The position numbers and the translations under genes are program-made. Below the pieces are notes generated by a model. That model was not told the DNA's origin. It was given only the letters and a program-made list of their open reading frames with translations, and did no database searches. Of a DNA stretch of 64,000 bases, positions 1 through 64,000 are shown one piece after another. Source of the stretch: an uncultured Flavobacteriaceae bacterium (GTDB lineage: Bacteria > Bacteroidota > Bacteroidia > Flavobacteriales > Flavobacteriaceae); contig CANMSB010000001.1 of NCBI GenBank assembly GCA_947500445.1, forward strand, positions 248,001 through 312,000, given 5' to 3'. Within the stretch, counting starts at the first letter, position 1; each line of letters starts with the position of its first letter.

Positions 1-101
1 ATATGAACCGGTTTCAAATACTACCGGAGGAAGAGGCCCTGTCCCGATTGTTCGGAAAAGAGTACCAACGGTATTGTATTGCCGTACGGAGATGGTTCTA
101 A
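1..101 (+). CDS. Isoprenylcysteine carboxyl methyltransferase-like protein, 3' end only
   Basis: Only the last 33 codons are in the window, reading from base 3 to the TAA at 99-101. The visible tail contains ILPEEEALSRLFGKEY followed by a C-terminal VRRWF. This matches the conserved end of the membrane isoprenylcysteine carboxyl methyltransferase/phospholipid methyltransferase family, where an E-E pair, an F-G-x-x-Y and a terminal R-R-W are typical. Enzymes of this fold use S-adenosylmethionine at the membrane; the substrate of bacterial members is usually unknown. The start and the membrane segments lie outside the window, so the assignment rests on the tail alone. Confidence 0.6.
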   Translation, partial: MNRFQILPEEEALSRLFGKEYQRYCIAVRRWF

Positions 102-115
102 AAACCAACTAAAAA

Positions 116-223
116 TTATAAGCCTTTTGACTTATAATAACCACTTATAAGCTTTTCGACTTATAATTGCTATTTATTAGCATTTTTGCTTATAAATGTA
201 TAAATTAGCGCTTTGGCTTATAT
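116..223 (+). promoter_or_regulatory. Array of four inverted-repeat operators upstream of satD
   Basis: Four copies of a 22-bp unit stand at 116-137, 145-166, 174-195 and 202-223, spaced 29, 29 and 28 bp. Copies 1 and 2 are perfect inverted repeats, TTATAAG-N8-CTTATAA. Copies 3 and 4 have a degenerate left arm (TTATTAG and AAATTAG); copy 4 also ends CTTATAT. The last copy ends two bases before the satD start codon. The regular spacing suggests cooperative binding of a dimeric repressor. The C-terminal helix-turn-helix of SatD itself is the obvious candidate, but that is inference. Confidence 0.7.
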
Positions 224-225
224 TT

Positions 226-834
226 ATGATAGCAATTATAACGGGCGATATCGTTAATTCCGAAGATTATGTTTCATCGGAATGGTTGGAAGTCCTCAAA
301 AAAAGTTTTTCCAAATGGGGGGAAACCCCTAGTGATTGGGAGGTGTATCGCGGCGATGAGTTTCAGCTCCGTGTATCGGTGGCCCATGCACTGGAAGTAG
401 CGATTACCATAAAGGCGTTGATGAAAACGTTCAAGGAGCTAGATGTGCGAATAGGAATCGGTTTGGGGGACGAAACGTTTGTGGGGGCCAGTGTAAGCGA
501 ATCGAACGGGTCTGCCTATCAACGTTCGGGGAGAACCTTTGAGTCGTTAAAAACACAAAAACGAAACCTTGCCATAGCCACGGGAAATCCGGTCTATGAT
601 CGTACCTTTAAATTGGTATTGGGGCTTGCCCTTGATTTTATGGACGATTGGAGCATCGTTTCGGCAGAAATTGTTGCCTTGGCATTAGAAAGACCCGAAG
701 CTTCACAAATGGAGATTGCGGGACTGCTGGACATTCAGCAATCTGCGGTGAGCCAAAGACAAAAACGTGCGCGTTTGGATCTTGTTTTAGAACTTTTGGA
801 GTATTACCGGACCACAGTAAAAGAATTGATGTAA
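226..834 (+). CDS. satD: SatD family protein with C-terminal helix-turn-helix
   Basis: A 202-residue protein beginning MIAIITGDIVNS, the hallmark start of the SatD family; this fixes the start at 226 rather than at an in-frame ATG at 196 inside the upstream repeats. The middle contains RGDEFQ and GIGLGD, which resemble nucleotidyl-cyclase-like folds. The last ~50 residues (QMEIAGLLDIQQSAVSQRQK) form a clear helix-turn-helix. SatD was named from the Streptococcus sat locus; its biochemical activity is not established. The stop codon overlaps the next start (TAATG), so satD and the DUF3307 gene are translationally coupled, a pairing seen in other Bacteroidota. The HTH and the four operator-like repeats point to autoregulation. 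Confidence 0.85.
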   Translation: MIAIITGDIVNSEDYVSSEWLEVLKKSFSKWGETPSDWEVYRGDEFQLRVSVAHALEVAITIKALMKTFKELDVRIGIGLGDETFVGASVSESNGSAYQRSGRTFESLKTQKRNLAIATGNPVYDRTFKLVLGLALDFMDDWSIVSAEIVALALERPEASQMEIAGLLDIQQSAVSQRQKRARLDLVLELLEYYRTTVKELM

Positions 835-1532
835 TGACCTTATTCTTAAAAATCTTCCTTGCACACCTTATCGTAGACTTTTTGCTACAGCCCGATCGAT
901 GGGTACGCCATAAAGAAATGCACAAGGCCAAGTCAAAATACCTATACATTCATGTTGCCTTACATTTTGTGGTAACCATGCTATTGCTTTGGGATTTTTC
1001 GTATTGGGGGCTTGCCTTGATCATAACGGTATCGCACTATTTTATCGATCTATTGAAACTGTACGCCACACCCTTGTTCAAACACGCGAATATTCCGTTT
1101 TTTATCGACCAATTACTGCATATATTGGTGCTTTACTGTTGTGCGTTTTATGGAGGGCTTTGGGAACATACCGGCACCTTTTTCCGTCATTTGGATTGGG
1201 GCATGGCATCGGGCATCGTTTTTTTAAGTTTTCCAGCGGCAATTATAATGGGGAAATTATTGGAACGCATGTCCGCCCAAATCGCATTGGATCACGATTC
1301 GCTGCCCAATGCGGGGAAATATATCGGTATTATTGAACGTCTTTTTGTTTTTCTGTTCATTTTATTGGGAAAATGGGAGGCGATCGGGCTATTGATTACT
1401 GCCAAATCCGTTTTTCGCTTCAACGATTTAAAAGAAAGCAATAACCGAAAGCTGACCGAGTATATTCTGATCGGGACCTTGCTCAGTTTCGGTATGGCCA
1501 TGTTGACCGGACTCCTTTACGTGTACGTTTGA
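834..1532 (+). CDS. DUF3307 family membrane protein
   Basis: A 232-residue polytopic membrane protein starting MTLFLKIFLAHLIVDFLLQ, which is typical of DUF3307. It has about six hydrophobic segments. The N-terminal AHLIVDFLLQ and the following VSHYFIDLLK carry the histidine/aspartate pairs characteristic of the family. The start ATG overlaps the satD stop by one base, so it is the second gene of a two-gene operon and should share the control exerted through the repeats at 116-223. Function is unknown; pairing with a DNA-binding SatD protein suggests regulated expression of a membrane function. An open frame extends 62 codons upstream inside satD but is an out-of-frame shadow. Confidence 0.85.
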   Translation: MTLFLKIFLAHLIVDFLLQPDRWVRHKEMHKAKSKYLYIHVALHFVVTMLLLWDFSYWGLALIITVSHYFIDLLKLYATPLFKHANIPFFIDQLLHILVLYCCAFYGGLWEHTGTFFRHLDWGMASGIVFLSFPAAIIMGKLLERMSAQIALDHDSLPNAGKYIGIIERLFVFLFILLGKWEAIGLLITAKSVFRFNDLKESNNRKLTEYILIGTLLSFGMAMLTGLLYVYV

Positions 1533-1728
1533 TTTCATCCGATTTACGGATTTTTCAATTTTAGTCTGCGATTACTACGAAATTAATATCAAAATTACCC
1601 AGATTGGTGATAGGGATAACTTTTGATAAGATTCTCCCGATTGCACCCGAATTAATTTTTACATTTACTTTTTTCAACCTGAAAATGGATGCATTTGTCC
1701 TTTGGGTTTGAAAGTGAAAAGAAATAAA

Positions 1729-3624
1729 ATGATAAGCGAAGTGGCACGTAAATACGTTTTCGATTTTGACAGCACGCTCACACGGGTAGAAGCACTCGAT
1801 GTTTTGGCGGAAATGACCCTAGAGGGAAAGGCAAATAAGGATGAAGTGGTAGCCGAGATCCAGCGCATTACCAATTTGGGTATCGATGGGGATATCTCCT
1901 TTACCGAATCCTTGGAAAAGCGGATCCAGTTGTTAAAGGCGAACAAATCCGATTTGGAGGCCCTGGTGGCGGAACTGCGGTTGAAAATTTCCAAGTCCAT
2001 CGAATCCAATAAGGAATTTTTTGAAAAGTATGCAGATGATATCTATGTTATTTCCTGTGGTTTTAAAGAGTTTATCGATCCCATTGTAGAGGCGTATAAT
2101 ATTCCTTCCGATCGGGTATATGCCAATACCTTTGAATTTGACGAAGCGGGAAATATTATCGGTTTTGACGAAGCCAATCCACTGGCATCCCATAACGGTA
2201 AAATCGAATGTCTAAAACGATTGGATCTGGATGGCGAAGTACAGGTCATCGGCGATGGATATAGCGATTATGTGATGCGGGAAGCGGGAATTGCGGATAC
2301 CTTTTTTGCCTATACCGAAAATGTACACCGTGAAAAAGCGGCCAACAATGCCGATTATGTAGCGCCAAGTTTGGACGAGTTTTTGTTCGTAAACGATCTG
2401 CCCCGAAATATTTCGTATCCAAAAAACAGGATTAAAATTTTGCTTTTGGAGAATGTGCATTCCGCAGCCTTTAAAAACCTTTCCGAAGATGGTTTCTCTG
2501 TTGAATTGGTTACCCATAGTCTGCCCGAAGAAGAGTTGATCGAAAAAATTAAGGGTGTTCACGTCTTAGGTATTCGATCAAAGACCCAGGTCACGAAAAA
2601 GGTGTTGGACGCCGCCAATAAGTTAATGGTAGTAGGTGCCTTTTGTATCGGTACCACACAGATCGATTTGGACTATTGCAAACAAAAAGGGGTAGTGGTT
2701 TTCAATGCGCCCTATAGCAATACCCGTTCGGTGGTAGAATTGGCCATCGGGCAAATAATAATGCTCATGCGCAGTATTTTTCCAAGAAGTACCGAAATAC
2801 ACCAAGGGCAGTGGCAAAAAACGGCTGTTGGATCTAGGGAGGTACGGGGTAAAAACCTCGGTATTGTCGGGTATGGAAATATAGGAAAGCAACTTTCCGT
2901 ATTGGCCGAAGCGGTAGGAATGCGAGTGTATTATTACGATGTAAACGATAAGCTCGCATTAGGAAATGCCGTGAAGTGCAGTACATTGGAAGACCTTTTG
3001 AACGTGTCCGATGTAGTTACCCTACATATCGATGATAATAAGGCGAACAAAAATTTTATCGGCGAACGGGAAATCAATCAAATGAAGAACGGTGCCCATC
3101 TGGTCAATCTTTCCAGAGGTTTTGTAGTCGATATCGATGCGTTGGCCGCCGCTTTGGCGTCGGGAAAACTTGCCGGAGCCGCCGTAGACGTATATCCGGA
3201 AGAGCCAAGGGCGAATGGCGATTTTATCACAAAATTACAAGGATTGCCCAATGTTATTTTAACGCCCCATATTGGCGGTAGTACCGAAGAAGCGCAACGC
3301 GATATCGCTGATTTTGTACCCAACAAAATCATGGGATATATCAATTCGGGAGATACCGTAGATGCGGTGAATTTCCCGAACATCCGTTTGCCGAAGCAAT
3401 CCAACTCACACCGGTTTTTACACATCCATAAAAACGTTCCAGGGGTCATGGCGCGCATTAACGAAGTGCTGGCCACCTATAAAATGAACATTACTGGGCA
3501 ATATCTTTCTACCGATAATGAGGTCGGGTATGTGATCAGCGATTTGGATAAGGAATACAATAAAGATGTGATCAAGGCACTGAAAAAGGTAGACCACACC
3601 ATTAAATTTAGGGTACTCTATTAA
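1729..3624 (+). CDS. serA: Phosphoserine phosphatase-like / D-3-phosphoglycerate dehydrogenase fusion
   Basis: A 631-residue two-enzyme fusion. Residues 1-225 are a HAD-superfamily phosphatase of SerB type: nucleophile motif DFDST (12-16), ISCG near 110 and GDGYSD near 175. Residues 235-550 are a D-3-phosphoglycerate dehydrogenase with the NAD-binding GYGNIG near 381, the catalytic Arg in SRG near 463, a Glu in YPEEP near 491 and the His in TPHIGGST near 514. The last ~75 residues (HIHKNVPGVMARINEVL) are an ACT domain, the usual site of serine feedback. The protein would carry the first and last steps of serine synthesis, with the SerC transaminase elsewhere. The ATG at 1729 is chosen because the open frame upstream begins only with TTG. 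Confidence 0.88.
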   Translation: MISEVARKYVFDFDSTLTRVEALDVLAEMTLEGKANKDEVVAEIQRITNLGIDGDISFTESLEKRIQLLKANKSDLEALVAELRLKISKSIESNKEFFEKYADDIYVISCGFKEFIDPIVEAYNIPSDRVYANTFEFDEAGNIIGFDEANPLASHNGKIECLKRLDLDGEVQVIGDGYSDYVMREAGIADTFFAYTENVHREKAANNADYVAPSLDEFLFVNDLPRNISYPKNRIKILLLENVHSAAFKNLSEDGFSVELVTHSLPEEELIEKIKGVHVLGIRSKTQVTKKVLDAANKLMVVGAFCIGTTQIDLDYCKQKGVVVFNAPYSNTRSVVELAIGQIIMLMRSIFPRSTEIHQGQWQKTAVGSREVRGKNLGIVGYGNIGKQLSVLAEAVGMRVYYYDVNDKLALGNAVKCSTLEDLLNVSDVVTLHIDDNKANKNFIGEREINQMKNGAHLVNLSRGFVVDIDALAAALASGKLAGAAVDVYPEEPRANGDFITKLQGLPNVILTPHIGGSTEEAQRDIADFVPNKIMGYINSGDTVDAVNFPNIRLPKQSNSHRFLHIHKNVPGVMARINEVLATYKMNITGQYLSTDNEVGYVISDLDKEYNKDVIKALKKVDHTIKFRVLY

Positions 3625-3665
3625 CGTTTTGCTTCCATAAGATTAAAATGGGATGTACATGCACC

Positions 3666-4139
3666 TTATCTATGGTGATAGGGCTCGTTCCGCAGTATGG
3701 TAAAGGCCCGATAACACTGTTCTACGATAAAAAGCCGTATCATTTGATGGGAAAATGTCATTTTTGAAAGGCTTATTTTTTCCTGTGCACGCTGGTAGAG
3801 GCTCGGACTAAATCCGTACGGACCACCGATCAAAAGAACCAATTTTTTGTGGCCGGCGTTCATTTTTTTCTGAAGATAATCGGAAAATCCAACTGAAGTT
3901 AATTCTTTTCCCTTTTCGTCCAACAATACCACAATGTCGGATTTGGTGATGTGTTTTAAGAACAGTTCCCCTTCCTTTTCTTTTTGCTGGGCTTCGGACA
4001 GGTTTTTGGTGTTTTTTATGTCGAGCAAGATGGACAAACGAAAATTCACATAATGGCCCAAGCGATTTTTATAATCTGCAATGAGCTTTTGTAGTTCGGG
4101 GCTGTCGGTTTTTCCGATCGCGATGAGTTCCAGTGTCAT
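3666..4139 (-). CDS. rlmH: 23S rRNA (pseudouridine1915-N3)-methyltransferase RlmH
   Basis: A 157-residue SPOUT methyltransferase that methylates pseudouridine 1915 in helix 69 of 23S rRNA. The family start MTLELIAIGKT, LLDEKGKELTS in the middle, the SAM-binding knot LIGGPYGFS and the C-terminal EQCYRAFTILRNEPYHH are all present, with the normal family length. The ATG at 4139 is certain by homology; an in-frame ATG further upstream (4262) would translate the promoter. The -7 box TACTTTTG ends only four bases before this start, so the transcript is probably leaderless. It is convergent with serA, with 41 bp between them. Confidence 0.95.
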   Translation of the reverse strand: MTLELIAIGKTDSPELQKLIADYKNRLGHYVNFRLSILLDIKNTKNLSEAQQKEKEGELFLKHITKSDIVVLLDEKGKELTSVGFSDYLQKKMNAGHKKLVLLIGGPYGFSPSLYQRAQEKISLSKMTFSHQMIRLFIVEQCYRAFTILRNEPYHHR

Positions 4140-4169
4140 GCCGCAAAAGTAATACCATTTTAACTTTGA
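4140..4169 (-). promoter_or_regulatory. rlmH promoter, leaderless type
   Basis: On the minus strand the sequence reads TCAAAGTTAAAATGGTAT, then the -7 box TACTTTTG (4144-4151), then CGGC, then the rlmH ATG at 4139. TACTTTTG fits the Bacteroidota TAnnTTTG consensus. Transcription starting about seven bases after the box would begin at or inside the start codon. The same block precedes the DUF6495 gene at 14884. Confidence 0.7.
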
Positions 4170-4349
4170 GGAAGCCTTTGATAGGTGTTTGTTGTGCATG
4201 ACCAAGGGCAAAGTGAATTCGGTAGGCTCTGGAAGTTGCAAATGGCGGCCCGAGAACTTCAAATGCCTTTGATTTCTTTGGTCGTCTGCGTATTTTGATC
4301 AAAGAAGCGATAACATTTTACTATTTTAGCACAGCCCAATACACCGATA

Positions 4350-5207
4350 ATGATTTCAGAAGAACAATTTCAAAAAGAAGTAACTGGAATAATTGCAAAT
4401 GCAATCCGTGAAGATGTCGGGGATGGTGACCATAGTTCTCTTGCTTGCATTCCAAAAACGGCCGAAGGCAAGGCCAAATTGTTGGTGAAGGACAATGGTA
4501 TAATCGCTGGTATCGCTTTTGCCGAACAAGTATTCCATTATGTGGACCCCGACATGCGTATCGAGGTTTTGCTGGAAGATGGTAGCCCCGTCAAATATGG
4601 TGATTTGGCCTTTTATGTTACTGGAAGATCACAAAGCATCCTTAAGGCGGAACGTTTGGTATTGAATGCCATGCAGCGTATGAGCGCCATCGCCACCAAA
4701 ACGGCATCTTTTGTACAGCTTTTGGAAGGAACCAAGACCAAGATATTGGACACCCGGAAAACAACGCCGGGTCTCCGTGCTTTGGAGAAATGGGCCGTGA
4801 AGATCGGTGGTGGGGAGAACCATCGTTTCGCTCTCTATGATATGATCATGTTAAAGGACAACCATATCGATTTTGCAGGAGGTATTTCAAAGGCGATAGC
4901 CTTGACGCACGATTATTTGAAAGACACCGGTCGCGATCTAAAAATTATAGTTGAAGCCCGTAATTTGGACGAAGTTTCCCAAATTCTTGACGCCAAACCC
5001 ATATACCGCATTCTTTTGGACAATTTCAGTTATGAAGACACCCGTAAGGCGGTTGCGATGATCGGGGATACCTGCCTTACCGAGTCCTCCGGAAATATTA
5101 ACGAAAAAACGATACGCGATTACGCCGAATGCGGAGTGGATTATATTTCTTCGGGAGCGCTTACCCATTCGGTTTACAATATGGACCTGAGCCTTAAAGC
5201 GGTTTAA
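4350..5207 (+). CDS. nadC: Nicotinate-nucleotide pyrophosphorylase (carboxylating), NadC
   Basis: Quinolinate phosphoribosyltransferase of 285 residues, which makes nicotinate mononucleotide from quinolinate and PRPP in de novo NAD synthesis. Family signatures are present: EDVGDGDHSS near the N-terminus, LVLNAMQRMSAIAT, the DTRKTTPGLR phosphate/carboxylate-binding loop, GGGENHR and MLKDNH, and a C-terminal ESSGNINEKTI. It is the first gene of a tight plus-strand set with yihY directly after the stop (no gap). The bases TATTTTAG at 4322-4329, one mismatch from TAnnTTTG, could be its promoter. Confidence 0.96.
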   Translation: MISEEQFQKEVTGIIANAIREDVGDGDHSSLACIPKTAEGKAKLLVKDNGIIAGIAFAEQVFHYVDPDMRIEVLLEDGSPVKYGDLAFYVTGRSQSILKAERLVLNAMQRMSAIATKTASFVQLLEGTKTKILDTRKTTPGLRALEKWAVKIGGGENHRFALYDMIMLKDNHIDFAGGISKAIALTHDYLKDTGRDLKIIVEARNLDEVSQILDAKPIYRILLDNFSYEDTRKAVAMIGDTCLTESSGNINEKTIRDYAECGVDYISSGALTHSVYNMDLSLKAV

Positions 5208-6185
5208 ATGGCTATCGATATTGAAAAGCGACTCTCAAAAATACCGGTGATCAACTGGTTGTTGCGATTGCTAAAAAGTATTAAACTTCCAGGGTTCGAA
5301 GGCCTCTCTATTTATGATCTCTCCGAAATGTACATACGTGGTATCGTACAGGGAGCCTTGTCCACTAGGGCGAGTTCTATTGCGTTCAGCTTGTTTATGG
5401 CCATTTTTCCGCTATTGATCTTTATGATCACACTCGTTCCGTTTTTGGTATCCTACCTCAGTTTTGGAAATGCTAATTTTGATACCGAATTTCTTTCCTT
5501 TTTAGAATCCTTCCTTCCGAACGCTACAGGAGAGTACTTTGGTGAAATCTATCAGCAGATTAAGAACCAAAAAAGGGGCGGACTGTTGTCTTCTTCCTTT
5601 TTGATCTCTATTTTTTTGATCGCCAATGGGGTAAATGCCATTTTCGGGGGCTTTGAAACATCATACCACGTAAACCTTACCCGTAATTTTTTCAGGCAAT
5701 ACCTGTATGCCCTCATGGTGGGGCTTATCCTATCGGTATTGATTATCGTAGGTTTTGTTGCCTTTGTGTATATCGAGGTGTATGTATTGGGTTATTTAAA
5801 GGAATTTGCGGAACGCACCAGTGGTAGCATTTTGGATGATGAGGATGTGATCGGTGTACAGATTGCAAAATTTGTATTCTTTATCATCCTATCCTATTTG
5901 ACCACGGCCATTTTGTATTATTTTGGAACGGCCGAAGGGAAACAGGCGCGGTTTTTTTCTGCCGGGGCCTTAATGACCACGATACTGTTCTTTCTTACGT
6001 CGTATCTTTTTGGGGTTTATGTAGAAAAATTCGCCCGATATAACGAACTCTATGGGGCCTTGGGCGGATTATTGATATTAATGGTATATATCTGGTTAAA
6101 TTCAAATATCTTGCTGCTCGGATTTGAATTGAACGCCTCCCTCAATTGGCTTCGAAAAAACTACCCAAAAGATGAAATTATCTAA
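5208..6185 (+). CDS. YihY/BrkB family inner membrane protein
   Basis: A 325-residue polytopic membrane protein of the YihY/BrkB (UPF0761) family, with about six transmembrane segments. Typical features are the first helix following RASSIAFSLFMAIFPLLIF, the central NGVNAIFGGFE stretch and the C-terminal GGLLILMVYIWLNSNILLLG with a conserved Glu after it. It starts directly after the nadC stop and overlaps the DUF2147 gene by 14 bp, so the genes form one operon. Members were once called ribonuclease BN, which is not supported; transport or envelope roles have been suggested. Function here is not shown. Confidence 0.88.
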   Translation: MAIDIEKRLSKIPVINWLLRLLKSIKLPGFEGLSIYDLSEMYIRGIVQGALSTRASSIAFSLFMAIFPLLIFMITLVPFLVSYLSFGNANFDTEFLSFLESFLPNATGEYFGEIYQQIKNQKRGGLLSSSFLISIFLIANGVNAIFGGFETSYHVNLTRNFFRQYLYALMVGLILSVLIIVGFVAFVYIEVYVLGYLKEFAERTSGSILDDEDVIGVQIAKFVFFIILSYLTTAILYYFGTAEGKQARFFSAGALMTTILFFLTSYLFGVYVEKFARYNELYGALGGLLILMVYIWLNSNILLLGFELNASLNWLRKNYPKDEII

Positions 6186-6609
6186 AATACTAGCAACCTT
6201 TGTGGTCACTTTAATGGTGTCCTGTGCCTACGGTCAAACGGTTTTCGGGAAATGGAAGACCATAGACGACAGAACCGGAAAACCTAAAGCGATTATTGAT
6301 ATCTATGAAAAAGAGGGTGCAATGTACGGTAAAGTGGTCAAAATTTTGGAAAAGGGGAAAGAGAACTCCGTATGCAGCAAATGTGATGGAGATTTAAAGG
6401 ACAAGCCCGTTGTGGGGATGACCATTATCAAAAATGCAAAAGAAAAAGAGAAAGGCGTATACAAAGGCAATACCCTTTTTGATCCCGAACAGGCCATGAC
6501 GTTCCGTTGTAAAATATGGCTTAACCCCGACAATTCGGATGAATTAAAGGTACGTGGTTATTTGGCGTTCATATACCGTACCCAAACTTGGAAACGGGTA
6601 AAAGGCTAG
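6172..6609 (+). CDS. DUF2147 family exported protein
   Basis: A 145-residue protein with a signal peptide (cleavage probably after ACAYG-type region, residues 1-21) followed by a DUF2147 domain: GKWKTIDDRTGKPKAIIDIY, a C-S-K-C-D pair, GMTIIKN and the C-terminal VRGYLAFIYRTQTWKR. DUF2147 proteins are small lipocalin-like periplasmic proteins of unknown ligand. The start lies inside the 3' end of yihY (14-bp overlap), which is strong evidence of co-transcription. The CSKCD motif may form a disulfide in the periplasm. Confidence 0.88.
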   Translation: MKLSKILATFVVTLMVSCAYGQTVFGKWKTIDDRTGKPKAIIDIYEKEGAMYGKVVKILEKGKENSVCSKCDGDLKDKPVVGMTIIKNAKEKEKGVYKGNTLFDPEQAMTFRCKIWLNPDNSDELKVRGYLAFIYRTQTWKRVKG

Positions 6610-6622
6610 TACAATACCCCTC

Positions 6623-9079
6623 ATGCAACACTATATCGACGTCATCTTGCCCATTCCGCTGGAACAATTGTTCACCTATAGCGTTACCGATGAGGAGGCC
6701 GATTTTTTACGACCGGGAATGCGGGTAGCCGTCCCATTCGGAAAATCCAAGTTGTATACCGCTTTGGTATATAAAGTACATACCACTGCGCCCACCGTTT
6801 ACGAGCCTAAGGAAATTTATGAATTGCTGGACGAGGTGCCCATAGTGAACGACGTTCAGTTGCGGCATTGGCATTGGATCGCCTCCTACTACATGTGTAC
6901 CATAGGGGAGGTATTGCGAAGTGCATTGCCGAGCGCCTTGCTTTTGGAAAGTGAAACCCTAATCTTAAAAAACAAAACGGCAACGGTTTCCGAAGATACC
7001 CTCAAGGACGATGAGTTTTTGGTGTTTGAAGCGCTGCAGCACCAAGAAGTGCTAAAAGTTCAGGAGGTAAGCGCAATTTTAGATCGTAAGCATATTTTAC
7101 CCGTATTGCATCGGCTGCTGGACAAGAAAGTAATCTTGCTCCAGGAGGTATTGAACGAACAGTACAAACCAAAATTAGTGCGCTATGTGCGTTTGGCGGG
7201 CCGCTATCGTTCCGATGAAGAATTGGAGGCCTTATTAAAATCGTTGTCCCGGGCACCGAAACAAAGTCAGGTGGTACTCTCGGTATTTCAACTTCAGGGC
7301 AGCACGGAAAAACCAATCAAAATCGACGAACTGGAGATGGCAAGTGGGGCTTCACGGGCCATTATCAAATCCTTGGTAGAAAAAACGATATTGGAGGAAT
7401 ACCATATCCGTACCGATCGCGTAACCTATGAAGGTGCCGCTACATCGGCAATTAAAGCGCTGAATGAACAACAACGGCAGGCCCTGACCGATATACGCGG
7501 GGCGTTCGATGCTAACAAAGTCTGTTTACTCCATGGCGTAACCTCCTCCGGAAAAACGGAAGTCTATGTAAAACTGATCGAAGCGTGTATCGCAAAGGGG
7601 AATCAGGTATTGTATCTATTGCCCGAAATTGCACTGACCACTCAGCTTATTACAAGGCTGCAGGACTATTTTGGCGAAAAGGTGGCGGTGTACCATTCCA
7701 AATACAGCGCACAGGAGCGGGTAGAAGCTTGGAACAATGTGTTGGGGGAAAAGGCAAAAGCACAGATCGTCATTGGCGCAAGATCCTCTTTATTGTTGCC
7801 ATTTTCAAGGTTGGGCCTTATTTTGGTAGATGAAGAACATGAGGGTTCCTTTAAGCAATTTGATCCGGCACCGCGTTACCATGCCCGGGACGCCGCCATT
7901 GTTCTCGGTAAGCTTCACGGCGCCGATGTACTTTTAGGTTCTGCAACACCTAGTATCGAAACCTATCATAACGCAAAAACCGGAAAATACGGATATGCAA
8001 AAATGGACCGGCGTTTCGGAAACGTATTGATGCCCGATATTGAATTGGTCGATATTAAGGAGCAGGCCCGAAAACGAAAGATGAAAGGTCATTTTTCCGA
8101 AAGGCTCTTACAGGAAATGCAGGAAGCCTTGGACTTGGGAGAACAGATCATTCTATTCCAGAACAGGCGCGGATATGCCCCTATTTTAGAGTGCACCACC
8201 TGTGGACATTCCCCGCAATGCCCGAATTGTGATGTAAGCCTTACTTACCATCAGTATAAAAAACAATTGCGCTGTCATTATTGCGGACATCATAAGGCGC
8301 TGCCACAGGCTTGTGAAGCATGTGGAAATGCTACTTTGGATACCAAAGGTTTCGGTACCGAACAAGTAGCCTTCGAGTTGCAGACGCTTTTTCCGCAGGC
8401 CCGTACCAGCAGAATGGATTTGGATACCACCAGGGGCAAACATGCCTATGAAAAGATCATTACGGCATTTGAACAGCAAGAAATGGATATTTTGGTTGGG
8501 ACGCAGATGCTGACCAAAGGGCTCGATTTTCGAAATGTAGGCCTAGTAGGTATTATGAATGCCGATGCTTTGCTCAACTTTCCCGATTACCGCGCCCATG
8601 AGCGCTGTTTTCAACTGCTGACCCAAGTTTCGGGTAGGGCAGGGCGTACCAAAAAACGGGGAAAAGTGATCGTGCAGACCTACAATCCCTATCATCAGAT
8701 CTTAAAACAGGTTTCTACCAATGATTATCAGGGCATGTTCGATGAGCAACTTTATGAACGGGAACAATTTCAGTACCCGCCATCAAACCGGATCATTAAG
8801 ATTACTTTTAAGCATAAGGAATACAATCGGGTCAACGAGGCCTCCGATTGGTTTGCCAAAGGACTGCGCAACGGGCTCGGCGGCAATGTTCTGGGGCCGG
8901 AATTTCCCCCGGTGGCCCGAATTCGAAATCAATATCTAAAACACATCTTGATCAAGATTCCCAATACTTCTGGGCCGCTACCAAAATTAAAAAAAGGCAT
9001 AAAACGATTGCAACGCTCTTTTAATGCCATTTCCCAATACCGCAGTGTACGGGTCATTTATAATGTAGACCACATTTAA
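6623..9079 (+). CDS. priA: Primosomal protein N' (replication restart helicase PriA)
   Basis: An 818-residue superfamily-2 helicase that reloads the replisome at stalled forks. The N-terminal 3'-DNA-binding domain begins QHYIDVILPIPLEQLFTY; the Walker A motif is HGVTSSGKTEVY and Walker B DEEHEGSFKQ. A zinc-binding insert carries eight cysteines in four CxxC pairs (CTTCG, CPNC, CHYC, CEACG). Helicase motif V/VI regions follow (GTQMLTKGLDF; QVSGRAGR). Length is normal for the family. It is the last gene of the nadC set; its stop codon overlaps an ATACCATTT-type inverted repeat. Confidence 0.96.
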   Translation: MQHYIDVILPIPLEQLFTYSVTDEEADFLRPGMRVAVPFGKSKLYTALVYKVHTTAPTVYEPKEIYELLDEVPIVNDVQLRHWHWIASYYMCTIGEVLRSALPSALLLESETLILKNKTATVSEDTLKDDEFLVFEALQHQEVLKVQEVSAILDRKHILPVLHRLLDKKVILLQEVLNEQYKPKLVRYVRLAGRYRSDEELEALLKSLSRAPKQSQVVLSVFQLQGSTEKPIKIDELEMASGASRAIIKSLVEKTILEEYHIRTDRVTYEGAATSAIKALNEQQRQALTDIRGAFDANKVCLLHGVTSSGKTEVYVKLIEACIAKGNQVLYLLPEIALTTQLITRLQDYFGEKVAVYHSKYSAQERVEAWNNVLGEKAKAQIVIGARSSLLLPFSRLGLILVDEEHEGSFKQFDPAPRYHARDAAIVLGKLHGADVLLGSATPSIETYHNAKTGKYGYAKMDRRFGNVLMPDIELVDIKEQARKRKMKGHFSERLLQEMQEALDLGEQIILFQNRRGYAPILECTTCGHSPQCPNCDVSLTYHQYKKQLRCHYCGHHKALPQACEACGNATLDTKGFGTEQVAFELQTLFPQARTSRMDLDTTRGKHAYEKIITAFEQQEMDILVGTQMLTKGLDFRNVGLVGIMNADALLNFPDYRAHERCFQLLTQVSGRAGRTKKRGKVIVQTYNPYHQILKQVSTNDYQGMFDEQLYEREQFQYPPSNRIIKITFKHKEYNRVNEASDWFAKGLRNGLGGNVLGPEFPPVARIRNQYLKHILIKIPNTSGPLPKLKKGIKRLQRSFNAISQYRSVRVIYNVDHI

Positions 9080-9104
9080 TACCATTTCATAGTTAAAACG
9101 GTAT
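9079..9104. repeat. Interspersed 26-bp inverted repeat (ATACCATTT / AAACGGTAT)
   Basis: ATACCATTT at 9079-9087 and AAACGGTAT at 9096-9104 form imperfect arms around an 8-bp spacer (CATAGTTA). The first base overlaps the priA stop codon. Related copies, full or partial, are at 4152, 14687, 14854, 15364, 19874, 21095 and 35589. Confidence 0.6.
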
Positions 9105-9194
9105 CACACCATTACGGAAGTATCGAGGTGCGAGGTTTGCCGTTGCGTACCGAATACCTAGGGCAATGTATCCATGTTGGTATCTTTTACGGCA

Positions 9195-9235
9195 CAAAAA
9201 AACCGTTATCACAAATACTTGAGCAATAACGGTTT
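9195..9235 (-). terminator. Intrinsic terminator of the LytTR regulator gene
   Basis: AAACCGTTAT (9200-9209) pairs with ATAACGGTTT (9226-9235). On the minus strand the stem is followed by a run of seven T (9195-9201). It lies just after the minus-strand LytTR gene and may also slow plus-strand read-through from priA. Confidence 0.75.
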
Positions 9236-9257
9236 GTGTACGCTACGGGCTTGGCAC

Positions 9258-9950
9258 TCAAACGTTGCTGAGGGCTTCCGCCAATTCCGTTTTTTTGTTT
9301 CTGCTCAAAGGAATGGAGCGTCCGCTTACTTCTACATTTTTACTGTTGAATTTTTCTATCTTTTCCAAGTTGACAATGTAGGATTTATGGATGCGAAGAA
9401 ACTTATCTTCCGGCAATTGTTTTTCAAAAGACTTCATCGTAGATAAAATAACGATGTTGGCTTCATCGGTAACCAGTTTAATGTAGTCGCCGAGCGCTTC
9501 TATCCATTTGATTTCATTTAGGATTACTTTTCGCTTCTTAAGATTGCTCTTAACAAAAATATGCTCCTCGTCTTCCGTTACCTTGTTCATCTGTTCGAAC
9601 TTGGTAATGGCGCGTCGTACGGATGCGTCGAACCGGGCCATAGTAATCGGTTTGTGTAGGTAGTCGGTTACATCGTAATCGAACGCTTTTAAAGCGTAAT
9701 CAGGTTTTCCGGTAATTAAAATTACCTGTGGACTGTTTTCTAAGGACTCGAGTAGGTCGAATCCGCTGATGATGGGCATTTCTACATCAAGAAAAATTAG
9801 ATCGATTTCATTGTTTCTGATGCCATTTTTGGCCTCGATCGCGTTGCTGTACTCTGCCACCATAGCTAAGTTCGGGTGATTGTTCACCAGCTTCGCGACG
9901 GCCATCCGCTGCATGGACGAATCGTCTACGATAATACTTCTTAATTTCAT
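9258..9950 (-). CDS. LytTR-family response regulator
   Basis: A 230-residue two-domain regulator. Residues 1-120 are a receiver domain with the acidic pair in IIVDD, phospho-acceptor D55 in LIFLDVEMP, the Thr/Lys positions in LITGKPDYA and DYLHKPI. Residues 135-230 are a LytTR DNA-binding domain (FLRIHKSYIVNLEKIEKF). The start MKLRSIIVDD at 9950 is set by homology; the frame is open another 34 codons upstream. No histidine kinase is adjacent, so the partner, perhaps a LytS/YehU-type kinase, is encoded elsewhere. It is divergent from rpsF, with a GTTAA-N6-GTTAA direct repeat between them. Confidence 0.93.
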   Translation of the reverse strand: MKLRSIIVDDSSMQRMAVAKLVNNHPNLAMVAEYSNAIEAKNGIRNNEIDLIFLDVEMPIISGFDLLESLENSPQVILITGKPDYALKAFDYDVTDYLHKPITMARFDASVRRAITKFEQMNKVTEDEEHIFVKSNLKKRKVILNEIKWIEALGDYIKLVTDEANIVILSTMKSFEKQLPEDKFLRIHKSYIVNLEKIEKFNSKNVEVSGRSIPLSRNKKTELAEALSNV

Positions 9951-10064
9951 AAATGGGTAGATTTGTGGGGTTAAATCATTGGTAAAGTACTGAAAAACAA
10001 CATACACCGCAACTGGGACTGTTTGCGATACGGATGTTTTTAGGTAAATCACCGCTGACCATAG

Positions 10065-10080
10065 GTTAAGATTTGGTTAA
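10065..10080 (+). promoter_or_regulatory. GTTAA-N6-GTTAA direct repeat between the LytTR gene and rpsF
   Basis: GTTAA at 10065-10069 and 10076-10080, period 11 bp, spacer GATTTG. The same arrangement with a nearly identical spacer (GGTTTG) occurs before the histidine kinase gene at 59737, and in minus orientation before degP at 32309. An 11-bp direct repeat is the typical site layout of OmpR/PhoB-type regulators. Here it is 72 bp before the rpsF -7 box and 115 bp before the LytTR start, so which gene it serves is unclear. Confidence 0.5.
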
Positions 10081-10129
10081 GTTCGATTTATGATTCTATT
10101 GATGGTATAACGAAGAAAATCCCGTTTTC

Positions 10130-10160
10130 TTGTGAATACTGACAAATATTCCTATTTTTG
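10130..10160 (+). promoter_or_regulatory. rpsF operon promoter
   Basis: TTG at 10130-10132, 20 bp, then TATTTTTG at 10153-10160: a full Bacteroidota -33/-7 promoter. The rpsF ATG follows 23 bp after the -7 box, leaving too short a leader for an S6:S18-binding RNA element. Confidence 0.75.
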
Positions 10161-10183
10161 CACTCCTAAAAAAATATATAATT

Positions 10184-10522
10184 ATGAACCATTACGAAAC
10201 TGTTTTCATTTTGAATCCCGTTCTATCTGATGTTCAGATAGAGGAAACAGTTAAGAAATTTGAAAATTTCTTAATTAAGAATGGTGCTAAAATTGTCGCC
10301 AAAGAGAATTGGGGACTTAAAAAATTAGCATATCCCATTCAACACAAAAAAAGTGGCTTTTACCACTTGTTCGAATTTGCCGGTCCCGGTGAGGTTGTTG
10401 GTCCTTATGAGCAAGAATTCAGAAGGGACGAACGCGTTATGCGGTTCTTGACGGTAAAATTGGATAAACACGCCGTAGCGTGGGCAGAAAAAAGAAGAAC
10501 AAGGTTAAAAACAAAAGCATAA
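10184..10522 (+). CDS. rpsF: 30S ribosomal protein S6
   Basis: A 112-residue S6 protein starting MNHYETVFILNPVLSD, with the family's KENWGLKKLAYPI and the C-terminal FRRDERVMRFLTVKLD. S6 binds S18 on the platform of the small subunit. It is the first gene of the rpsF-rpsR-rplI operon, with 3 bp to rpsR, and has a strong promoter directly upstream. Unlike E. coli there is no priB between rpsF and rpsR, as expected outside proteobacteria. Confidence 0.98.
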   Translation: MNHYETVFILNPVLSDVQIEETVKKFENFLIKNGAKIVAKENWGLKKLAYPIQHKKSGFYHLFEFAGPGEVVGPYEQEFRRDERVMRFLTVKLDKHAVAWAEKRRTRLKTKA

Positions 10523-10525
10523 GGA

Positions 10526-10822
10526 ATGGCATCGATAGAACAACAAGCAAAAGGAAAAAAAGATGGGGAAATCAGATATCTGACCCCGCTTAATATTGAA
10601 ACCAACACCAAAAAGAAGTACTGTCGTTTCAAGAAGTCCGGTATCAAGTATATCGATTACAAGGATGCCGATTTTTTAATGAAACTGGTCAATGAACAAG
10701 GAAAATTACTTCCAAGAAGACTGACCGGTACTTCCTTAAAGTATCAAAGAAAAGTGGCTCAAGCCGTGAAAAGGGCGCGTCACATAGCCTTAATGCCCTA
10801 TGTTGGCGATTTACTAAAATAA
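10526..10822 (+). CDS. rpsR: 30S ribosomal protein S18
   Basis: A 98-residue S18. The core [19 protein letters not shown] with the S18 Cys, [17 protein letters not shown] and [14 protein letters not shown] is fully conserved. The N-terminal ~20 residues ([15 protein letters not shown]) are the longer lysine-rich extension usual in Bacteroidota. S18 pairs with S6 on the 30S platform. Spacing of 3 bp after rpsF and 12 bp before rplI supports one transcript. Confidence 0.98.
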
Positions 10823-10834
10823 AGACAGAGTCAA

Positions 10835-11284
10835 ATGGAATTGATATTAAAACAAGACGTAGAACATTTGGGTTTCAAAGATGATGTGGTAACGGTAAAG
10901 AACGGTTATGGACGGAATTTTTTGATTCCACGGGGAATGGCGGCAATTGCCACTCCTTCTGCCAAAAAAGTTTTGGCGGAAAATTTGAGACAACGCGCTC
11001 ATAAAGAAAAAAAGGTTGTCGACGCGGCGAACAAAACGGCAGAGGCCCTAAAAACCTTGGAAGTGAAAATTGCTTCCAAAACGGGTTCTGGCGATAAATT
11101 GTTCGGATCGGTAACCAACATCGATTTGGCAGCGGCCCTCGGTAAAGAAGGTCATGAAATCGATAAAAAATTCATCACCATTCAAGGTGGTAGTGTAAAG
11201 CGTGTCGGACCTTACAATGCTAAGGTAAGATTGCATAGGGATGTTGTTGTAGATTTGGCTTTTGAAGTAATCGCCGAAAAGTAA
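10835..11284 (+). CDS. rplI: 50S ribosomal protein L9
   Basis: A 149-residue L9 with the N-terminal domain MELILKQDVEHLGFKDDVV...GYGRNFLIPRGMA, the long connecting helix (residues ~45-75, rich in K/A) and the C-terminal domain KFITIQGGSVKRVGPYNAKV. L9 binds the base of the L1 stalk in 23S rRNA domain V. It is the last gene of the operon and is followed by a perfect palindrome and T-run that end the transcript. Confidence 0.98.
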   Translation: MELILKQDVEHLGFKDDVVTVKNGYGRNFLIPRGMAAIATPSAKKVLAENLRQRAHKEKKVVDAANKTAEALKTLEVKIASKTGSGDKLFGSVTNIDLAAALGKEGHEIDKKFITIQGGSVKRVGPYNAKVRLHRDVVVDLAFEVIAEK

Positions 11285-11315
11285 TACATACCATTACATT
11301 GTGAATAAGTTGTAG

Positions 11316-11343
11316 AGAGCTATGCATGCATAGCTCTTTTTTT
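11316..11343 (+). terminator. Intrinsic terminator of the rpsF operon
   Basis: A perfect 22-bp palindrome (11316-11337; each arm AGAGCTATGCA read to the centre) is followed by seven T. Folded, it gives a 9-bp stem and a TGCA loop, located 32 bp after the rplI stop. Confidence 0.9.
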
Positions 11344-11386
11344 ATGCTTAATTTGCCCCCTCTTTTAAAATAAACGAATCAAGAAC

Positions 11387-14300
11387 ATGATGAAAAAACT
11401 ACTATTACTGCTTGTTTTGGGAGTTGGTACGCTAGCTATGGCACAAACCACGACCTCTAAAATCAAAGGACAACTTTTGGACGATCAGGAGGCACCTTTG
11501 TTCGGCGCGAACATCGTTGCGGTCCACACCCCGACGGGAACCAAGTACGGAGCGATAACCAATGAAGATGGTCGTTTTAACCTTTTGAACCTCAGAGTAG
11601 GTGGCCCATATGAGATTACCGTATCCTATATCGGTTTTCAGACGTTGACGCGTAACGACGTTTTTTTAAATTTAGGACAGACTTTTAATCTGGATGCCCA
11701 GCTTGTTGCGGAAAGCCAAGCGCTTGACGAAGTGGTGGTGGTATCAGATCAAGGGGGAACCTTCGGTGGGGACCGTACCGGGGCGGAAACAAGTGTTGGA
11801 CGAAGGGAATTGACCCGTTTGCCCACCATTTCCAGATCCACCAACGATTTTACCCGACTCGAGCCAACGGCAAGTGGTGGCAGTTTTGGTGGTAGAAACG
11901 ATCAATACAATAATTTCTCCTTGGATGGGGCCATTTTTAACAACCCTTTTGGTTTGGATGCAGCGCAGCCCGGTGGGCAAACAAATGCTACACCGATATC
12001 TATAGATGCTATTGATCAAATTCAGGTATCCACGGCACCTTACGACGTTACCCAGGCCGGTTTTACCGGTGCTTCGGTAAACGCGGTGACCAAGAGTGGA
12101 ACAAACGAATTTTATGGTACGGTATACGGCTTCTTTCGTAACGATGACCTGACCGGAGGAAAAATAGACGGGGACGATGTGTTCAAGACCGGTCTGGAGC
12201 AAACCCAGTATGGCGTTAGTATTGGCGGGCCTATAGTAAAGGACAAACTGTTCTTTTTTATGAATTTTGAAAAAGACGAGCTTACCGAGTTGGGTACGGA
12301 CGGTTTTGTGCCCGATAGGGGAAGTGGAACCATTAATGAGTCACGGGTGACCGCTGCCGACTTTGAGTTGGTCGATAATTTGCTCCGTCAAGTCGTAATC
12401 GGTCAAGATGGGCAAGGAAATGATATTTTTTATAATCCAGGTAGATATGAGGGATTCAATTTTGATCAAGAATCTACAAAAGGTATTTTCAAGTTGGATT
12501 GGAATATCAACGATAACAATAGGTTGGCACTTATTTATAATTTTTTGAACGCTTCAAAAGGAAAACCGGCAAACAGAAATGCGATTGCCTTTCGAGGGCC
12601 TAATATTCAAACCCTACAGTTCGAAAATGCGGGATATGAAATTAACAACAATATCAATTCGGTTCAGTTGGAGCTGAACTCGACCCTCTCTTCGGAAGCG
12701 ACCAATAAGCTTCAAGTAGGATACACCCATTTCGACGATTTTAGAAATCCATTCTCGACACCTGCACCGAGTATTACCATATTGGATGCATCAGGTTCTT
12801 CCAATTATATCATTGCGGGCCATGAGCCCTTTTCCATCAATAACAGATTGGATCAAAAGGTATTTCAGATTACGGACAATCTTAATATTTTTAAAGGAAA
12901 CCATACCTATACCATTGGATTTTCATTTGAGAAGTTTCAGTTTGATAATTCATTCAATCTAGGGGCCTATGGTGCACAAGGTGTCTTTTTTCCGACAACC
13001 ACGATTACCGATTTTCCCGATTTTGCAAGTTCCGGGGCGTTGCAAGCTGCATTTGATAACGCTATCGGCGCTAGCAACAGTTTAGAGGCGAATGGTACCG
13101 GAAATCCTGGTGGCTGGTCTTTGGCCGAAACCAATGTCGGACAAATGTCATTTTACGTCCAAGATGAATGGGATGCTACGGAAAATTTTAAATTGACGTA
13201 TGGGGTTAGGGTGGATAGGCCACTTTATTTTGATACACGAGAAAAGATTCGGGAAAATATCGAGCGTAAAGGTGGGGCCAACGGAACCTACATTCCTTCT
13301 ATCGAATATTTTAATCCGGATACTGATGCTTCCATATTATTGGATTCGGAGCGTCTTCCGAGTACAAAATGGCTCGTATCTCCCCGGGTTGGTTTCAATT
13401 GGGATATCCAAGGGGATAAAACACTTCAGTTACGGGGTGGGTCCGGACTGTTCACCGGTCGTTTTCCTTTTGTATGGTTGGGCAACCAAGTACAGGGTGT
13501 TGATTTTTTCTTTTACCAATTGGTCGATCCCGATTTCCAATGGCCACAGGTTTGGAGAACCAACCTGGGTTTGGATAAAAAACTTGAAAATGGGTTGATC
13601 CTTACCGCCGACCTTTCTTATACAAAAGATTTAAATGCGGCGCATGTGCAGAACTGGGGACTAAGTTCCCCGTCCGAAAGTTTGAACGGTGTCGACAATC
13701 GTGCGGTGTACTCAAACGACGATAAATCCCAGATTTTTGGTGGACCGACAAATGCCTATGTATTTACCAATTCTGACCAGGGGCGTATTGTCAATGCGGC
13801 ATTCAAAGCACAAAAAACATGGAACAATGGGCTTTACGCCCAATTGGCCTACAGTTACCTTAATGCAAAAGAAGTTAATTCCGTAGATGCCGAAATTACT
13901 GGCGACGCCTTCGCGGGAAATGCCGTGGTCGGTAATGCCAACAATGATGTTCTTGCCTTCTCTAGATATGGGGATACCCACCGGTTTATTGGAGTGCTTT
14001 CCAAAGTGTTTCAAAAGACGGGAACAACAGTTTCCACATTTTTCGAATATGCACAGGGCGGCCGTTACAATTATATTTATGGCGGAGATATCAATAATGA
14101 CGGTTCAAGTATCAACGACCTACTTTACATTCCTACAGAAAGCGAAATTGGTCAGATGACCTTTAGCGGGGAAGGGCAGGCCGAGGCATTCGAAGCGTTT
14201 ATCCAACAAGACGATTACCTTAACGACCGAAGGGGCGAATATGCCGAGCGCTATGGTGCCGTGGCTCCATGGAGAGGAAGATGGGACGTTAAAGTGCTAC

Positions 14301-14551
14301 AGGACATTAAGGTGAACGATAAAAATAAATTTCAGTTGAGTATCGATGTATTGAATTTCGGAAACCTGATCAGTTCAAAATGGGGACTGGTACAGGAGCA
14401 AGCGTTTGATCAAGTATTGGGGGTGAGTGTAGACGATGCCAACAATCCTACCTATAGTTTTGATACCAATCGAACGGATACCTTTACATTCAATACAAGT
14501 GCCCTCTCGCGATGGACCGCACAAGTAGGGGTTCGATATATTTTTAACTAA
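11387..14551 (+). CDS. Oar-like TonB-dependent outer membrane receptor
   Basis: A 1054-residue outer membrane protein. A signal peptide (residues 1-20, ending AMAQ) is followed by a carboxypeptidase-regulatory-like domain (~25-110: GQLLDDQEAPLFGANIV). A plug-like region starts near 115 with EVVVVSDQGGTFGG and contains DQYNNFSLDGAIFNNPFGL and INAID-type IDAIDQIQVSTAPYDV. A ~750-residue beta-barrel follows, ending in aromatic VGVRYIFN, the usual C-terminal strand for BAM insertion. The sequence resembles the Oar protein of myxobacteria and its Bacteroidota relatives. Ligand is unknown. It stands alone as a single gene, with a terminator downstream; no SusD-like partner is next to it, so it is not a standard glycan-utilisation pair. 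Confidence 0.88.
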   Translation: MMKKLLLLLVLGVGTLAMAQTTTSKIKGQLLDDQEAPLFGANIVAVHTPTGTKYGAITNEDGRFNLLNLRVGGPYEITVSYIGFQTLTRNDVFLNLGQTFNLDAQLVAESQALDEVVVVSDQGGTFGGDRTGAETSVGRRELTRLPTISRSTNDFTRLEPTASGGSFGGRNDQYNNFSLDGAIFNNPFGLDAAQPGGQTNATPISIDAIDQIQVSTAPYDVTQAGFTGASVNAVTKSGTNEFYGTVYGFFRNDDLTGGKIDGDDVFKTGLEQTQYGVSIGGPIVKDKLFFFMNFEKDELTELGTDGFVPDRGSGTINESRVTAADFELVDNLLRQVVIGQDGQGNDIFYNPGRYEGFNFDQESTKGIFKLDWNINDNNRLALIYNFLNASKGKPANRNAIAFRGPNIQTLQFENAGYEINNNINSVQLELNSTLSSEATNKLQVGYTHFDDFRNPFSTPAPSITILDASGSSNYIIAGHEPFSINNRLDQKVFQITDNLNIFKGNHTYTIGFSFEKFQFDNSFNLGAYGAQGVFFPTTTITDFPDFASSGALQAAFDNAIGASNSLEANGTGNPGGWSLAETNVGQMSFYVQDEWDATENFKLTYGVRVDRPLYFDTREKIRENIERKGGANGTYIPSIEYFNPDTDASILLDSERLPSTKWLVSPRVGFNWDIQGDKTLQLRGGSGLFTGRFPFVWLGNQVQGVDFFFYQLVDPDFQWPQVWRTNLGLDKKLENGLILTADLSYTKDLNAAHVQNWGLSSPSESLNGVDNRAVYSNDDKSQIFGGPTNAYVFTNSDQGRIVNAAFKAQKTWNNGLYAQLAYSYLNAKEVNSVDAEITGDAFAGNAVVGNANNDVLAFSRYGDTHRFIGVLSKVFQKTGTTVSTFFEYAQGGRYNYIYGGDINNDGSSINDLLYIPTESEIGQMTFSGEGQAEAFEAFIQQDDYLNDRRGEYAERYGAVAPWRGRWDVKVLQDIKVNDKNKFQLSIDVLNFGNLISSKWGLVQEQAFDQVLGVSVDDANNPTYSFDTNRTDTFTFNTSALSRWTAQVGVRYIFN

Positions 14552-14573
14552 TAAGAGCGCTGTAGGGCGTCCT

Positions 14574-14606
14574 AAAAAAGCCTTGGTGAACAACCAGGGC
14601 TTTTTT
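14574..14606 (+). terminator. Intrinsic terminator of the Oar-like gene
   Basis: AAAAAAGCCTTGG and CCAGGGCTTTTTT pair around a short loop (14574-14606), with a six-T tail, 22 bp after the stop codon. The A-run on the other side makes it potentially bidirectional. Confidence 0.85.
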
Positions 14607-14853
14607 AATTGCTCCAAAGTGTCCGAACCATCGTGCCAGACTATTTTTTTCGGAAAATAAAGATTATCCTATCAAAAAACAGCTTTATACCATTTTAACT
14701 TTGAGATCGCTCGTATAGAAATTGAATTATTTTTTAGTTGTTCGAGGCAAAAAGCCTGTCCCCGGCTTGACCGGGGATCTAAGCATAGCCTTAGCTACGG
14801 TTATTTTTTTTAACGAAGAACAGCTGAAAAAGAAACGATTTATTAGTGCTATT
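14607..14853. other. Intergenic stretch with repeat copies and GC-rich hairpins
   Basis: The gap between the Oar-like gene (stop 14551) and the DUF6495 gene (start 14884) holds no credible gene. It contains a minus-oriented partial repeat (ATACCATTTTAACTTTGA, 14687-14704). A hairpin AGGC-AAAAA-GCCT follows, then a strong hairpin CCCCGG-CTTGA-CCGGGG near 14759-14775, then a T-run. An open frame runs through into the DUF6495 gene but has no family similarity before MKYTRLT. Confidence 0.5.
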
Positions 14854-14883
14854 TCAAAGTTAAAATGGTATTACTTTTGCGAC
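14854..14883 (+). promoter_or_regulatory. Promoter of the DUF6495 gene, leaderless type
   Basis: TCAAAGTTAAAATGGTAT (14854-14871) is followed at once by the -7 box TACTTTTG (14872-14879), CGAC, and the ATG at 14884. From the first base to the ATG it differs from the rlmH promoter at one position only (CGAC against CGGC). The expected transcription start coincides with the start codon. Confidence 0.7.
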
Positions 14884-15357
14884 ATGAAGTATACCCGCTT
14901 GACCAAACAGCAATTGGACGAACTGCATCCGGAGTTTATCAATTTTTTGGCGACCCAATCGATTACCGCATCGGAATGGTCGCAGATCAAAGAGGAGCGG
15001 CCCGAAGTGGCCGAACAGGAACTCGATGTCTTTAGCGATTTGATCTGGGAAGGTGTTCTGACCAAAGTTGCCTATTTGGAAAACATTTCGGAACAGCACA
15101 TGCACCTGTTTCATTGCGCGGAAAAGGAAATGAAACTCCTATCGGTAAAAGTAATGAACCCGGATATCGACTTAACCACCAAAATTGGCTTTGACTGGTT
15201 CAAAAAAAATTGGCAGTCCGATTTTGTGGAATACCTGACCGCTGCAAAAGCCTATTCGGATGATTCCAACCGCGACAAGTTTGAATTGATCCGGCAAGGC
15301 GCTTCCATCACCAAAGGCGAACTATACCAATGGTTTGAAAGGGTAATCACTGTTTAA
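14884..15357 (+). CDS. DUF6495 family protein
   Basis: A 157-residue soluble protein starting MKYTRLTKQQLDELHPEF, which I recognise as the DUF6495 family of Bacteroidota. The rest is acidic and helical (WSQIKEERPEVAEQELDVFSDLIWEGVL), ending near KGELYQWFERVITV. There are no signal peptide, membrane segment or catalytic motif. The start is chosen by family similarity and by the promoter, whose -7 box ends four bases earlier; the frame is open 54 codons further upstream but covers the promoter itself. Function is unknown. Its near-identical promoter with rlmH suggests similar constitutive expression. Confidence 0.8.
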   Translation: MKYTRLTKQQLDELHPEFINFLATQSITASEWSQIKEERPEVAEQELDVFSDLIWEGVLTKVAYLENISEQHMHLFHCAEKEMKLLSVKVMNPDIDLTTKIGFDWFKKNWQSDFVEYLTAAKAYSDDSNRDKFELIRQGASITKGELYQWFERVITV

Positions 15358-15363
15358 TACGAT

Positions 15364-15382
15364 TCCAAAGTTAAAATGGTAT
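15364..15382 (+). repeat. Partial copy of the interspersed repeat
   Basis: TCCAAAGTTAAAATGGTAT begins seven bases after the stop of the DUF6495 gene. It matches the sequence before the rlmH and DUF6495 -7 boxes but here is followed by CACAACCC, not by a -7 box, so it is not itself a promoter. Confidence 0.55.
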
Positions 15383-15454
15383 CACAACCCTTTTGATACC
15401 CTTTACATCTCCTACAGTTGTGGAAATTACCGTCAAAATAGGGTGGTCCCTCTT

Positions 15455-15485
15455 TTGCAGGAGCGGTTACGGAAAACTATCTTTG
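15455..15485 (+). promoter_or_regulatory. hisS promoter
   Basis: TTG at 15455-15457, 20 bp, then TATCTTTG at 15478-15485; a full consensus -33/-7 pair. The hisS ATG follows 18 bp later. Confidence 0.75.
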
Positions 15486-15503
15486 TAGTTCAATTAAAAT
15501 CAA

Positions 15504-16886
15504 ATGGCGCAAAAACCAAGTATTCCCAAAGGTACCCGGGACTTCTCACCGGTGGCGGTCGGTAAACGGAACTATATTTTCGATATCGTCAAAAAACACT
15601 TTAGGACCTTTGGTTTTCAGCCAATAGAGACCCCGTCCTTCGAAAATTCCGAAACCTTAATGGGGAAGTATGGGGATGAAGGAGATCGTTTGATCTTTAA
15701 GATTTTGAATTCTGGTGATTTTATCAGTAAGGTCGACGACGTTACCTATAGCTCCAAGAAAAGTAGTTCGCTTACACCAAAAATTTCCGAAAAAGCCCTT
15801 CGCTATGACCTTACCGTACCCTTTGCACGCTATGTGGTCATGCACCAAAATGAGATTGACTTTCCCTTCAAACGGTATCAAATACAACCGGTTTGGAGGG
15901 CCGATCGCCCGCAGAAAGGACGTTTTAGGGAGTTTTATCAATGTGATGCCGATGTGGTCGGCGCCAACTCGTTGCTTCAAGAAGTGGAGCTCGTACAACT
16001 GTACGATGCCGTTTTTACAGACTTGGGGTTGACCGGTACCACCATTAAACTCAACAACCGAAAAATTTTGGCCGGTATCGCGGAAGTGATCGGGGCCAAA
16101 AACAATTTGATCAATTTTACGGTCGCTCTTGACAAGCTCGATAAAATAGGGGCAGAGGGCGTTAAAGCGGAAATGCTGGCCAAAGGAATTACCGAAACGG
16201 CCATTGAAAAAGCGGCTCCCTTATTTTCGTTAAAAGGCTCCAATACCGAGCAATTGTCGATTTTGGCGGAATTTTTGGCAGCTTCTGAAATGGGTTCTAA
16301 AGGCGTTGAAGAACTGGTTTTTATTATCGATGCCATAGCGGCTTTAGAATTGCATTCCGCTAGCCTGGCCATAGACGTCACCCTTGCCCGTGGACTCAAT
16401 TACTATACCGGGGCCATTTTTGAAGTGGCCGCTCCCGAAGGAGTAAAAATGGGGTCTATCGGCGGCGGCGGACGATACGACGACCTTACCGGCATTTTTG
16501 GTTTAAAGGACGTTAGTGGGGTAGGGATATCCTTCGGTTTGGATAGAATATATTTGGTGCTGGAGGAACTGGATCTTTTTCCAAAAGAAATAGACCGCTC
16601 GCTACAAGTGCTCTTTGTGAATTTTGGCGAAAAAGAGGCCCTGGCATCCCTAGGTTTGTTGACCCAACTGAGAGCGGCGGGAATTACGGCCGATATCTAC
16701 CCCTCGTCTTCCAAACTACAAAAACAGTTCAAATTTGCCAACAATCGTAAAGTTCCTTTCGTAGTAACCATTGGTGCTAACGAACTGGCATCCCAAAATC
16801 TTGTGGTCAAAAACATGGAAAACGGCGAACAGACGACTTATGGTTTTAAAGAACTGGACAAGTTGATAGCGCTGTTATTAGGTTAA
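15504..16886 (+). CDS. hisS: Histidyl-tRNA synthetase
   Basis: A 460-residue class II aminoacyl-tRNA synthetase charging tRNA-His. Motif 1 is near FQPIETPSFE, motif 2 is FREFYQCDADVVG, the histidine-A signature is LARGLNYYTG, and motif 3 is VGISFGLDRI. The C-terminal ~90 residues form the anticodon-binding domain (LQVLFVNFGEKEALAS). Length is normal. It has its own promoter and is monocistronic: the next gene is on the other strand. The first residues AQKPSIPKGTRDFSPV fit the family, confirming the ATG at 15504. Confidence 0.97.
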   Translation: MAQKPSIPKGTRDFSPVAVGKRNYIFDIVKKHFRTFGFQPIETPSFENSETLMGKYGDEGDRLIFKILNSGDFISKVDDVTYSSKKSSSLTPKISEKALRYDLTVPFARYVVMHQNEIDFPFKRYQIQPVWRADRPQKGRFREFYQCDADVVGANSLLQEVELVQLYDAVFTDLGLTGTTIKLNNRKILAGIAEVIGAKNNLINFTVALDKLDKIGAEGVKAEMLAKGITETAIEKAAPLFSLKGSNTEQLSILAEFLAASEMGSKGVEELVFIIDAIAALELHSASLAIDVTLARGLNYYTGAIFEVAAPEGVKMGSIGGGGRYDDLTGIFGLKDVSGVGISFGLDRIYLVLEELDLFPKEIDRSLQVLFVNFGEKEALASLGLLTQLRAAGITADIYPSSSKLQKQFKFANNRKVPFVVTIGANELASQNLVVKNMENGEQTTYGFKELDKLIALLLG

Positions 16887-16964
16887 AGCTGTTATTAGGT
16901 TGTATAAATGATTAGTTTTCAATGATGTACGGCGCTGTTGTCCTGTACAACGATACCGCATCAC

Positions 16965-17519
16965 TTAAAGGGGTATGCGTTGCCTCATTGCGGACAAAAC
17001 GGTAGCGTAATAGGCATCGCTATGCGGCACATAGGTATAACCATTGTTGTTTTCCAAGATTTCCCTTTTAAAGTGTTGTACCGGAAGAAACCGTAAGGCC
17101 GCTACTTCGTTCTCTTGCTTTTTTAGTTGGGAAAGGGCAACTTCCAGCGGAAACAGGAAAACATGGTGAAGCTCATTGTCGATCAGTCCTTTAGTAGGCT
17201 TCTTTAGGGATTTAAAAGTGAAGATTTTTTCGAACTGTTCGGCTTCGGCGGTCAAACCGATCTCTTCTTCCATTTCCCGCATGGCGCCGTCAATTACGGT
17301 TTCTCCAGCCCCAATATGTCCGGCAACCGACACGTCCCATAACAATGGAAAGGTATTTTTGTCCTTGCCCCGTTGTTGCAATAAAACATGTCCATCTAAG
17401 GTGTAGCACCAAATATGTACGGTATGGTGGAAAAGACCCAACCGGTGTACCTCCGACTTCAGCTTTGTTTCCCCGGTAGGTGTGCCATCGGTGTCCAAAA
17501 CATCTAAGAGTTCGTCCAT
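16965..17519 (-). CDS. NUDIX hydrolase (YfcD/IPP isomerase-like)
   Basis: A 184-residue NUDIX protein. The Nudix box is complete: GHIGAGE, then seven residues, then REMEEEIGL (residues ~66-88). The N-terminal DELLDVLDTDGTPTGE and HTVHIWCYTLDG, with LWDVSVAGH, resemble the subgroup annotated as YfcD or isopentenyl-diphosphate isomerase-like. These cleave nucleoside diphosphates linked to other moieties; the substrate cannot be told from sequence. It lies downstream of the M42 peptidase on the same strand but behind a terminator, so it is probably expressed separately. Confidence 0.88.
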   Translation of the reverse strand: MDELLDVLDTDGTPTGETKLKSEVHRLGLFHHTVHIWCYTLDGHVLLQQRGKDKNTFPLLWDVSVAGHIGAGETVIDGAMREMEEEIGLTAEAEQFEKIFTFKSLKKPTKGLIDNELHHVFLFPLEVALSQLKKQENEVAALRFLPVQHFKREILENNNGYTYVPHSDAYYATVLSAMRQRIPL

Positions 17520-17549
17520 TGTTCTTTATTAAGGACTTCAACGTTTGAT

Positions 17550-17587
17550 AAAAAAAGTCGCGTACTTCTTTTCGAAAGTAGCGCGAC
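17550..17587 (-). terminator. Intrinsic terminator of the M42 peptidase gene
   Basis: On the minus strand GTCGCG(ct)ACTTTCG and GAAGT(ac)GCGAC pair and are followed by a run of seven T. It ends transcription 30-67 bp after the peptidase stop and before the NUDIX gene. Confidence 0.8.
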
Positions 17588-17616
17588 CTTTTGATTCCAA
17601 TTGCTAGTTAAAAAAA

Positions 17617-18708
17617 TCAGTCTTCGAAATAACTGAATGTTTCCCCTTCCTTTATGGTCAAAAGCGTTTCATAGATCAGCCGGATAACGTTTTCAACATC
17701 GCTACGGTGAACGGTTTCCACCGTAGTATGCATGTATCGCAATGGTAACGATATAAGGGCCGATGCAACGCCGCCATTGCTATATGCAAAGGCATCGGTA
17801 TCGGTTCCGGTCGATCGGGAAGCCGCCATACGCTGAAAAGGAATTTTTTTCGTTTCGGCCGTTTCTATGATACGTTCCCGCAACTTGTTCTGTACTGCCG
17901 GCGCATAGGATATTACCGGTCCCTTGCCCATTTCCGTATGGCCCTGAACCTTTTTATCGATCATGGGCGTGGTGGTATCATGGCATACGTCGGTAACGAT
18001 GGCAACGTCCGGTTTAATGGTCTGTGTGATCATTTCGGCACCCCTTAGGCCAATTTCTTCCTGTACGGAATTGGTAATGTAGAGTCCGAAAGGCAATTTT
18101 TTCTTGTTTTCGTGCAAGAGTCGGGCCACCTCGGCGACCATAAAACCACCGGCACGGTTGTCGATGGCACGACACACGAACTTATCCTTGTTCAACACAT
18201 GAAACTCATCGGGATAGGTGATAACGCAACCGACATGTACGCCCATTTTTTCCACCTCATCCTTATCTTTTGCACCAACGTCGATAAAAATGTTATCGAG
18301 TTTTGGCGGCTCTTCCTTTCCGCTTTTTCGGGTATGTATGGCAGGCCAACCGAACACCCCTTTAACGATGCCTTTTTTGGTATGGATGTTTACCCATTTA
18401 GAGGGAGCGATCTGATGGTCGCTACCGCCATTTCGGATTACATATAACAATCCGTTATCGGTAATATAGTTTACGTACCACGAAATTTCGTCGGAATGTC
18501 CTTCGATGACCACTTTGTATTTTGCATCCGGGTTGATCACTCCAACGGCGGTACCGTAGGTATCGGTAATAAAGGAGTCTACATAAGGTTTCAAATACTT
18601 CATCCAAAGCTTTTGACCCTCCCATTCGTATCCGGTGGGTGCTGCGTTGTTCAGGTATTTTTCAAAAAAATCCAACGATTTTTTGGTAAGCAATTTCTTG
18701 TCGGCCAT
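17617..18708 (-). CDS. M42 family glutamyl/other aminopeptidase
   Basis: A 363-residue metallopeptidase of family M42 (FrvX/TET-like), a cytoplasmic di-zinc aminopeptidase forming large assemblies. Metal-ligand motifs are present: the first His in VIEGHSDEI, Asp in CRAIDNRAGG, the Glu-Glu pair in SVQEEIGLRG, Asp in IVTDVCHD, and the last His in LPLRYMHTTVE. It probably trims peptides left by larger proteases. A TAAGTTTG box lies 19 bp upstream of the start on the minus strand. Confidence 0.93.
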   Translation of the reverse strand: MADKKLLTKKSLDFFEKYLNNAAPTGYEWEGQKLWMKYLKPYVDSFITDTYGTAVGVINPDAKYKVVIEGHSDEISWYVNYITDNGLLYVIRNGGSDHQIAPSKWVNIHTKKGIVKGVFGWPAIHTRKSGKEEPPKLDNIFIDVGAKDKDEVEKMGVHVGCVITYPDEFHVLNKDKFVCRAIDNRAGGFMVAEVARLLHENKKKLPFGLYITNSVQEEIGLRGAEMITQTIKPDVAIVTDVCHDTTTPMIDKKVQGHTEMGKGPVISYAPAVQNKLRERIIETAETKKIPFQRMAASRSTGTDTDAFAYSNGGVASALISLPLRYMHTTVETVHRSDVENVIRLIYETLLTIKEGETFSYFED

Positions 18709-18726
18709 ATGATGTTATTTTAACTA

Positions 18727-18734
18727 CAAACTTA
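18727..18734 (-). promoter_or_regulatory. -7 box of the M42 peptidase gene
   Basis: Minus strand TAAGTTTG, an exact TAnnTTTG match, 18 bp before the ATG at 18708. No clear TTG lies 19-21 bp upstream. Confidence 0.55.
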
Positions 18735-18778
18735 CTAATATTCACGCTGCTTTAATAATATGCCGTATTATTAATCGT

Positions 18779-18786
18779 TACTTTTG
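18779..18786 (+). promoter_or_regulatory. -7 box of the DUF4294 gene
   Basis: TACTTTTG at 18779-18786, exact TAnnTTTG, 26 bp before the ATG at 18813. The intergenic region is shared with the divergent peptidase promoter. Confidence 0.55.
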
Positions 18787-18812
18787 GCAAGGCTTTTGCT
18801 TAACCCAATAAG

Positions 18813-19493
18813 ATGAGAAAACAGTTTGTTTATATAGCGCTATTGTTGTGCTTTGGTTATGGATGGTCGCAGGTAGAAGAGCAACCGATGGATTCGATTA
18901 CCGAGAAAAGAATCATCATAGAGGGCGATTCCATAATTAGGAGCGCTATCGATCTGGGGGAAGTATATGTGTTCGGAAAATTGAAGTTCGATAACTACAA
19001 AGCCAAATTACGGTATTACATTTTACGCCGGAAAACCATAAAAGTATATCCTTACGCAAAAATGGCGGCGGAACGTTTGGTAGAATTGAACGACAGTATC
19101 GATAAGATCAAAAAGAAACGACGACGAAAGAAATACACCAAAAAAATTCAAAAATACATCGAGGAGGAGTTTTCGGCAGAACTAAAAAAACTGACCCGTA
19201 CCGAAGGGCAGATTTTGGTAAAACTGATACACCGACAAACGGGGACCACCGCTTTTGATCTGGTAAAGGAACTGCGTAGCGGTTGGCGGGCATTTTGGTA
19301 CAATACCACGGCAAAAATGTTCAATATCAGTATCAAGGAAGAGTTTCATCCGGAGGCGGTACGCGAAGATTATCTGATCGAGGATATTTTACAGCGTGCC
19401 TTTGCCGCGGAACGATTGGAACGTCAGGAAAGCGTGCTGGATTTTGACTACGCCACCCTCACCGACAAATGGAGGACCCCAAAGAAAAAATAG
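18813..19493 (+). CDS. DUF4294 family exported protein
   Basis: A 226-residue protein with a signal peptide (residues 1-20, ending GYGWSQ) followed by a DUF4294 domain: LGEVYVFGKLKFDNYKAKLR, TIKVYPYAKMAAERL, a very basic patch KKKRRRKKYTKK, and LKKLTRTEGQILVKLIHRQTG...ELRSGWRAFWYN. DUF4294 is restricted to Bacteroidota and of unknown function; the conserved Arg/Tyr-rich core suggests an enzyme or nucleic-acid binder but this is not shown. It is monocistronic, with its own promoter. Confidence 0.85.
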   Translation: MRKQFVYIALLLCFGYGWSQVEEQPMDSITEKRIIIEGDSIIRSAIDLGEVYVFGKLKFDNYKAKLRYYILRRKTIKVYPYAKMAAERLVELNDSIDKIKKKRRRKKYTKKIQKYIEEEFSAELKKLTRTEGQILVKLIHRQTGTTAFDLVKELRSGWRAFWYNTTAKMFNISIKEEFHPEAVREDYLIEDILQRAFAAERLERQESVLDFDYATLTDKWRTPKKK

Positions 19494-19570
19494 CCTGATA
19501 ACTACATAACGGCTGGGGTATTTGTCGAACTTGAATTGAAGTTGTCGGTATTGACAGCTGGAAAATGGCG

Positions 19571-19816
19571 TTATTCCTTATGGGAAGCAGTGCCTTTTTT
19601 ACCAAAAAAAGCGTCGACCACCGTTTTTACGGCCCGAAACCCCATTACAACGGCCGCTATCGCCAAAATAAAACCGAGGATCAATACCGGATAGTACAAG
19701 GGGTGTCCTTGATTTTTAAAGGCTTGATAGATTGTGAAAGGGGCGGTAAAGCACAGCGCTACGGTATATCCAAAAAATTTGATTCCCCGTAATAGCTGAT
19801 CTCGATCGGTTCTCAT
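19571..19816 (-). CDS. Small two-helix membrane protein, DUF6095-like
   Basis: An 81-residue protein starting MRTDRDQLLRGIKFFG, with two hydrophobic segments (about residues 10-33 and 42-65) separated by FKNQGHPLYYPV. The N-terminal RTDRDQL and the NQGHPLYY loop fit the DUF6095 family of Flavobacteriia. A longer reading starts at 19852. However, the sequence TACTTTTG inside that extension looks like a -7 box, so the ATG at 19816 is preferred. Function is unknown. It is convergent with the DUF4294 gene and divergent from the glycerate kinase gene. Confidence 0.7.
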   Translation of the reverse strand: MRTDRDQLLRGIKFFGYTVALCFTAPFTIYQAFKNQGHPLYYPVLILGFILAIAAVVMGFRAVKTVVDAFFGKKGTASHKE

Positions 19817-19873
19817 ATGTTCGCTTTCTGCTTCACTTTCAAAAGTAACCATTAAGCCCTATATTTCCGTATA

Positions 19874-19899
19874 ATACCATTTCAAAGTTAACATAGTAT
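19874..19899. repeat. Interspersed 26-bp inverted repeat
   Basis: ATACCATTT at 19874-19882 and ACATAGTAT at 19891-19899 surround the spacer CAAAGTTA. The left arm is perfect; the right arm has two changes against AAATGGTAT. It lies between the divergent DUF6095 and glycerate kinase genes, 19 bp before the kinase start, where it could act as an operator. Confidence 0.55.
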
Positions 19900-19917
19900 A
19901 ATTATAAAATTAATCAA

Positions 19918-21063
19918 ATGGATGGTTCGATACGCTTTTTGTTGGCTCCCGATAAATTTAAGGGTTCTTTGACCGCTATGGAGGTCGTTTCTGCCGTAGC
20001 CCGAGGCTTAAAGACGTCCCATGGGGAGTTAGAGGTGCATACGATCAGTGCGTCCGACGGTGGGGACGGTTTTCTAACGGCCATCGCGGAACAACTTACC
20101 GTGGAAAGGATAGGGACAAAAACCGTTGATCCCCTTGGTAGGACCATCGATACCTATTATCTGTGGCATGCAGCCCATAAAACGGCCTATATCGAGTTGG
20201 CCAATTCCGCTGGGTTGGAGCTTTTATCCGACACGGAGAAAAGTGCGCTGACAACGACCACAAAAGGGACGGGAGAGCAGATCAAACACGCCCTTACCGA
20301 AGGGGCCGAAAAAATTTATGTCGGCCTGGGCGGCAGTGCCACCAATGATGCCGGTATGGGAATCGCAAGTTGTTTCGGTTATCGATTTTTGGATGCCAAG
20401 GGAACCCCTTTGGCACCCATAGGGTCCAATCTTGGGCAAATAGCACAAATTGTCGTTCCCCAGGCGTTTGCAACACCCAATAATGTAGCGGTTTTTGCCG
20501 TAAACGACGTGAACAATCCATTGTATGGCCCCACCGGGGCCGCTTATACATATGCGGCACAGAAAGGGGCCGATACAGCGGAAATAGAACAGTTGGATTT
20601 GGGACTGCACCATTTTAGCAAAGTGGCGAAGGCCTGTCTGCATACGGATTTTTCGGAGGTAAAGGGAGCTGGTGCAGCCGGTGGAACGGCATATGGACTG
20701 CAAACTTTTTTAGGCGCCGTTTCCATATCGGGAACCGACTTTATGCTTCAGCTTACCGAAACGGAAAAGTTGTTGGAATCGAAACGGTTCGACTATATTA
20801 TTACCGGTGAGGGAAAATTCGATTTGCAAACCTTACACGGGAAATGGATCAAGGGAATGGTCGATCTTGGTAAAAAGTTCAATGTTCCCGTAATCGCTAT
20901 TTGTGGTGTTTCCGATTTGGCGGAAACGGAATGGAGAAAAATGGGTTTGCATGAGGTACTGCAAGTGAAAACACCGGACATGACCGTTGCCTATAGCATG
21001 CAGCATGCCGAACGGTTGGTTTCGGAACGGATTCAAAATTATTTCGACACCACAGTCTATTAA
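19918..21063 (+). CDS. glxK: Glycerate kinase (GlxK/GarK family)
   Basis: A 381-residue glycerate 2-kinase of the GckA/GlxK type. Signature stretches: LLAPDKFKGSLTAMEV at the N-terminus, SASDGGDGFL, the GLGGSATNDAGMG loop, VNDVNNPLYGPTGAA, KGAGAAGGTAYGL and IITGEGKFDLQTLHGK. It phosphorylates D-glycerate to 2-phosphoglycerate, feeding glyoxylate- or tartronate-derived carbon into glycolysis. No other glyoxylate-pathway genes are adjacent. It is convergent with the DUF4249 gene. Confidence 0.95.
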   Translation: MDGSIRFLLAPDKFKGSLTAMEVVSAVARGLKTSHGELEVHTISASDGGDGFLTAIAEQLTVERIGTKTVDPLGRTIDTYYLWHAAHKTAYIELANSAGLELLSDTEKSALTTTTKGTGEQIKHALTEGAEKIYVGLGGSATNDAGMGIASCFGYRFLDAKGTPLAPIGSNLGQIAQIVVPQAFATPNNVAVFAVNDVNNPLYGPTGAAYTYAAQKGADTAEIEQLDLGLHHFSKVAKACLHTDFSEVKGAGAAGGTAYGLQTFLGAVSISGTDFMLQLTETEKLLESKRFDYIITGEGKFDLQTLHGKWIKGMVDLGKKFNVPVIAICGVSDLAETEWRKMGLHEVLQVKTPDMTVAYSMQHAERLVSERIQNYFDTTVY

Positions 21064-21094
21064 CGTATTCCGAATGCCCTTAAGGCTTATTATA

Positions 21095-21110
21095 ATACCA
21101 GAAATGGTAT
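21095..21110. repeat. Short ATACCA/AAATGGTAT repeat copy
   Basis: ATACCAG-AAATGGTAT at 21095-21110, followed by AACACC, lies between the convergent glycerate kinase and DUF4249 genes. A near-identical copy (ACACCAG-AAATGGTAT) is at 35589-35604. Confidence 0.5.
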
Positions 21111-21128
21111 AACACCCGACTTTTAAGT

Positions 21129-21983
21129 TTACTCGATCAACAGGTCTTGTGTAAAGGTTTGGCTTATGGCAAAGTAGCCCAACGCGAAATTATCCACATC
21201 CTCGGAAGCGTTCGGAGTCCCGCTATTGGTAACGTTGACCACATTGCCCCTTACCGTTGCAGAAGGGGTTTGAAACGGACCTTGGGCACCGCCATCCGAT
21301 TGGGCAATAAGTTGATTCATATAGTTATAAAACCCCCTGTCGGCGCCTAAAATTTCCACGGTGATTTCCATACCGGGTGCAACACCATCATCATAAAAAT
21401 AGGAAAATTCGAAGGTCTGCCCTTGATAAAATTCGTCTTCACTGACCAAATACTCGTTAAAATCAAAATCGAAAACATAAAAATTATCGGTTTGTATATC
21501 GTCGGTAAAGGCGATGACCACTTCGGTTTCCTCCTCACTGAACAGATTACCGTCACCTTGGCTCAGTCGGTCTATGGGAGCGGCAGGGGCAAAGGCGGTC
21601 GTGGCCAAATAACGTTGCCCTTCATGCGAAATGGAGAGGCTTACGGTTCCTTGCGTAAAAAAATCGGTCGCTTTGTTACCTTCATAAAGACCGGGAGCTA
21701 TTTCATTAAGAAGAAGGGTATTGGAGTCTTCCGGACCTTGGGGAACGTAATCCGGGTTGGTCATAACAATGGATTCCAAACTTGTGGGAACGACATCACC
21801 GAAAAAAGAACTGGTTAAACTTGCCCTTACCTGAACGGTCTGCGAGGCGGCTGTGGTATCGTTCAAGCGCAACAAGGCATCAATGGACAATCGCGGGGGT
21901 TCGCTTGGAACATCGACATCGATTACATCCTCGCACGATATGCCCGCCAAAACAATGCAAAAAAGTATGGCATAAACTCTCAT
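21129..21983 (-). CDS. DUF4249 family lipoprotein
   Basis: A 284-residue exported lipoprotein: the signal sequence ends in the lipobox AGISC, giving Cys17 as the lipid-modified residue. The mature part is acidic (CEDVIDVDVPSEPPRLSIDALL), a pattern typical of DUF4249, with FVFDFDFNEYL and C-terminal ALGYFAISQTF. DUF4249 proteins are almost always encoded next to a TonB-dependent receptor, as here (4 bp after its stop). They are thought to be surface or periplasmic partners of the receptor; no ligand is known. Confidence 0.9.
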   Translation of the reverse strand: MRVYAILFCIVLAGISCEDVIDVDVPSEPPRLSIDALLRLNDTTAASQTVQVRASLTSSFFGDVVPTSLESIVMTNPDYVPQGPEDSNTLLLNEIAPGLYEGNKATDFFTQGTVSLSISHEGQRYLATTAFAPAAPIDRLSQGDGNLFSEEETEVVIAFTDDIQTDNFYVFDFDFNEYLVSEDEFYQGQTFEFSYFYDDGVAPGMEITVEILGADRGFYNYMNQLIAQSDGGAQGPFQTPSATVRGNVVNVTNSGTPNASEDVDNFALGYFAISQTFTQDLLIE

Positions 21984-21987
21984 GGCC

Positions 21988-24363
21988 TTAAAATTTAAAG
22001 TTATAGGTTACTGCGGGTACAACACCAAAAATAGAGGTCCGAACGGCCTCATTGTTTCCGGTATCCTGATTTCTTCTAAAATTTATGGAAGCGGCATTTC
22101 TTCTATTGTACAAATTATAGATACTGAATACCCATTCCGTTTTCCATTTTCGGCCCTCATTTTTTTTCGGCCGCAAGGTTGCCGCCACATCCACCCGATG
22201 ATAGTCGGGTAAGCGCTCTTGGTTCCGAAGTCCAAAATACGGCACCGTTAACCCCTGAAACTCGAACTGACCTACCGGATAGTTGGTGGGCTGCCCGGTC
22301 TGATAGACAAAGTTGGCGTTGAAATTCCATTTTTTGTTCAACTCATAGTTTCCGTAAAAGGAAAAATCATGGGTCTTGTCATAGGGTGTACTGTACCACT
22401 CCCCAAAATTGATCCCGGGTTCCGATGCGACCCTTCCGGGCGTTCGTTGTTCCGAACGGGACAGCGTATAGGCAAACCACCCTTGGAAGGCCCCTTCATT
22501 TTTTCGGAGCAGGAACTCAAGGCCGTAAGCTCTTGCCTCTCCGTTCAAAATGACCTGTTCAATGGCATCGTTCGCAATGAGGTTCGCACCATCGATGTAG
22601 TCGATCCTGTTCTGTATGTCCTTATAGAAAACCTCGGTTTCCAGGCTGTAGTCGCCGTTCTTTACATTTTGAAAATAGCCAAGGGCATATTGATCCAGGA
22701 GTTGGGGCTCAATGAACGGTCCGCTCGGTGTCCAAACGTCCAATGGGGTAGGGGAACTGGTATTGGATAGCAGATGGAGGTATTGCGCCAATCGGGTATA
22801 GCTCGATTTTATGGAACTGTTCGCGCCAAACGCATACGATAGCGAAACCCTAGGTTCCAAATTGGAAAAGGAGCTCAGGGTTTCCGATCTATCCGAAGAA
22901 ACCGTTGCGGTGGGTTCCGCTTCTTGGTACACCCTTAACAAAGGATCGAACCTTACGGGAACATCATTCTCGTAGGTAAAAAGTTCGTCTTGTCCAAAAC
23001 GGATAAAATGGCTGAAACGCAGACCGTACTGCACACTGAAATTTTCGGTAATATCATGCTCCACATCAATATAAGCTGCCGTTTCATTGGCATATTTTTT
23101 GGTCAGCTGCGATTCAACGATTCCCGACTCCGGGTTACTGGGTTCGATTTTTCCGGGATTGAAAACGTAATAGACGTTGTTGAGTCCGTAGTTGATCTGT
23201 AATTTATCGTTCAGATAGTGTTTGAGGTCGTATTTCAGATTAAAGTTCCGAATGCCGGAGTTCCAATCGAAACCGACAAAATCGAGCTTTAGCCCATAAT
23301 AATAATCGGAATAGATGAGCGAAAGATTGGAAAAAAGTTTATCCGAAAATAGGTGGTTCCATCGAAAATTGCCCACGGCGTTCCCATAGGTGTTCACAAA
23401 ACTATCGCTGATACCGAACACGTCCCTACCGAAATAACCGGAGAGGTAGATGCTGTTGCGCTCATTGATGTTGTAGTTGAGTTTGGTGTTCAGGTCATAG
23501 AAGTAAGCGGTATTGTCCTGATCGAACAAGGGAAGAAAGAGATGCGCGTACGAACCACGGCCACCGACCAAAAAAGCCGCTTTATCCTTGATCAAGGGGC
23601 CCTCTACCAACAACCTGCTCGCCACGGCACCGATACCGCCGTTCATATGGAACTCCTTGCTGTTCCCTTCCTTTTGAAAGATATCCAGAACCGAGGATAC
23701 CCGGCCGCCGTACCGTGAAGGGATTCCTCCCTTGTAGAGTTTGATATCTTTTATCGCATCCGGATTGAAAACCGAAAAAAAGCCGAAAAGGTGTGAGGAG
23801 TTGAAAATAATGGCTTCATCGAGCAAAATCAAATTTTGGTCCACCGCACCGCCACGTACGTTAAAACCCGAAGCGCCTTCACCGGCGTTGGTAACCCCGG
23901 GCAACAGCAGAATGGACTTAATGACATCGGCTTCCCCTAAAATGACGGGTATTTTTTTAATGGTTTCCGTGGAAAGGGCGTTCACGCTCATTTGGGGCGT
24001 ACGTATATCCATTTTTTCGACATCTTCGGTAACCACGACCTCGCTGAGCTGTTCGGCTTCCTCGGTCATTTGAAAATTGATTTTCTGATTTTCGGAGAGC
24101 TGTACTTCCCGTACCACATCCTTAAAACCCAAATAGCTGACCACTACTTTGTAGGCACCTTCGGGAAGCGTGATGGAGTAAAAGCCATACTCATTGGTCG
24201 TAACGCCGGTACGCAGATCGGGCACCGCAATGGTGACGCCTATGAGGGTTTCGTTACTCGATTCCTCCGTAACCGTTCCGCTGATCGTATATTTTTGGGC
24301 GTGTCCGGCATAGCACACTAAACTATAGGCCAGGAATAATAGCCATTTTTGCGGTAAGGTCAT
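21988..24363 (-). CDS. TonB-dependent receptor with carboxypeptidase-regulatory-like domain
   Basis: A 791-residue outer membrane receptor. Signal peptide (1-22), CarboxypepD_reg-like domain (~25-110: ISGTVTEESSNETLIGVTIA), plug domain (~120-230) with LPGVTNAGEGASGFNVRGGAVDQNLILLDEA, then a beta-barrel ending VVPAVTYNFKF, an aromatic C-terminal strand. It is the first gene of a two-gene operon with the DUF4249 lipoprotein. It resembles receptors paired with DUF4249 rather than SusC, because no SusD-like gene follows. The substrate cannot be inferred. Confidence 0.92.
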   Translation of the reverse strand: MTLPQKWLLFLAYSLVCYAGHAQKYTISGTVTEESSNETLIGVTIAVPDLRTGVTTNEYGFYSITLPEGAYKVVVSYLGFKDVVREVQLSENQKINFQMTEEAEQLSEVVVTEDVEKMDIRTPQMSVNALSTETIKKIPVILGEADVIKSILLLPGVTNAGEGASGFNVRGGAVDQNLILLDEAIIFNSSHLFGFFSVFNPDAIKDIKLYKGGIPSRYGGRVSSVLDIFQKEGNSKEFHMNGGIGAVASRLLVEGPLIKDKAAFLVGGRGSYAHLFLPLFDQDNTAYFYDLNTKLNYNINERNSIYLSGYFGRDVFGISDSFVNTYGNAVGNFRWNHLFSDKLFSNLSLIYSDYYYGLKLDFVGFDWNSGIRNFNLKYDLKHYLNDKLQINYGLNNVYYVFNPGKIEPSNPESGIVESQLTKKYANETAAYIDVEHDITENFSVQYGLRFSHFIRFGQDELFTYENDVPVRFDPLLRVYQEAEPTATVSSDRSETLSSFSNLEPRVSLSYAFGANSSIKSSYTRLAQYLHLLSNTSSPTPLDVWTPSGPFIEPQLLDQYALGYFQNVKNGDYSLETEVFYKDIQNRIDYIDGANLIANDAIEQVILNGEARAYGLEFLLRKNEGAFQGWFAYTLSRSEQRTPGRVASEPGINFGEWYSTPYDKTHDFSFYGNYELNKKWNFNANFVYQTGQPTNYPVGQFEFQGLTVPYFGLRNQERLPDYHRVDVAATLRPKKNEGRKWKTEWVFSIYNLYNRRNAASINFRRNQDTGNNEAVRTSIFGVVPAVTYNFKF

Positions 24364-24503
24364 CCGATTTTTTTTTATAAAAATAAGTACGATAGCTAGC
24401 CAATTTCAAAGCTTAACATTTTTTTGGGAGAACGGACAAGGCTATTTTTCGCTTTCGGTGCATTGCAGTAAAACGGACGAAACGATTTTTGCTAGCCCTA
24501 CAT

Positions 24504-24533
24504 AAAAAAAGCCCATTACGGAGGTAATGGGCT
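24504..24533 (-). terminator. Intrinsic terminator of the isocitrate dehydrogenase gene
   Basis: GCCCATTAC and GTAATGGGC form a perfect 9-bp stem with a GGAG loop. On the minus strand it is followed by seven T. It is 20 bp downstream of the icd stop. Confidence 0.9.
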
Positions 24534-24553
24534 TTATACTGCTGTTGTTTTAA

Positions 24554-26776
<2,223 letters not shown>

Positions 26777-26802
26777 TTATTGGAGTTTTACTTTAAGCGG
26801 AG

Positions 26803-26810
26803 CAAATATA
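26803..26810 (-). promoter_or_regulatory. -7 box of the isocitrate dehydrogenase gene
   Basis: Minus strand TATATTTG at 26810-26803, exact TAnnTTTG, 29 bp before the ATG at 26773. No TTG at the usual upstream distance. Confidence 0.55.
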
Positions 26811-27187
26811 CATTTAATGAAGGAAAAAACGAGCAGAAAAACCAAACTTTAGCCATACGGAATCCCTGATGAACAGGGCGCCGATGAAAGGGGAGCGGTA
26901 ACACGGCAAAAGCCATATCAATCTATGGAATAAATTAATATGGCTTTCTTGATATGATTTGTAAATCACCTGTTTTGCTCAAAAAACAAAACCGCGACCA
27001 TTGATCGCATCTACATCCTCATATGCTATTTTAAGTATTTTACAATTCGCGTTTCACAAAAAACACGAAACAATTATCTAAACCTTAAGCTTCTTCTTTA
27101 AATGTAGGAATTAAATGTAAGAAGGAGTGGTGTTTAACAGTATTGTAATCAACAGTTTATCAACTTTGATTATTAACAATTGTTCAT
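26811..27187. other. Gene-free stretch between icd and rplS
   Basis: No open frame longer than about a dozen codons from ATG was noticed by eye, and no tRNA-like fold. It contains two overlapping inverted repeats. AAAGCCATAT (26909-26918) can pair with ATATGGCTTT (26938-26947). CATATCAA (26914-26921) can pair with TTGATATG (26949-26956). They share CATAT, so only one can form at a time. A further weak hairpin (GTTTTG/CAAAAC) follows near 26972-26992. No function is evident. Confidence 0.4.
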
Positions 27188-27220
27188 AAAAAAGGCCCCA
27201 TTAAAAAATGGAGCCTTTAT
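27188..27220 (-). terminator. Intrinsic terminator of rplS
   Basis: On the minus strand AAAGGC(T)CCATT and AATGG(G)GCCTTT pair around a T-rich loop, followed by TTTTTT. It lies 20 bp after the rplS stop. Confidence 0.8.
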
Positions 27221-27239
27221 ATTATTGCTAAGAAACGTC

Positions 27240-27590
27240 TTACGAACGCACTTCCTTAATTCTAGCTTTCTTGCCGGTAAGACCTCTAAAGTAAAAGATA
27301 CGTGCCCTTCGCACTTTCCCTCTCTTATTGATCTCAATTTTTTGTAGCGCGGGCATGTTGATCGGAAAAATTCGCTCTACGCCTACAGTACCGGACATTT
27401 TACGTATGGTAAAGGTTTCGGTGGCACCGGTTCCTCTACGTTGGATAACAACACCTTTAAAGAACTGGGTACGTGTTTTCTCGCCCTCTTTGATTTCGTA
27501 GTATACGGTTATCGTATCTCCTGATGAGAAGTTTGGAAACTCGTTTTTGGTTACAAACTCACTCTCTACAAAATTGATTAATGATTCCAT
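27240..27590 (-). CDS. rplS: 50S ribosomal protein L19
   Basis: A 116-residue L19. The conserved FSSGDTITVYYEIKEGEKTRTQFFKGVVIQRRG, TFTIRKMSGTVGVERIFPIN and C-terminal KRGKVRRARIFYFRGLTGKKARI are present. L19 sits at the 30S-50S interface. It follows trmD on the same strand, as in many bacteria, but has its own -33/-7 promoter in the 134-bp gap and its own terminator, so it is at least partly expressed alone. Confidence 0.98.
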   Translation of the reverse strand: MESLINFVESEFVTKNEFPNFSSGDTITVYYEIKEGEKTRTQFFKGVVIQRRGTGATETFTIRKMSGTVGVERIFPINMPALQKIEINKRGKVRRARIFYFRGLTGKKARIKEVRS

Positions 27591-27658
27591 TGTTATAATT
27601 TACTATTGGCTAAAAACCAACGTTCACGATTTTCGTCAGAGGTTGATTTTATCGGTTG

Positions 27659-27688
27659 CAAAAATAAACCTTATTTCAGAACCTACAA
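27659..27688 (-). promoter_or_regulatory. rplS promoter
   Basis: Minus strand TTG (27688-27686), 19 bp, then TATTTTTG (27666-27659), a full Bacteroidota promoter; the leader to the ATG is about 60 bp. Confidence 0.7.
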
Positions 27689-27724
27689 TGGTTTCCCCTA
27701 TTTTTTTGGATATTGTAGCGGAGG

Positions 27725-28405
27725 TTACGAATCGTTCAGTAGATCTGGCCTTAATTTTTTGGTACGCTCCAAGGCCTTTTCCTCCCGCCATGCCTCAATT
27801 TTGGGGAAATTACCGCTCAGCAGTATTTCAGGAACTTTCATGCCCTTATATTCCGCTGGTCGGGTATATACTGGCGGAGCCAAAAGATTATCTTGAAAAC
27901 TGTCCGTCAGGGCAGAGGTTTCGTTGTTCAGCACACCCGGTATCAATCGGATTACGGCATCGCAAAGGATGGCCGCGCCCAATTCCCCTCCGGAGAGTAC
28001 ATAGTCCCCCACCGAAATTTCCTTGGTAATGTAGGCATCCCGAATGCGTTGATCCACACCTTTATAGTGACCGCATAAAATGATGATGTTACCGTTTAGG
28101 GACAGTCGGTTTGCCATTTTCTGATTCAAGGTATCACCGTCAGGGGTCATATAAATGATCTCGTCATAGTCCCGTTGCGCCACCAAGCCACTAATACAGC
28201 GGTCCACCGGTTCTACCATCAGTACCATTCCGGCACCACCGCCGAACTGATAGTCGTCCACCTGGTTATAACTGTGGTCCGTGTGGTCCCTAAGGTTATG
28301 AAAATGAACGCTCACCAAGCCCTTGTCTATGGCCCGTTTTAAAATGGAGGCTTCGAAAGGGCTTTTCAGTAATTCGGGAAGTACCGTTATAATATCTATT
28401 CTCAT
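27725..28405 (-). CDS. trmD: tRNA (guanine37-N1)-methyltransferase TrmD
   Basis: A 226-residue SPOUT-class enzyme that methylates G37 of tRNAs to prevent frameshifting. Start [25 protein letters not shown] at 28405 is set by homology; an in-frame ATG six codons upstream is less likely. The substrate and knot motifs are present: [28 protein letters not shown], and [32 protein letters not shown] terminator lies between the preceding gene and trmD, so its promoter is probably close to its start. rplS follows. Confidence 0.97.
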
Positions 28406-28421
28406 AAGAACCCTTATGGTC

Positions 28422-28446
28422 AAAAAAAAGCTCCGTTAAGGAGCTT
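28422..28446 (-). terminator. Intrinsic terminator of the coiled-coil membrane protein gene
   Basis: AAGCTCC and GGAGCTT form a 7-bp stem with a TTAAC loop, followed on the minus strand by eight T (28422-28429). It begins four bases after the stop of the 205-residue gene and separates it from trmD. Confidence 0.85.
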
Positions 28447-28450
28447 GTAG

Positions 28451-29068
28451 TTATTTTTGTTTCTTGTATTTGTTGATTTCGTCTTGCAATTGCCTACTGA
28501 TTTTTTGTTCCCGCTCCAAGGCTCTCCGGCGATGATCTTCGTACTCCACTTCCAATTCGGAAAGATTGGTACGCGCTTCCTGGGTAAGGATATTGCTTTT
28601 ACGGAATTTGTAGATAAAGAAGAGTAGGGTAAGCAGTAACGCACCGATGACCGTCCACAATATAAAATTGTATGTTGCCTTCGATACCTGTATGCCTAAA
28701 AAGGACATGCTATCCTTTTCTTCGGTGACCGAAGTCAGGTTTCCCGTTGTTTCCTCTAATTTGTTGTTTAGGTCGGCAATCGTTTTTTCGCTCTCGTTGA
28801 TGGTGGCCTTTAGTTCCACCGTTTTTTTATTGATCGCGTTGATGGTGTCCAAGACGTTTTTCCTGATTTTATACAGGTTGGCCTCCTTTACCACTTCATA
28901 TCGAACCCCATCGGCCCTATAGTTTCCCGATTTTTTGGCTATAAAATCGAATTGGCTGCTTATCGGACCTTTATCTAACGACAATTCCGGTTCGTCCGAG
29001 TCTTGCGCAATTAGGGAAAAAGTAGTTAAAAATGCAGTAAAAAGTAGGAGTGTTCTAAAACCCTTCAT
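28451..29068 (-). CDS. Exported coiled-coil protein with one membrane segment, unknown function
   Basis: A 205-residue protein I cannot assign to a named family. A signal peptide (1-21, ending LIAQ) is followed by a short acidic region, then a helical heptad-rich stretch (about 65-120: KKTVELKATINESEKTIADLNNKL style). A single transmembrane helix spans residues ~133-152 (NFILWTVIGALLLTLLFFIY), and a second charged coiled coil ends the protein (ELEVEYEDHRRRALEREQKI). The topology suggests a periplasmic coiled coil anchored in the inner membrane with a cytoplasmic tail. Its neighbour trmD has sometimes lent its name to such genes by proximity; there is no methyltransferase motif here. Confidence 0.8.
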   Translation of the reverse strand: MKGFRTLLLFTAFLTTFSLIAQDSDEPELSLDKGPISSQFDFIAKKSGNYRADGVRYEVVKEANLYKIRKNVLDTINAINKKTVELKATINESEKTIADLNNKLEETTGNLTSVTEEKDSMSFLGIQVSKATYNFILWTVIGALLLTLLFFIYKFRKSNILTQEARTNLSELEVEYEDHRRRALEREQKISRQLQDEINKYKKQK

Positions 29069-29270
29069 GTCTGGTACGGTTGCTAAGAATTAATTATTTG
29101 TGACTTCGGGGGGCTAAAGTAATCCAATATTATCAATTAAGAAAAAAATTTGGCGATTTGCACGCATTTCCATCAAGGTGCCCGTCTGTAAGTCTCGCTT
29201 GTTCTGTTATACCATATGTACGCTGTCATTGGCTTTATAGACTTTAAAAATGAAAAAAAATTATAGCACC

Positions 29271-30719
29271 TTAATAATAGGTAAACCTTCTCACTTTTGA
29301 GATGTATTTGGCCAACCGAATCACCTGATGGGAATACCCATATTCATTGTCATACCAAATATACAAAACGATGTTCTTTCCATTATCGGCCACGATCGTC
29401 GCCTTGCTATCATAAATAGAGGGTGCGGAAGTGCCGACAATATCGGAGGAAACCACCTCTTTGCTCAAGGAGTATTGAATCTGTTCCACCAGGTCACCTT
29501 CCAACGCATATTTTTTGATGATGGTGTTGATGCCGTCAACGGAGGTCTTGTTTTTAATTTCCAGGTTTAAAACGGCCAACGAACCATTGGGGACGGGCAC
29601 GCGTATGGCATTGGACGTCAGCTTTCCCTTGAGTCCGGGCAAGGCCTGGACTACTGCCTTACCGGCGCCTGTTTCAGTAATGACCATATTTAGGGCCGCT
29701 GCGCGACCCCGACGGTATTTGCCGTGCATATTGTCCATCAAATTTTGATCGTTGGTGTACGCATGAATGGTTTCAATATGTCCTTTGGCAATTCCAAGGG
29801 AATCGTCGATAACCTTCAAAATTGGGGTAATGGCATTTGTGGTACAGGATGCCGCAGAAAAAATAACGTTTTTGTCGGGAGCGTACTCGGCTTGGTTAAC
29901 GCCGTGCACGATATTGGGTATTCCTTTTCCCGGAGCGGTGAGCAATACTTTAGAAGCTCCTTTTGATTTCAGGTGCAGCGATAATGCCTGCTTGTCCCGG
30001 TATACCCCGGTATTATCGATAATCAGTGCATCTGCTATTCCGTATGCGGTATAATCCAACACATCCGGTGTTTTGGCACTTATCAAGTATACGGTGGTAC
30101 CATTAATGATAAGCGCTTTCTTTTGAACGTCGATGTTTACCGTCCCCATAAACTTTCCGTGAATGGAATCGGCACGCAACAAATTGGCCCTTTTCTCCAA
30201 TACCTCCTCGGAAACTTCGCCCCGGATTACGATGGCACGAAGCCTTAACTGGGTACCTCTTCCGGTTTTGGCCATAAGTTCACGGGCGACCAATCGACCG
30301 ATACGCCCAAATCCGTAAAGAACAACATCTTTAGATTTAATTTCCTCGGTAGTACTTGCGCCCTTTAATTTGTCGATTACAAATTCCTTTACTTCCCCGT
30401 TGCCATTATCATCGGAATGGTACTCATAGGTGAGCTTGCCGATATCCAATTTGGAGGGAGGGTAGGGCAGGTCGTTAATGGCCCTTAAAATTTCGACCGA
30501 ATCAAAAATAGAAATCGGCTTTTGAACAAATTTCCCCGCGTATTCGTGCAGATTTATAATATCGCTCACATTCTTGTCGATGACCTGGTTTTTGAACAAA
30601 ACCACTTCTATTGCCTTATCGTACCAAAGGTCGCTAGTGAGTTTTATAAATTCCGTAGTGGCTTTTCGGCGATCTGCCTGGAATGCCAACTCTTTTTCAT
30701 AGGAATCGATATGTGTCAT
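29271..30719 (-). CDS. gap: Glyceraldehyde-3-phosphate dehydrogenase, long form with N-terminal extension
   Basis: A 482-residue GAPDH. Residues ~130-480 are a complete phosphorylating GAPDH: the NAD(P)-binding GFGRIGR near 136-142 and the catalytic Cys292 in SAASCTTN. The His is expected near HAYTNDQ-VVQALPGLKGKLTSNAIRVPVPNGS, and the end is WYDNEYGYSHQV. The first ~125 residues (ATTEFIKLTSDLWYDKAIEVVL...IFDSVEILRAIND) are an extra helical domain absent from the classical ~335-residue enzyme. This long form is known in Bacteroidota and some proteobacteria. It may be specialised for gluconeogenesis or NADP, but that cannot be read here. It has its own promoter. Confidence 0.93.
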   Translation of the reverse strand: MTHIDSYEKELAFQADRRKATTEFIKLTSDLWYDKAIEVVLFKNQVIDKNVSDIINLHEYAGKFVQKPISIFDSVEILRAINDLPYPPSKLDIGKLTYEYHSDDNGNGEVKEFVIDKLKGASTTEEIKSKDVVLYGFGRIGRLVARELMAKTGRGTQLRLRAIVIRGEVSEEVLEKRANLLRADSIHGKFMGTVNIDVQKKALIINGTTVYLISAKTPDVLDYTAYGIADALIIDNTGVYRDKQALSLHLKSKGASKVLLTAPGKGIPNIVHGVNQAEYAPDKNVIFSAASCTTNAITPILKVIDDSLGIAKGHIETIHAYTNDQNLMDNMHGKYRRGRAAALNMVITETGAGKAVVQALPGLKGKLTSNAIRVPVPNGSLAVLNLEIKNKTSVDGINTIIKKYALEGDLVEQIQYSLSKEVVSSDIVGTSAPSIYDSKATIVADNGKNIVLYIWYDNEYGYSHQVIRLAKYISKVRRFTYY

Positions 30720-30754
30720 ATGGTGATATCTTGGAATGATTGTTATCGGTGTTG

Positions 30755-30762
30755 CAAAACTA
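30755..30762 (-). promoter_or_regulatory. -7 box of the GAPDH gene
   Basis: Minus strand TAGTTTTG (30762-30755), exact TAnnTTTG, 35 bp before the ATG at 30719. Confidence 0.55.
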
Positions 30763-30799
30763 GTTTTTTCAAACGTTTTCGTAAACCCTTTTTACAAAT

Positions 30800-30831
30800 A
30801 AAAAACGCCCCTTTAAAAAGAGGCGTTTATC
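30800..30831 (-). terminator. Intrinsic terminator of degP
   Basis: On the minus strand AAACGCCTCTT and AAGGGGCGTTT pair around a short TTTT loop and are followed by a T-run. It lies 15 bp downstream of the degP stop and before the GAPDH promoter. Confidence 0.85.
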
Positions 30832-30845
30832 ATGTTTTTTTTGAT

Positions 30846-32240
30846 TTACTGAAAGATGACCCGTTCACGTTCCCCCTTTTCGTTCAAGGTGGTAAGACTG
30901 GTACGGCCGTATCGGGAAATTTCACCAAAAAGTGCTTTGGCATCTTCCTTATCCTCGATAGGCTCGTCGTCCACGGCCAATAAAATTTTACCGACCAGAC
31001 CGTAGCCCGATAAGCGTTCGGGAACACGTACGATTTTGACTCCTTCCTTTATCTTGAATTTCTTTTGATCTTTTTTGGAGACATCCTTCACGGTGAGCCC
31101 AAGAACCGGTAATTGTATGGTCAACACTTCTTTCAAGGTCACCATTTTGGTCATCTGTTCTCCATCACGTTTTAAAATGACCTTAACCTTATCCCCAGGT
31201 CGTTTCGTGGTCAGGTAACCGGAAAGGTCGGGGAATTTGCGCACTTTAATATTATCGACCATGGTAATAACGTCGCCTTCCAATAGTTCGGCCTCCTCGG
31301 CAGCGGAATCTTCCTCGATTCCCCCGATATAAACCCCATCGATATCACTGATTCCATTTTCAATGGCATATCGGCTATCGCTGGGAATGGCGGAAATACC
31401 CAACATTCCTTTGCGAACACTTCCGAATTCGGTAATATCATCGACTACTTTACGGGCAATGTTACTCGGTACCGCAAACGAATAACCGACATAAGATCCC
31501 GTTCTGGAGCTGATAGCGGTATTGATGCCTACAAGGTCTCCGTTCGTATTCACCAAAGCACCCCCGCTATTCCCGGGATTTACCGCGGCATCGGTTTGGA
31601 TGAACGACTGGTTTCTGCCCAAGTTACGGGCCTTTGCACTAACGATCCCGGCGGTAACCGTGGAGGTTAGATTGAAGGGATTTCCGACCGCGAGCACCCA
31701 TTCGCCAATTTTGGTATTATCCGAATCGCCAAATGCCAAGTAGGGCAGTGGTTGTTCCGGCTCTATTTTTAACAGTGCGATATCCGTATTTTCATCGGAC
31801 CCCACGACTACGGCCTCATAGCTCTTATTGTTGTTCAGGGTAACCTGTAATTTGCTGGCATTGGCGATGACGTGGTGGTTGGTAACGATGTGCCCATCGG
31901 GGGTAATGATGACACCCGAACCTGTTCCGATTTCCGTACGTTCGCTCCCGCCCTGGCCATAGAAAAAATCAAAAATATTGGAGGGATTTCCGGAACTGAT
32001 GGCCATATTCTTTACGTGGACAACGGCGTTCACCGTTTTTTCGGCCGCTATGGTAAAATCCACCTCATTGATCCCGGCTCCCTTTGCCGAAGTGGGGGTA
32101 TAGCTGGTATCGAAGGTTGTTGCTTCGCCCGAACTGTTGACGAATGCGTAATTGGTCGTTTCAAAAAAAAGTTTGTAGGCGCCTAGGGTTATCGACCCGG
32201 CAAAAACGGAAAGTAGCAATAAGCTTCCTATCTTTTTCAT
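30846..32240 (-). CDS. degP: DegP/HtrA-type periplasmic serine protease
   Basis: A 464-residue trypsin-like protease with an N-terminal signal or anchor (1-23). The triad is visible: His123 in TNHHVIA, Asp153 in NTDIAL, and Ser225 in NPGNSGGAL. Two PDZ domains follow (about 270-365 and 380-464: GISAIPSDSRYAIENGI; LPVLGLTVKDVSKKDQ). HtrA proteases degrade or refold misfolded envelope proteins and are classic targets of envelope stress systems. Upstream is a GTTAA-N6-GTTAA direct repeat. It lies 28 bp from a near-consensus -7 box TAAATTTA, exactly as before the histidine kinase gene at 59797. Confidence 0.95.
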   Translation of the reverse strand: MKKIGSLLLLSVFAGSITLGAYKLFFETTNYAFVNSSGEATTFDTSYTPTSAKGAGINEVDFTIAAEKTVNAVVHVKNMAISSGNPSNIFDFFYGQGGSERTEIGTGSGVIITPDGHIVTNHHVIANASKLQVTLNNNKSYEAVVVGSDENTDIALLKIEPEQPLPYLAFGDSDNTKIGEWVLAVGNPFNLTSTVTAGIVSAKARNLGRNQSFIQTDAAVNPGNSGGALVNTNGDLVGINTAISSRTGSYVGYSFAVPSNIARKVVDDITEFGSVRKGMLGISAIPSDSRYAIENGISDIDGVYIGGIEEDSAAEEAELLEGDVITMVDNIKVRKFPDLSGYLTTKRPGDKVKVILKRDGEQMTKMVTLKEVLTIQLPVLGLTVKDVSKKDQKKFKIKEGVKIVRVPERLSGYGLVGKILLAVDDEPIEDKEDAKALFGEISRYGRTSLTTLNEKGERERVIFQ

Positions 32241-32272
32241 AATTGATAATACGGTTTAATGGTTTTGCAGCG

Positions 32273-32324
32273 TAAATTTAACAGTTTTCGCTTTTCATTA
32301 TTTTGTGTTTAACGACTTTTTAAC
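32273..32324 (-). promoter_or_regulatory. degP promoter with GTTAA-N6-GTTAA activator-type site
   Basis: On the minus strand GTTAA occurs at 32324-32320 and 32313-32309 (period 11), then 28 bp, then TAAATTTA at 32280-32273, seven of eight bases of TAnnTTTG. No TTG is found at the -33 position, which fits a promoter that depends on an activator. The ATG is 32 bp beyond the -7 box. The same repeat and the same 28-bp gap precede the histidine kinase operon. Confidence 0.6.
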
Positions 32325-32350
32325 GGCTAAATTTTCGTTAAATAAAGTTC

Positions 32351-32358
32351 TATATTTG
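32351..32358 (+). promoter_or_regulatory. -7 box of dapF
   Basis: TATATTTG at 32351-32358, exact TAnnTTTG, 16 bp before the dapF ATG. Confidence 0.6.
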
Positions 32359-32374
32359 TGCTATAATCGGTGAA

Positions 32375-33160
32375 ATGCAATTGAAATTCTACAAATATCA
32401 AGGAACTGGTAACGACTTTGTTATGGTCGATAATAGAACGCTTTTTTTTCCAAAGGAAAATACGGAATTGGTGTCTTTTTTATGTGACAGACGATTTGGT
32501 ATCGGCGCCGATGGGCTCATCTTGTTGGAACCCGAGGTTGATGGCGATTTTAGAATGGTCTATTACAACGCCGACGGAAACCAAAGCAGTATGTGCGGAA
32601 ATGGGGGACGCTGCCTAGTAGCTTTTGCACGGGACCTGGGCGTTATTCAGAAAACGGCACTTTTTATCGCGGTTGATGGATGGCACACCGCCCACATCGA
32701 TACCGATAATCGGGTACATTTAAAAATGCAGGATGTACCCGAGATCAAGGAAAAAGAGAAATCCTATTTTTTGGATACCGGTTCGCCCCATCACGTACAA
32801 TTGGTAAACGACCTAAAAGCCTTGGACGTAAAAGCGGAAGGCGCCAAATTGCGCTACGGACTGTATGGCGAAAGCGGCAGTAACATCAATTTTGTTGCGC
32901 CAAAGGGAACCGATGCCTATGCCGTTCGGACCTATGAGCGCGGTGTAGAGGATGAGACGCTTTCTTGCGGCACCGGTGTTACCGCAGTAGCCTTGGCCAT
33001 GCACAAAAAAGGACTGTCCAAATCCAAAAAAATTGTGTTGCATGCCGAGGGAGGCGATTTGGAAGTTGCTTTCGATACGGATGAAGAGGGGTACCGTGAC
33101 ATTTACCTTATAGGCCCCGCCAAAATGGTTTTTAAAGGAGAAATCGTATGGACCCCTTAA
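32375..33160 (+). CDS. dapF: Diaminopimelate epimerase
   Basis: A 261-residue epimerase converting LL- to meso-diaminopimelate for peptidoglycan and lysine. The two catalytic cysteines are in SMCGNGGRC (about residue 74) and TLSCGTGVTA (about residue 194). The family start KFYKYQGTGNDFVMVDNR and GSPHHVQLV are also present. Length is near normal. The next gene starts 13 bp inside its 3' end, and two further peptidoglycan genes follow, so this is a cell-wall operon. dapA is in the same window, at 49570. Confidence 0.96.
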   Translation: MQLKFYKYQGTGNDFVMVDNRTLFFPKENTELVSFLCDRRFGIGADGLILLEPEVDGDFRMVYYNADGNQSSMCGNGGRCLVAFARDLGVIQKTALFIAVDGWHTAHIDTDNRVHLKMQDVPEIKEKEKSYFLDTGSPHHVQLVNDLKALDVKAEGAKLRYGLYGESGSNINFVAPKGTDAYAVRTYERGVEDETLSCGTGVTAVALAMHKKGLSKSKKIVLHAEGGDLEVAFDTDEEGYRDIYLIGPAKMVFKGEIVWTP

Positions 33161-33672
33161 AAGGTGAACAATTGTACCTACGGGCATTAGAGCCTGAAGA
33201 CCTCGACTTTTTGTATGAGACAGAGAACAATACGGCACTATGGGAAATCAGTAGCACGATCACTCCCTATTCCAAGCACGTGTTACGGTACTATCTGGAA
33301 AATGCACATAGGGACATCTATGATGTAAAACAGCTTCGGTTGGTTATTTGTTCGGCAGCGGACCAGGTAATGGGGCTGATCGATCTTTTTGATTTTGACC
33401 CGATCCATAAACGGGCCGGTATCGGTATTGTGGTCCTAAAAAACGAACACCGAAATTCCGGAGTGGGTACCGAGGCAATATCCGTACTTTTGGAGTATGC
33501 CTTCCATACCCTGGACCTACATCAGGTTTACGCCAATGTAGGGGCCGATAATGATACCAGCATGCACCTGTTTCAAAAGTTGGGATTTGTCCAGATCGGA
33601 GTAAAATGCGATTGGTTGTACACGGGCGATGGGTATAAGGACGAAATATTGTTTCAGAAAATAAAGGAGTAA
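33148..33672 (+). CDS. GNAT family N-acetyltransferase (RimJ/SpeG-like)
   Basis: A 174-residue acetyltransferase. N-terminal LYLRALEPEDLDFLYETENN and the acetyl-CoA loop HRNSGVGTEAISVLLEYAF, followed by ANVGADNDTSMHLFQKLGFVQIG, are typical of the RimJ/RimL/SpeG branch. The acceptor (a protein N-terminus, a polyamine or a sugar) cannot be told from sequence. It overlaps dapF by 13 bp and ends directly before the mltG start, so it is the middle gene of the operon. Confidence 0.9.
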   Translation: MDPLKGEQLYLRALEPEDLDFLYETENNTALWEISSTITPYSKHVLRYYLENAHRDIYDVKQLRLVICSAADQVMGLIDLFDFDPIHKRAGIGIVVLKNEHRNSGVGTEAISVLLEYAFHTLDLHQVYANVGADNDTSMHLFQKLGFVQIGVKCDWLYTGDGYKDEILFQKIKE

Positions 33673-34716
33673 ATGTACATCAAGAAAATTTTATTGATCA
33701 TTGTGTTTGCCGGTTTGGTCGGTGGCGGTTTGTTCGCCTATAAGGTATACAACGCCGTTTTTCTTCCCAATACCCGCTTTGAAACTGGCGAAAAAGTAGT
33801 TTATATTCCTTCGGAAGCAAATTTTGCAACCGTACTCGATTCGCTTTCCCCGTTACTGCAGGATTTAGGGTCCTTTAAGCAGTTGGCCAAAAGAAAAGGG
33901 TATGCCTCCCGGGTAAAAGGTGGTAAATATGCCATCAAAAAGGGAATGAACAACAATGACATCATCAATACCCTACGCAGTGGAAATATCCCGGTAAAGG
34001 TATCTTTTAACAATCAAGAGCGTTTGCCGAATTTAGCGGGGCGCATTGCAGCACAAATAGAAGCGGATAGCATGGCATTGGTAAAGGCGATGACGGATGA
34101 AACGTTTTTACGGGACAACGGTTTTACAGCGGATACCGGTCTCGCCGCCTATATCCCGAACAGCTATGAGTTTTTTTGGAATACTTCCGCGGTGGAATTT
34201 CGGGAACGCATGATAAAGGAATACCATCGTTTTTGGACGGCGGAGCGTATTGCCAAGGCAAAGGCACAGGGGTTGACCCCGAACGAAGCTGTGGCCTTGG
34301 CAGCGATCGTGCATAAGGAAACAGCAAAGGTTGACGAACGCCCACGGGTTGCCGGGCTCTACCTGAACAGATTAAAGCAAAATAACGTGCTTCAGGCCGA
34401 CCCAACGGTAATCTATGCACTTAAAAAACACCGAAACGATTTTGACCTTGTGATAAAAAGGGTACTCTATAAAGATTTGGAAATCGATTCCCCATACAAC
34501 ACCTATAAGTATGTGGGATTACCGCCCGGACCCATTACTATGCCCGATATATCGGCAGTCGAAGCAGTTTTGAACCCTGAGGAACACGATTATTTTTATA
34601 TGGTGGCCAATGTGGAAAATTTCGGATATCACAAGTTCGCAAAGTCCTTAGCGCAGCATAACCGAAATAAGGAACAGTATATCCGATGGATCAATTCGCA
34701 GCATATCAAAAGGTAG
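33673..34716 (+). CDS. mltG: Endolytic murein transglycosylase MltG
   Basis: A 347-residue protein with one N-terminal transmembrane helix (residues ~5-25), a LysM-like subdomain, and the YceG catalytic domain: the catalytic Glu lies in AIVHKETAKVDERPRVAGLYLNR. LQADPTVIYAL, SPYNTYKYVGLPPGPI and YFYMVANVENFGYHKFAKSLAQH follow. MltG cleaves nascent glycan strands at the inner membrane and helps set their length. The start follows the acetyltransferase stop with no gap. Confidence 0.95.
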   Translation: MYIKKILLIIVFAGLVGGGLFAYKVYNAVFLPNTRFETGEKVVYIPSEANFATVLDSLSPLLQDLGSFKQLAKRKGYASRVKGGKYAIKKGMNNNDIINTLRSGNIPVKVSFNNQERLPNLAGRIAAQIEADSMALVKAMTDETFLRDNGFTADTGLAAYIPNSYEFFWNTSAVEFRERMIKEYHRFWTAERIAKAKAQGLTPNEAVALAAIVHKETAKVDERPRVAGLYLNRLKQNNVLQADPTVIYALKKHRNDFDLVIKRVLYKDLEIDSPYNTYKYVGLPPGPITMPDISAVEAVLNPEEHDYFYMVANVENFGYHKFAKSLAQHNRNKEQYIRWINSQHIKR

Positions 34717-34871
34717 CAGCTCGTCCAATAATTTGCGCCAATAAACTAAATTTGGCAATTTTTAACGAAATCTTGGAAACCCAGGCTTTCTTCTCAACGT
34801 ATCTTTGTTGACTGAAAAAATGAAACCGCTTATCCTCTAGAACGGGATATCGGTTTAAAAGAAACAAGAAA

Positions 34872-35501
34872 ATGAGAAGATGTGTAATTTCGTTTTGTAC
34901 GCTATTGACGCTCTTGATTTTAATGAGCTTTAACTTGGTAAAGGAAAGTGTTCAGGTACCTGAGCACTTGATCGTAGAGTGTCCCGGCTATGCCATATAT
35001 CCTAAAAAACAGGCGGTTTTCGCGGGTGTTATGGTCGCGCCGCCCTTTTTGGGAAGTTCCTATATCGGATTTAAAGAAGCGCTCGCCTTTAAAGAATCTC
35101 AAGGCAATTATTTTACTACCAATACCTTGGGATATTTGGGCAAATATCAATTTGGTATCGGCACGTTGCAGTTGGTAGGCGTTTATAATGCCACCCAGTT
35201 TTTGAACGATCCCGTATTACAGGAAAAGGCGTTTTATACCAACTTAGCTCGAAATAAATGGATTTTAAGAAGGGATATCGAAAGGTTCGTTGGTAAACAG
35301 ATCAAAGGAGTAAAGGTTACGGAGTCCGGAATGCTGGCCGCCGCCCATTTGGCAGGTCCCGGAAATGTAAAGAAGTACCTAAGGTCTTGGGGAAGGTATG
35401 ATGTTATGGATGATTACGGAACCAGTATGGCGAAGTATATGCGTAAGTTTTCAGGATATGATGTTTCTTACGTAGCGCCAAAACGAAATCCTAAAGTGTA
35501 A
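34872..35501 (+). CDS. Exported lysozyme-like protein of Bacteroidota
   Basis: A 209-residue protein with an N-terminal hydrophobic signal (1-22). The core FKEALAFKESQGNY...NTLGYLGKYQFG has the Glu and the GKYQFG loop seen in lysozyme-like/transglycosylase folds. It is followed by MLAAAHLAGPGNVKKYLRSWG, also common in that fold. Related proteins are sometimes labelled peptidoglycan-binding or LysM proteins although no LysM is visible. Position 155 bp after mltG supports a role in peptidoglycan turnover; hydrolytic activity is inferred, with E in LAFKES as candidate catalyst. Confidence 0.75.
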   Translation: MRRCVISFCTLLTLLILMSFNLVKESVQVPEHLIVECPGYAIYPKKQAVFAGVMVAPPFLGSSYIGFKEALAFKESQGNYFTTNTLGYLGKYQFGIGTLQLVGVYNATQFLNDPVLQEKAFYTNLARNKWILRRDIERFVGKQIKGVKVTESGMLAAAHLAGPGNVKKYLRSWGRYDVMDDYGTSMAKYMRKFSGYDVSYVAPKRNPKV

Positions 35502-35555
35502 TGCTTTAGTAAGAATTAGTTCCCTCTTCAGGGGAACCAAATATGGAAGTGGAAG

Positions 35556-35587
35556 AACCCTCGGCAATTGTCGGGGGTTTTTATTTT
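35556..35587 (+). terminator. Intrinsic terminator after the lysozyme-like gene
   Basis: AACCCTCGGC and GTCGGGGGTT pair (two G-T wobbles) with an AATT loop, followed by TTTATTTT, 55 bp after the stop. Confidence 0.8.
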
Positions 35588-35588
35588 A

Positions 35589-35604
35589 ACACCAGAAATG
35601 GTAT
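35589..35604. repeat. Short ACACCA/AAATGGTAT repeat copy
   Basis: ACACCAG-AAATGGTAT at 35589-35604, matching 21095-21110 at all but one base. It lies between convergent genes. The rest of the gap to 35735 shows no convincing gene. Confidence 0.45.
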
Positions 35605-35735
35605 AGAAGATACAAGGGAAGGTATCGTACAAAGCACAACGGCTTTGGGTCCTCGCGCGTTACGCATATTCATATGGACAACCTTAGCTATTCGAATGGT
35701 CAAAAACAACAGAGAAACACGAGTGCTAGCTATTT

Positions 35736-36458
35736 TTACCCTTGAACGATAAAGATGGCGGGTCTTTTATGAAGGTCGAGAACGGTTCCCTTCCATTGCG
35801 CCATGGTTTTGGTAATAATGTACTCGGTGGCCAGTGTAATGTCGCATGCAATGCACAACTGGGTATGTGGCAACAGTGTTTTTTGGAGTTCTTCGAACAG
35901 TTTGTCGTTTCGATAGGGCGTTTCAATGAACAATTGGCTCTGACCTAAGTCCTTTGATTTCTTTTCAAATTTTTTGATGGCGCTTTTACGCGCTTTGCTA
36001 TCGATGGGCAAGTAACCGTTGAACGCAAAATTTTGTCCGTTCAGTCCACTAGCCATTAGCGCCAAAAGTAGGGAAGAGGGCCCCACCAAAGGAACCACCT
36101 TGATATTTTTTTCATGGGCGACAGCTACAACGCTGGCCCCGGGATCGGCAATTGCCGGCAGCCCGGCTTCGGAAAGGACACCAACGGAATGTCCGTTCAA
36201 ACAAGGTTCCAAAAAACCGGGCAACGCACTTTCCTCGGTGTATTTGTTGAGCAGGGATAGTTGTAGGCCTGGTTGCGATTTTCTTGGACTGATTTTTTTT
36301 ATGAACCTTCTTGCCGTTTTTTCGTTTTCTACAATAAAATGATCGATATCCTCAATAGCGCGTTTGATGGAAATCGGTAAAACCTCTAATGGCGGCGTAT
36401 CCCCCAATGTTGTGGGAATAAGGTAAAGCGTGCCCATTTTTGAGGAGTTTTGCGCCAT
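35736..36458 (-). CDS. SAM-dependent methyltransferase, RsmI-related paralogue
   Basis: A 240-residue protein of the tetrapyrrole methylase fold related to RsmI, the enzyme that 2'-O-methylates C1402 of 16S rRNA. LYLIPTTLGD replaces the usual PTPIGN-type start, GVLSEAGLPAIADPGASVV corresponds to the RsmI SDAGTP loop, and PLVGPSSLLLALMASGLNGQNFAFNGYLP is conserved. The altered motifs suggest a paralogue common in Flavobacteriia rather than RsmI itself. It directly follows the LMW phosphatase gene (TAAATG) in the dnaA operon. Its start may be the second ATG at 36437. Confidence 0.85.
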   Translation of the reverse strand: MAQNSSKMGTLYLIPTTLGDTPPLEVLPISIKRAIEDIDHFIVENEKTARRFIKKISPRKSQPGLQLSLLNKYTEESALPGFLEPCLNGHSVGVLSEAGLPAIADPGASVVAVAHEKNIKVVPLVGPSSLLLALMASGLNGQNFAFNGYLPIDSKARKSAIKKFEKKSKDLGQSQLFIETPYRNDKLFEELQKTLLPHTQLCIACDITLATEYIITKTMAQWKGTVLDLHKRPAIFIVQG

Positions 36459-36917
36459 TTAATTGGATTGTAGTTGTTCCGCAATACGCGCGCAAGCTTC
36501 ATTTACCATGCTGTATACCTTTTCGAAGCCGTCTTCACCGCCGTAATAAGGGTCGGGAACGTCGCTTTCCGATGTAGCTGCGGTCTCCAAAAGTAGCCGA
36601 ACTTTGGCCGCTTGGACATTGGTTTCGGCCAAGGCCAATATATCGCGGTAGTTGCTACGGTCCATGGCGTAAATGTAGTCGAAACGCTCCAGGTCTTTTG
36701 CAATAAGCTTTCTCGAGCGCTGTTGGCTGATGTCGAGCCCGTACTTGGCCGCGACCGCAATACTACGTTCGTCCGGGGGATTCCCAACATGGTAGCCCGC
36801 CGTACCGGCCGATGCTACCTGTATTTTTTCTGGATCAACTTTTTGCTGTAACAACCCTTCGGCCAAAGGAGACCGGCAGATGTTTCCAAGACATACCATT
36901 AGCACCTTGGTAACCAT
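36459..36917 (-). CDS. Low-molecular-weight protein-tyrosine phosphatase
   Basis: A 152-residue LMW-PTP. The P-loop VCLGNICRSP gives the C-x5-R active site near the N-terminus and DPYYGG carries the general-acid Asp near the C-terminus (PDPYYGGEDGFEKVY). These enzymes dephosphorylate tyrosine kinases or arsenate-type substrates; in bacteria they often pair with polysaccharide export kinases, but none is here. The ATG at 36917 is chosen because the earlier in-frame start is TTG. It lies 5 bp after the dnaA stop. Confidence 0.92.
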   Translation of the reverse strand: MVTKVLMVCLGNICRSPLAEGLLQQKVDPEKIQVASAGTAGYHVGNPPDERSIAVAAKYGLDISQQRSRKLIAKDLERFDYIYAMDRSNYRDILALAETNVQAAKVRLLLETAATSESDVPDPYYGGEDGFEKVYSMVNEACARIAEQLQSN

Positions 36918-36922
36918 AGGGG

Positions 36923-38347
36923 TCAAGAGAATTTTTTGGTAAGATCGTCAATGTATTTGCGAAACTGTTTATCGGTTTCGGCAAGGTTATCGACTGTTTT
37001 ACAGGCGTGTAGGACCGTTGCATGGTCGCGCTTTCCAATTTGGGAGCCGATACTGGCAAGTGAGGCCTTTGTGAATTTTTTAGCAAAAAACATGGCCAAC
37101 TGACGGGCCTGTACGATATGTCTTTTTCGGGTCTTCGATTGTAGCGTGGCCACATCCATTTCAAAGTAGTCCGATACCACCTTTTGGATATAATCGATGG
37201 AGACTTCTCTTTTGGTGTTCTTTACAAATTTTTCGACCACCTGCTGCGCTAATTCCAAGGTCACTTCTTTTTTATTGAAGGAGGATTGTGCGATCAACGA
37301 AATAATGGCACCTTCCAATTCTCGAATATTGGTCTTTATATGTTTGGCGACATACTCCACGATATCCTCGGGCATTTCTACTCCGTCCCGATACAATTTG
37401 TTCTTTAGAATCGAAATTCTAGTTTCGTAATCGGGATTCTGAAGCTCTGCGGAAAGCCCCCATTTGAAACGGGAAAGCAACCGTTGTTCGATATCCTGCA
37501 TGTCTACCGGAGCTTTGTCCGAAGTTAAAATGACCTGTTTTCCGTTTTGATGCAAGTGGTTGAAAATGTGGAAAAATACATCTTGTGTCCCCGACTTACC
37601 GGATAAAAATTGAACGTCATCAATAATCAAAACATCGATAAGTTGGTAAAAATGGATAAAATCGTTCCGTGTATTTTTCTTTACCGACTCAATATATTGC
37701 TGGGTAAATTTTTCTGCAGAAATATAGAGTACGGTCCTTTCCGGATACTTGTCCTTTATTTCGACCCCTATGGCATGTGCCAAATGGGTTTTGCCAAGTC
37801 CGACGCCACCAAAAATCAATAATGGGTTGAACGAGGTGCCGCCCGGTTTATTGGCAACGGCCATACCTGCCGAACGTGCCAAACGGTTGGAGTCGCCCTC
37901 CAAAAAATTATCGAAATTATAATTGGGATTGAGTTGTGATTCTATTTTTATGTTTCGAATACCAGGGATGACAAAAGGGTTTTTCAGTTCTGGATTTTTA
38001 GATTTGATGGGAACGTCCATTTCTTGAGGTGTCATATGTCCCCGATTTGCACTGGGTATTTTTTCGGTAAACGGTTCTCGATTACCGTAAGTATTTTCCA
38101 TTTTGATGATATAGACCAATTTTGCGGTTTCCCCTAGTTCCTTGGTCAACGATACCTTTAATAGTTTTACGTAATGTTCTTCCAACCACTCATAGAAAAA
38201 TTTACTGGGTACTTGGATGCTCAAGGCGTTGTCAGAAAGTTTAATGGGTTTAATAGGTTCGAACCACGTTTTGAATGCCTGCGGTTGGATGTTATCTTTG
38301 ATAAAAGCCAAACAATTGTTCCATACGGAATTTGCAGTAACACTCAT
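36923..38347 (-). CDS. dnaA: Chromosomal replication initiator DnaA
   Basis: A 474-residue AAA+ initiator. Domain I is at 1-85 (WNNCLAFIKDNIQPQAFKTWFEPI). Walker A GGVGLGKT is at 180-187 and Walker B IIDDVQFL at 242-248, with LLSRFKWGL after it. Domain IV (RHIVQARQLAMFFAKKFT, then QIGKRDHATVLHACKTV) binds DnaA boxes. It is followed by the phosphatase and methyltransferase genes. No dnaN, recF or gyrB is adjacent and no cluster of DnaA boxes was seen around it, so the gene is not obviously at oriC. The minus strand reads CATATTTG upstream, one base off the -7 consensus. Confidence 0.97.
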   Translation of the reverse strand: MSVTANSVWNNCLAFIKDNIQPQAFKTWFEPIKPIKLSDNALSIQVPSKFFYEWLEEHYVKLLKVSLTKELGETAKLVYIIKMENTYGNREPFTEKIPSANRGHMTPQEMDVPIKSKNPELKNPFVIPGIRNIKIESQLNPNYNFDNFLEGDSNRLARSAGMAVANKPGGTSFNPLLIFGGVGLGKTHLAHAIGVEIKDKYPERTVLYISAEKFTQQYIESVKKNTRNDFIHFYQLIDVLIIDDVQFLSGKSGTQDVFFHIFNHLHQNGKQVILTSDKAPVDMQDIEQRLLSRFKWGLSAELQNPDYETRISILKNKLYRDGVEMPEDIVEYVAKHIKTNIRELEGAIISLIAQSSFNKKEVTLELAQQVVEKFVKNTKREVSIDYIQKVVSDYFEMDVATLQSKTRKRHIVQARQLAMFFAKKFTKASLASIGSQIGKRDHATVLHACKTVDNLAETDKQFRKYIDDLTKKFS

Positions 38348-38550
38348 TGTAAGTTCTATTATTTGTTGGTTAGTTTTTTAGCAAGCAGGTCAAAAAAAGG
38401 TTGGAGCAAACCTCTGTTCTTAAGTGGGACAAATATGTGAACAAAAATTCTAAAAAAAAAATCAAAAGCTATTGATTTTCCGCTTTTTTTTCGTCATGTT
38501 CACCGGCCTTTTCGAACTCCTTTAAATATAAACTTTTTAGCTTGAAATGT

Positions 38551-38955
38551 ATGGACTTTAACGAAATTTCTTTTCGAGTGCGGTATTCCGAAACCGATCA
38601 AATGGGAGTGGTGTACCACGGCAATTACGCGCAGTACCTGGAGATGGGTAGGGTGGCATGGTTACGCGAACTGGGTATTTCTTACAGGGACATGGAGGAA
38701 AGTGGGGTGATGCTCCCCGTAATATCCCTACAGGTGCAATTTAAAAAATCCGCCCTTTATGACGACCTGTTGTCCGTAAGGACACAGTTGCTAAAAACAC
38801 CGGTGGTTAAAATAGAATTCGATTACGAAATTTATAATGAGAAGGGTGCACTTTTGGCGACGGCCAACACACAACTTGCCTTTATGGATATGAAAACGAA
38901 ACGCCCCATAAAATGTCCGGGGTACATCCTGGAGAAAATAGAAGCGGCCGGATGA
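38551..38955 (+). CDS. Acyl-CoA thioesterase, YbgC/4HBT family
   Basis: A 134-residue hotdog-fold thioesterase. The 4-hydroxybenzoyl-CoA thioesterase signature is RYSETDQMGVVYHGNYAQYLEMGRVAWL, with the catalytic Asp in ETDQMG and the His in YHGNY. YbgC-type members hydrolyse short-chain acyl-CoAs and, in some species, act near Tol-Pal; no tol genes are here. The ATG at 38551 is used; a TTG nine bases earlier is in frame. It is divergent from dnaA and convergent with the YigZ gene. Confidence 0.93.
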   Translation: MDFNEISFRVRYSETDQMGVVYHGNYAQYLEMGRVAWLRELGISYRDMEESGVMLPVISLQVQFKKSALYDDLLSVRTQLLKTPVVKIEFDYEIYNEKGALLATANTQLAFMDMKTKRPIKCPGYILEKIEAAG

Positions 38956-38980
38956 TGATACCACTCTCAGGGAATGCCGT

Positions 38981-39589
38981 TTACTTTACTTTGATTACGG
39001 CGGATCTCACTCCCTTAAATTTGGATACTATTTTTTCGGTATCCGACCGGTCTACCGATACGGTCAGCGTACAATTAAGCCCCATATCTTGCGAAACGAT
39101 CTTTAGTCGGTCTTGTTTGATATAGCGCATTACCTTTTGTAATTCGCCGTAGGGTACGGTTATCATTATTTCGTCGGTAACGAACTCCATTTTTATGTTG
39201 CTCGCTTCCAAAGTGATTTTTGCCGCCGCCCGGTAAGCTTGTATCAATCCGCCGGCACCCAGTTTTGTTCCCCCAAAAATCCGAACGACCACGAGTAACA
39301 CATTGGTAAGGCCAAAGGAATTCAATTGGCCATAAATGGGCATACCGGCCGTATTGTTCGGTTCTCCATCGTCAGAGGCCCGATAGGCGCTTCCATCCGG
39401 GTTCAACTTCCAAGCAAAACAAAAGTGATTGGCTTGGGGATGTTCTTTTTGTAAGCCTTGTATGATGGGTTTTACCGCATCTTCTGTTTTTATGGGAAAC
39501 GCGTACCCGTAAAATTTGCTCTTTTTTTCCTTAAAAAGTGTTTCCGGTGAAGGGCCTGCCAGTGTTTTAAAGCTTGTGGTCCCCTCCAT
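38981..39589 (-). CDS. IMPACT/YigZ family protein
   Basis: A 202-residue protein. The N-terminal domain has the UPF0029/IMPACT signature: KKSKFYGYAFPIKTEDAV, HFCFAWKL, ASDDGEPNNTAGMPIY and VVVRIFGGTKLGAGGLIQAYRAAA. A smaller C-terminal domain (DUF1949-like) follows. Eukaryotic IMPACT regulates translation through GCN2; bacterial YigZ function is unproven. The start is the ATG at 39589, overlapping the upstream EamA stop by one base (TAATG); the frame is open 18 codons further but inside that gene. It is the last gene of the ribD operon. Confidence 0.92.
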   Translation of the reverse strand: MEGTTSFKTLAGPSPETLFKEKKSKFYGYAFPIKTEDAVKPIIQGLQKEHPQANHFCFAWKLNPDGSAYRASDDGEPNNTAGMPIYGQLNSFGLTNVLLVVVRIFGGTKLGAGGLIQAYRAAAKITLEASNIKMEFVTDEIMITVPYGELQKVMRYIKQDRLKIVSQDMGLNCTLTVSVDRSDTEKIVSKFKGVRSAVIKVK

Positions 39590-40449
39590 TAGAAAAATGC
39601 TACTAATATGATACTGATCACCGCCAAAACGATACCGCCCCAATTTTTAGGGCTTACGGACTCTTTAAAAAGTACGATTCCCAAACAGGTGGATACCATT
39701 ACTATGGCCACGTTATTGATGGTAAATACCGAAGCACTGTTTAAAGTATCGTTTTGAAGGGCCTTTAATAAAAAATAAATGGAAAAGTAATTCGGGATGC
39801 CCAAAACGACACCGCCCACCATATTTTTAAGATTGATGCTCAAACTTGTCCGTATGCCCCGCAACAAAATTAGGAGCAGACCGATCGCGCCAGCGGAACC
39901 AAAGACCAAAGCTGAAAAAAGGGCGTATTCCTTTTCCGCGATATATACTTCCTGTAAATATTTTAAACTGGTATCGATAAGCCCAGAGCCTATGAATACC
40001 AAGATCGGGAGTAGTAGGGTATTGCCATTAATGGAAGTACTGGATTTGACAGACGCAAAATAAACCGCTCCCAATGCCAAAATTATCCCCAATATTTTTA
40101 ACGGTCCCAGTGTTTCCTGATAGGCGAAAACACCGAACACTACCGGGATGACCAACGACATTTTTGTTGCTACGGAAGCTACCGAGACCCCTACTTTTTG
40201 AGCAGTGGCCGCCATTAAGTTGAATACCAATATGAACAACGCCCCCAGCATAAAAGTACCCCAAAACCAAGGCTTTTTGGGTACTGACGATAGCGGCACG
40301 CTTCCCTCGTAAAAATAGAAGCCGATGGCGCAGGCCACCACATAATTGGTGATTATGGCGTACAAGGTTTCTACCCCATAACGTTGAAACAACTTGAAAA
40401 CGACAAAAATGACGCTGGAAAAAAGAATACTAAGAACAAGATAGGTCAT
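39589..40449 (-). CDS. EamA/DMT superfamily transporter
   Basis: A 286-residue inner membrane protein with about ten hydrophobic segments in two homologous halves, as in the drug/metabolite transporter superfamily. The second half ends VFTINNVAIVMVSTCLGIVLFKESVSPKNWGGIVLA, the typical EamA signature with conserved Glu and Lys. Substrate is unknown. It starts 1 bp after the HAD gene's stop and overlaps the YigZ start by one base, so all four genes of this set are probably co-transcribed. Confidence 0.9.
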   Translation of the reverse strand: MTYLVLSILFSSVIFVVFKLFQRYGVETLYAIITNYVVACAIGFYFYEGSVPLSSVPKKPWFWGTFMLGALFILVFNLMAATAQKVGVSVASVATKMSLVIPVVFGVFAYQETLGPLKILGIILALGAVYFASVKSSTSINGNTLLLPILVFIGSGLIDTSLKYLQEVYIAEKEYALFSALVFGSAGAIGLLLILLRGIRTSLSINLKNMVGGVVLGIPNYFSIYFLLKALQNDTLNSASVFTINNVAIVMVSTCLGIVLFKESVSPKNWGGIVLAVISIILVAFF

Positions 40450-40450
40450 A

Positions 40451-41056
40451 CTAAAGTCTGCTTCTTAAATCGATAACGTCTTCTTTCCCAACTTTTATGT
40501 TCCAGCACGTAATACCCATATTTTTAGCGGCTTCGGTATTCTCTTCCGTGTCATCGACAAAAAAAGTTTCCTCGGGGCGCAGTTCATTTTTATCCAATAC
40601 AAATTGATAGATTTCCCTATCCGGTTTTCTTAAATGGATCTCGTGTGAGAGATAAAAACCTTCAAAACAATTTTGAAAGCGCCGATAGCGGTCTTCGCCC
40701 ATGTGTTGCCGAACCGCTTCGATATGTAGGGCGTTGGTATTGCTCAATAAAAACATACGATACCGTTTTTCCTGGGCCAGCGCTTCCAGGAACAGCAAGC
40801 GGTACTCCGGAAAATCCAATAGCATGGCGTTCCATATGCGAACGATCTCCGATTTATCGATTGCTGGGAACAGGTCAAAGATTTCGGATATAAAACGATC
40901 GGAAGAAATAGCACCAACTTCGTATTTCTTGTTCACCGCTATCAATTGTGGCAACAATTGGGTTTCGCCGCCGTGTCTCCGTATTTCCTTAAAAACGATA
41001 TCCTTGTCCAGATTAATGAATACGTCTCCAAAATCAAAAATTAGGTTCTTGATCAT
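40451..41056 (-). CDS. HAD superfamily hydrolase, subfamily IA
   Basis: A 201-residue HAD phosphatase. Motif I is IFDFGDVFINLD; motif II is FLLSNTNALHI; motif III Lys is in HLRKPDREIY; motif IV is FFVDDTEENTEAA. The second Asp expected two residues after the nucleophile is a Gly (DFGDV), the usual state for the YihX/FMN-phosphatase-like branch. The gene overlaps ribD by 4 bp (ATGA). The unassigned dephosphorylation of the riboflavin pathway intermediate makes this context suggestive, but a specific role is inference. Confidence 0.9.
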   Translation of the reverse strand: MIKNLIFDFGDVFINLDKDIVFKEIRRHGGETQLLPQLIAVNKKYEVGAISSDRFISEIFDLFPAIDKSEIVRIWNAMLLDFPEYRLLFLEALAQEKRYRMFLLSNTNALHIEAVRQHMGEDRYRRFQNCFEGFYLSHEIHLRKPDREIYQFVLDKNELRPEETFFVDDTEENTEAAKNMGITCWNIKVGKEDVIDLRSRL

Positions 41057-42108
41057 CTATAATATATGTTCAGTATGTCGTCACTCAAATTTTCGGTAAC
41101 GGTCGGTGTTATAGGGAGCGTAGGTGCTTTCAGCCCTTCCTGAAACGACTGATTTCCGGTAAACACCCTAGCCTCGTCCCAAAGGTCGCTGTCGATAAAG
41201 CTTCGAAGCGTCCGCGCACCGCCCTCGATAAATAGGCTGGTGATCGAGGCCTTATAGCACTGGTTACAGATCTGTTCCGGCAATGGTTTCGAAAAATCGA
41301 TCATGGCATAGGCATTTTCTTTGGTATACCGCTTCTTGTCTACCGTTTCCGTGAGTACGATAGCCGGAACCGCGCCGTTCAGCACATGAAAATCGCTTGG
41401 TATTTTCAAAAGCCTGTCCATAACCAACGGTATCGGGCTTTTTCCCGACCATAACCGAACGTTCAGTTTAGGGTTGTCGGCCAGAACGGTATTGGTACCT
41501 ACCAGTATCCCTTGCTCTTGGCTGCGCCAAAAGTGGACTCGCTGTCGGGATGCCTTATTGGTTATCCAGTACGGTTGCGCAACACTATCCCTTTCATGGC
41601 TTTCAGGTGCCATAAAACCATCCGATGTTTGTGCCCATTTTAAAATGATGTAAGGTCGGTGTTCCTCATGAAATTTTAAAAACCGTTTGTGGTGTAGCCT
41701 ACAGGCTTTTTCCATTATTCCCGTATGTACCTCGCACCCGCCATCCTTTAGTTTTTGTATTCCCTTGCCCGCTACTTTAATGTGGGGATCCCTAAGTCCG
41801 ATGACCACTCGGGGAATATTATGCCGTAGTACCAGGTCGGCACAAGGCGGAGTTTTTCCATGGTGGGAGCAGGGTTCCAAGGTCACGTAAAGTATACTAT
41901 GCGGTAACAAGGCTTTATTTTTTACCGAACCAATGGCGTTTACCTCGGCATGCGCACCGCCAAAAGGACTGGTGAAGCCTTCCCCGATAATTTTACCATT
42001 GTGTACGACGATTGCCCCTACGGAAGGGTTTGGTGCCGTGGTGCCGATCCCGTTTTTGGCAATTTCAATGCACCGTAACATATATTTTTCATCCGTAGTG
42101 TACGTCAT
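41053..42108 (-). CDS. ribD: Bifunctional riboflavin biosynthesis deaminase/reductase RibD
   Basis: A 351-residue RibD. The N-terminal deaminase has the zinc site HAEVNAI and PCSHHGKTPPCADLVL. The C-terminal reductase (from ~150) shows LKWAQTSDGFMA, VGTNTVLADNPKLNVRL and LFIEGGARTLRSFID. It carries out the second and third steps of riboflavin synthesis: deamination, then NADPH-dependent ribose reduction. It is the first gene of a four-gene operon (ribD, HAD, EamA, YigZ) and divergent from prmC. Confidence 0.96.
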   Translation of the reverse strand: MTYTTDEKYMLRCIEIAKNGIGTTAPNPSVGAIVVHNGKIIGEGFTSPFGGAHAEVNAIGSVKNKALLPHSILYVTLEPCSHHGKTPPCADLVLRHNIPRVVIGLRDPHIKVAGKGIQKLKDGGCEVHTGIMEKACRLHHKRFLKFHEEHRPYIILKWAQTSDGFMAPESHERDSVAQPYWITNKASRQRVHFWRSQEQGILVGTNTVLADNPKLNVRLWSGKSPIPLVMDRLLKIPSDFHVLNGAVPAIVLTETVDKKRYTKENAYAMIDFSKPLPEQICNQCYKASITSLFIEGGARTLRSFIDSDLWDEARVFTGNQSFQEGLKAPTLPITPTVTENLSDDILNIYYR

Positions 42109-42241
42109 TTTTTATGCGATAGGATTTTTAGGATTGCCTGCATTCTCAGTATCTTCACGAACACAAAAATAGAACAATAAACCGAGACGTTTCGATGGAC
42201 TTTTAATGCCTGTTGAAGTGCTGGGTTCAAGTGGATCCGAT

Positions 42242-45203
<2,962 letters not shown>

Positions 45204-45348
45204 GTATATTTTTTTGGGCGTTCGGTGTAAAAGGGAGTATGGGACGATATGCTAAGGAACTCCGGTCGATTTGGTTTCTTGTATTGAAACAACGCCATTG
45301 TCAAAAAAAACTTGATTTGGGGATACCCTTGGTTTAACGAATAACGAA

Positions 45349-45930
45349 ATGATTACCAACACCACCCGACGTTTTTGGCTGGCAGTATTGACCACCTTGG
45401 CTTTTTTGTTTCGAAACCGATCGTTGCGCAAATGGTTATGGGTGCCTTTATTGGTGCTAGGAGCCGGTTTTTTGATACCGCAACCCATGGTCGTACCCGT
45501 TCGGGACGCGAGCTTGACCAGTTGGAACAAAAAATCGTTTTGGGCCTATCCGTGGGGCAGTTCCATTACCCATAAAGGAATCGATATTTTTGCCGAAAAG
45601 GGTACCGATGTACTGTCGGCTACCCAAGGAATTGTGGTGTACGTTCACGAAGGGGGAAAAGGGGGGAAGTCCGTTATGGTATTGGGGCCAAAGTGGCGTT
45701 TTCATTATTATGCGCACTTGAACGATATCAAAACAACAGTCTTTAAACCACTGAGTACCGGGGCGGTCATCGGTTCTGTCGGGGATACGGGAAATGCCGT
45801 TGGCAAACCTCCACATTTGCATTATGCGATAACAACCCCATTTCCCTATCCACATTTATACGATGATGAAGCGGTGCAGGGATGGAAAAAAATGTTTTAT
45901 TTGAATCCGGATGTTTGGTTGCGTCCGTGA
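45349..45930 (+). CDS. M23 family metallopeptidase (LytM-like)
   Basis: A 193-residue protein with one N-terminal membrane segment (residues ~30-46, WLWVPLLVLGAGFLIP) and a LytM domain. The zinc ligands are visible: H and D in THKGIDIF and the HLHY pair near residue 168. YYAHLNDI and VGDTGNAVGKPPHLHY complete the family pattern. It probably cleaves peptide cross-links in peptidoglycan, facing the periplasm from an inner-membrane anchor. It follows ligA by 145 bp on the same strand; a small conserved gene follows 7 bp after it. Confidence 0.9.
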   Translation: MITNTTRRFWLAVLTTLAFLFRNRSLRKWLWVPLLVLGAGFLIPQPMVVPVRDASLTSWNKKSFWAYPWGSSITHKGIDIFAEKGTDVLSATQGIVVYVHEGGKGGKSVMVLGPKWRFHYYAHLNDIKTTVFKPLSTGAVIGSVGDTGNAVGKPPHLHYAITTPFPYPHLYDDEAVQGWKKMFYLNPDVWLRP

Positions 45931-45937
45931 AAAATAA

Positions 45938-46255
45938 ATGCTAAGGCCAATGGAACCACCTCAAAATATTCAAGACTTTCAAGATTCGCTACGGCTCAGG
46001 GAAGTGCCGCTTCATTGGCCCGAAGGTTTAAAAGCGCTTTGGTTCGATGCCAAGGACGACTGGGAAGCCTCCCATAACATTGCCCAGGACATGCACACTG
46101 GTTTGGGAAGTTGGATCCACGCCTACCTGCACCGTAAAGAAGGTGATGCGTTCAATGCGGGCTATTGGTATCGTAAGGCGGGAAAACCGTACCCCACGGT
46201 AGACTTGAAAACCGAGCATTTGCAGTTGGTAGCCTTCGTGTTGACATCGGACTAA
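45938..46255 (+). CDS. Small conserved protein of unknown function
   Basis: A 105-residue protein rich in Trp, His and Asp. The core DDWEASHNIAQDMHTGLGSWIHAYLHRKEGDAFNAGYWYRKAGKP is a pattern I recognise from conserved hypothetical proteins in many phyla; the regularly placed His/Asp/Glu residues could bind a metal. No signal peptide or membrane helix. It starts 7 bp after the M23 peptidase stop, so it is probably co-transcribed. The start may be the fifth residue Met (45950). It overlaps the convergent membrane-protein gene by 4 bp. Confidence 0.8.
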   Translation: MLRPMEPPQNIQDFQDSLRLREVPLHWPEGLKALWFDAKDDWEASHNIAQDMHTGLGSWIHAYLHRKEGDAFNAGYWYRKAGKPYPTVDLKTEHLQLVAFVLTSD

Positions 46256-46482
46256 ATAATCGCCCTTCTGACGACGCGGTTTGCAATCAAAATCAGCGGA
46301 ATCAAAATTGGGGGCGATAGCGCGAACCAAACCCAAAAAAGGCGCAATCCTATCCATAGCAGCACTAGTGCAAGCAAAAAGCCGACGAGGTAGCGGATGC
46401 CTTTTATTACATCCTTTTGGATTAAACCATCGACCAAATAGCATAGAGCAGGTATTATAGGAACTATAGCAATGTACCACAT
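46252..46482 (-). CDS. Small hydrophobic membrane protein, unknown function
   Basis: A 76-residue protein made almost entirely of three hydrophobic helices: residues ~2-20, 30-50 and 51-68 (WVWFALSPPILIPLILIAN), ending in VVRRAII. I recognise no family. It is the last gene of a minus-strand set behind the acetyltransferase gene (20 bp), and its stop overlaps the convergent 105-residue gene by 4 bp. Its small size and position make it a weaker call than its neighbours. Confidence 0.6.
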   Translation of the reverse strand: MWYIAIVPIIPALCYLVDGLIQKDVIKGIRYLVGFLLALVLLWIGLRLFWVWFALSPPILIPLILIANRVVRRAII

Positions 46483-46502
46483 GGTATTGCTAACGTAATA
46501 AG

Positions 46503-46979
46503 TCAGGAATTCTTGTTGGTTTGGCCGTGAACAGTTTTTCTAAAACAAAGGCTGTTTTGAACGCCCTCATAGGGAGGGTAGTTGGGAACGATGACATAGC
46601 CGTTTTTTTGATATAGGGCGATGGCTTCCGGTTGTCGTTTTCCGGTTTCCAGTAGGCAATGGTGAAAACCCAATGCTTTTGTCCATACTTCCAGCGCGGT
46701 CAACACTTTTGTGGCGATACCTTTTCCACGAAAATCAGGCAATACGTACATCCTTTTTACTTCAAGGGTGGTAGGGTCAAACGTTTTAAGGGCGCCACAG
46801 CCCACCGCCCTGTGGTTGTAATAGGCTACCAAACAGTATTCCAATCGGTCGATACCGTTAAACTGATGGTAAAACGAATGATCCGCTCCATCGCGGGTCG
46901 CCAAATCGGTATCCAATAGTGCCACCAGTTTAATGAAGTCCTCATTTTTGGCATCGGTCTTTAAGAACTGTAAGGTCAT
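46503..46979 (-). CDS. GNAT family N-acetyltransferase
   Basis: A 158-residue acetyltransferase. The acetyl-CoA loop is PDFRGKGIATKVLTALEVW and the beta-strand before it EVKRMYVLP. HHCLLETGKRQPEAIALYQKNGY is typical of the YhhY/PhnO-like group. Acceptor unknown. The ATG at 46979 is chosen; the upstream in-frame start is TTG. It begins 2 bp after the stop of the metallophosphatase gene, implying co-transcription. Confidence 0.9.
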   Translation of the reverse strand: MTLQFLKTDAKNEDFIKLVALLDTDLATRDGADHSFYHQFNGIDRLEYCLVAYYNHRAVGCGALKTFDPTTLEVKRMYVLPDFRGKGIATKVLTALEVWTKALGFHHCLLETGKRQPEAIALYQKNGYVIVPNYPPYEGVQNSLCFRKTVHGQTNKNS

Positions 46980-46981
46980 GA

Positions 46982-47890
46982 TCAAACGGTTATGCTTACC
47001 CCTTTGGAGGTACTGTTCTTTAGGGCATCAAAATAAAAATCGATTCTTCCCAATTGAAGCCCGAAACACCCAACTTGATTGACCAGAACATCATTACCGA
47101 TACGGTTTTTCGCGATGGTGGGTTTTTCCAAAAAAGTGTGTGTGTGCCCACCGATAATCAGGTTGGTGTGTGCGGTTTTGGCTGCCAGTTTTAGGTCGTT
47201 GGGCCTGTTTTCGTTCGGGTACCGGTAGCCCAGATGGGACAAGCAGATAATGACATCGCATTGTTCTTCGTTTTTAAGCCGTTGTTCGCAATCCCAGGCA
47301 ATTTCATAAGGGTCGAGCGACTTTGTTTCTTTATAGAGTGAAGGGGTCACCAAACCTTCCAATTGAATACCAAGTCCATAGATACCTACTTTGATGCCAT
47401 CCATAAAATAGGTGCGGTACGGCTTTACATGCCCATCGAGCACAGTGTTGCGAAAATCGTAATTGGCCGATAACAGCTCGAACGTTGCATTGGGCAGTTG
47501 TGCCAAAAGTCCGTCGATGCCATTGTCAAAGTCGTGATTTCCTATTGTGGCGGCATCGTACCTTAGTTTGGACATTAGTTTGAATTCCAGCTCGCCTCCA
47601 TAAAAATTGAAGTAGGGGGTTCCCTGAAAAATGTCGCCGGCATCCAATAGCAAGGTGTTCGGATTTTCGTTACGGATCGTTTCTACCAATGCCGCCCGTC
47701 GCGCCAGACCGCCCATTCCCGGAAATTCGCTATGTTCCGAAGGAAAGGGGTCGATATGACTATGTACGTCATTGGTATGTAAAATGGTCAGCTTTTTTTT
47801 GGGTAGGTCCTTGCACGACGCTAAGGAAAGACCGCTTAGCGCCAAGCTTCCCGCTGCCGAAACATCCTTGATAAACGTTCTTCTTTTCAT
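46982..47890 (-). CDS. Exported metallophosphatase, UshA N-terminal-domain type
   Basis: A 302-residue protein corresponding only to the catalytic half of 5'-nucleotidase/UshA. The N-terminus has a twin-arginine-like MKRRTFIKD and a lipobox LASC (Cys26). Metal ligands follow: HTNDVHSHIDPF (D, H), LLDAGDIFQG (D), ATIGNHDFD (N, H) and LIIGGHTHTF (H, H). The substrate-binding C-terminal domain of UshA is missing here. It is supplied by the upstream gene at 48028-48795 on the same strand, 137 bp away. Together they may form a nucleotide-scavenging enzyme in the periplasm. Confidence 0.9.
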   Translation of the reverse strand: MKRRTFIKDVSAAGSLALSGLSLASCKDLPKKKLTILHTNDVHSHIDPFPSEHSEFPGMGGLARRAALVETIRNENPNTLLLDAGDIFQGTPYFNFYGGELEFKLMSKLRYDAATIGNHDFDNGIDGLLAQLPNATFELLSANYDFRNTVLDGHVKPYRTYFMDGIKVGIYGLGIQLEGLVTPSLYKETKSLDPYEIAWDCEQRLKNEEQCDVIICLSHLGYRYPNENRPNDLKLAAKTAHTNLIIGGHTHTFLEKPTIAKNRIGNDVLVNQVGCFGLQLGRIDFYFDALKNSTSKGVSITV

Positions 47891-48027
47891 TCGTTTGAGG
47901 TTTTGTATTCTGCTGAAAATGAGAAAACTAAAAATTTCTGCTCATTTCATGGCACCTGTTGCATTTTTGGTGCCCAAATCCTACTAAGGGCCAATTTGTA
48001 TATGGGTGTTCAATATTTTTGTAAATC

Positions 48028-48795
48028 TCAATTCCTTTTATAAAACCGGTCGTCTACCTTGGGGGCTAAGGTGTCTACGGCCTTAAAATAGTCGATTATG
48101 GCGTTCCGGATCAAATAATCGGTCTGGTGAAAAGCCCTGGCATCGGCAAAGAAACCCATGTTGTCGCCACCTTTTACTAGGTAATCGTTGGTAGCAATGT
48201 GGTAGGTTTCCGTTTCGCTAAAAGGCCCGCCGGCAATGGTTACTTGATGAATGGTATCGTCGTTATTCAAAACAATTTGGATTCCCGCCACGGGATGTGC
48301 TCTTTTTGAGCGTATCAAAAAGGATAAAAGCGACTTTACGGCCATTCCGGGCAATTCAACGACCACGATGTAATTTTCAAAAGGCATCACCTCGTATGCC
48401 GTCCGGGCGCTTACCGGACCTTTGGAAATAGTAGATCGTATACCACCGTGGTTGAGCAACACAAAATCGATGGTATTGGAAGTGCGGCTTTTATATATCG
48501 GGTTGGCACGCTCCAACACTAAATCCGCCAAAAGATTGCCTGCGGTAGTATTGTAGCTGCCGTCGTCCTTGGAAATGGCGTTGGGCGCATAGGCCAAGGT
48601 ACTGTCGAGTACCGCATCTATCCGTGAACGATAGGGGAGGATCATGGCGTCGATGGAATCAATTTTTGCGATCGTGTCCAATATAGGGAGCTGTGCTGCC
48701 GTTATTTTTTGTAAGGAGTAACCGTCCGGTTTACAGGATGCCACTATGCATGTTGTTACAAAAATAACAAAATGTTTTATTTTTAAAACAGTCAT
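48028..48795 (-). CDS. 5'-nucleotidase C-terminal-domain lipoprotein
   Basis: A 255-residue protein with a signal sequence and lipobox VASC (Cys21), so it is a separate exported lipoprotein. The rest matches the 5'-nucleotidase C-terminal domain: GNLLADLVLERA, LLNHGGIRSTISKGPVSARTAYEVMPFENYIVVVEL, and YHIATNDYLVKGGDNMGFF, the substrate-stacking region. It lies upstream of the metallophosphatase gene, so the two halves of UshA are encoded as separate lipoproteins in inverted order. A non-covalent pair is the simple reading. Confidence 0.88.
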   Translation of the reverse strand: MTVLKIKHFVIFVTTCIVASCKPDGYSLQKITAAQLPILDTIAKIDSIDAMILPYRSRIDAVLDSTLAYAPNAISKDDGSYNTTAGNLLADLVLERANPIYKSRTSNTIDFVLLNHGGIRSTISKGPVSARTAYEVMPFENYIVVVELPGMAVKSLLSFLIRSKRAHPVAGIQIVLNNDDTIHQVTIAGGPFSETETYHIATNDYLVKGGDNMGFFADARAFHQTDYLIRNAIIDYFKAVDTLAPKVDDRFYKRN

Positions 48796-48801
48796 CCTTT
48801 T

Positions 48802-48809
48802 TATCTTTG
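48802..48809 (+). promoter_or_regulatory. -7 box upstream of the structured leader
   Basis: TATCTTTG, exact TAnnTTTG, 148 bp before the DUF6913 ATG. A second exact box (TACATTTG) follows at 48835-48842. Either would place the predicted RNA fold at the 5' end of the transcript. Confidence 0.5.
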
Positions 48810-48834
48810 CCCCATCAGGTGATAGGATATTCTT

Positions 48835-48842
48835 TACATTTG
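48835..48842 (+). promoter_or_regulatory. -7 box adjoining the structured leader
   Basis: TACATTTG, exact TAnnTTTG. Transcription starting about seven bases later would begin near 48849, at the first base of the predicted fold. Confidence 0.5.
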
Positions 48843-48847
48843 TATTG

Positions 48848-48938
48848 CATGCCCTTGGGACCTTGTGGTGGAACAGGTGGTACTTTATTCCAATGCAATT
48901 GGATAAAGACCCGATGCTCCAATGGACAAGGTTGCATG
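48848..48938 (+). ncRNA. Candidate structured RNA (small RNA or 5' leader element)
   Basis: Nested complementary segments: CATGC (48848-48852) with GCATG (48934-48938); GACCTTGT (48859-48866) with ACAAGGTT (48926-48933); TGGA (48869-48872) with TCCA (48918-48921). A long hairpin follows: GGT(A)CTTTAT(T)CCAAT (48879-48894) with ATTGGATAAAGACC (48898-48911), 14 pairs with two single-base bulges and a GCA loop. It sits directly after a -7 box and ends 18 bp before the DUF6913 start. I do not recognise the family; it lacks the GGAAG-type loop of SRP RNA. The same bases can encode a short Cys-rich peptide, so the RNA reading is a hypothesis. Confidence 0.4.
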
Positions 48939-48950
48939 TTTAAATGGTAA
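48849..48950 (+). CDS. Possible 33-residue cysteine-rich peptide (alternative to the RNA reading)
   Basis: ATG at 48849 to TAA at 48948-48950. The peptide begins MPLGPCGGTGGTLFQC, continues with CSNGQGC, and ends MFKW; it has four cysteines and seven glycines. It is too short for statistics and overlaps a strong predicted RNA fold. The last codons (ATG TTT AAA) repeat the first codons of the following gene. A Cys/Gly-rich leader peptide or exported micropeptide is possible. I cannot match it to a family. Confidence 0.25.
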   Translation: MPLGPCGGTGGTLFQCNWIKTRCSNGQGCMFKW

Positions 48951-48956
48951 AAATAC

Positions 48957-49493
48957 ATGTTTAAAGGAATAAAAGATAAGCTGAAATATAAATCTGGTGT
49001 TAAGTTTTTGAAAGCGGCCATGGAACGCCCCGTAGTACCGGCAGACCGGTCCCACGGAATTACCTCGGTCGGGTGTATTGTGGATATGGACAAGTTTGAA
49101 AATTCGGATGTCTTTTTCCAGTTTCAAGAAGAGTACGCACTTCGGCCCAATGCCGTCAAAATAATAGGGTACAAGAGTTATTATGATAAAAACTCCCCCT
49201 ATGCCACCCCTGTATTTTCCGATAAGGACCTGGGATGGAACGGTGCGATCGAAAACAGTTACGCTTTGGAATTTTTAAGCCGGGAATACGATTTGCTGGT
49301 CAATTATTACAAAGAAGATAACTTGCTCATGAAATTGATGAGCGTCAATACCAAGGCACGTTTTCGTGTTGGTTTCAGTGAAGTCGATAGTTATTTTAAC
49401 GATTTGATTTTGGAAGTTCCCTTAAACGACTTCAAGGTCTTTAAAAAAGAGCTAAAGAAGTATTTGAGCGTCCTCAATGAAATAGGCGGATAA
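48957..49493 (+). CDS. DUF6913 family protein
   Basis: A 178-residue soluble protein, basic at the N-terminus (MFKGIKDKLKYKSGVKFLK). It continues with SHGITSVGCIVDMDKFENSDVFFQFQEEY and IIGYKSYYDKN, and ends in a Leu/Lys-rich helix. I place it in the flavobacterial DUF6913 family on overall pattern. Function is unknown; the YALEFLSREYDLLVNYYKEDN stretch shows no catalytic motif. It precedes dapA by 76 bp on the same strand. Its 5' region carries two -7 boxes and the fold at 48848-48938, so this gene may be regulated through its leader. Confidence 0.8.
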   Translation: MFKGIKDKLKYKSGVKFLKAAMERPVVPADRSHGITSVGCIVDMDKFENSDVFFQFQEEYALRPNAVKIIGYKSYYDKNSPYATPVFSDKDLGWNGAIENSYALEFLSREYDLLVNYYKEDNLLMKLMSVNTKARFRVGFSEVDSYFNDLILEVPLNDFKVFKKELKKYLSVLNEIGG

Positions 49494-49569
49494 CTATCCA
49501 CAACATGCTGTTTTTCACTTGGTTATAATTATTCGGAATAGAGGATATATTACAAATAAAGTGGATAGT

Positions 49570-50463
49570 ATGAAGGAATTGATAGGAACTGGGGTCGCAT
49601 TGGTGACGCCTTTTACCACCGAAGGCCATGTCGATGTTGATGGGCTTATACGAATTGTTGGTTACTGTATCGATGGGGGTATCGATTATTTGGTGGTATT
49701 GGGTACTACCGGAGAATCGGCGACCCTTACCAAAAAAGAGAAGCAATTGGTTGCCGATACCGTGGTTGCCGCAAATAACGGTAGGCTTCCTTTGGTTTTA
49801 GGTGTCGGAGGTAACAATACCGCCGCCGTGGTAGAAGAGCTTAGGGAACTCGACCTAACGAATTTTGATGCCGTTTTATCCGTATCCCCCTATTACAACA
49901 AACCTACCCAAGAGGGCATTTACCAACATTTTAAGGTAATAGCTGCGGCATCGCCACTACCGATCATCGTGTACAATGTGCCGAGCCGCACCGGTAGTAA
50001 TATGTCACCGCAGACTACCGTACAATTGGCCAACGATTGTCCAAAGATCATAGCCATAAAAGAAGCTTCGGGCGAGATGGAACAGGTACGGCATATTTTA
50101 AGACAAAAACCGAACGGGTTTATGGTGATATCTGGTGATGATGCAACGGCATTGGAAACGACATTGGCGGGTGGTTCCGGAGTAATTTCCGTGCTTGGTC
50201 AAGGCCTTCCCGCGGAGTTTTCGGCGATGATACGGCTCGGCCTGAACGGTGAGGCCGCCGAGGCAAGAGCGCTGCACCATGCGTTACATTCTGGAATGGA
50301 ACTGATTTTCCAAGAGGGGAACCCTGCCGGGATTAAGGCGATTTTTGAAATTCTGAACCTTGCTACGGCCAAAGTGCGTTTGCCTTTGATGGAGGCCAGT
50401 ACACGCTTAAAAGGAGAACTCCTTCGGTTCGTGGAACAAAAGCTAAAGCACACTGTTTCATAA
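49570..50463 (+). CDS. dapA: 4-hydroxy-tetrahydrodipicolinate synthase
   Basis: A 297-residue class I aldolase that condenses pyruvate and aspartate semialdehyde in the lysine/DAP pathway. TGVALVTPFTTEGHVD, the LGTTGESATLT loop, Tyr in VYNVPSRTGSNM, and the Schiff-base Lys in IIAIKEASGEMEQ are present. EGNPAGIKAIFEIL lies near the C-terminus. The ATG at 49570 is fixed by homology (MKELIGTGVALVTPF); the open frame upstream is unrelated. dapF, later in the pathway, is at 32375. Confidence 0.97.
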   Translation: MKELIGTGVALVTPFTTEGHVDVDGLIRIVGYCIDGGIDYLVVLGTTGESATLTKKEKQLVADTVVAANNGRLPLVLGVGGNNTAAVVEELRELDLTNFDAVLSVSPYYNKPTQEGIYQHFKVIAAASPLPIIVYNVPSRTGSNMSPQTTVQLANDCPKIIAIKEASGEMEQVRHILRQKPNGFMVISGDDATALETTLAGGSGVISVLGQGLPAEFSAMIRLGLNGEAAEARALHHALHSGMELIFQEGNPAGIKAIFEILNLATAKVRLPLMEASTRLKGELLRFVEQKLKHTVS

Positions 50464-50557
50464 CGTACGTTAAAACTTCCTCAAAAGCGATTTAAAAGTT
50501 AGGGCATCTGCTTATTTTAGCAGGGAAATTTTGTTTTTTAAATCCATCCATAATCCC

Positions 50558-50565
50558 TAATTTTG
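50558..50565 (+). promoter_or_regulatory. -7 box of the bamD operon
   Basis: TAATTTTG, exact TAnnTTTG, ending four bases before the bamD ATG at 50570. As at rlmH and the DUF6495 gene, transcription should begin at about the start codon. A TTTTG lies 24 bp upstream, wider than usual. Confidence 0.6.
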
Positions 50566-50569
50566 CAAA

Positions 50570-51403
50570 ATGTTTTTAAACCGGGCTACATTACCGTTCT
50601 ATTTATGTCTAGTCGTTTGTTTTTCCTCTTGTAGTGAATACCAACAGGTATTGAAAAATCAAGATGTGAAGGCCAAGTACGATATGGCGGAAAAGCTTTA
50701 CGAGGACGGTGACTATAAAAGGTCGAACCGTCTTTTTGAACAAATAGCGCCAAAGTACGTTGGAAAGCCTCAAGGGGAACGGGTCATGTTCTTTTTGGCG
50801 GACAGCTATTTTCAGCGAAAAGATTACAATATGGCCGGATATCAGTTCGAGCGTTTTGTCAAGTCATATCCAAGTAGTGATAAAGCGGCGCAAGCTTCGT
50901 TTCTTGGTGCAAAATGTTATTATAAGTTGAGTCCCAATTATTCATTGGACCAAACCGATACGGATAAGGCCCTCGCAAAATTGCAGACCTTTATAAATAC
51001 CTACACCGATTCGGAGTATTTTCCGGAGGCCAACCAAATGGCAAAGGAGCTGACAACAAAGAAAGAACGAAAGGCCTATGAAATAGCCAAACAGTTCAAC
51101 AAGCTAGGAAAGTTCGATTTTACCTTTCTCACTCCGGCAATTGCCGCCTTTGAGAATTTCATTACCGATTACCCGGGTTCCGTGTATATGGAAAAAGCGT
51201 TGTACTATCGGTTTGAGTCGGCCACCGAGTACGGGATGAACAGTATCGAGCGGATGAAGCCGGAACGTTTGAATAAGGCACGAACGGCGTATGAGCAGTT
51301 GAAAAAACAATATCCTGAAACGGAGTATGCCGAAAAGGCGGAAAAGTTATTGGAAAAAATAAACCAAGAGTTACCAGAGCAGCCAACAGGGCGGGCCAAA
51401 TAA
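50570..51403 (+). CDS. bamD: Outer membrane protein assembly factor BamD
   Basis: A 277-residue lipoprotein with the signal ending in CFSSC (Cys22), followed by TPR-like helices (KAKYDMAEKLYEDGDYKRSNRLFEQI; DSYFQRKDYNMAGYQFERFVKSYP; QLKKQYPETEYAEKAEKLLEKI). BamD is the periplasmic lipoprotein that works with BamA in inserting beta-barrel proteins. It heads a compact plus-strand operon: bamD, omega subunit, coaBC, PorD-like gene, probably continuing near recN. This order is widely kept in Bacteroidota. Confidence 0.95.
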   Translation: MFLNRATLPFYLCLVVCFSSCSEYQQVLKNQDVKAKYDMAEKLYEDGDYKRSNRLFEQIAPKYVGKPQGERVMFFLADSYFQRKDYNMAGYQFERFVKSYPSSDKAAQASFLGAKCYYKLSPNYSLDQTDTDKALAKLQTFINTYTDSEYFPEANQMAKELTTKKERKAYEIAKQFNKLGKFDFTFLTPAIAAFENFITDYPGSVYMEKALYYRFESATEYGMNSIERMKPERLNKARTAYEQLKKQYPETEYAEKAEKLLEKINQELPEQPTGRAK

Positions 51404-51416
51404 ATAATTCGATATC

Positions 51417-51749
51417 ATGAATATGAATGACCTAAAAAATTCCAAAGCGCCGGTTTCTACCGTTACCATCAACAAAAATGAATTTGATCAGGAAACGGGA
51501 AACATTTACGAAGCTATTTCGATAGCGGCAAAACGAGCGGTTCAAATAAACTCCGAAATCAAAAAAGAACTGTTGGAGAAGCTTGAAGAGTTTGCAACCT
51601 ACAGCGATAGTCTGGAGGAAGTTTTTGAAAACAAAGAGCAGATCGAGGTTTCCAAATTCTACGAAAAACTCCCAAAACCGCACGCGTTGGCCGTTGAGGA
51701 ATGGTTGAACGAAAAAATATACCACAGGAATACCGATAAAGAGGTATAA
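51417..51749 (+). CDS. rpoZ: DNA-directed RNA polymerase omega subunit (RpoZ, Bacteroidota type)
   Basis: A 110-residue Rpb6/omega-like protein. The family core is TGNIYEAISIAAKRAVQINSEIKKELLEKLEEF. The N-terminal MNDLKNSKAPVSTVTIN and the C-terminal PKPHALAVEEWLNEKIYH are typical of the flavobacterial form, which is longer than the E. coli subunit's conserved core. Omega supports assembly of beta' into RNA polymerase and is often part of the ppGpp site. It lies 13 bp after bamD and 3 bp before coaBC. The start may be Met3 (51423). Confidence 0.9.
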   Translation: MNMNDLKNSKAPVSTVTINKNEFDQETGNIYEAISIAAKRAVQINSEIKKELLEKLEEFATYSDSLEEVFENKEQIEVSKFYEKLPKPHALAVEEWLNEKIYHRNTDKEV

Positions 51750-51752
51750 CGG

Positions 51753-52958
51753 ATGTTGTATGGCAAGCACATTCTCTTAGGGATAACAGGGGGAATCGCC
51801 GCCTACAAAACCACCTTCCTGGTTCGATTACTGATTAAAGCCGGCGCTACAGTCAAGATTATTATGACTGAAAGCGCCGGCTCCTTTGTTTCGCCGTTGA
51901 CCTTGGCAACCTTATCCAAAAACCCTGTACTGACCGATTTTGTTTCGGAGGACAATGGCTCCGTAGATTGGAACAATCATGTATCGCTAGGGCTTTGGGC
52001 CGATTTGATGCTCGTGGCCCCGGCCACGGCCAATACCTTGTCAAAAATGGCCAATGGAACGGCCGACAACCTGTTATTGGCGACATATCTGTCCGCCAAA
52101 TGTCCCGTATTTTTTGCTCCGGCGATGGATTTGGACATGTACCGACATGCTACTACCAAAAAATCGTTTGCCGCGCTGGAATCTTTCGGAAATATCATGA
52201 TTCCGGCGACCAGTGGGGAACTGGCCAGTGGATTGCACGGAGAGGGCAGAATGGCAGAACCGGAGGATATGGTGGCCTTTATAGAACGGGAGCTGCAAAA
52301 AGGACTGCCTTTATCGGGTAAGAAGGTCTTGATTACCGCCGGACCCACGCATGAGGCCATTGACCCCGTTCGCTTTATCGGCAATCATTCTACCGGTCTT
52401 ATGGGATACGAATTAGCGGAGTGCGCCGCCAATTTGGGTGCGACCGTAACCTTGGTGTCCGGGCCTTCCAACTTAAGCCCAAGACACTCGAACATCAATT
52501 GTATCCGCGTAACGTCCGCCAACGAAATGTACGATGCCGCCCATTCCAATTACTCCGATATGGATGTCGTTATCTGCGCTGCGGCAGTGGCCGATTATCG
52601 GCCCGAGCAGGTGGCAACACAAAAGATTAAAAAATCGGATGCCGAGTTTACCCTAACTTTAGTGAAGAACAAAGACATTTTAAAGTCGTTGGGCGCCCTG
52701 AAAAAACGGCAATATTTGGTGGGTTTCGCCTTGGAGACAGAGAATGAGCTGGCCAATGCAAAAGGAAAACTGGAGCGAAAAAATTTGGATGCCATCGTAT
52801 TGAACTCCCTGAATGACAAGGGTGCGGGTTTTGGTACTTCCACTAATAAAATACAATTTATAGATAAGAATTCGGAGATACGATCGTTTGAACTTAAGAC
52901 AAAGGCGGCCGTAGCATCCGATATCTGGAACTTAATTATCAGTAAGACCCATGCGTAA
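51753..52958 (+). CDS. coaBC: Bifunctional phosphopantothenoylcysteine decarboxylase/synthetase CoaBC
   Basis: A 401-residue bifunctional enzyme of coenzyme A synthesis. The N-terminal CoaC flavoprotein has LLGITGGIAAYKT, the catalytic His in DWNNHVSLGLWADLMLVAPATANT, and FFAPAMDLDMY. The C-terminal CoaB domain starts near 185 (KKVLITAGPTHEAIDPVRFIGNHSTG) and contains ICAAAVADYRPE and the nucleotide-binding KIKKSD. coaE, the last step of the pathway, is at 59129. It overlaps the next gene by 8 bp. Confidence 0.96.
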   Translation: MLYGKHILLGITGGIAAYKTTFLVRLLIKAGATVKIIMTESAGSFVSPLTLATLSKNPVLTDFVSEDNGSVDWNNHVSLGLWADLMLVAPATANTLSKMANGTADNLLLATYLSAKCPVFFAPAMDLDMYRHATTKKSFAALESFGNIMIPATSGELASGLHGEGRMAEPEDMVAFIERELQKGLPLSGKKVLITAGPTHEAIDPVRFIGNHSTGLMGYELAECAANLGATVTLVSGPSNLSPRHSNINCIRVTSANEMYDAAHSNYSDMDVVICAAAVADYRPEQVATQKIKKSDAEFTLTLVKNKDILKSLGALKKRQYLVGFALETENELANAKGKLERKNLDAIVLNSLNDKGAGFGTSTNKIQFIDKNSEIRSFELKTKAAVASDIWNLIISKTHA

Positions 52959-53847
52959 CACATTCTTTTTTTTCAGCTTCTTTTTGATGTTCATGGGTAT
53001 TTTGGCCGCACAAGAGCTAAATTGTACCATTACGGTAAATTCCGATCAGGTCTCGCAAACCAATCAACAGGTATTCAAAACCTTGGAACGGGCGTTGAAC
53101 GATTTTGTGAACAAGAACAAGTGGACCAACCGTAAGTTTAAGGAAAATGAGCTGGTGAACGCACAAATGTTCATTACCATTACCGATTTCGATTCCAATC
53201 GTTTTCAAGGTAACATTCAGGTACAATCCTCTAGACCTGTTTACAATACTTCGTACCAGACCCCGATTTTTAACTTTAAGGACAATAATTTCGATTTTGA
53301 ATACATTGAATTTCAGCCGTTGGTCTTCAATCAAAATGTTTTTGAATCGAATCTTGTCAGCGTCATATCGTATTACGTGTATGTAATCCTTGGATTGGAT
53401 GCGGATACCTTTTCACTTGAAGGCGGAAACGATAATTTTAGGGTGGCCCAGGCCATTGTTACCCAGGCACAGGGAAACAACATTCGTGGTTGGGAACGCA
53501 CCACCGATAACAAACGCAGTCGGTTCGAACTGGTCGATAACCTCATGTCGAACTCGTACAGGGAATACCGTGTTGCCATGTACAACTACCACAGAAAAGG
53601 AATGGATGTACTGGCCGACAATAACAGTACCGGAAAACAGGTGATCTCCGGTACCATGAAACTTTTTGAAACGATGATCAAAAGACGTCCCAATGCCTTT
53701 TTGATCCAGACCTTTTTTGATGCCAAATCGGAAGAGATCCAAAGTATTTTTTCAGACGGCCCCAAGACCGATATCGTGTCTTTAAAGGAGACCCTGAACA
53801 GTATTGCGCCCCTGTATTCCAGCACTTGGAACGATATCAAATATTAA
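52951..53847 (+). CDS. porD: DUF4835/PorD-like exported protein
   Basis: A 298-residue protein with a signal peptide (1-20, ending LAAQ) and the DUF4835 pattern: ELNCTITVNSDQVSQTNQQVFKTLERALNDFVN, then EYIEFQPLVFNQNVFESNLVSVISYYVYVILGLDADTFS. DUF4835 includes PorD, named from the Porphyromonas por/type IX secretion studies; its exact role is unclear. The constant neighbourhood (bamD, omega, coaBC, recN) may explain some phenotypes. The gene overlaps coaBC by 8 bp. Confidence 0.87.
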   Translation: MRNTFFFFSFFLMFMGILAAQELNCTITVNSDQVSQTNQQVFKTLERALNDFVNKNKWTNRKFKENELVNAQMFITITDFDSNRFQGNIQVQSSRPVYNTSYQTPIFNFKDNNFDFEYIEFQPLVFNQNVFESNLVSVISYYVYVILGLDADTFSLEGGNDNFRVAQAIVTQAQGNNIRGWERTTDNKRSRFELVDNLMSNSYREYRVAMYNYHRKGMDVLADNNSTGKQVISGTMKLFETMIKRRPNAFLIQTFFDAKSEEIQSIFSDGPKTDIVSLKETLNSIAPLYSSTWNDIKY

Positions 53848-54001
53848 ACTTCAATCGGTGGTAACTATCAATTCCGAGGGATTGCGATAGGTGACGGTCT
53901 ATGTATTTGTAGGGTGATCGGCTTGTAGCACCGTTTTTACCGATTACTTGCGGCAGGTTCTTTTGAAGAAGATTATGGAATGTTTTACGACGGAATAAAC
54001 A

Positions 54002-54009
54002 TATCTTTG
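54002..54009 (+). promoter_or_regulatory. -7 box of recN
   Basis: TATCTTTG, exact TAnnTTTG, 20 bp before the GTG start of recN. It sits in a 182-bp gap after the PorD-like gene; the rest of the gap shows nothing clear. Confidence 0.5.
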
Positions 54010-54029
54010 CATCCTAAGTAAGTGAAACT

Positions 54030-55682
54030 GTGCTCTCCAACCTATCCATTAAAAATTATGCCTTGATCGATGCCCTAGAGGTGTCCTTCCATACTGGTTT
54101 TACGGTTATTACCGGGGAAACCGGTGCCGGAAAATCGATTCTTTTAGGAGGTCTTGCCCTGGTATTGGGCAAACGTGCCGACCTTGGGTCGTTACGGGAC
54201 AAAGAACGGAAGTGTATCGTAGAAGCGGCCTTTAAAATTACCAAATACCGATTACATCCCTTTTTTGAACAGAACGACCTCGACTATGAGGACGAAACAA
54301 TTTTGCGCCGTGAAATACACCCAAGTGGTAAATCTCGTGCCTTTATCAATGATTCTCCGGTAACCTTATCCATACTATCGGCGTTGGGGGAAAGCTTGAT
54401 CGACGTGCATTCGCAGCACCAGACCCTGCGACTTACGGAAAATGAATTCCAATTAAAAGTTATCGACGCCTTGGCCGACAATAAGCAAAACTTGCAGGCG
54501 TATGGAACGGAACTAAAGGCGTTCAGGGATACCGAAAAGCGTTTGCAACAGTTGATCGCTACCCAAAAAGAAGCCAATAAAGAGAAAGATTACGACAGTT
54601 TTCTACTTCAAGAATTGGAAACGGCGGCCCTGAGCGAAGGAATGCAGGAAGCACTGGAATCGGAACAGCAAAAATTGAGCAATGTAGAGACCATTTTAGA
54701 GTATTTTGCCAATGGCTATCAATTGCTAAGTGACGACCAGTTGGGTATTATGAGCGCGGTAACCCAATTGACCCAACTCTCGGGCAAGCTGGCCGATTTT
54801 GGTGAAAAGTATGAAAACTTGCACCAACGGATACAATCGGTCCATATCGAAATGGAGGATATCGCTTCGGAATGGGAATCGCTCAAAGATACCACGGAAG
54901 CAGATCCCGAGCGTCTTGAGCAACTTAACGGCCAATTGCAATTGTTGTACGATCTTTTGCGAAAACACGATGTTCAAAATGTTAACGATCTTTTGTCCGT
55001 TCAGGAGGCACTTTCGCAAAAAGTTGGGGATACGGCGAATTTAGAAGTGGAAATCGCGGAAAAAGAAGCGCTGTTGGCGGCTCAAAAAGAAACCCTGGAA
55101 GCAAAAGCTTCCATTGTTTCCGAGAAAAGAACCCAGGCAATACCGATCTTGGATAAGGAACTCTCCGAGGTGCTTTCTACTTTGGGAATGCCCAGCGCAA
55201 CCTTTAAAATGGAGTTGACCCCCGCAGCGAATTTTAAGGAAACAGGTAAGGACGATCTGGCCTTTTTATTTTCGGCCAATAAGGGAGTGGGGTATGGCGA
55301 GCTTAAAAAAGTGGCCTCTGGTGGCGAATTGTCGCGTATCATGCTGACCATAAAAGCGGTGTTGGCGCGTTATGAACAACTCCCGACGATGATGTTCGAT
55401 GAGATCGATACCGGGGTTTCAGGGGAAATTTCCAACAAGATGGGCGACATCATGAAAGCCATGAGCATCCATATGCAGGTGTTTTCCATTACCCATTTGC
55501 CTCAGGTGGCTTCCAAAGGAGATGCCCATTTCAAGGTCTTTAAGGAAGAGATAGGGGAAACAACCCATACCAAATTGAAACAGCTGCAGCAAGAAGAACG
55601 GGTTTCCGAATTGGCCGAGATGCTAGGGGGTAAGGTGTTGACGGATTCTGCAATGGCACATGCCCGGCAATTACTCGATTAA
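54030..55682 (+). CDS. recN: DNA repair protein RecN
   Basis: A 550-residue SMC-like ATPase for double-strand-break repair. Walker A is VITGETGAGKSILLGGLAL near the N-terminus; coiled-coil arms fill the middle (about 150-390). The C-terminal half-site has the signature KVASGGELSRIMLTIKAVL, Walker B TMMFDEIDTGVSG, and the final ITHLPQVASKGDAHFKV. The start codon is GTG at 54030 (LSNLSIKNYALID), supported by family similarity; no ATG fits. It ends the bamD gene cluster. Confidence 0.96.
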   Translation: MLSNLSIKNYALIDALEVSFHTGFTVITGETGAGKSILLGGLALVLGKRADLGSLRDKERKCIVEAAFKITKYRLHPFFEQNDLDYEDETILRREIHPSGKSRAFINDSPVTLSILSALGESLIDVHSQHQTLRLTENEFQLKVIDALADNKQNLQAYGTELKAFRDTEKRLQQLIATQKEANKEKDYDSFLLQELETAALSEGMQEALESEQQKLSNVETILEYFANGYQLLSDDQLGIMSAVTQLTQLSGKLADFGEKYENLHQRIQSVHIEMEDIASEWESLKDTTEADPERLEQLNGQLQLLYDLLRKHDVQNVNDLLSVQEALSQKVGDTANLEVEIAEKEALLAAQKETLEAKASIVSEKRTQAIPILDKELSEVLSTLGMPSATFKMELTPAANFKETGKDDLAFLFSANKGVGYGELKKVASGGELSRIMLTIKAVLARYEQLPTMMFDEIDTGVSGEISNKMGDIMKAMSIHMQVFSITHLPQVASKGDAHFKVFKEEIGETTHTKLKQLQQEERVSELAEMLGGKVLTDSAMAHARQLLD

Positions 55683-55805
55683 TCTTTGGGCACTACAATC
55701 GTAAATTGGGACGAAAGCCGTATCCCCAATATACCGTTCCGCAAATGGGAAAATAGCGATTCAAACTTTCTGTAGACCACATCGTTTTCCTGCAAACTTT
55801 TTAAA

Positions 55806-55813
55806 TATCTTTG
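55806..55813 (+). promoter_or_regulatory. -7 box of fabI
   Basis: TATCTTTG, exact TAnnTTTG, 30 bp before the fabI ATG at 55844. Confidence 0.55.
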
Positions 55814-55843
55814 AAGCCGAAATCGAACAAATATTACAAACAC

Positions 55844-56659
55844 ATGGCATATAATCTATTAAAGGGAAAAAGAGGAATTATTTTTGGTGCATTGGACGAA
55901 AATTCCATCGCTTGGAAAACGGCGGAAAGGGTGCATGAAGAAGGCGGTACTTTCGTACTTACCAATGCTCCGATAGCAATGCGAATGGGGCAGATCAAGC
56001 AACTTGCGGAGAAAACAGGTTCCGAAATTATTCCCGCCGACGCTACTCTGGAAGAGGATTTGAATACTTTGGTGAGCAAATCGATGGAGATTCTTGGGGG
56101 CAAACTCGATTTTGTGCTGCACTCCATTGGAATGTCCGTAAATGTTCGTAAAGGACGCCATTACACGGACGAAAAATATGATTTTACCGCTAAGGGATGG
56201 GATATTTCAGCCTTGTCCTTTCACAAGGTGATGCAAAGTTTGTACAAACAAGATGCCATGGCAGAGTGGGGGAGTATCGTAGCGCTGACCTATATGGCGG
56301 CACAAAGGGTGTTTCCAGATTACAACGATATGGCCGACAACAAGGCCTATTTGGAGTCTGTCGCCAGAAGTTTTGGGTACTTTTTTGGAAAGGAAAAGAA
56401 AGTTCGCGTCAATACCATATCGCAATCGCCTACACCGACCACGGCAGGCCAGGGAGTCAAAGGTTTTGACGGATTTATCAGTTATGCCGAAAAGATGTCA
56501 CCCCTAGGTAATGCAAGTGCTTTGGAATGTGCGGATTATACGGTATCCCTTTTTTCGGACCTTACCAAAAAGGTAACGATGCAAAATTTGTTTCACGACG
56601 GCGGTTTTTCCAACACCGGTGTCAGTCAAGAAGTCATCGATTATTTTTCCGAAAGTTAG
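55844..56659 (+). CDS. fabI: Enoyl-[acyl-carrier-protein] reductase (NADH) FabI
   Basis: A 271-residue short-chain dehydrogenase-fold enzyme for the last step of fatty acid elongation. Starts MAYNLLKGKRGIIFGALDENSIAW with the modified NAD loop of FabI; LHSIGMS follows. The catalytic Tyr-x6-Lys is in FPDYNDMADNKAYLESVARSF, and KVRVNTISQSPTPTTAG precedes the substrate loop. The ATG at 55844 is chosen by homology; an in-frame start 11 codons earlier lies over the promoter. Monocistronic. Confidence 0.96.
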   Translation: MAYNLLKGKRGIIFGALDENSIAWKTAERVHEEGGTFVLTNAPIAMRMGQIKQLAEKTGSEIIPADATLEEDLNTLVSKSMEILGGKLDFVLHSIGMSVNVRKGRHYTDEKYDFTAKGWDISALSFHKVMQSLYKQDAMAEWGSIVALTYMAAQRVFPDYNDMADNKAYLESVARSFGYFFGKEKKVRVNTISQSPTPTTAGQGVKGFDGFISYAEKMSPLGNASALECADYTVSLFSDLTKKVTMQNLFHDGGFSNTGVSQEVIDYFSES

Positions 56660-57167
56660 GCCACTCCATTTAAATTCTGAATAAACGTTGCCCGACCTGA
56701 TGGTCAGGGTATGTCCATATAAATGTTTGGGTGCCGATCACTATTAGCTTTTAGCTAAACTACCAGGTATTTAAAATGCATAGGTTTAAAGGAAAAGAAT
56801 GAAGTTTTTTTTCAACATTGAAGTGATTTAGACTTTTTGGATTGAAGCGATCCCGATGCTTCGGGACATGATTTTTTGCTCTTTTGAAGTCTTTTTTGAG
56901 TTGCATAGCAGGGCTACGGGAGGAAAAAAAGTCGAAAAAAGTGTAAAAAAGAATCATTTTTTAGCCTCCCGAGGGTTCGGGAGAAAAAGTTTAAATCACT
57001 TCATTATATCAAAGTAGCAGTAAACAGTTGGTAGTGAGCTGTTTTGTAATCCATAAAAATTACGGACTGCCAAGTACAACTGCATATTTATTGAAGATTT
57101 GTATTTCCGAGTATTCGGAGGAAAGTCTTGAACTAAAGTGCATTCTTTCAACTAACGCCTGTGGCCA
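56660..57167. other. 508-bp gene-free stretch containing a large inverted-repeat element
   Basis: Between fabI and the glycosyltransferase gene. It holds a hairpin CCTGA-TGG-TCAGG near 56697-56709, then the ~185-bp element at 56819-57003, then two weak hairpins (AAACAG/CTGTTT near 57022-57045 and TCCGA-GTAT-TCGGA near 57107-57120). A 65-codon minus-strand frame crosses the element, but its reading follows the repeat and not a known family. Confidence 0.5.
56819..57003. repeat. MITE-like element with 20-bp terminal inverted repeats
   Basis: The left end TGAAGTGATTTAGACTTTTT (56819-56838) is the reverse complement of the right end (56984-57003) except at one base. Next to each end is a GC-rich hairpin: TCCCGA-TGCT-TCGGGA on the left (56850-56865) and CTCCCGA-GGGT-TCGGGAG on the right (56966-56983). 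Between them are A/T-run-rich arms and a centre that reads GTTGCATAGCAGGGCTACGG. The terminal repeats and symmetry suggest a small non-autonomous mobile element or a long structured transcript. No target-site duplication is obvious. Confidence 0.55.
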
Positions 57168-58169
57168 ATGAAGCTATTCTTTTCGTTCATCATTCCGGTT
57201 TACAATCGTCCCGATGAAATTCGGGAGCTTTTAGAAAGTCTGGCCGAGCAGACTTACGAAAACGCTTTTGAGGTTGTCATTGTTGAGGACGGTTCCACTA
57301 CCAGTGCCGAACATGAGGTGTCCCTATTTCAAGATCGGTTGCAGATAACCTATCTGCCGAAACCCAATTCGGGGCCGGGTGCTTCCCGAAACTATGGGAT
57401 GGAGCGGGCGAAAGGAAACTATTTTATTGTTTTGGACTCCGATTGTATTTTACCGCCACAGTATTTGGTGGAGGCGGATAAAGCGCTGCAAGAGCATTTT
57501 GTACACTGTTATGGTGGACCTGATGCCGCACACCCGTCCTTTAGTCTTGTGCAAAAGGCCATCAACTATGCCATGACCTCTATTTGGACCACCGGTGGTA
57601 TACGTGGGGGTAAAAAAGCGATCGGTAAATTCCAGCCCAGAAGTTTTAATATGGGTATTTCCAAAGAAGCCTTTCAAACCGTTGGGGGATATGGGAAAAT
57701 ACACCCCGGAGAAGATCCCGACCTAACGATGCGTATATGGAACAACGGATACGAAACCCGTTTGATACCCGACGCCTTTGTATATCATAAGCGACGGATC
57801 GATTGGAAAAAGTTCTATATACAAGTAAACAAATTTGGGATGGTGCGCCCCATATTGAACAAATGGCATCCTGGAACGGCAAAGGTCACCTATTGGTTTC
57901 CAACACTTTTTTGTTTGGGCTTTTTGGTCTCGTTGGTACTTTTCGCAATCGATATTTTGGCACCTTTAGGTTTGTATGGCTGCTACTTTGCATTGGTTTT
58001 TATCGATGCCCTATTAAAAAATAGGAGTGTTGCGATAGCATTATTATCCTTTTTGGCCGTATGGATCCAATTCATAGGATACGGGTATGGTTTTCTGAAG
58101 TCTGTTATCTTGATTAACTTTAGTGGCAAAACAGCGGAACAGGTATTTCCAAAACTGTTTTTCAAGTAA
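57168..58169 (+). CDS. Family 2 glycosyltransferase
   Basis: A 333-residue GT2 enzyme. The nucleotide-sugar domain has SFIIPVYNRPDEIRELLESL, VVIVEDGSTT, GPGASRNYGMERA and the DxD-like LDSDC; EDPDLTMRIW is the usual acceptor region motif. Two or three C-terminal hydrophobic segments (residues ~245-320) anchor it to the membrane, as in glycosyltransferases that build envelope glycans. Acceptor and sugar are unknown. It precedes the ybbR gene by only 6 bp. Confidence 0.92.
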   Translation: MKLFFSFIIPVYNRPDEIRELLESLAEQTYENAFEVVIVEDGSTTSAEHEVSLFQDRLQITYLPKPNSGPGASRNYGMERAKGNYFIVLDSDCILPPQYLVEADKALQEHFVHCYGGPDAAHPSFSLVQKAINYAMTSIWTTGGIRGGKKAIGKFQPRSFNMGISKEAFQTVGGYGKIHPGEDPDLTMRIWNNGYETRLIPDAFVYHKRRIDWKKFYIQVNKFGMVRPILNKWHPGTAKVTYWFPTLFCLGFLVSLVLFAIDILAPLGLYGCYFALVFIDALLKNRSVAIALLSFLAVWIQFIGYGYGFLKSVILINFSGKTAEQVFPKLFFK

Positions 58170-58175
58170 CAAAGG

Positions 58176-59132
58176 GTGATACAGAAAATTAAAAATATCC
58201 TAAAGCGACGAAAGGTAAAACTATTCTTTTTGTTCTTTTTGTGTTCCAGTTTGGCTTGGTTCGTAAGTAACCTTTCCAACCGCTATACGCATCATGCGGA
58301 AGTGGCCCTTACCTTTGTAAATCCTCCCGATAGTCTTTTGCTGGTCGATGTTTCTAAGAAACGGGTCCGTTTAAAATTGGAGGCGGTAGGCTTTCGGTTT
58401 TTATCGTTCAATTTAGGCGAACGCAGTTTTCGGCTCGACCTCTCCAAAGTGAAAAACGACCGTGGCCGTTATTTTATGGTAGAAAAGGAGTGCATGCGGC
58501 AAATTGACACCCAGCTTCCCAATTCCGTAAGCTTGTTGGGAGTTGCCGAAGATTCCCTTTTTTTTGGCTTTCAAAAGGTCATTTCAAAAAAAGTACCCCT
58601 TGTGTCCAAAGTGGATTTACAGTTGCCTGAGAATTATAGGCTTGAAAAACCTTTGGTGTTAACGCCGGACTCGATCGGTATCACGGGACCACAAAATGAA
58701 GTGGATACTATCGAACGGGTATTGCTCGACCCTATTCGTTTATCCGAGGTTACGGAGGCTTTCTCGGTTAATGCGCGCGTAAAGAACAATTCAAAATTGA
58801 AGTATACCACTTATAGCACCACCAGAGTGCAAATAGAAGGTACCGTATCCCGCTTTTCCGAAAAGATGATCAGTGTTCCGATAACGGTTATCAATGCCCC
58901 CGAAGATATGTCCGTAACGACCTTCCCTGCCGAGACGAACGTTTTGGTCAAGGCAAGTTTAACAGCATTAAAGGGACTCAAAGCGTCGGATTTTAGTGTG
59001 ATTGCCGACTATAAAGAAGTACAGGGGACCGATTCGAAAACATTGAAGCTCATCATTGCTTCAAAACCAACGAACATTTACGGTGCGACTGTTATAAAAG
59101 ATCGTACGGATTTTATTCTGGAGCGGAAATGA
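58176..59132 (+). CDS. YbbR-like domain protein (CdaR-like)
   Basis: A 318-residue protein with a single N-terminal membrane helix (residues ~15-32, KLFFLFFLCSSLAWFVS) and periplasmic YbbR-type repeats: RFLSFNLGERSFRLDLSKVKND, VPLVSKVDLQLPENYRL, SIGITGPQNEVDTIERVL. In firmicutes, YbbR/CdaR regulates a c-di-AMP cyclase; whether this holds in Bacteroidota is not known and no cdaA is adjacent. The start is GTG at 58176. The stop overlaps the coaE start (ATGA). Confidence 0.85.
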   Translation: MIQKIKNILKRRKVKLFFLFFLCSSLAWFVSNLSNRYTHHAEVALTFVNPPDSLLLVDVSKKRVRLKLEAVGFRFLSFNLGERSFRLDLSKVKNDRGRYFMVEKECMRQIDTQLPNSVSLLGVAEDSLFFGFQKVISKKVPLVSKVDLQLPENYRLEKPLVLTPDSIGITGPQNEVDTIERVLLDPIRLSEVTEAFSVNARVKNNSKLKYTTYSTTRVQIEGTVSRFSEKMISVPITVINAPEDMSVTTFPAETNVLVKASLTALKGLKASDFSVIADYKEVQGTDSKTLKLIIASKPTNIYGATVIKDRTDFILERK

Positions 59133-59713
59133 AGTTGATCGGATTAACAGGAGGGATCGGTAGCGGTAAGTCCACCGTAGCGAAAATGTTCGCCGACCTT
59201 GGAGTGCCCGTCTACGATTCGGACAGGGAGGCGAAAAAGTTGATGCGCGACTCCGCTACCGTAAAAAGAGCAATTATCGGCTTGTTTGGCGAAGCCGCCT
59301 ATTTGGACAAAAAGTTAAACAAAAAACATATTGCGGAACAGGTTTTTGGAAATGCGGAACTACTGGAAAAATTGAACGCTATCGTACATCCTGCAGTTCG
59401 GGAGCATTTTTTACAATGGGCATCCGAACAGAAAACACAGTATGTGATACAGGAAACCGCACTTATTTTTGAAAACGGGATGCAGGCTTTTTATGATGCG
59501 ACCATTCTGGTAGCTGCAGATGAAAGTGTTCGAATTCAGAGGGTTATGGAGAGGGATGGCATTTCCGAAGGGCAGGTAAGGGCTCGTATGGAACATCAAT
59601 TGGACGACGAAATAAAAAGACGAAAAGCGGATTACGTTATCGAAAATTTAGATCTGGAACAAACGGCTCACGATGTTTTGGGAATACACCAAAAAATACT
59701 TGGGACCCTCTGA
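59129..59713 (+). CDS. coaE: Dephospho-CoA kinase
   Basis: A 194-residue P-loop kinase phosphorylating dephospho-CoA in the last step of CoA synthesis. Walker A is GLTGGIGSGKSTVAKMFADLG; VPVYDSDREAKKLM holds the substrate Asp. LNAIVHPAVREHFLQW and the lid Arg in RVMERDGISEGQVRARM are typical. Its start overlaps the ybbR stop by 4 bp. It completes, with coaBC at 51753, two of the CoA genes of this window. Confidence 0.96.
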   Translation: MKLIGLTGGIGSGKSTVAKMFADLGVPVYDSDREAKKLMRDSATVKRAIIGLFGEAAYLDKKLNKKHIAEQVFGNAELLEKLNAIVHPAVREHFLQWASEQKTQYVIQETALIFENGMQAFYDATILVAADESVRIQRVMERDGISEGQVRARMEHQLDDEIKRRKADYVIENLDLEQTAHDVLGIHQKILGTL

Positions 59714-59736
59714 AAACACTCCATTTTAACATTTTT

Positions 59737-59788
59737 GTTAAGGTTTGGTTAAACCTAGAAAGTGGTAAATGTTAAATCTTTAATTTTG
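59737..59788 (+). promoter_or_regulatory. Histidine kinase operon promoter with GTTAA-N6-GTTAA site
   Basis: GTTAA at 59737-59741 and 59748-59752 (period 11, spacer GGTTTG), then 28 bp, then the -7 box TAATTTTG (59781-59788). The ATG lies 8 bp further. No TTG is at the -33 position. The repeat centre is about 50 bp before the expected transcription start, a usual place for an activator of the OmpR type. The layout is the same as at degP. Confidence 0.6.
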
Positions 59789-59796
59789 ATTAAAAG

Positions 59797-61374
59797 ATGA
59801 ACAAAAGGTTATTTGTTCTTTTAGTAGTTCTAATGAGCCTTTCGCTCATCGGAATCATTTTTGTCCAAGTTTTTTGGATAAAGAAGTCCGTGGAAGACAA
59901 GGAAGAACAGTTCTCAAACGCGGTTTCGCAGGTATTGTCGAAGGTTACCGACAAGGTAGAAGAAAGGGAGCGACGTGATTACTACGACCGTTATCTTTCC
60001 CAGGACAGTTTGGGAGCACCTACATCGACGAAGCTCAGAAACATCTTTTTTATCGATAGGGATATCAATTCCAACGAAATACTGTTTTATTCCCACGGTA
60101 TTTTAGAGGAGAACTATAATATAGCATCCACGTTCTTTGACAATGGCAATAATGAAGATAGTACGCTGATATCGAATTATACCAGCAGAAGGCAAAAAAC
60201 TGTTTTTAAAGAGGATTACGATCTCGATGGAAACGGTATACGTTTAAATGCAGTCGAAAAGCTCGAAAAAATAGGAACCCTTTCCAGTATTGAAAAAGCG
60301 CAATTTGATGACGTTTTCAGTGAAAGTGCGAAAACGGTCCCCATTCATAAACGGGTCTCCAAACAAGAATTGGAGTTGTTGTTGAGCCGGGAGTTGGAAT
60401 CACGAAACTTAAATGTCGAATATGAATATGGCATATACAGCAAGGGACTTCCGACCAAAGTTAAATCCCGAAAATTCAAGTTTGCCAGCAGTACCTTGTA
60501 CAAGTCTCCCATTTTTGAGGATAAGGATGGGGATACGGATTTTTCGTTATTGCTCACTTTTCCTAAAAAGAAAGGTTTTTTGATCCAACAGATATTGGGC
60601 ATGGCGGTACTCTCCCTGCTTTTTACATTGGTCATTATGGCATCGTATTCGGGAGCAATCTATCAATTGATAAAACAGAAACAGATTTCGGCCATAAAAA
60701 CCGATTTTATCAATAACATGACGCATGAGTTCAAAACCCCGATAGCGACCATCAATTTGGCGGTAGAGGCGATTCGAAATCCGAAGACGATCGATGACAA
60801 GGAAAAGATAATGCGTTACCTGGGAATGATCAGGGACGAGAACAAAAGGATGCACGCGCAGGTAGAAAACGTGCTGCGCATTTCGAAACTGGAAAAAAAT
60901 CAGTTGGACATCAGTAAGGATAGACTGGATGTTCACGACATTATAGTAGATGCCATTGCACACGTGGAGTTGATCGTACAAGATCGTGGTGGGTATGTGA
61001 AAACACATTTAGAGGCACCCCGTACGGAAGTTTTGGCAAATGAGATGCATTTTACCAACGTGCTCGTAAACATGTTGGACAATGCCATAAAATATTCCCC
61101 CGAGGCCCCAAAGGTTGATGTATACACCGAAGTGGCCAAAAATTTTATTATCGTTAAAATAAAGGATCAGGGTTCAGGTATGAGCAAAGCTGTTCTCAAG
61201 CGGGTTTTTGAAAAGTTCTATAGGGAACATACCGGAGACTTGCATAATGTAAAAGGGCATGGTCTGGGACTGGCCTATGTAAAGAAAATCATGGATGATC
61301 ATCAGGGTGAGGTCTATGCAGAAAGTGAAAAAGGAAAGGGAAGCACTTTCTTTCTAAAACTACCCTTAATCTAG
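59797..61374 (+). CDS. Sensor histidine kinase (RprX-like)
   Basis: A 525-residue membrane kinase: N-terminal helix (residues ~5-27), periplasmic sensor domain (30-260), second helix (~263-290), HisKA domain with the phosphorylated His310 in NNMTHEFKTPIATIN, and a HATPase domain. The latter carries the N box VNMLDNAIKYS, G1 KDQGSGMS and G2 KGHGLGLAYVKK. No HAMP domain is visible. It forms an operon with the response regulator 7 bp downstream. The pair resembles RprX/RprY of Bacteroides. The periplasmic domain suggests it senses an envelope or extracellular state. Confidence 0.92.
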   Translation: MNKRLFVLLVVLMSLSLIGIIFVQVFWIKKSVEDKEEQFSNAVSQVLSKVTDKVEERERRDYYDRYLSQDSLGAPTSTKLRNIFFIDRDINSNEILFYSHGILEENYNIASTFFDNGNNEDSTLISNYTSRRQKTVFKEDYDLDGNGIRLNAVEKLEKIGTLSSIEKAQFDDVFSESAKTVPIHKRVSKQELELLLSRELESRNLNVEYEYGIYSKGLPTKVKSRKFKFASSTLYKSPIFEDKDGDTDFSLLLTFPKKKGFLIQQILGMAVLSLLFTLVIMASYSGAIYQLIKQKQISAIKTDFINNMTHEFKTPIATINLAVEAIRNPKTIDDKEKIMRYLGMIRDENKRMHAQVENVLRISKLEKNQLDISKDRLDVHDIIVDAIAHVELIVQDRGGYVKTHLEAPRTEVLANEMHFTNVLVNMLDNAIKYSPEAPKVDVYTEVAKNFIIVKIKDQGSGMSKAVLKRVFEKFYREHTGDLHNVKGHGLGLAYVKKIMDDHQGEVYAESEKGKGSTFFLKLPLI

Positions 61375-61381
61375 AATAATT

Positions 61382-62092
61382 ATGGATACAGTAAACAAAA
61401 AAATACTTTTAGTAGAGGATGACCCAAATTTTGGAATCGTGTTGAAAGATTACCTTTCGATGAACGATTTTGACGTCACTTTGGCGAAAAATGGAATGGA
61501 AGGCTTTGAAAAATTCAAAAAGGACAATTTTGACGTCTGTATTTTGGATGTTATGATGCCCTACAAGGACGGGTTTACATTGGCGAAAGAAATCCGGGAA
61601 AAAAACGAAAACGTGCCCATTGTTTTTTTAACGGCAAAAACAATGAAGGAAGATGTCTTAAAAGGATATAAGGCGGGCGCCGATGATTACTTGAACAAAC
61701 CTTTTGATTCGGAGGTGCTTTTGATGAAACTAAAGGCTATTTTGCAACGGAAATCATCCAATACGCTTGCCGATAGCAAAAAGTTCGAGTTTCAGATAGG
61801 TGGTTTTCACCTGAACAGTAAACTGCGTTTTTTAAAGTATAAGGAAGAAGAGGCCATTAAACTCTCACCAAAAGAAAATGAGCTGTTGCGTTTGTTGGCG
61901 CTTCATGAGAACGATTTAATGCCCAGGGAATTGGCATTGACCAAAATATGGAGGGACGACAATTATTTTACCTCCCGTAGTATGGATGTATACATCGCAA
62001 AATTGCGGAAATATCTAAAACGGGACGATACTGTTGAAATACTTAACATCCACGGAGAAGGCTTTCGTTTGGTAATAAAAACGGAATCCTAA
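61382..62092 (+). CDS. OmpR-family response regulator (RprY-like)
   Basis: A 236-residue regulator. The receiver domain (1-120) has the acidic pair VEDDPN, phospho-acceptor Asp56 in CILDVMMPYKDG, Thr in FLTAKT and Lys106 in DYLNKPF. The C-terminal winged helix (~140-236) shows LSPKENELLRLLALHENDLMPRELALTKIW and SRSMDVYIAKLRKYLKRD, then ILNIHGEGFRLV. Such regulators bind direct repeats of about 11-bp period. The repeats before its own operon, before degP and between the LytTR gene and rpsF fit, but binding is inference. Confidence 0.93.
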   Translation: MDTVNKKILLVEDDPNFGIVLKDYLSMNDFDVTLAKNGMEGFEKFKKDNFDVCILDVMMPYKDGFTLAKEIREKNENVPIVFLTAKTMKEDVLKGYKAGADDYLNKPFDSEVLLMKLKAILQRKSSNTLADSKKFEFQIGGFHLNSKLRFLKYKEEEAIKLSPKENELLRLLALHENDLMPRELALTKIWRDDNYFTSRSMDVYIAKLRKYLKRDDTVEILNIHGEGFRLVIKTES

Positions 62093-62121
62093 ACGGTTGT
62101 ACGACCATTCCCAACGATACA

Positions 62122-62153
62122 AAGCATCTATTTATGATAGATGCTTTTTTTTT
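62122..62153 (+). terminator. Intrinsic terminator of the histidine kinase/response regulator operon
   Basis: AAGCATCTAT and ATAGATGCTT form a 10-bp stem with a five-base loop, followed by nine T, 30 bp after the response regulator stop. Confidence 0.9.
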
Positions 62154-62311
62154 CCTTTTTTGCCAATATACCTTTATACCGCACCGGTTTAAGCGTCCAT
62201 TTATTTTTTTTACAAGTGCTTAGCTACGGCCGTATAAGGCCCTAGCGGCCGACCAAATAAAAAAACATTTGGTTATCTGTAGGGCGTTTTAGGATAAATT
62301 GCTGCGATATG

Positions 62312-62800
62312 CTACATGGAGTGCACTACCTGTTCCACCATGGTAGCTACAGGTTGTGAAATAGATACGGTAATCGCATCCAAGGGAGGCTCCAAGGTGT
62401 CAAATTGGGAGCGTAACAGGTCGGTGGGCATAAAATGGTCTTTTCGTGCTTTCATGCGCTTTTCTATGGTTTCGAACGAACCTTCTAAAAAAACAAAGGT
62501 GCTATAGTGTTCCATCCCATCGGTCAGTAGTTTCCGATAGGTTTTTTTAAGTGCGGAACAAGCGATGACAGCGCCTTGCATTTTATGGTTCATCGCCAAT
62601 TTGTTCAAAGCGATCAGCCAGCCATGTCGATCGGCATCGTCCAGGGGAATGCCTTTTGCCATTTTGGTGACGTTGGCCGAGGGATGGTAGTCATCGCCAT
62701 CGAAAAACGGAATCTGAAGTTTTTCTGCCAACGCGCGTCCCACGGTAGATTTTCCAGAGCCCGATACGCCCATTACAAAAAGGATTTTGTTAACCTTCAT
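62312..62800 (-). CDS. gntK: Gluconokinase
   Basis: A 162-residue P-loop kinase converting D-gluconate to 6-phosphogluconate. Walker A is GVSGSGKSTVGRALAEKL; FFDGDDYHPSANVTKMAKGIPLDDADRHGWL is the hallmark. ACSALKKTYRKLL and the lid region near KARKDHFMP complete the family. It overlaps miaA by 11 bp and is co-transcribed with it, although the two functions are unrelated. No gluconate transporter is visible nearby. Confidence 0.95.
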   Translation of the reverse strand: MKVNKILFVMGVSGSGKSTVGRALAEKLQIPFFDGDDYHPSANVTKMAKGIPLDDADRHGWLIALNKLAMNHKMQGAVIACSALKKTYRKLLTDGMEHYSTFVFLEGSFETIEKRMKARKDHFMPTDLLRSQFDTLEPPLDAITVSISQPVATMVEQVVHSM

Positions 62801-63713
62801 TGGAAATTTGTGTTAGTTTTTCTTCCAGCATTGCTATCATCGATTTCTTTTGATATTTATAATCGATCCAATGCACATCCGACCGTTTTCGGTACCAGGT
62901 GAGCTGTCTTTTCGCAAAACGGCGGGTGTTTTTTTTAATTTCGGCAACTGCGGTCTCCAGGTCGATATTACCATCGAAATACTGGAATAGCTCTCGATAG
63001 CCAACGGTCTGAAGGGCATTTAGCTTCCGGTGGGGGTAAAGTCGTTCGGCCTCCTCCAAAAGTCCTTCTTGCATCATAAGGTCCACTCTTTTATTGATCC
63101 GTGCGTAAATGTCCGCTCGCGCCGCGGAAATCCCAAGGGTGACCGTCTTAAAGAAGCGTTCTTTTTTGGGGCGTTTCAAAAAGGAGGAGTAGGGGCGCCC
63201 ACTACCGATACATACCTCCAATGCGCGGATCAGCCGATGTGGATTTTCGGTATCCACATTTTTATAATAGGTAGGATCCAATTGTTTAAGCTGTTGTTGC
63301 AGATGTACGATTCCCTTCTGTTGAAAATCCAGATTGAGTTGTTGTCGAATGTCGGTGGCTATTTTTGGAAAATAATCGAGTCCCTTCACCACGGCATCCA
63401 CATATAGGCCACTGCCACCCACTAGGACGACCACCTCATGAGCATTAAAAAGGGAGTTCAACAACGTTAATGCGTCGGTTTCATATTCGCCTACCGAGTA
63501 CTCTTCAAAAATAGCTTTGTGCTGTATAAAATGATGGGGCGCCGCATTCAGTTCCAAAGGGCTCGGTACTGCCGTGCCGATGCGCATTTCTTTGTAAAAT
63601 TGACGGGAATCCGCGGATACGATTTCCGTTTTAAAATGTTGTGCCAAGGTTATTGCCAAGGTGGTCTTGCCGATAGCGGTGGGGCCTACTACTGCCAATA
63701 GGATTTTAGCCAT
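62790..63713 (-). CDS. miaA: tRNA dimethylallyltransferase MiaA
   Basis: A 307-residue enzyme that adds the dimethylallyl group to A37 of tRNAs reading UNN codons. The P-loop is LAVVGPTAIGKT, followed by ISADSRQFYKEM (VSADSRQF in this protein), LVGGSGLYVDAV, ENPHRLIRALEV and the C-terminal RRFAKRQLTWYRKR. The start MAKILLAV at 63713 overlaps the upstream channel stop by one base (TAATG). An in-frame ATG six codons earlier is less likely. Confidence 0.96.
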   Translation of the reverse strand: MAKILLAVVGPTAIGKTTLAITLAQHFKTEIVSADSRQFYKEMRIGTAVPSPLELNAAPHHFIQHKAIFEEYSVGEYETDALTLLNSLFNAHEVVVLVGGSGLYVDAVVKGLDYFPKIATDIRQQLNLDFQQKGIVHLQQQLKQLDPTYYKNVDTENPHRLIRALEVCIGSGRPYSSFLKRPKKERFFKTVTLGISAARADIYARINKRVDLMMQEGLLEEAERLYPHRKLNALQTVGYRELFQYFDGNIDLETAVAEIKKNTRRFAKRQLTWYRKRSDVHWIDYKYQKKSMIAMLEEKLTQISNEG

Positions 63714-64000
63714 TACAATTTGCTTCCACAATTAAAACAATGGGTAGCGTCGTCGCGGTGATCTTCCACCGCGCAACTGGGGCAACTTTGAGTATTTAAA
63801 TGGATTTTGCCTTTTTCCGACAATCCCTGTTTGGTAAATTCCGAAGTGACGATGCCCGTCGGTACGGCGATGATGCCATACCCTAAGATCATGACCATTG
63901 TGGCGATAAATTGGCCTAGGGACGTTTGCGGTGCTATATCGCCATAACCAACGGTGGTCAGGGTAACAATGGCCCAATAAATGCTCCTGGGGATACTGGT
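63713..64000 (-). CDS. Ion (potassium) channel protein with C-terminal zinc ribbon, 3' part
   Basis: Reading from the window edge, 95 codons are visible. The first residues are the pore helix and selectivity filter SIYWAIVTLTTVGYGD, the potassium-channel hallmark TVGYGD, followed by the inner helix TMVMILGYGIIAVPTGIVTSEF. The tail ends with two CxxC pairs (CPSC and CFNC), a small zinc-ribbon-like end. The N-terminal membrane segments, possibly a voltage sensor, are outside the window. Short starts within the visible part (for example at 63898) are not real starts. It leads into miaA with a 1-bp overlap. Confidence 0.9.
   Translation of the reverse strand, partial: TSIPRSIYWAIVTLTTVGYGDIAPQTSLGQFIATMVMILGYGIIAVPTGIVTSEFTKQGLSEKGKIHLNTQSCPSCAVEDHRDDATHCFNCGSKL

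Follow-up and report, generated by a model that had tools for sequence, protein, structure and literature searches.

The stretch between the promoter box and the start codon of a DUF6913 gene is occupied by a long interrupted hairpin in the DNA analyzed here, a 64,000-nt window from an uncultured Flavobacteriaceae bacterium (GenBank assembly GCA_947500445.1, contig CANMSB010000001.1, positions 248,001 to 312,000, forward strand). We tentatively regard this element as the 5'-terminal stem-loop of the predicted DUF6913 mRNA, perhaps born from palindrome mutation, which would exert a modest effect on the life or the translation of the message. The element has the look of a minor RNA leader that changes fast, rather than of a new RNA class or a peptide gene. 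As a type, the hairpin is best assigned to a general kind already known, its sequence turning over rapidly.

Anatomy of the leader and the DUF6913 gene

The DUF6913 gene (48957..49493, + strand) was taken from the ORF list and encodes a 178-aa protein matching the Pfam family PF21857. The gene upstream is divergent and carries a 5'-nucleotidase C-terminal domain, while the ORF downstream is presumably dapA, a name given by eye. Structure modeling of the DUF6913 protein yielded an alpha/beta fold with a mean pLDDT of 79.5, the other four models having values of 60–69. The best PDB matches of the model were O-GlcNAc transferases, with TM-scores on the query of at most 0.44 among the matches listed. 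These matches to a predicted fold are too weak for naming a function, and they give no hint of RNA binding. A PDB-sequence profile search with the protein returned seven weak matches (best E 0.008). A literature search for 'DUF6913' found no paper, and none of the titles among the matches listed in a limited search named a DUF6913 leader of such kind.

Upstream of the gene, the −7 promoter box TACATTTG (48835..48842, + strand) is kept ahead of the DUF6913 genes of relatives. In Flavobacterium psychrophilum, TAnnTTTG lies at −12 to −5, according to the available part of PMC9723704. This position predicts +1 at G48847 (+ strand), the fifth base past the box and the position at which the outer stem begins in the computed fold. 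The long interrupted hairpin spans 48847..48939 (+ strand); judged from the fold and from the relatives, which differ or lack it, it is a species-specific form of the leader insert. Ahead of the DUF6913 ATG lies the A-rich initiation region AAATGGTAAAAATAC (48942..48956, + strand), for which most relatives have AAATGTAAAAATAC or AAATGTAAAAGTAC.

The fold of 48835–48950 had an MFE of −37.5 kcal/mol and a z of −2.57, with 3 of 200 shuffles being as good. The stems described in the first-pass annotation are present in it, including the apical 14-pair hairpin with two single bulges (48879..48911, + strand; inverted repeat I2), and the structure directly follows an exact TAnnTTTG box, as had been stated there. 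Nested stems are formed by 48847–48852/48934–48939, 48859–48866/48926–48933, 48869–48872/48918–48921, and 48874–48875/48915–48916. The outermost predicted stem (48837–48842/48941–48946) includes promoter bases and would be absent from the mRNA. Folded alone, the 97-nt insert gave a z of −2.78 (p 0.012, 500 shuffles). For the reverse strand of the element, z was better still at −3.38, with none of 200 shuffles folding as well; the element is thus a quasi-palindrome. The window leader ranked first in MFE per nt and second in z among 32 leaders from 464 kb of the same genome; this ranking was limited to leaders in which a TAnnTTTG box is followed by 50 nt or more, with genes crudely taken as ORFs of at least 100 aa. 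Another leader of this genome with a stronger fold (L188, z −3.84), likewise after a TAnnTTTG box, was seen near its position 19536 on the − strand.

Inspection by eye revealed no U-tract directly 3' of the window's stem, the next bases being TTAAATGG; the stem is therefore not an intrinsic terminator. A 21-nt tandem near-repeat (76%) runs across the DUF6913 start (48935–48955 and 48956–48976), yielding an upstream ATGTTTAAATGGTAA that mimics the first codons of DUF6913. A second TAnnTTTG-like box, TATCTTTG (48802–48809), precedes the first by 25 nt, and in several relatives its place is taken by TATCTTAG.

If the transcript starts at G48847, a stem-loop of about 93 nt would stand practically at the 5' end of the mRNA, followed by the A-rich initiation region and then the DUF6913 start codon. 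The self-complementary insertion would lie in the DUF6913 5' untranslated region; its size and sequence are peculiar to this species. Acting as a generic 5'-terminal stem-loop, it would leave the 5' end not single-stranded, so that 5'-end-dependent decay could be slowed, and it would set the structure upstream of the initiation region. Against this reading, just 45% of the start region (−20 to +20) is free of pairing in the predicted mRNA. Pairing around the start region has been linked to lower initiation in F. johnsoniae, according to the available part of PMC6847099.

Leader size and sequence turnover in relatives

DUF6913 genes were collected from 47 of 60 genomes, from 65 of 397 at E ≤ 1e-60, from all 10 searched in the window's genus, and from the best 80 of 108 relatives (genome contigs); many of the collected loci represent one genome under two ids. 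Of 133 loci, the leader parser handled 114; among the 19 that it skipped, four belong to the 81 rows of the gene tree. The full-length leader of the window was entered by hand, and row L161, a false parse, was excluded. Leaders with at least 40 nt between TTTG and ATG were called long.

With the window included, 27 of the 77 parsed DUF6913 leaders carry an insert, and 50 have just 17–30 nt between box and start. On the gene tree of 81 rows (27 long, 50 short, 4 unparsed), 22 of the 27 long leaders fell within one 24-row group (support 89/83, not starred). This group comprises the window's genus (with Pelagihabitans pacificus), Zobellia, Pseudozobellia, Euzebyella, Pareuzebyella, and Pricia, and its remaining two rows have 27 nt. 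Long leaders outside the group belong to two Ulvibacterium rows, one further relative, Maribacter halichondriae, and Cerina. Five changes of leader length are needed on this single-gene tree.

The typical short leader reads TACATTTG-TNN-AAATGTAAAAATAC-ATG; long leaders retain both ends and add an insert. The box and the A-rich region are conserved across relatives, and the intervening segment is variable. The insert sequence showed no conservation between relatives, which have other hairpins or none at the same place. With 114 nt, the window leader is the longest among the parsed leaders. Leaders of just 63–65 nt, with a different sequence, are found even in the nearest relatives (88% protein identity). 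Inside the window's genus, leader size jumps from 63–66 to 114 nt. Another jump was found in Pricia's genus, from 52–53 nt (three other members, matching Pricia loci) to 107 nt (L138).

The −7 box, within 48834–48842, and the initiation region, which are also present in short-leader relatives, form an inverted repeat, TTTACATTT-N4-AAATGTAAA. With each distinct leader counted once, AAATGTA occurs in 14 of 21 short leaders and in 24 of the 30 long ones. This inverted repeat may be an operator, or it may have arisen by chance from the A-rich initiation region.

Pairing between the ends of the insert

The 30 distinct long leaders were reduced to 23 by collapsing seven Zobellia variants to one and omitting one of the three Ulvibacterium-type leaders. 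The insert ends paired above dinucleotide shuffles, with a Fisher p of 1.6e-6 that kinship among the 23 leaders makes optimistic. Leaving out the window, 15 representatives (five from the genus of the window, two from that of Pricia) gave a Fisher p of 1.7e-5. Individually, the end pairing reached p < 0.05 in only 3 of the 23 leaders; the window gave 0.10, and L055, L057, L084, L051, L047, and L094 gave 0.2–0.7. Our confidence in the RNA reading was slightly lowered because few leaders were significant alone. Plain folding energy was at p < 0.05 in only 5 of the 30 leaders, with a mean z of −0.92.

Pairing was better between a leader's own arms than after exchange of arms among species (p 0.0009–0.010, n = 23, five arm widths). 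Without the window, the swap gave p values of 0.0065 and 0.034 (n = 22), or 0.005 and 0.008 for 14 representatives, and inside the window's genus 0.016 and 0.020 (n = 9). Nine control windows were run on 22 of the 23 leaders, omitting L138. Eight of them were null (Fisher ≥ 0.115, swap p ≥ 0.11), and one, a coding window at +30, yielded a Fisher value of 1e-3 and a swap p of 0.011. Since one of the nine controls reached this level, the swap test is weak on its own.

Conservation of the stems in relatives, to which the first-pass annotation had tied its proposal, did not appear in consensus folding: RNAalifold gave no consensus pairs in the insert on the MAFFT alignments A3 (18 leaders) and A4 (10 leaders), in which MAFFT may misplace arms. 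Complementarity of the insert ends is supported on average, and base-by-base covariation was not borne out. The first paired base lies 3–7 nt past the box in 19 of the 23 leaders, corresponding to −2 to +3 for a box that ends at −5, as given in the available part of PMC9723704. For a 5'-terminal stem-loop, the shape would be kept more than the sequence, and the stem would therefore be free to drift fast; template switching inside the palindrome may rebuild it.

Alternative readings and known systems

The main and strong rival is a neutral or near-neutral quasi-palindrome, whose inverted-repeat flanks (TTTACATTT...AAATGTAAA), together with template switching during replication, made the spacer and homogenize it without any RNA function. 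We consider this a real but somewhat less probable explanation. If selection acted on an RNA hairpin, one of the strands would be expected to gather G-U pairs. In the 23 leaders, the two strands paired equally (Fisher 2.3e-6 for plus vs. 9.2e-6 for minus; mean MFE −8.70 vs. −8.72; plus lower in 12 of 23). As the reverse strand pairs equally well, there is no sign of RNA-strand selection, and a DNA palindrome maintained by template switching explains the equality just as well. The flank arms are mutually complementary, the size jumps inside the two genera are large, and inverted 6-mers are over-represented in the window leader, with eight where shuffles average 2.4 (eight being attained in 7 of 500). 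The available part of PMC8794818 reports that hairpins arise and are maintained through template switching, a process that is putative at the DUF6913 leaders. Against the palindrome reading, the window leader has no excess of inverted 7-mers (75 of 500 shuffles) or of direct repeats (131 and 77 of 500). Also against neutrality, and in favor of the RNA stem-loop, the long leader is retained in 22 of the 24 rows of one group, and the stem starts near the predicted +1 in 19 of the 23 leaders. It is unlikely, in our judgment, that the insert is a sequence-free structural leader, where the box/initiation inverted repeat (TTTACATTT/AAATGTAAA) would seed hairpins to be repeatedly gained, enlarged, and rewritten by template switching, and selection would keep only a 'hairpin at +1' that tunes DUF6913. 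If true, this class would be invisible to covariance models because the homologous sequence is replaced wholesale.

The structured leader lies ahead of a conserved gene, and a UUUU tract lies in the inner insert of 8 of the 15 representatives, where 3.3 would be expected (p 0.012); this tract might pair with the A-rich initiation region. Both observations would suit a specific cis-regulatory RNA (riboswitch, protein-binding leader, or attenuator) that senses a signal and controls DUF6913. The UUUU tract is absent from the window leader, however, as is a terminator U-tract, and the insert has neither a conserved sequence nor a consensus fold. A search of the whole window with Rfam release 15 (4227 models) at the gathering score gave a single match, the L19-Flavobacteria ribosomal protein leader at 27618–27645 (− strand, 44.8 bits). 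With E up to 10, five sub-threshold matches were found in 48700–49050, none on the hairpin body. These results agree with the first-pass annotation, which did not recognize the element as a known riboswitch, SRP RNA, or 6S RNA. Of its proposal of a new small RNA or leader element, the leader fits, given the self-complementary inserts in 27 of 77 leaders and their average end pairing above shuffles. A small RNA in the sense of a conserved family finds no support, since the insert shares neither sequence nor fold among relatives and the remaining 50 leaders have no long insert. We find a specific regulatory RNA quite improbable.

The 33-codon frame with four Cys reported in the first-pass annotation exists on the + strand (ORF list), running from ATG 48849 to TAA 48950 and ending 6 nt ahead of the DUF6913 ATG. 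It could encode a Cys-rich micropeptide or act as a regulatory upstream ORF, its ATG lying two bases past the predicted +1. Among frames of at least 15 codons starting in the leader, no counterpart was present in the 22 other long leaders. The longest separate frame elsewhere (L094) has 32 codons, one Cys, and an unrelated sequence that overlaps the DUF6913 start; the next (L040) has 23 codons, a GTG start, and two Cys. The peptide matched neither Pfam (E up to 1) nor NCBIfam (E up to 5). The frame is most likely not a gene, the suggestion of an unannotated peptide found no support, and we see very little chance for either version of the coding alternative. The least credible reading is a small foldback or MITE-like mobile element whose insertion duplicated TTGCATG. 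TTGCATG is found at both ends (48845–48851 and 48932–48938), but this repeat overlaps the self-complementary GCATGC, and so it belongs to the stem anyway. The own genome contains no second copy of the insert, the next matches being 14–22 nt long with E at least 0.16. Against 397 family genomes (own included, E up to 0.001), the insert had one other match, about 40 nt in a gene that we take to be murG by its GGGTGGHIFPA motif. The match covers the Gly-rich start of murG in one genome, with 35 of 41 columns identical. The insert as a copied piece of murG was rejected, as nothing longer than short words could be matched in the genome's own murG.

The 5'-terminal stem-loop that we favor can be set beside known systems. 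The ompA type is one mRNA-stabilizing stem-loop at the 5' terminus. Other stabilizing 5' hairpins have been described for E. coli (papA, appended bla hairpins) and for B. subtilis leaders (PMC3997798, available part). As in these E. coli and B. subtilis cases, the DUF6913 stem would start within a few nt of the predicted 5' end, upstream of the initiation region; unlike them, the DUF6913 leader, a putative stabilizer, turns over in sequence and size between species. For F. psychrophilum, the available part of PMC9723704 lists 64 structured 5' transcribed regions. The DUF6913 leader resembles them as a structured leader of the same family that follows a TAnnTTTG promoter and has no Rfam hit. 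RNA-seq underlies those regions, some of which are conserved in several genera, whereas the DUF6913 leader is unconserved in sequence and was recognized from genomic DNA. Hairpins derived from template switching, as described in the available part of PMC8794818, share with it the reverse-complement arms and, in part, a pairing that is kept while the sequence changes; they differ in that template switching at the DUF6913 leader is only putative.

If the hairpin is functional, the leaders would form a natural series behind the same promoter and ahead of the same gene, with 17–30, about 50–65, or more than 100 nt from box to start. The effect of a 5' hairpin alone on mRNA life in Bacteroidota would then become directly testable. 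In that case, the DUF6913 leader would also be one that keeps its shape without sequence conservation, a kind missed by family-model searches.
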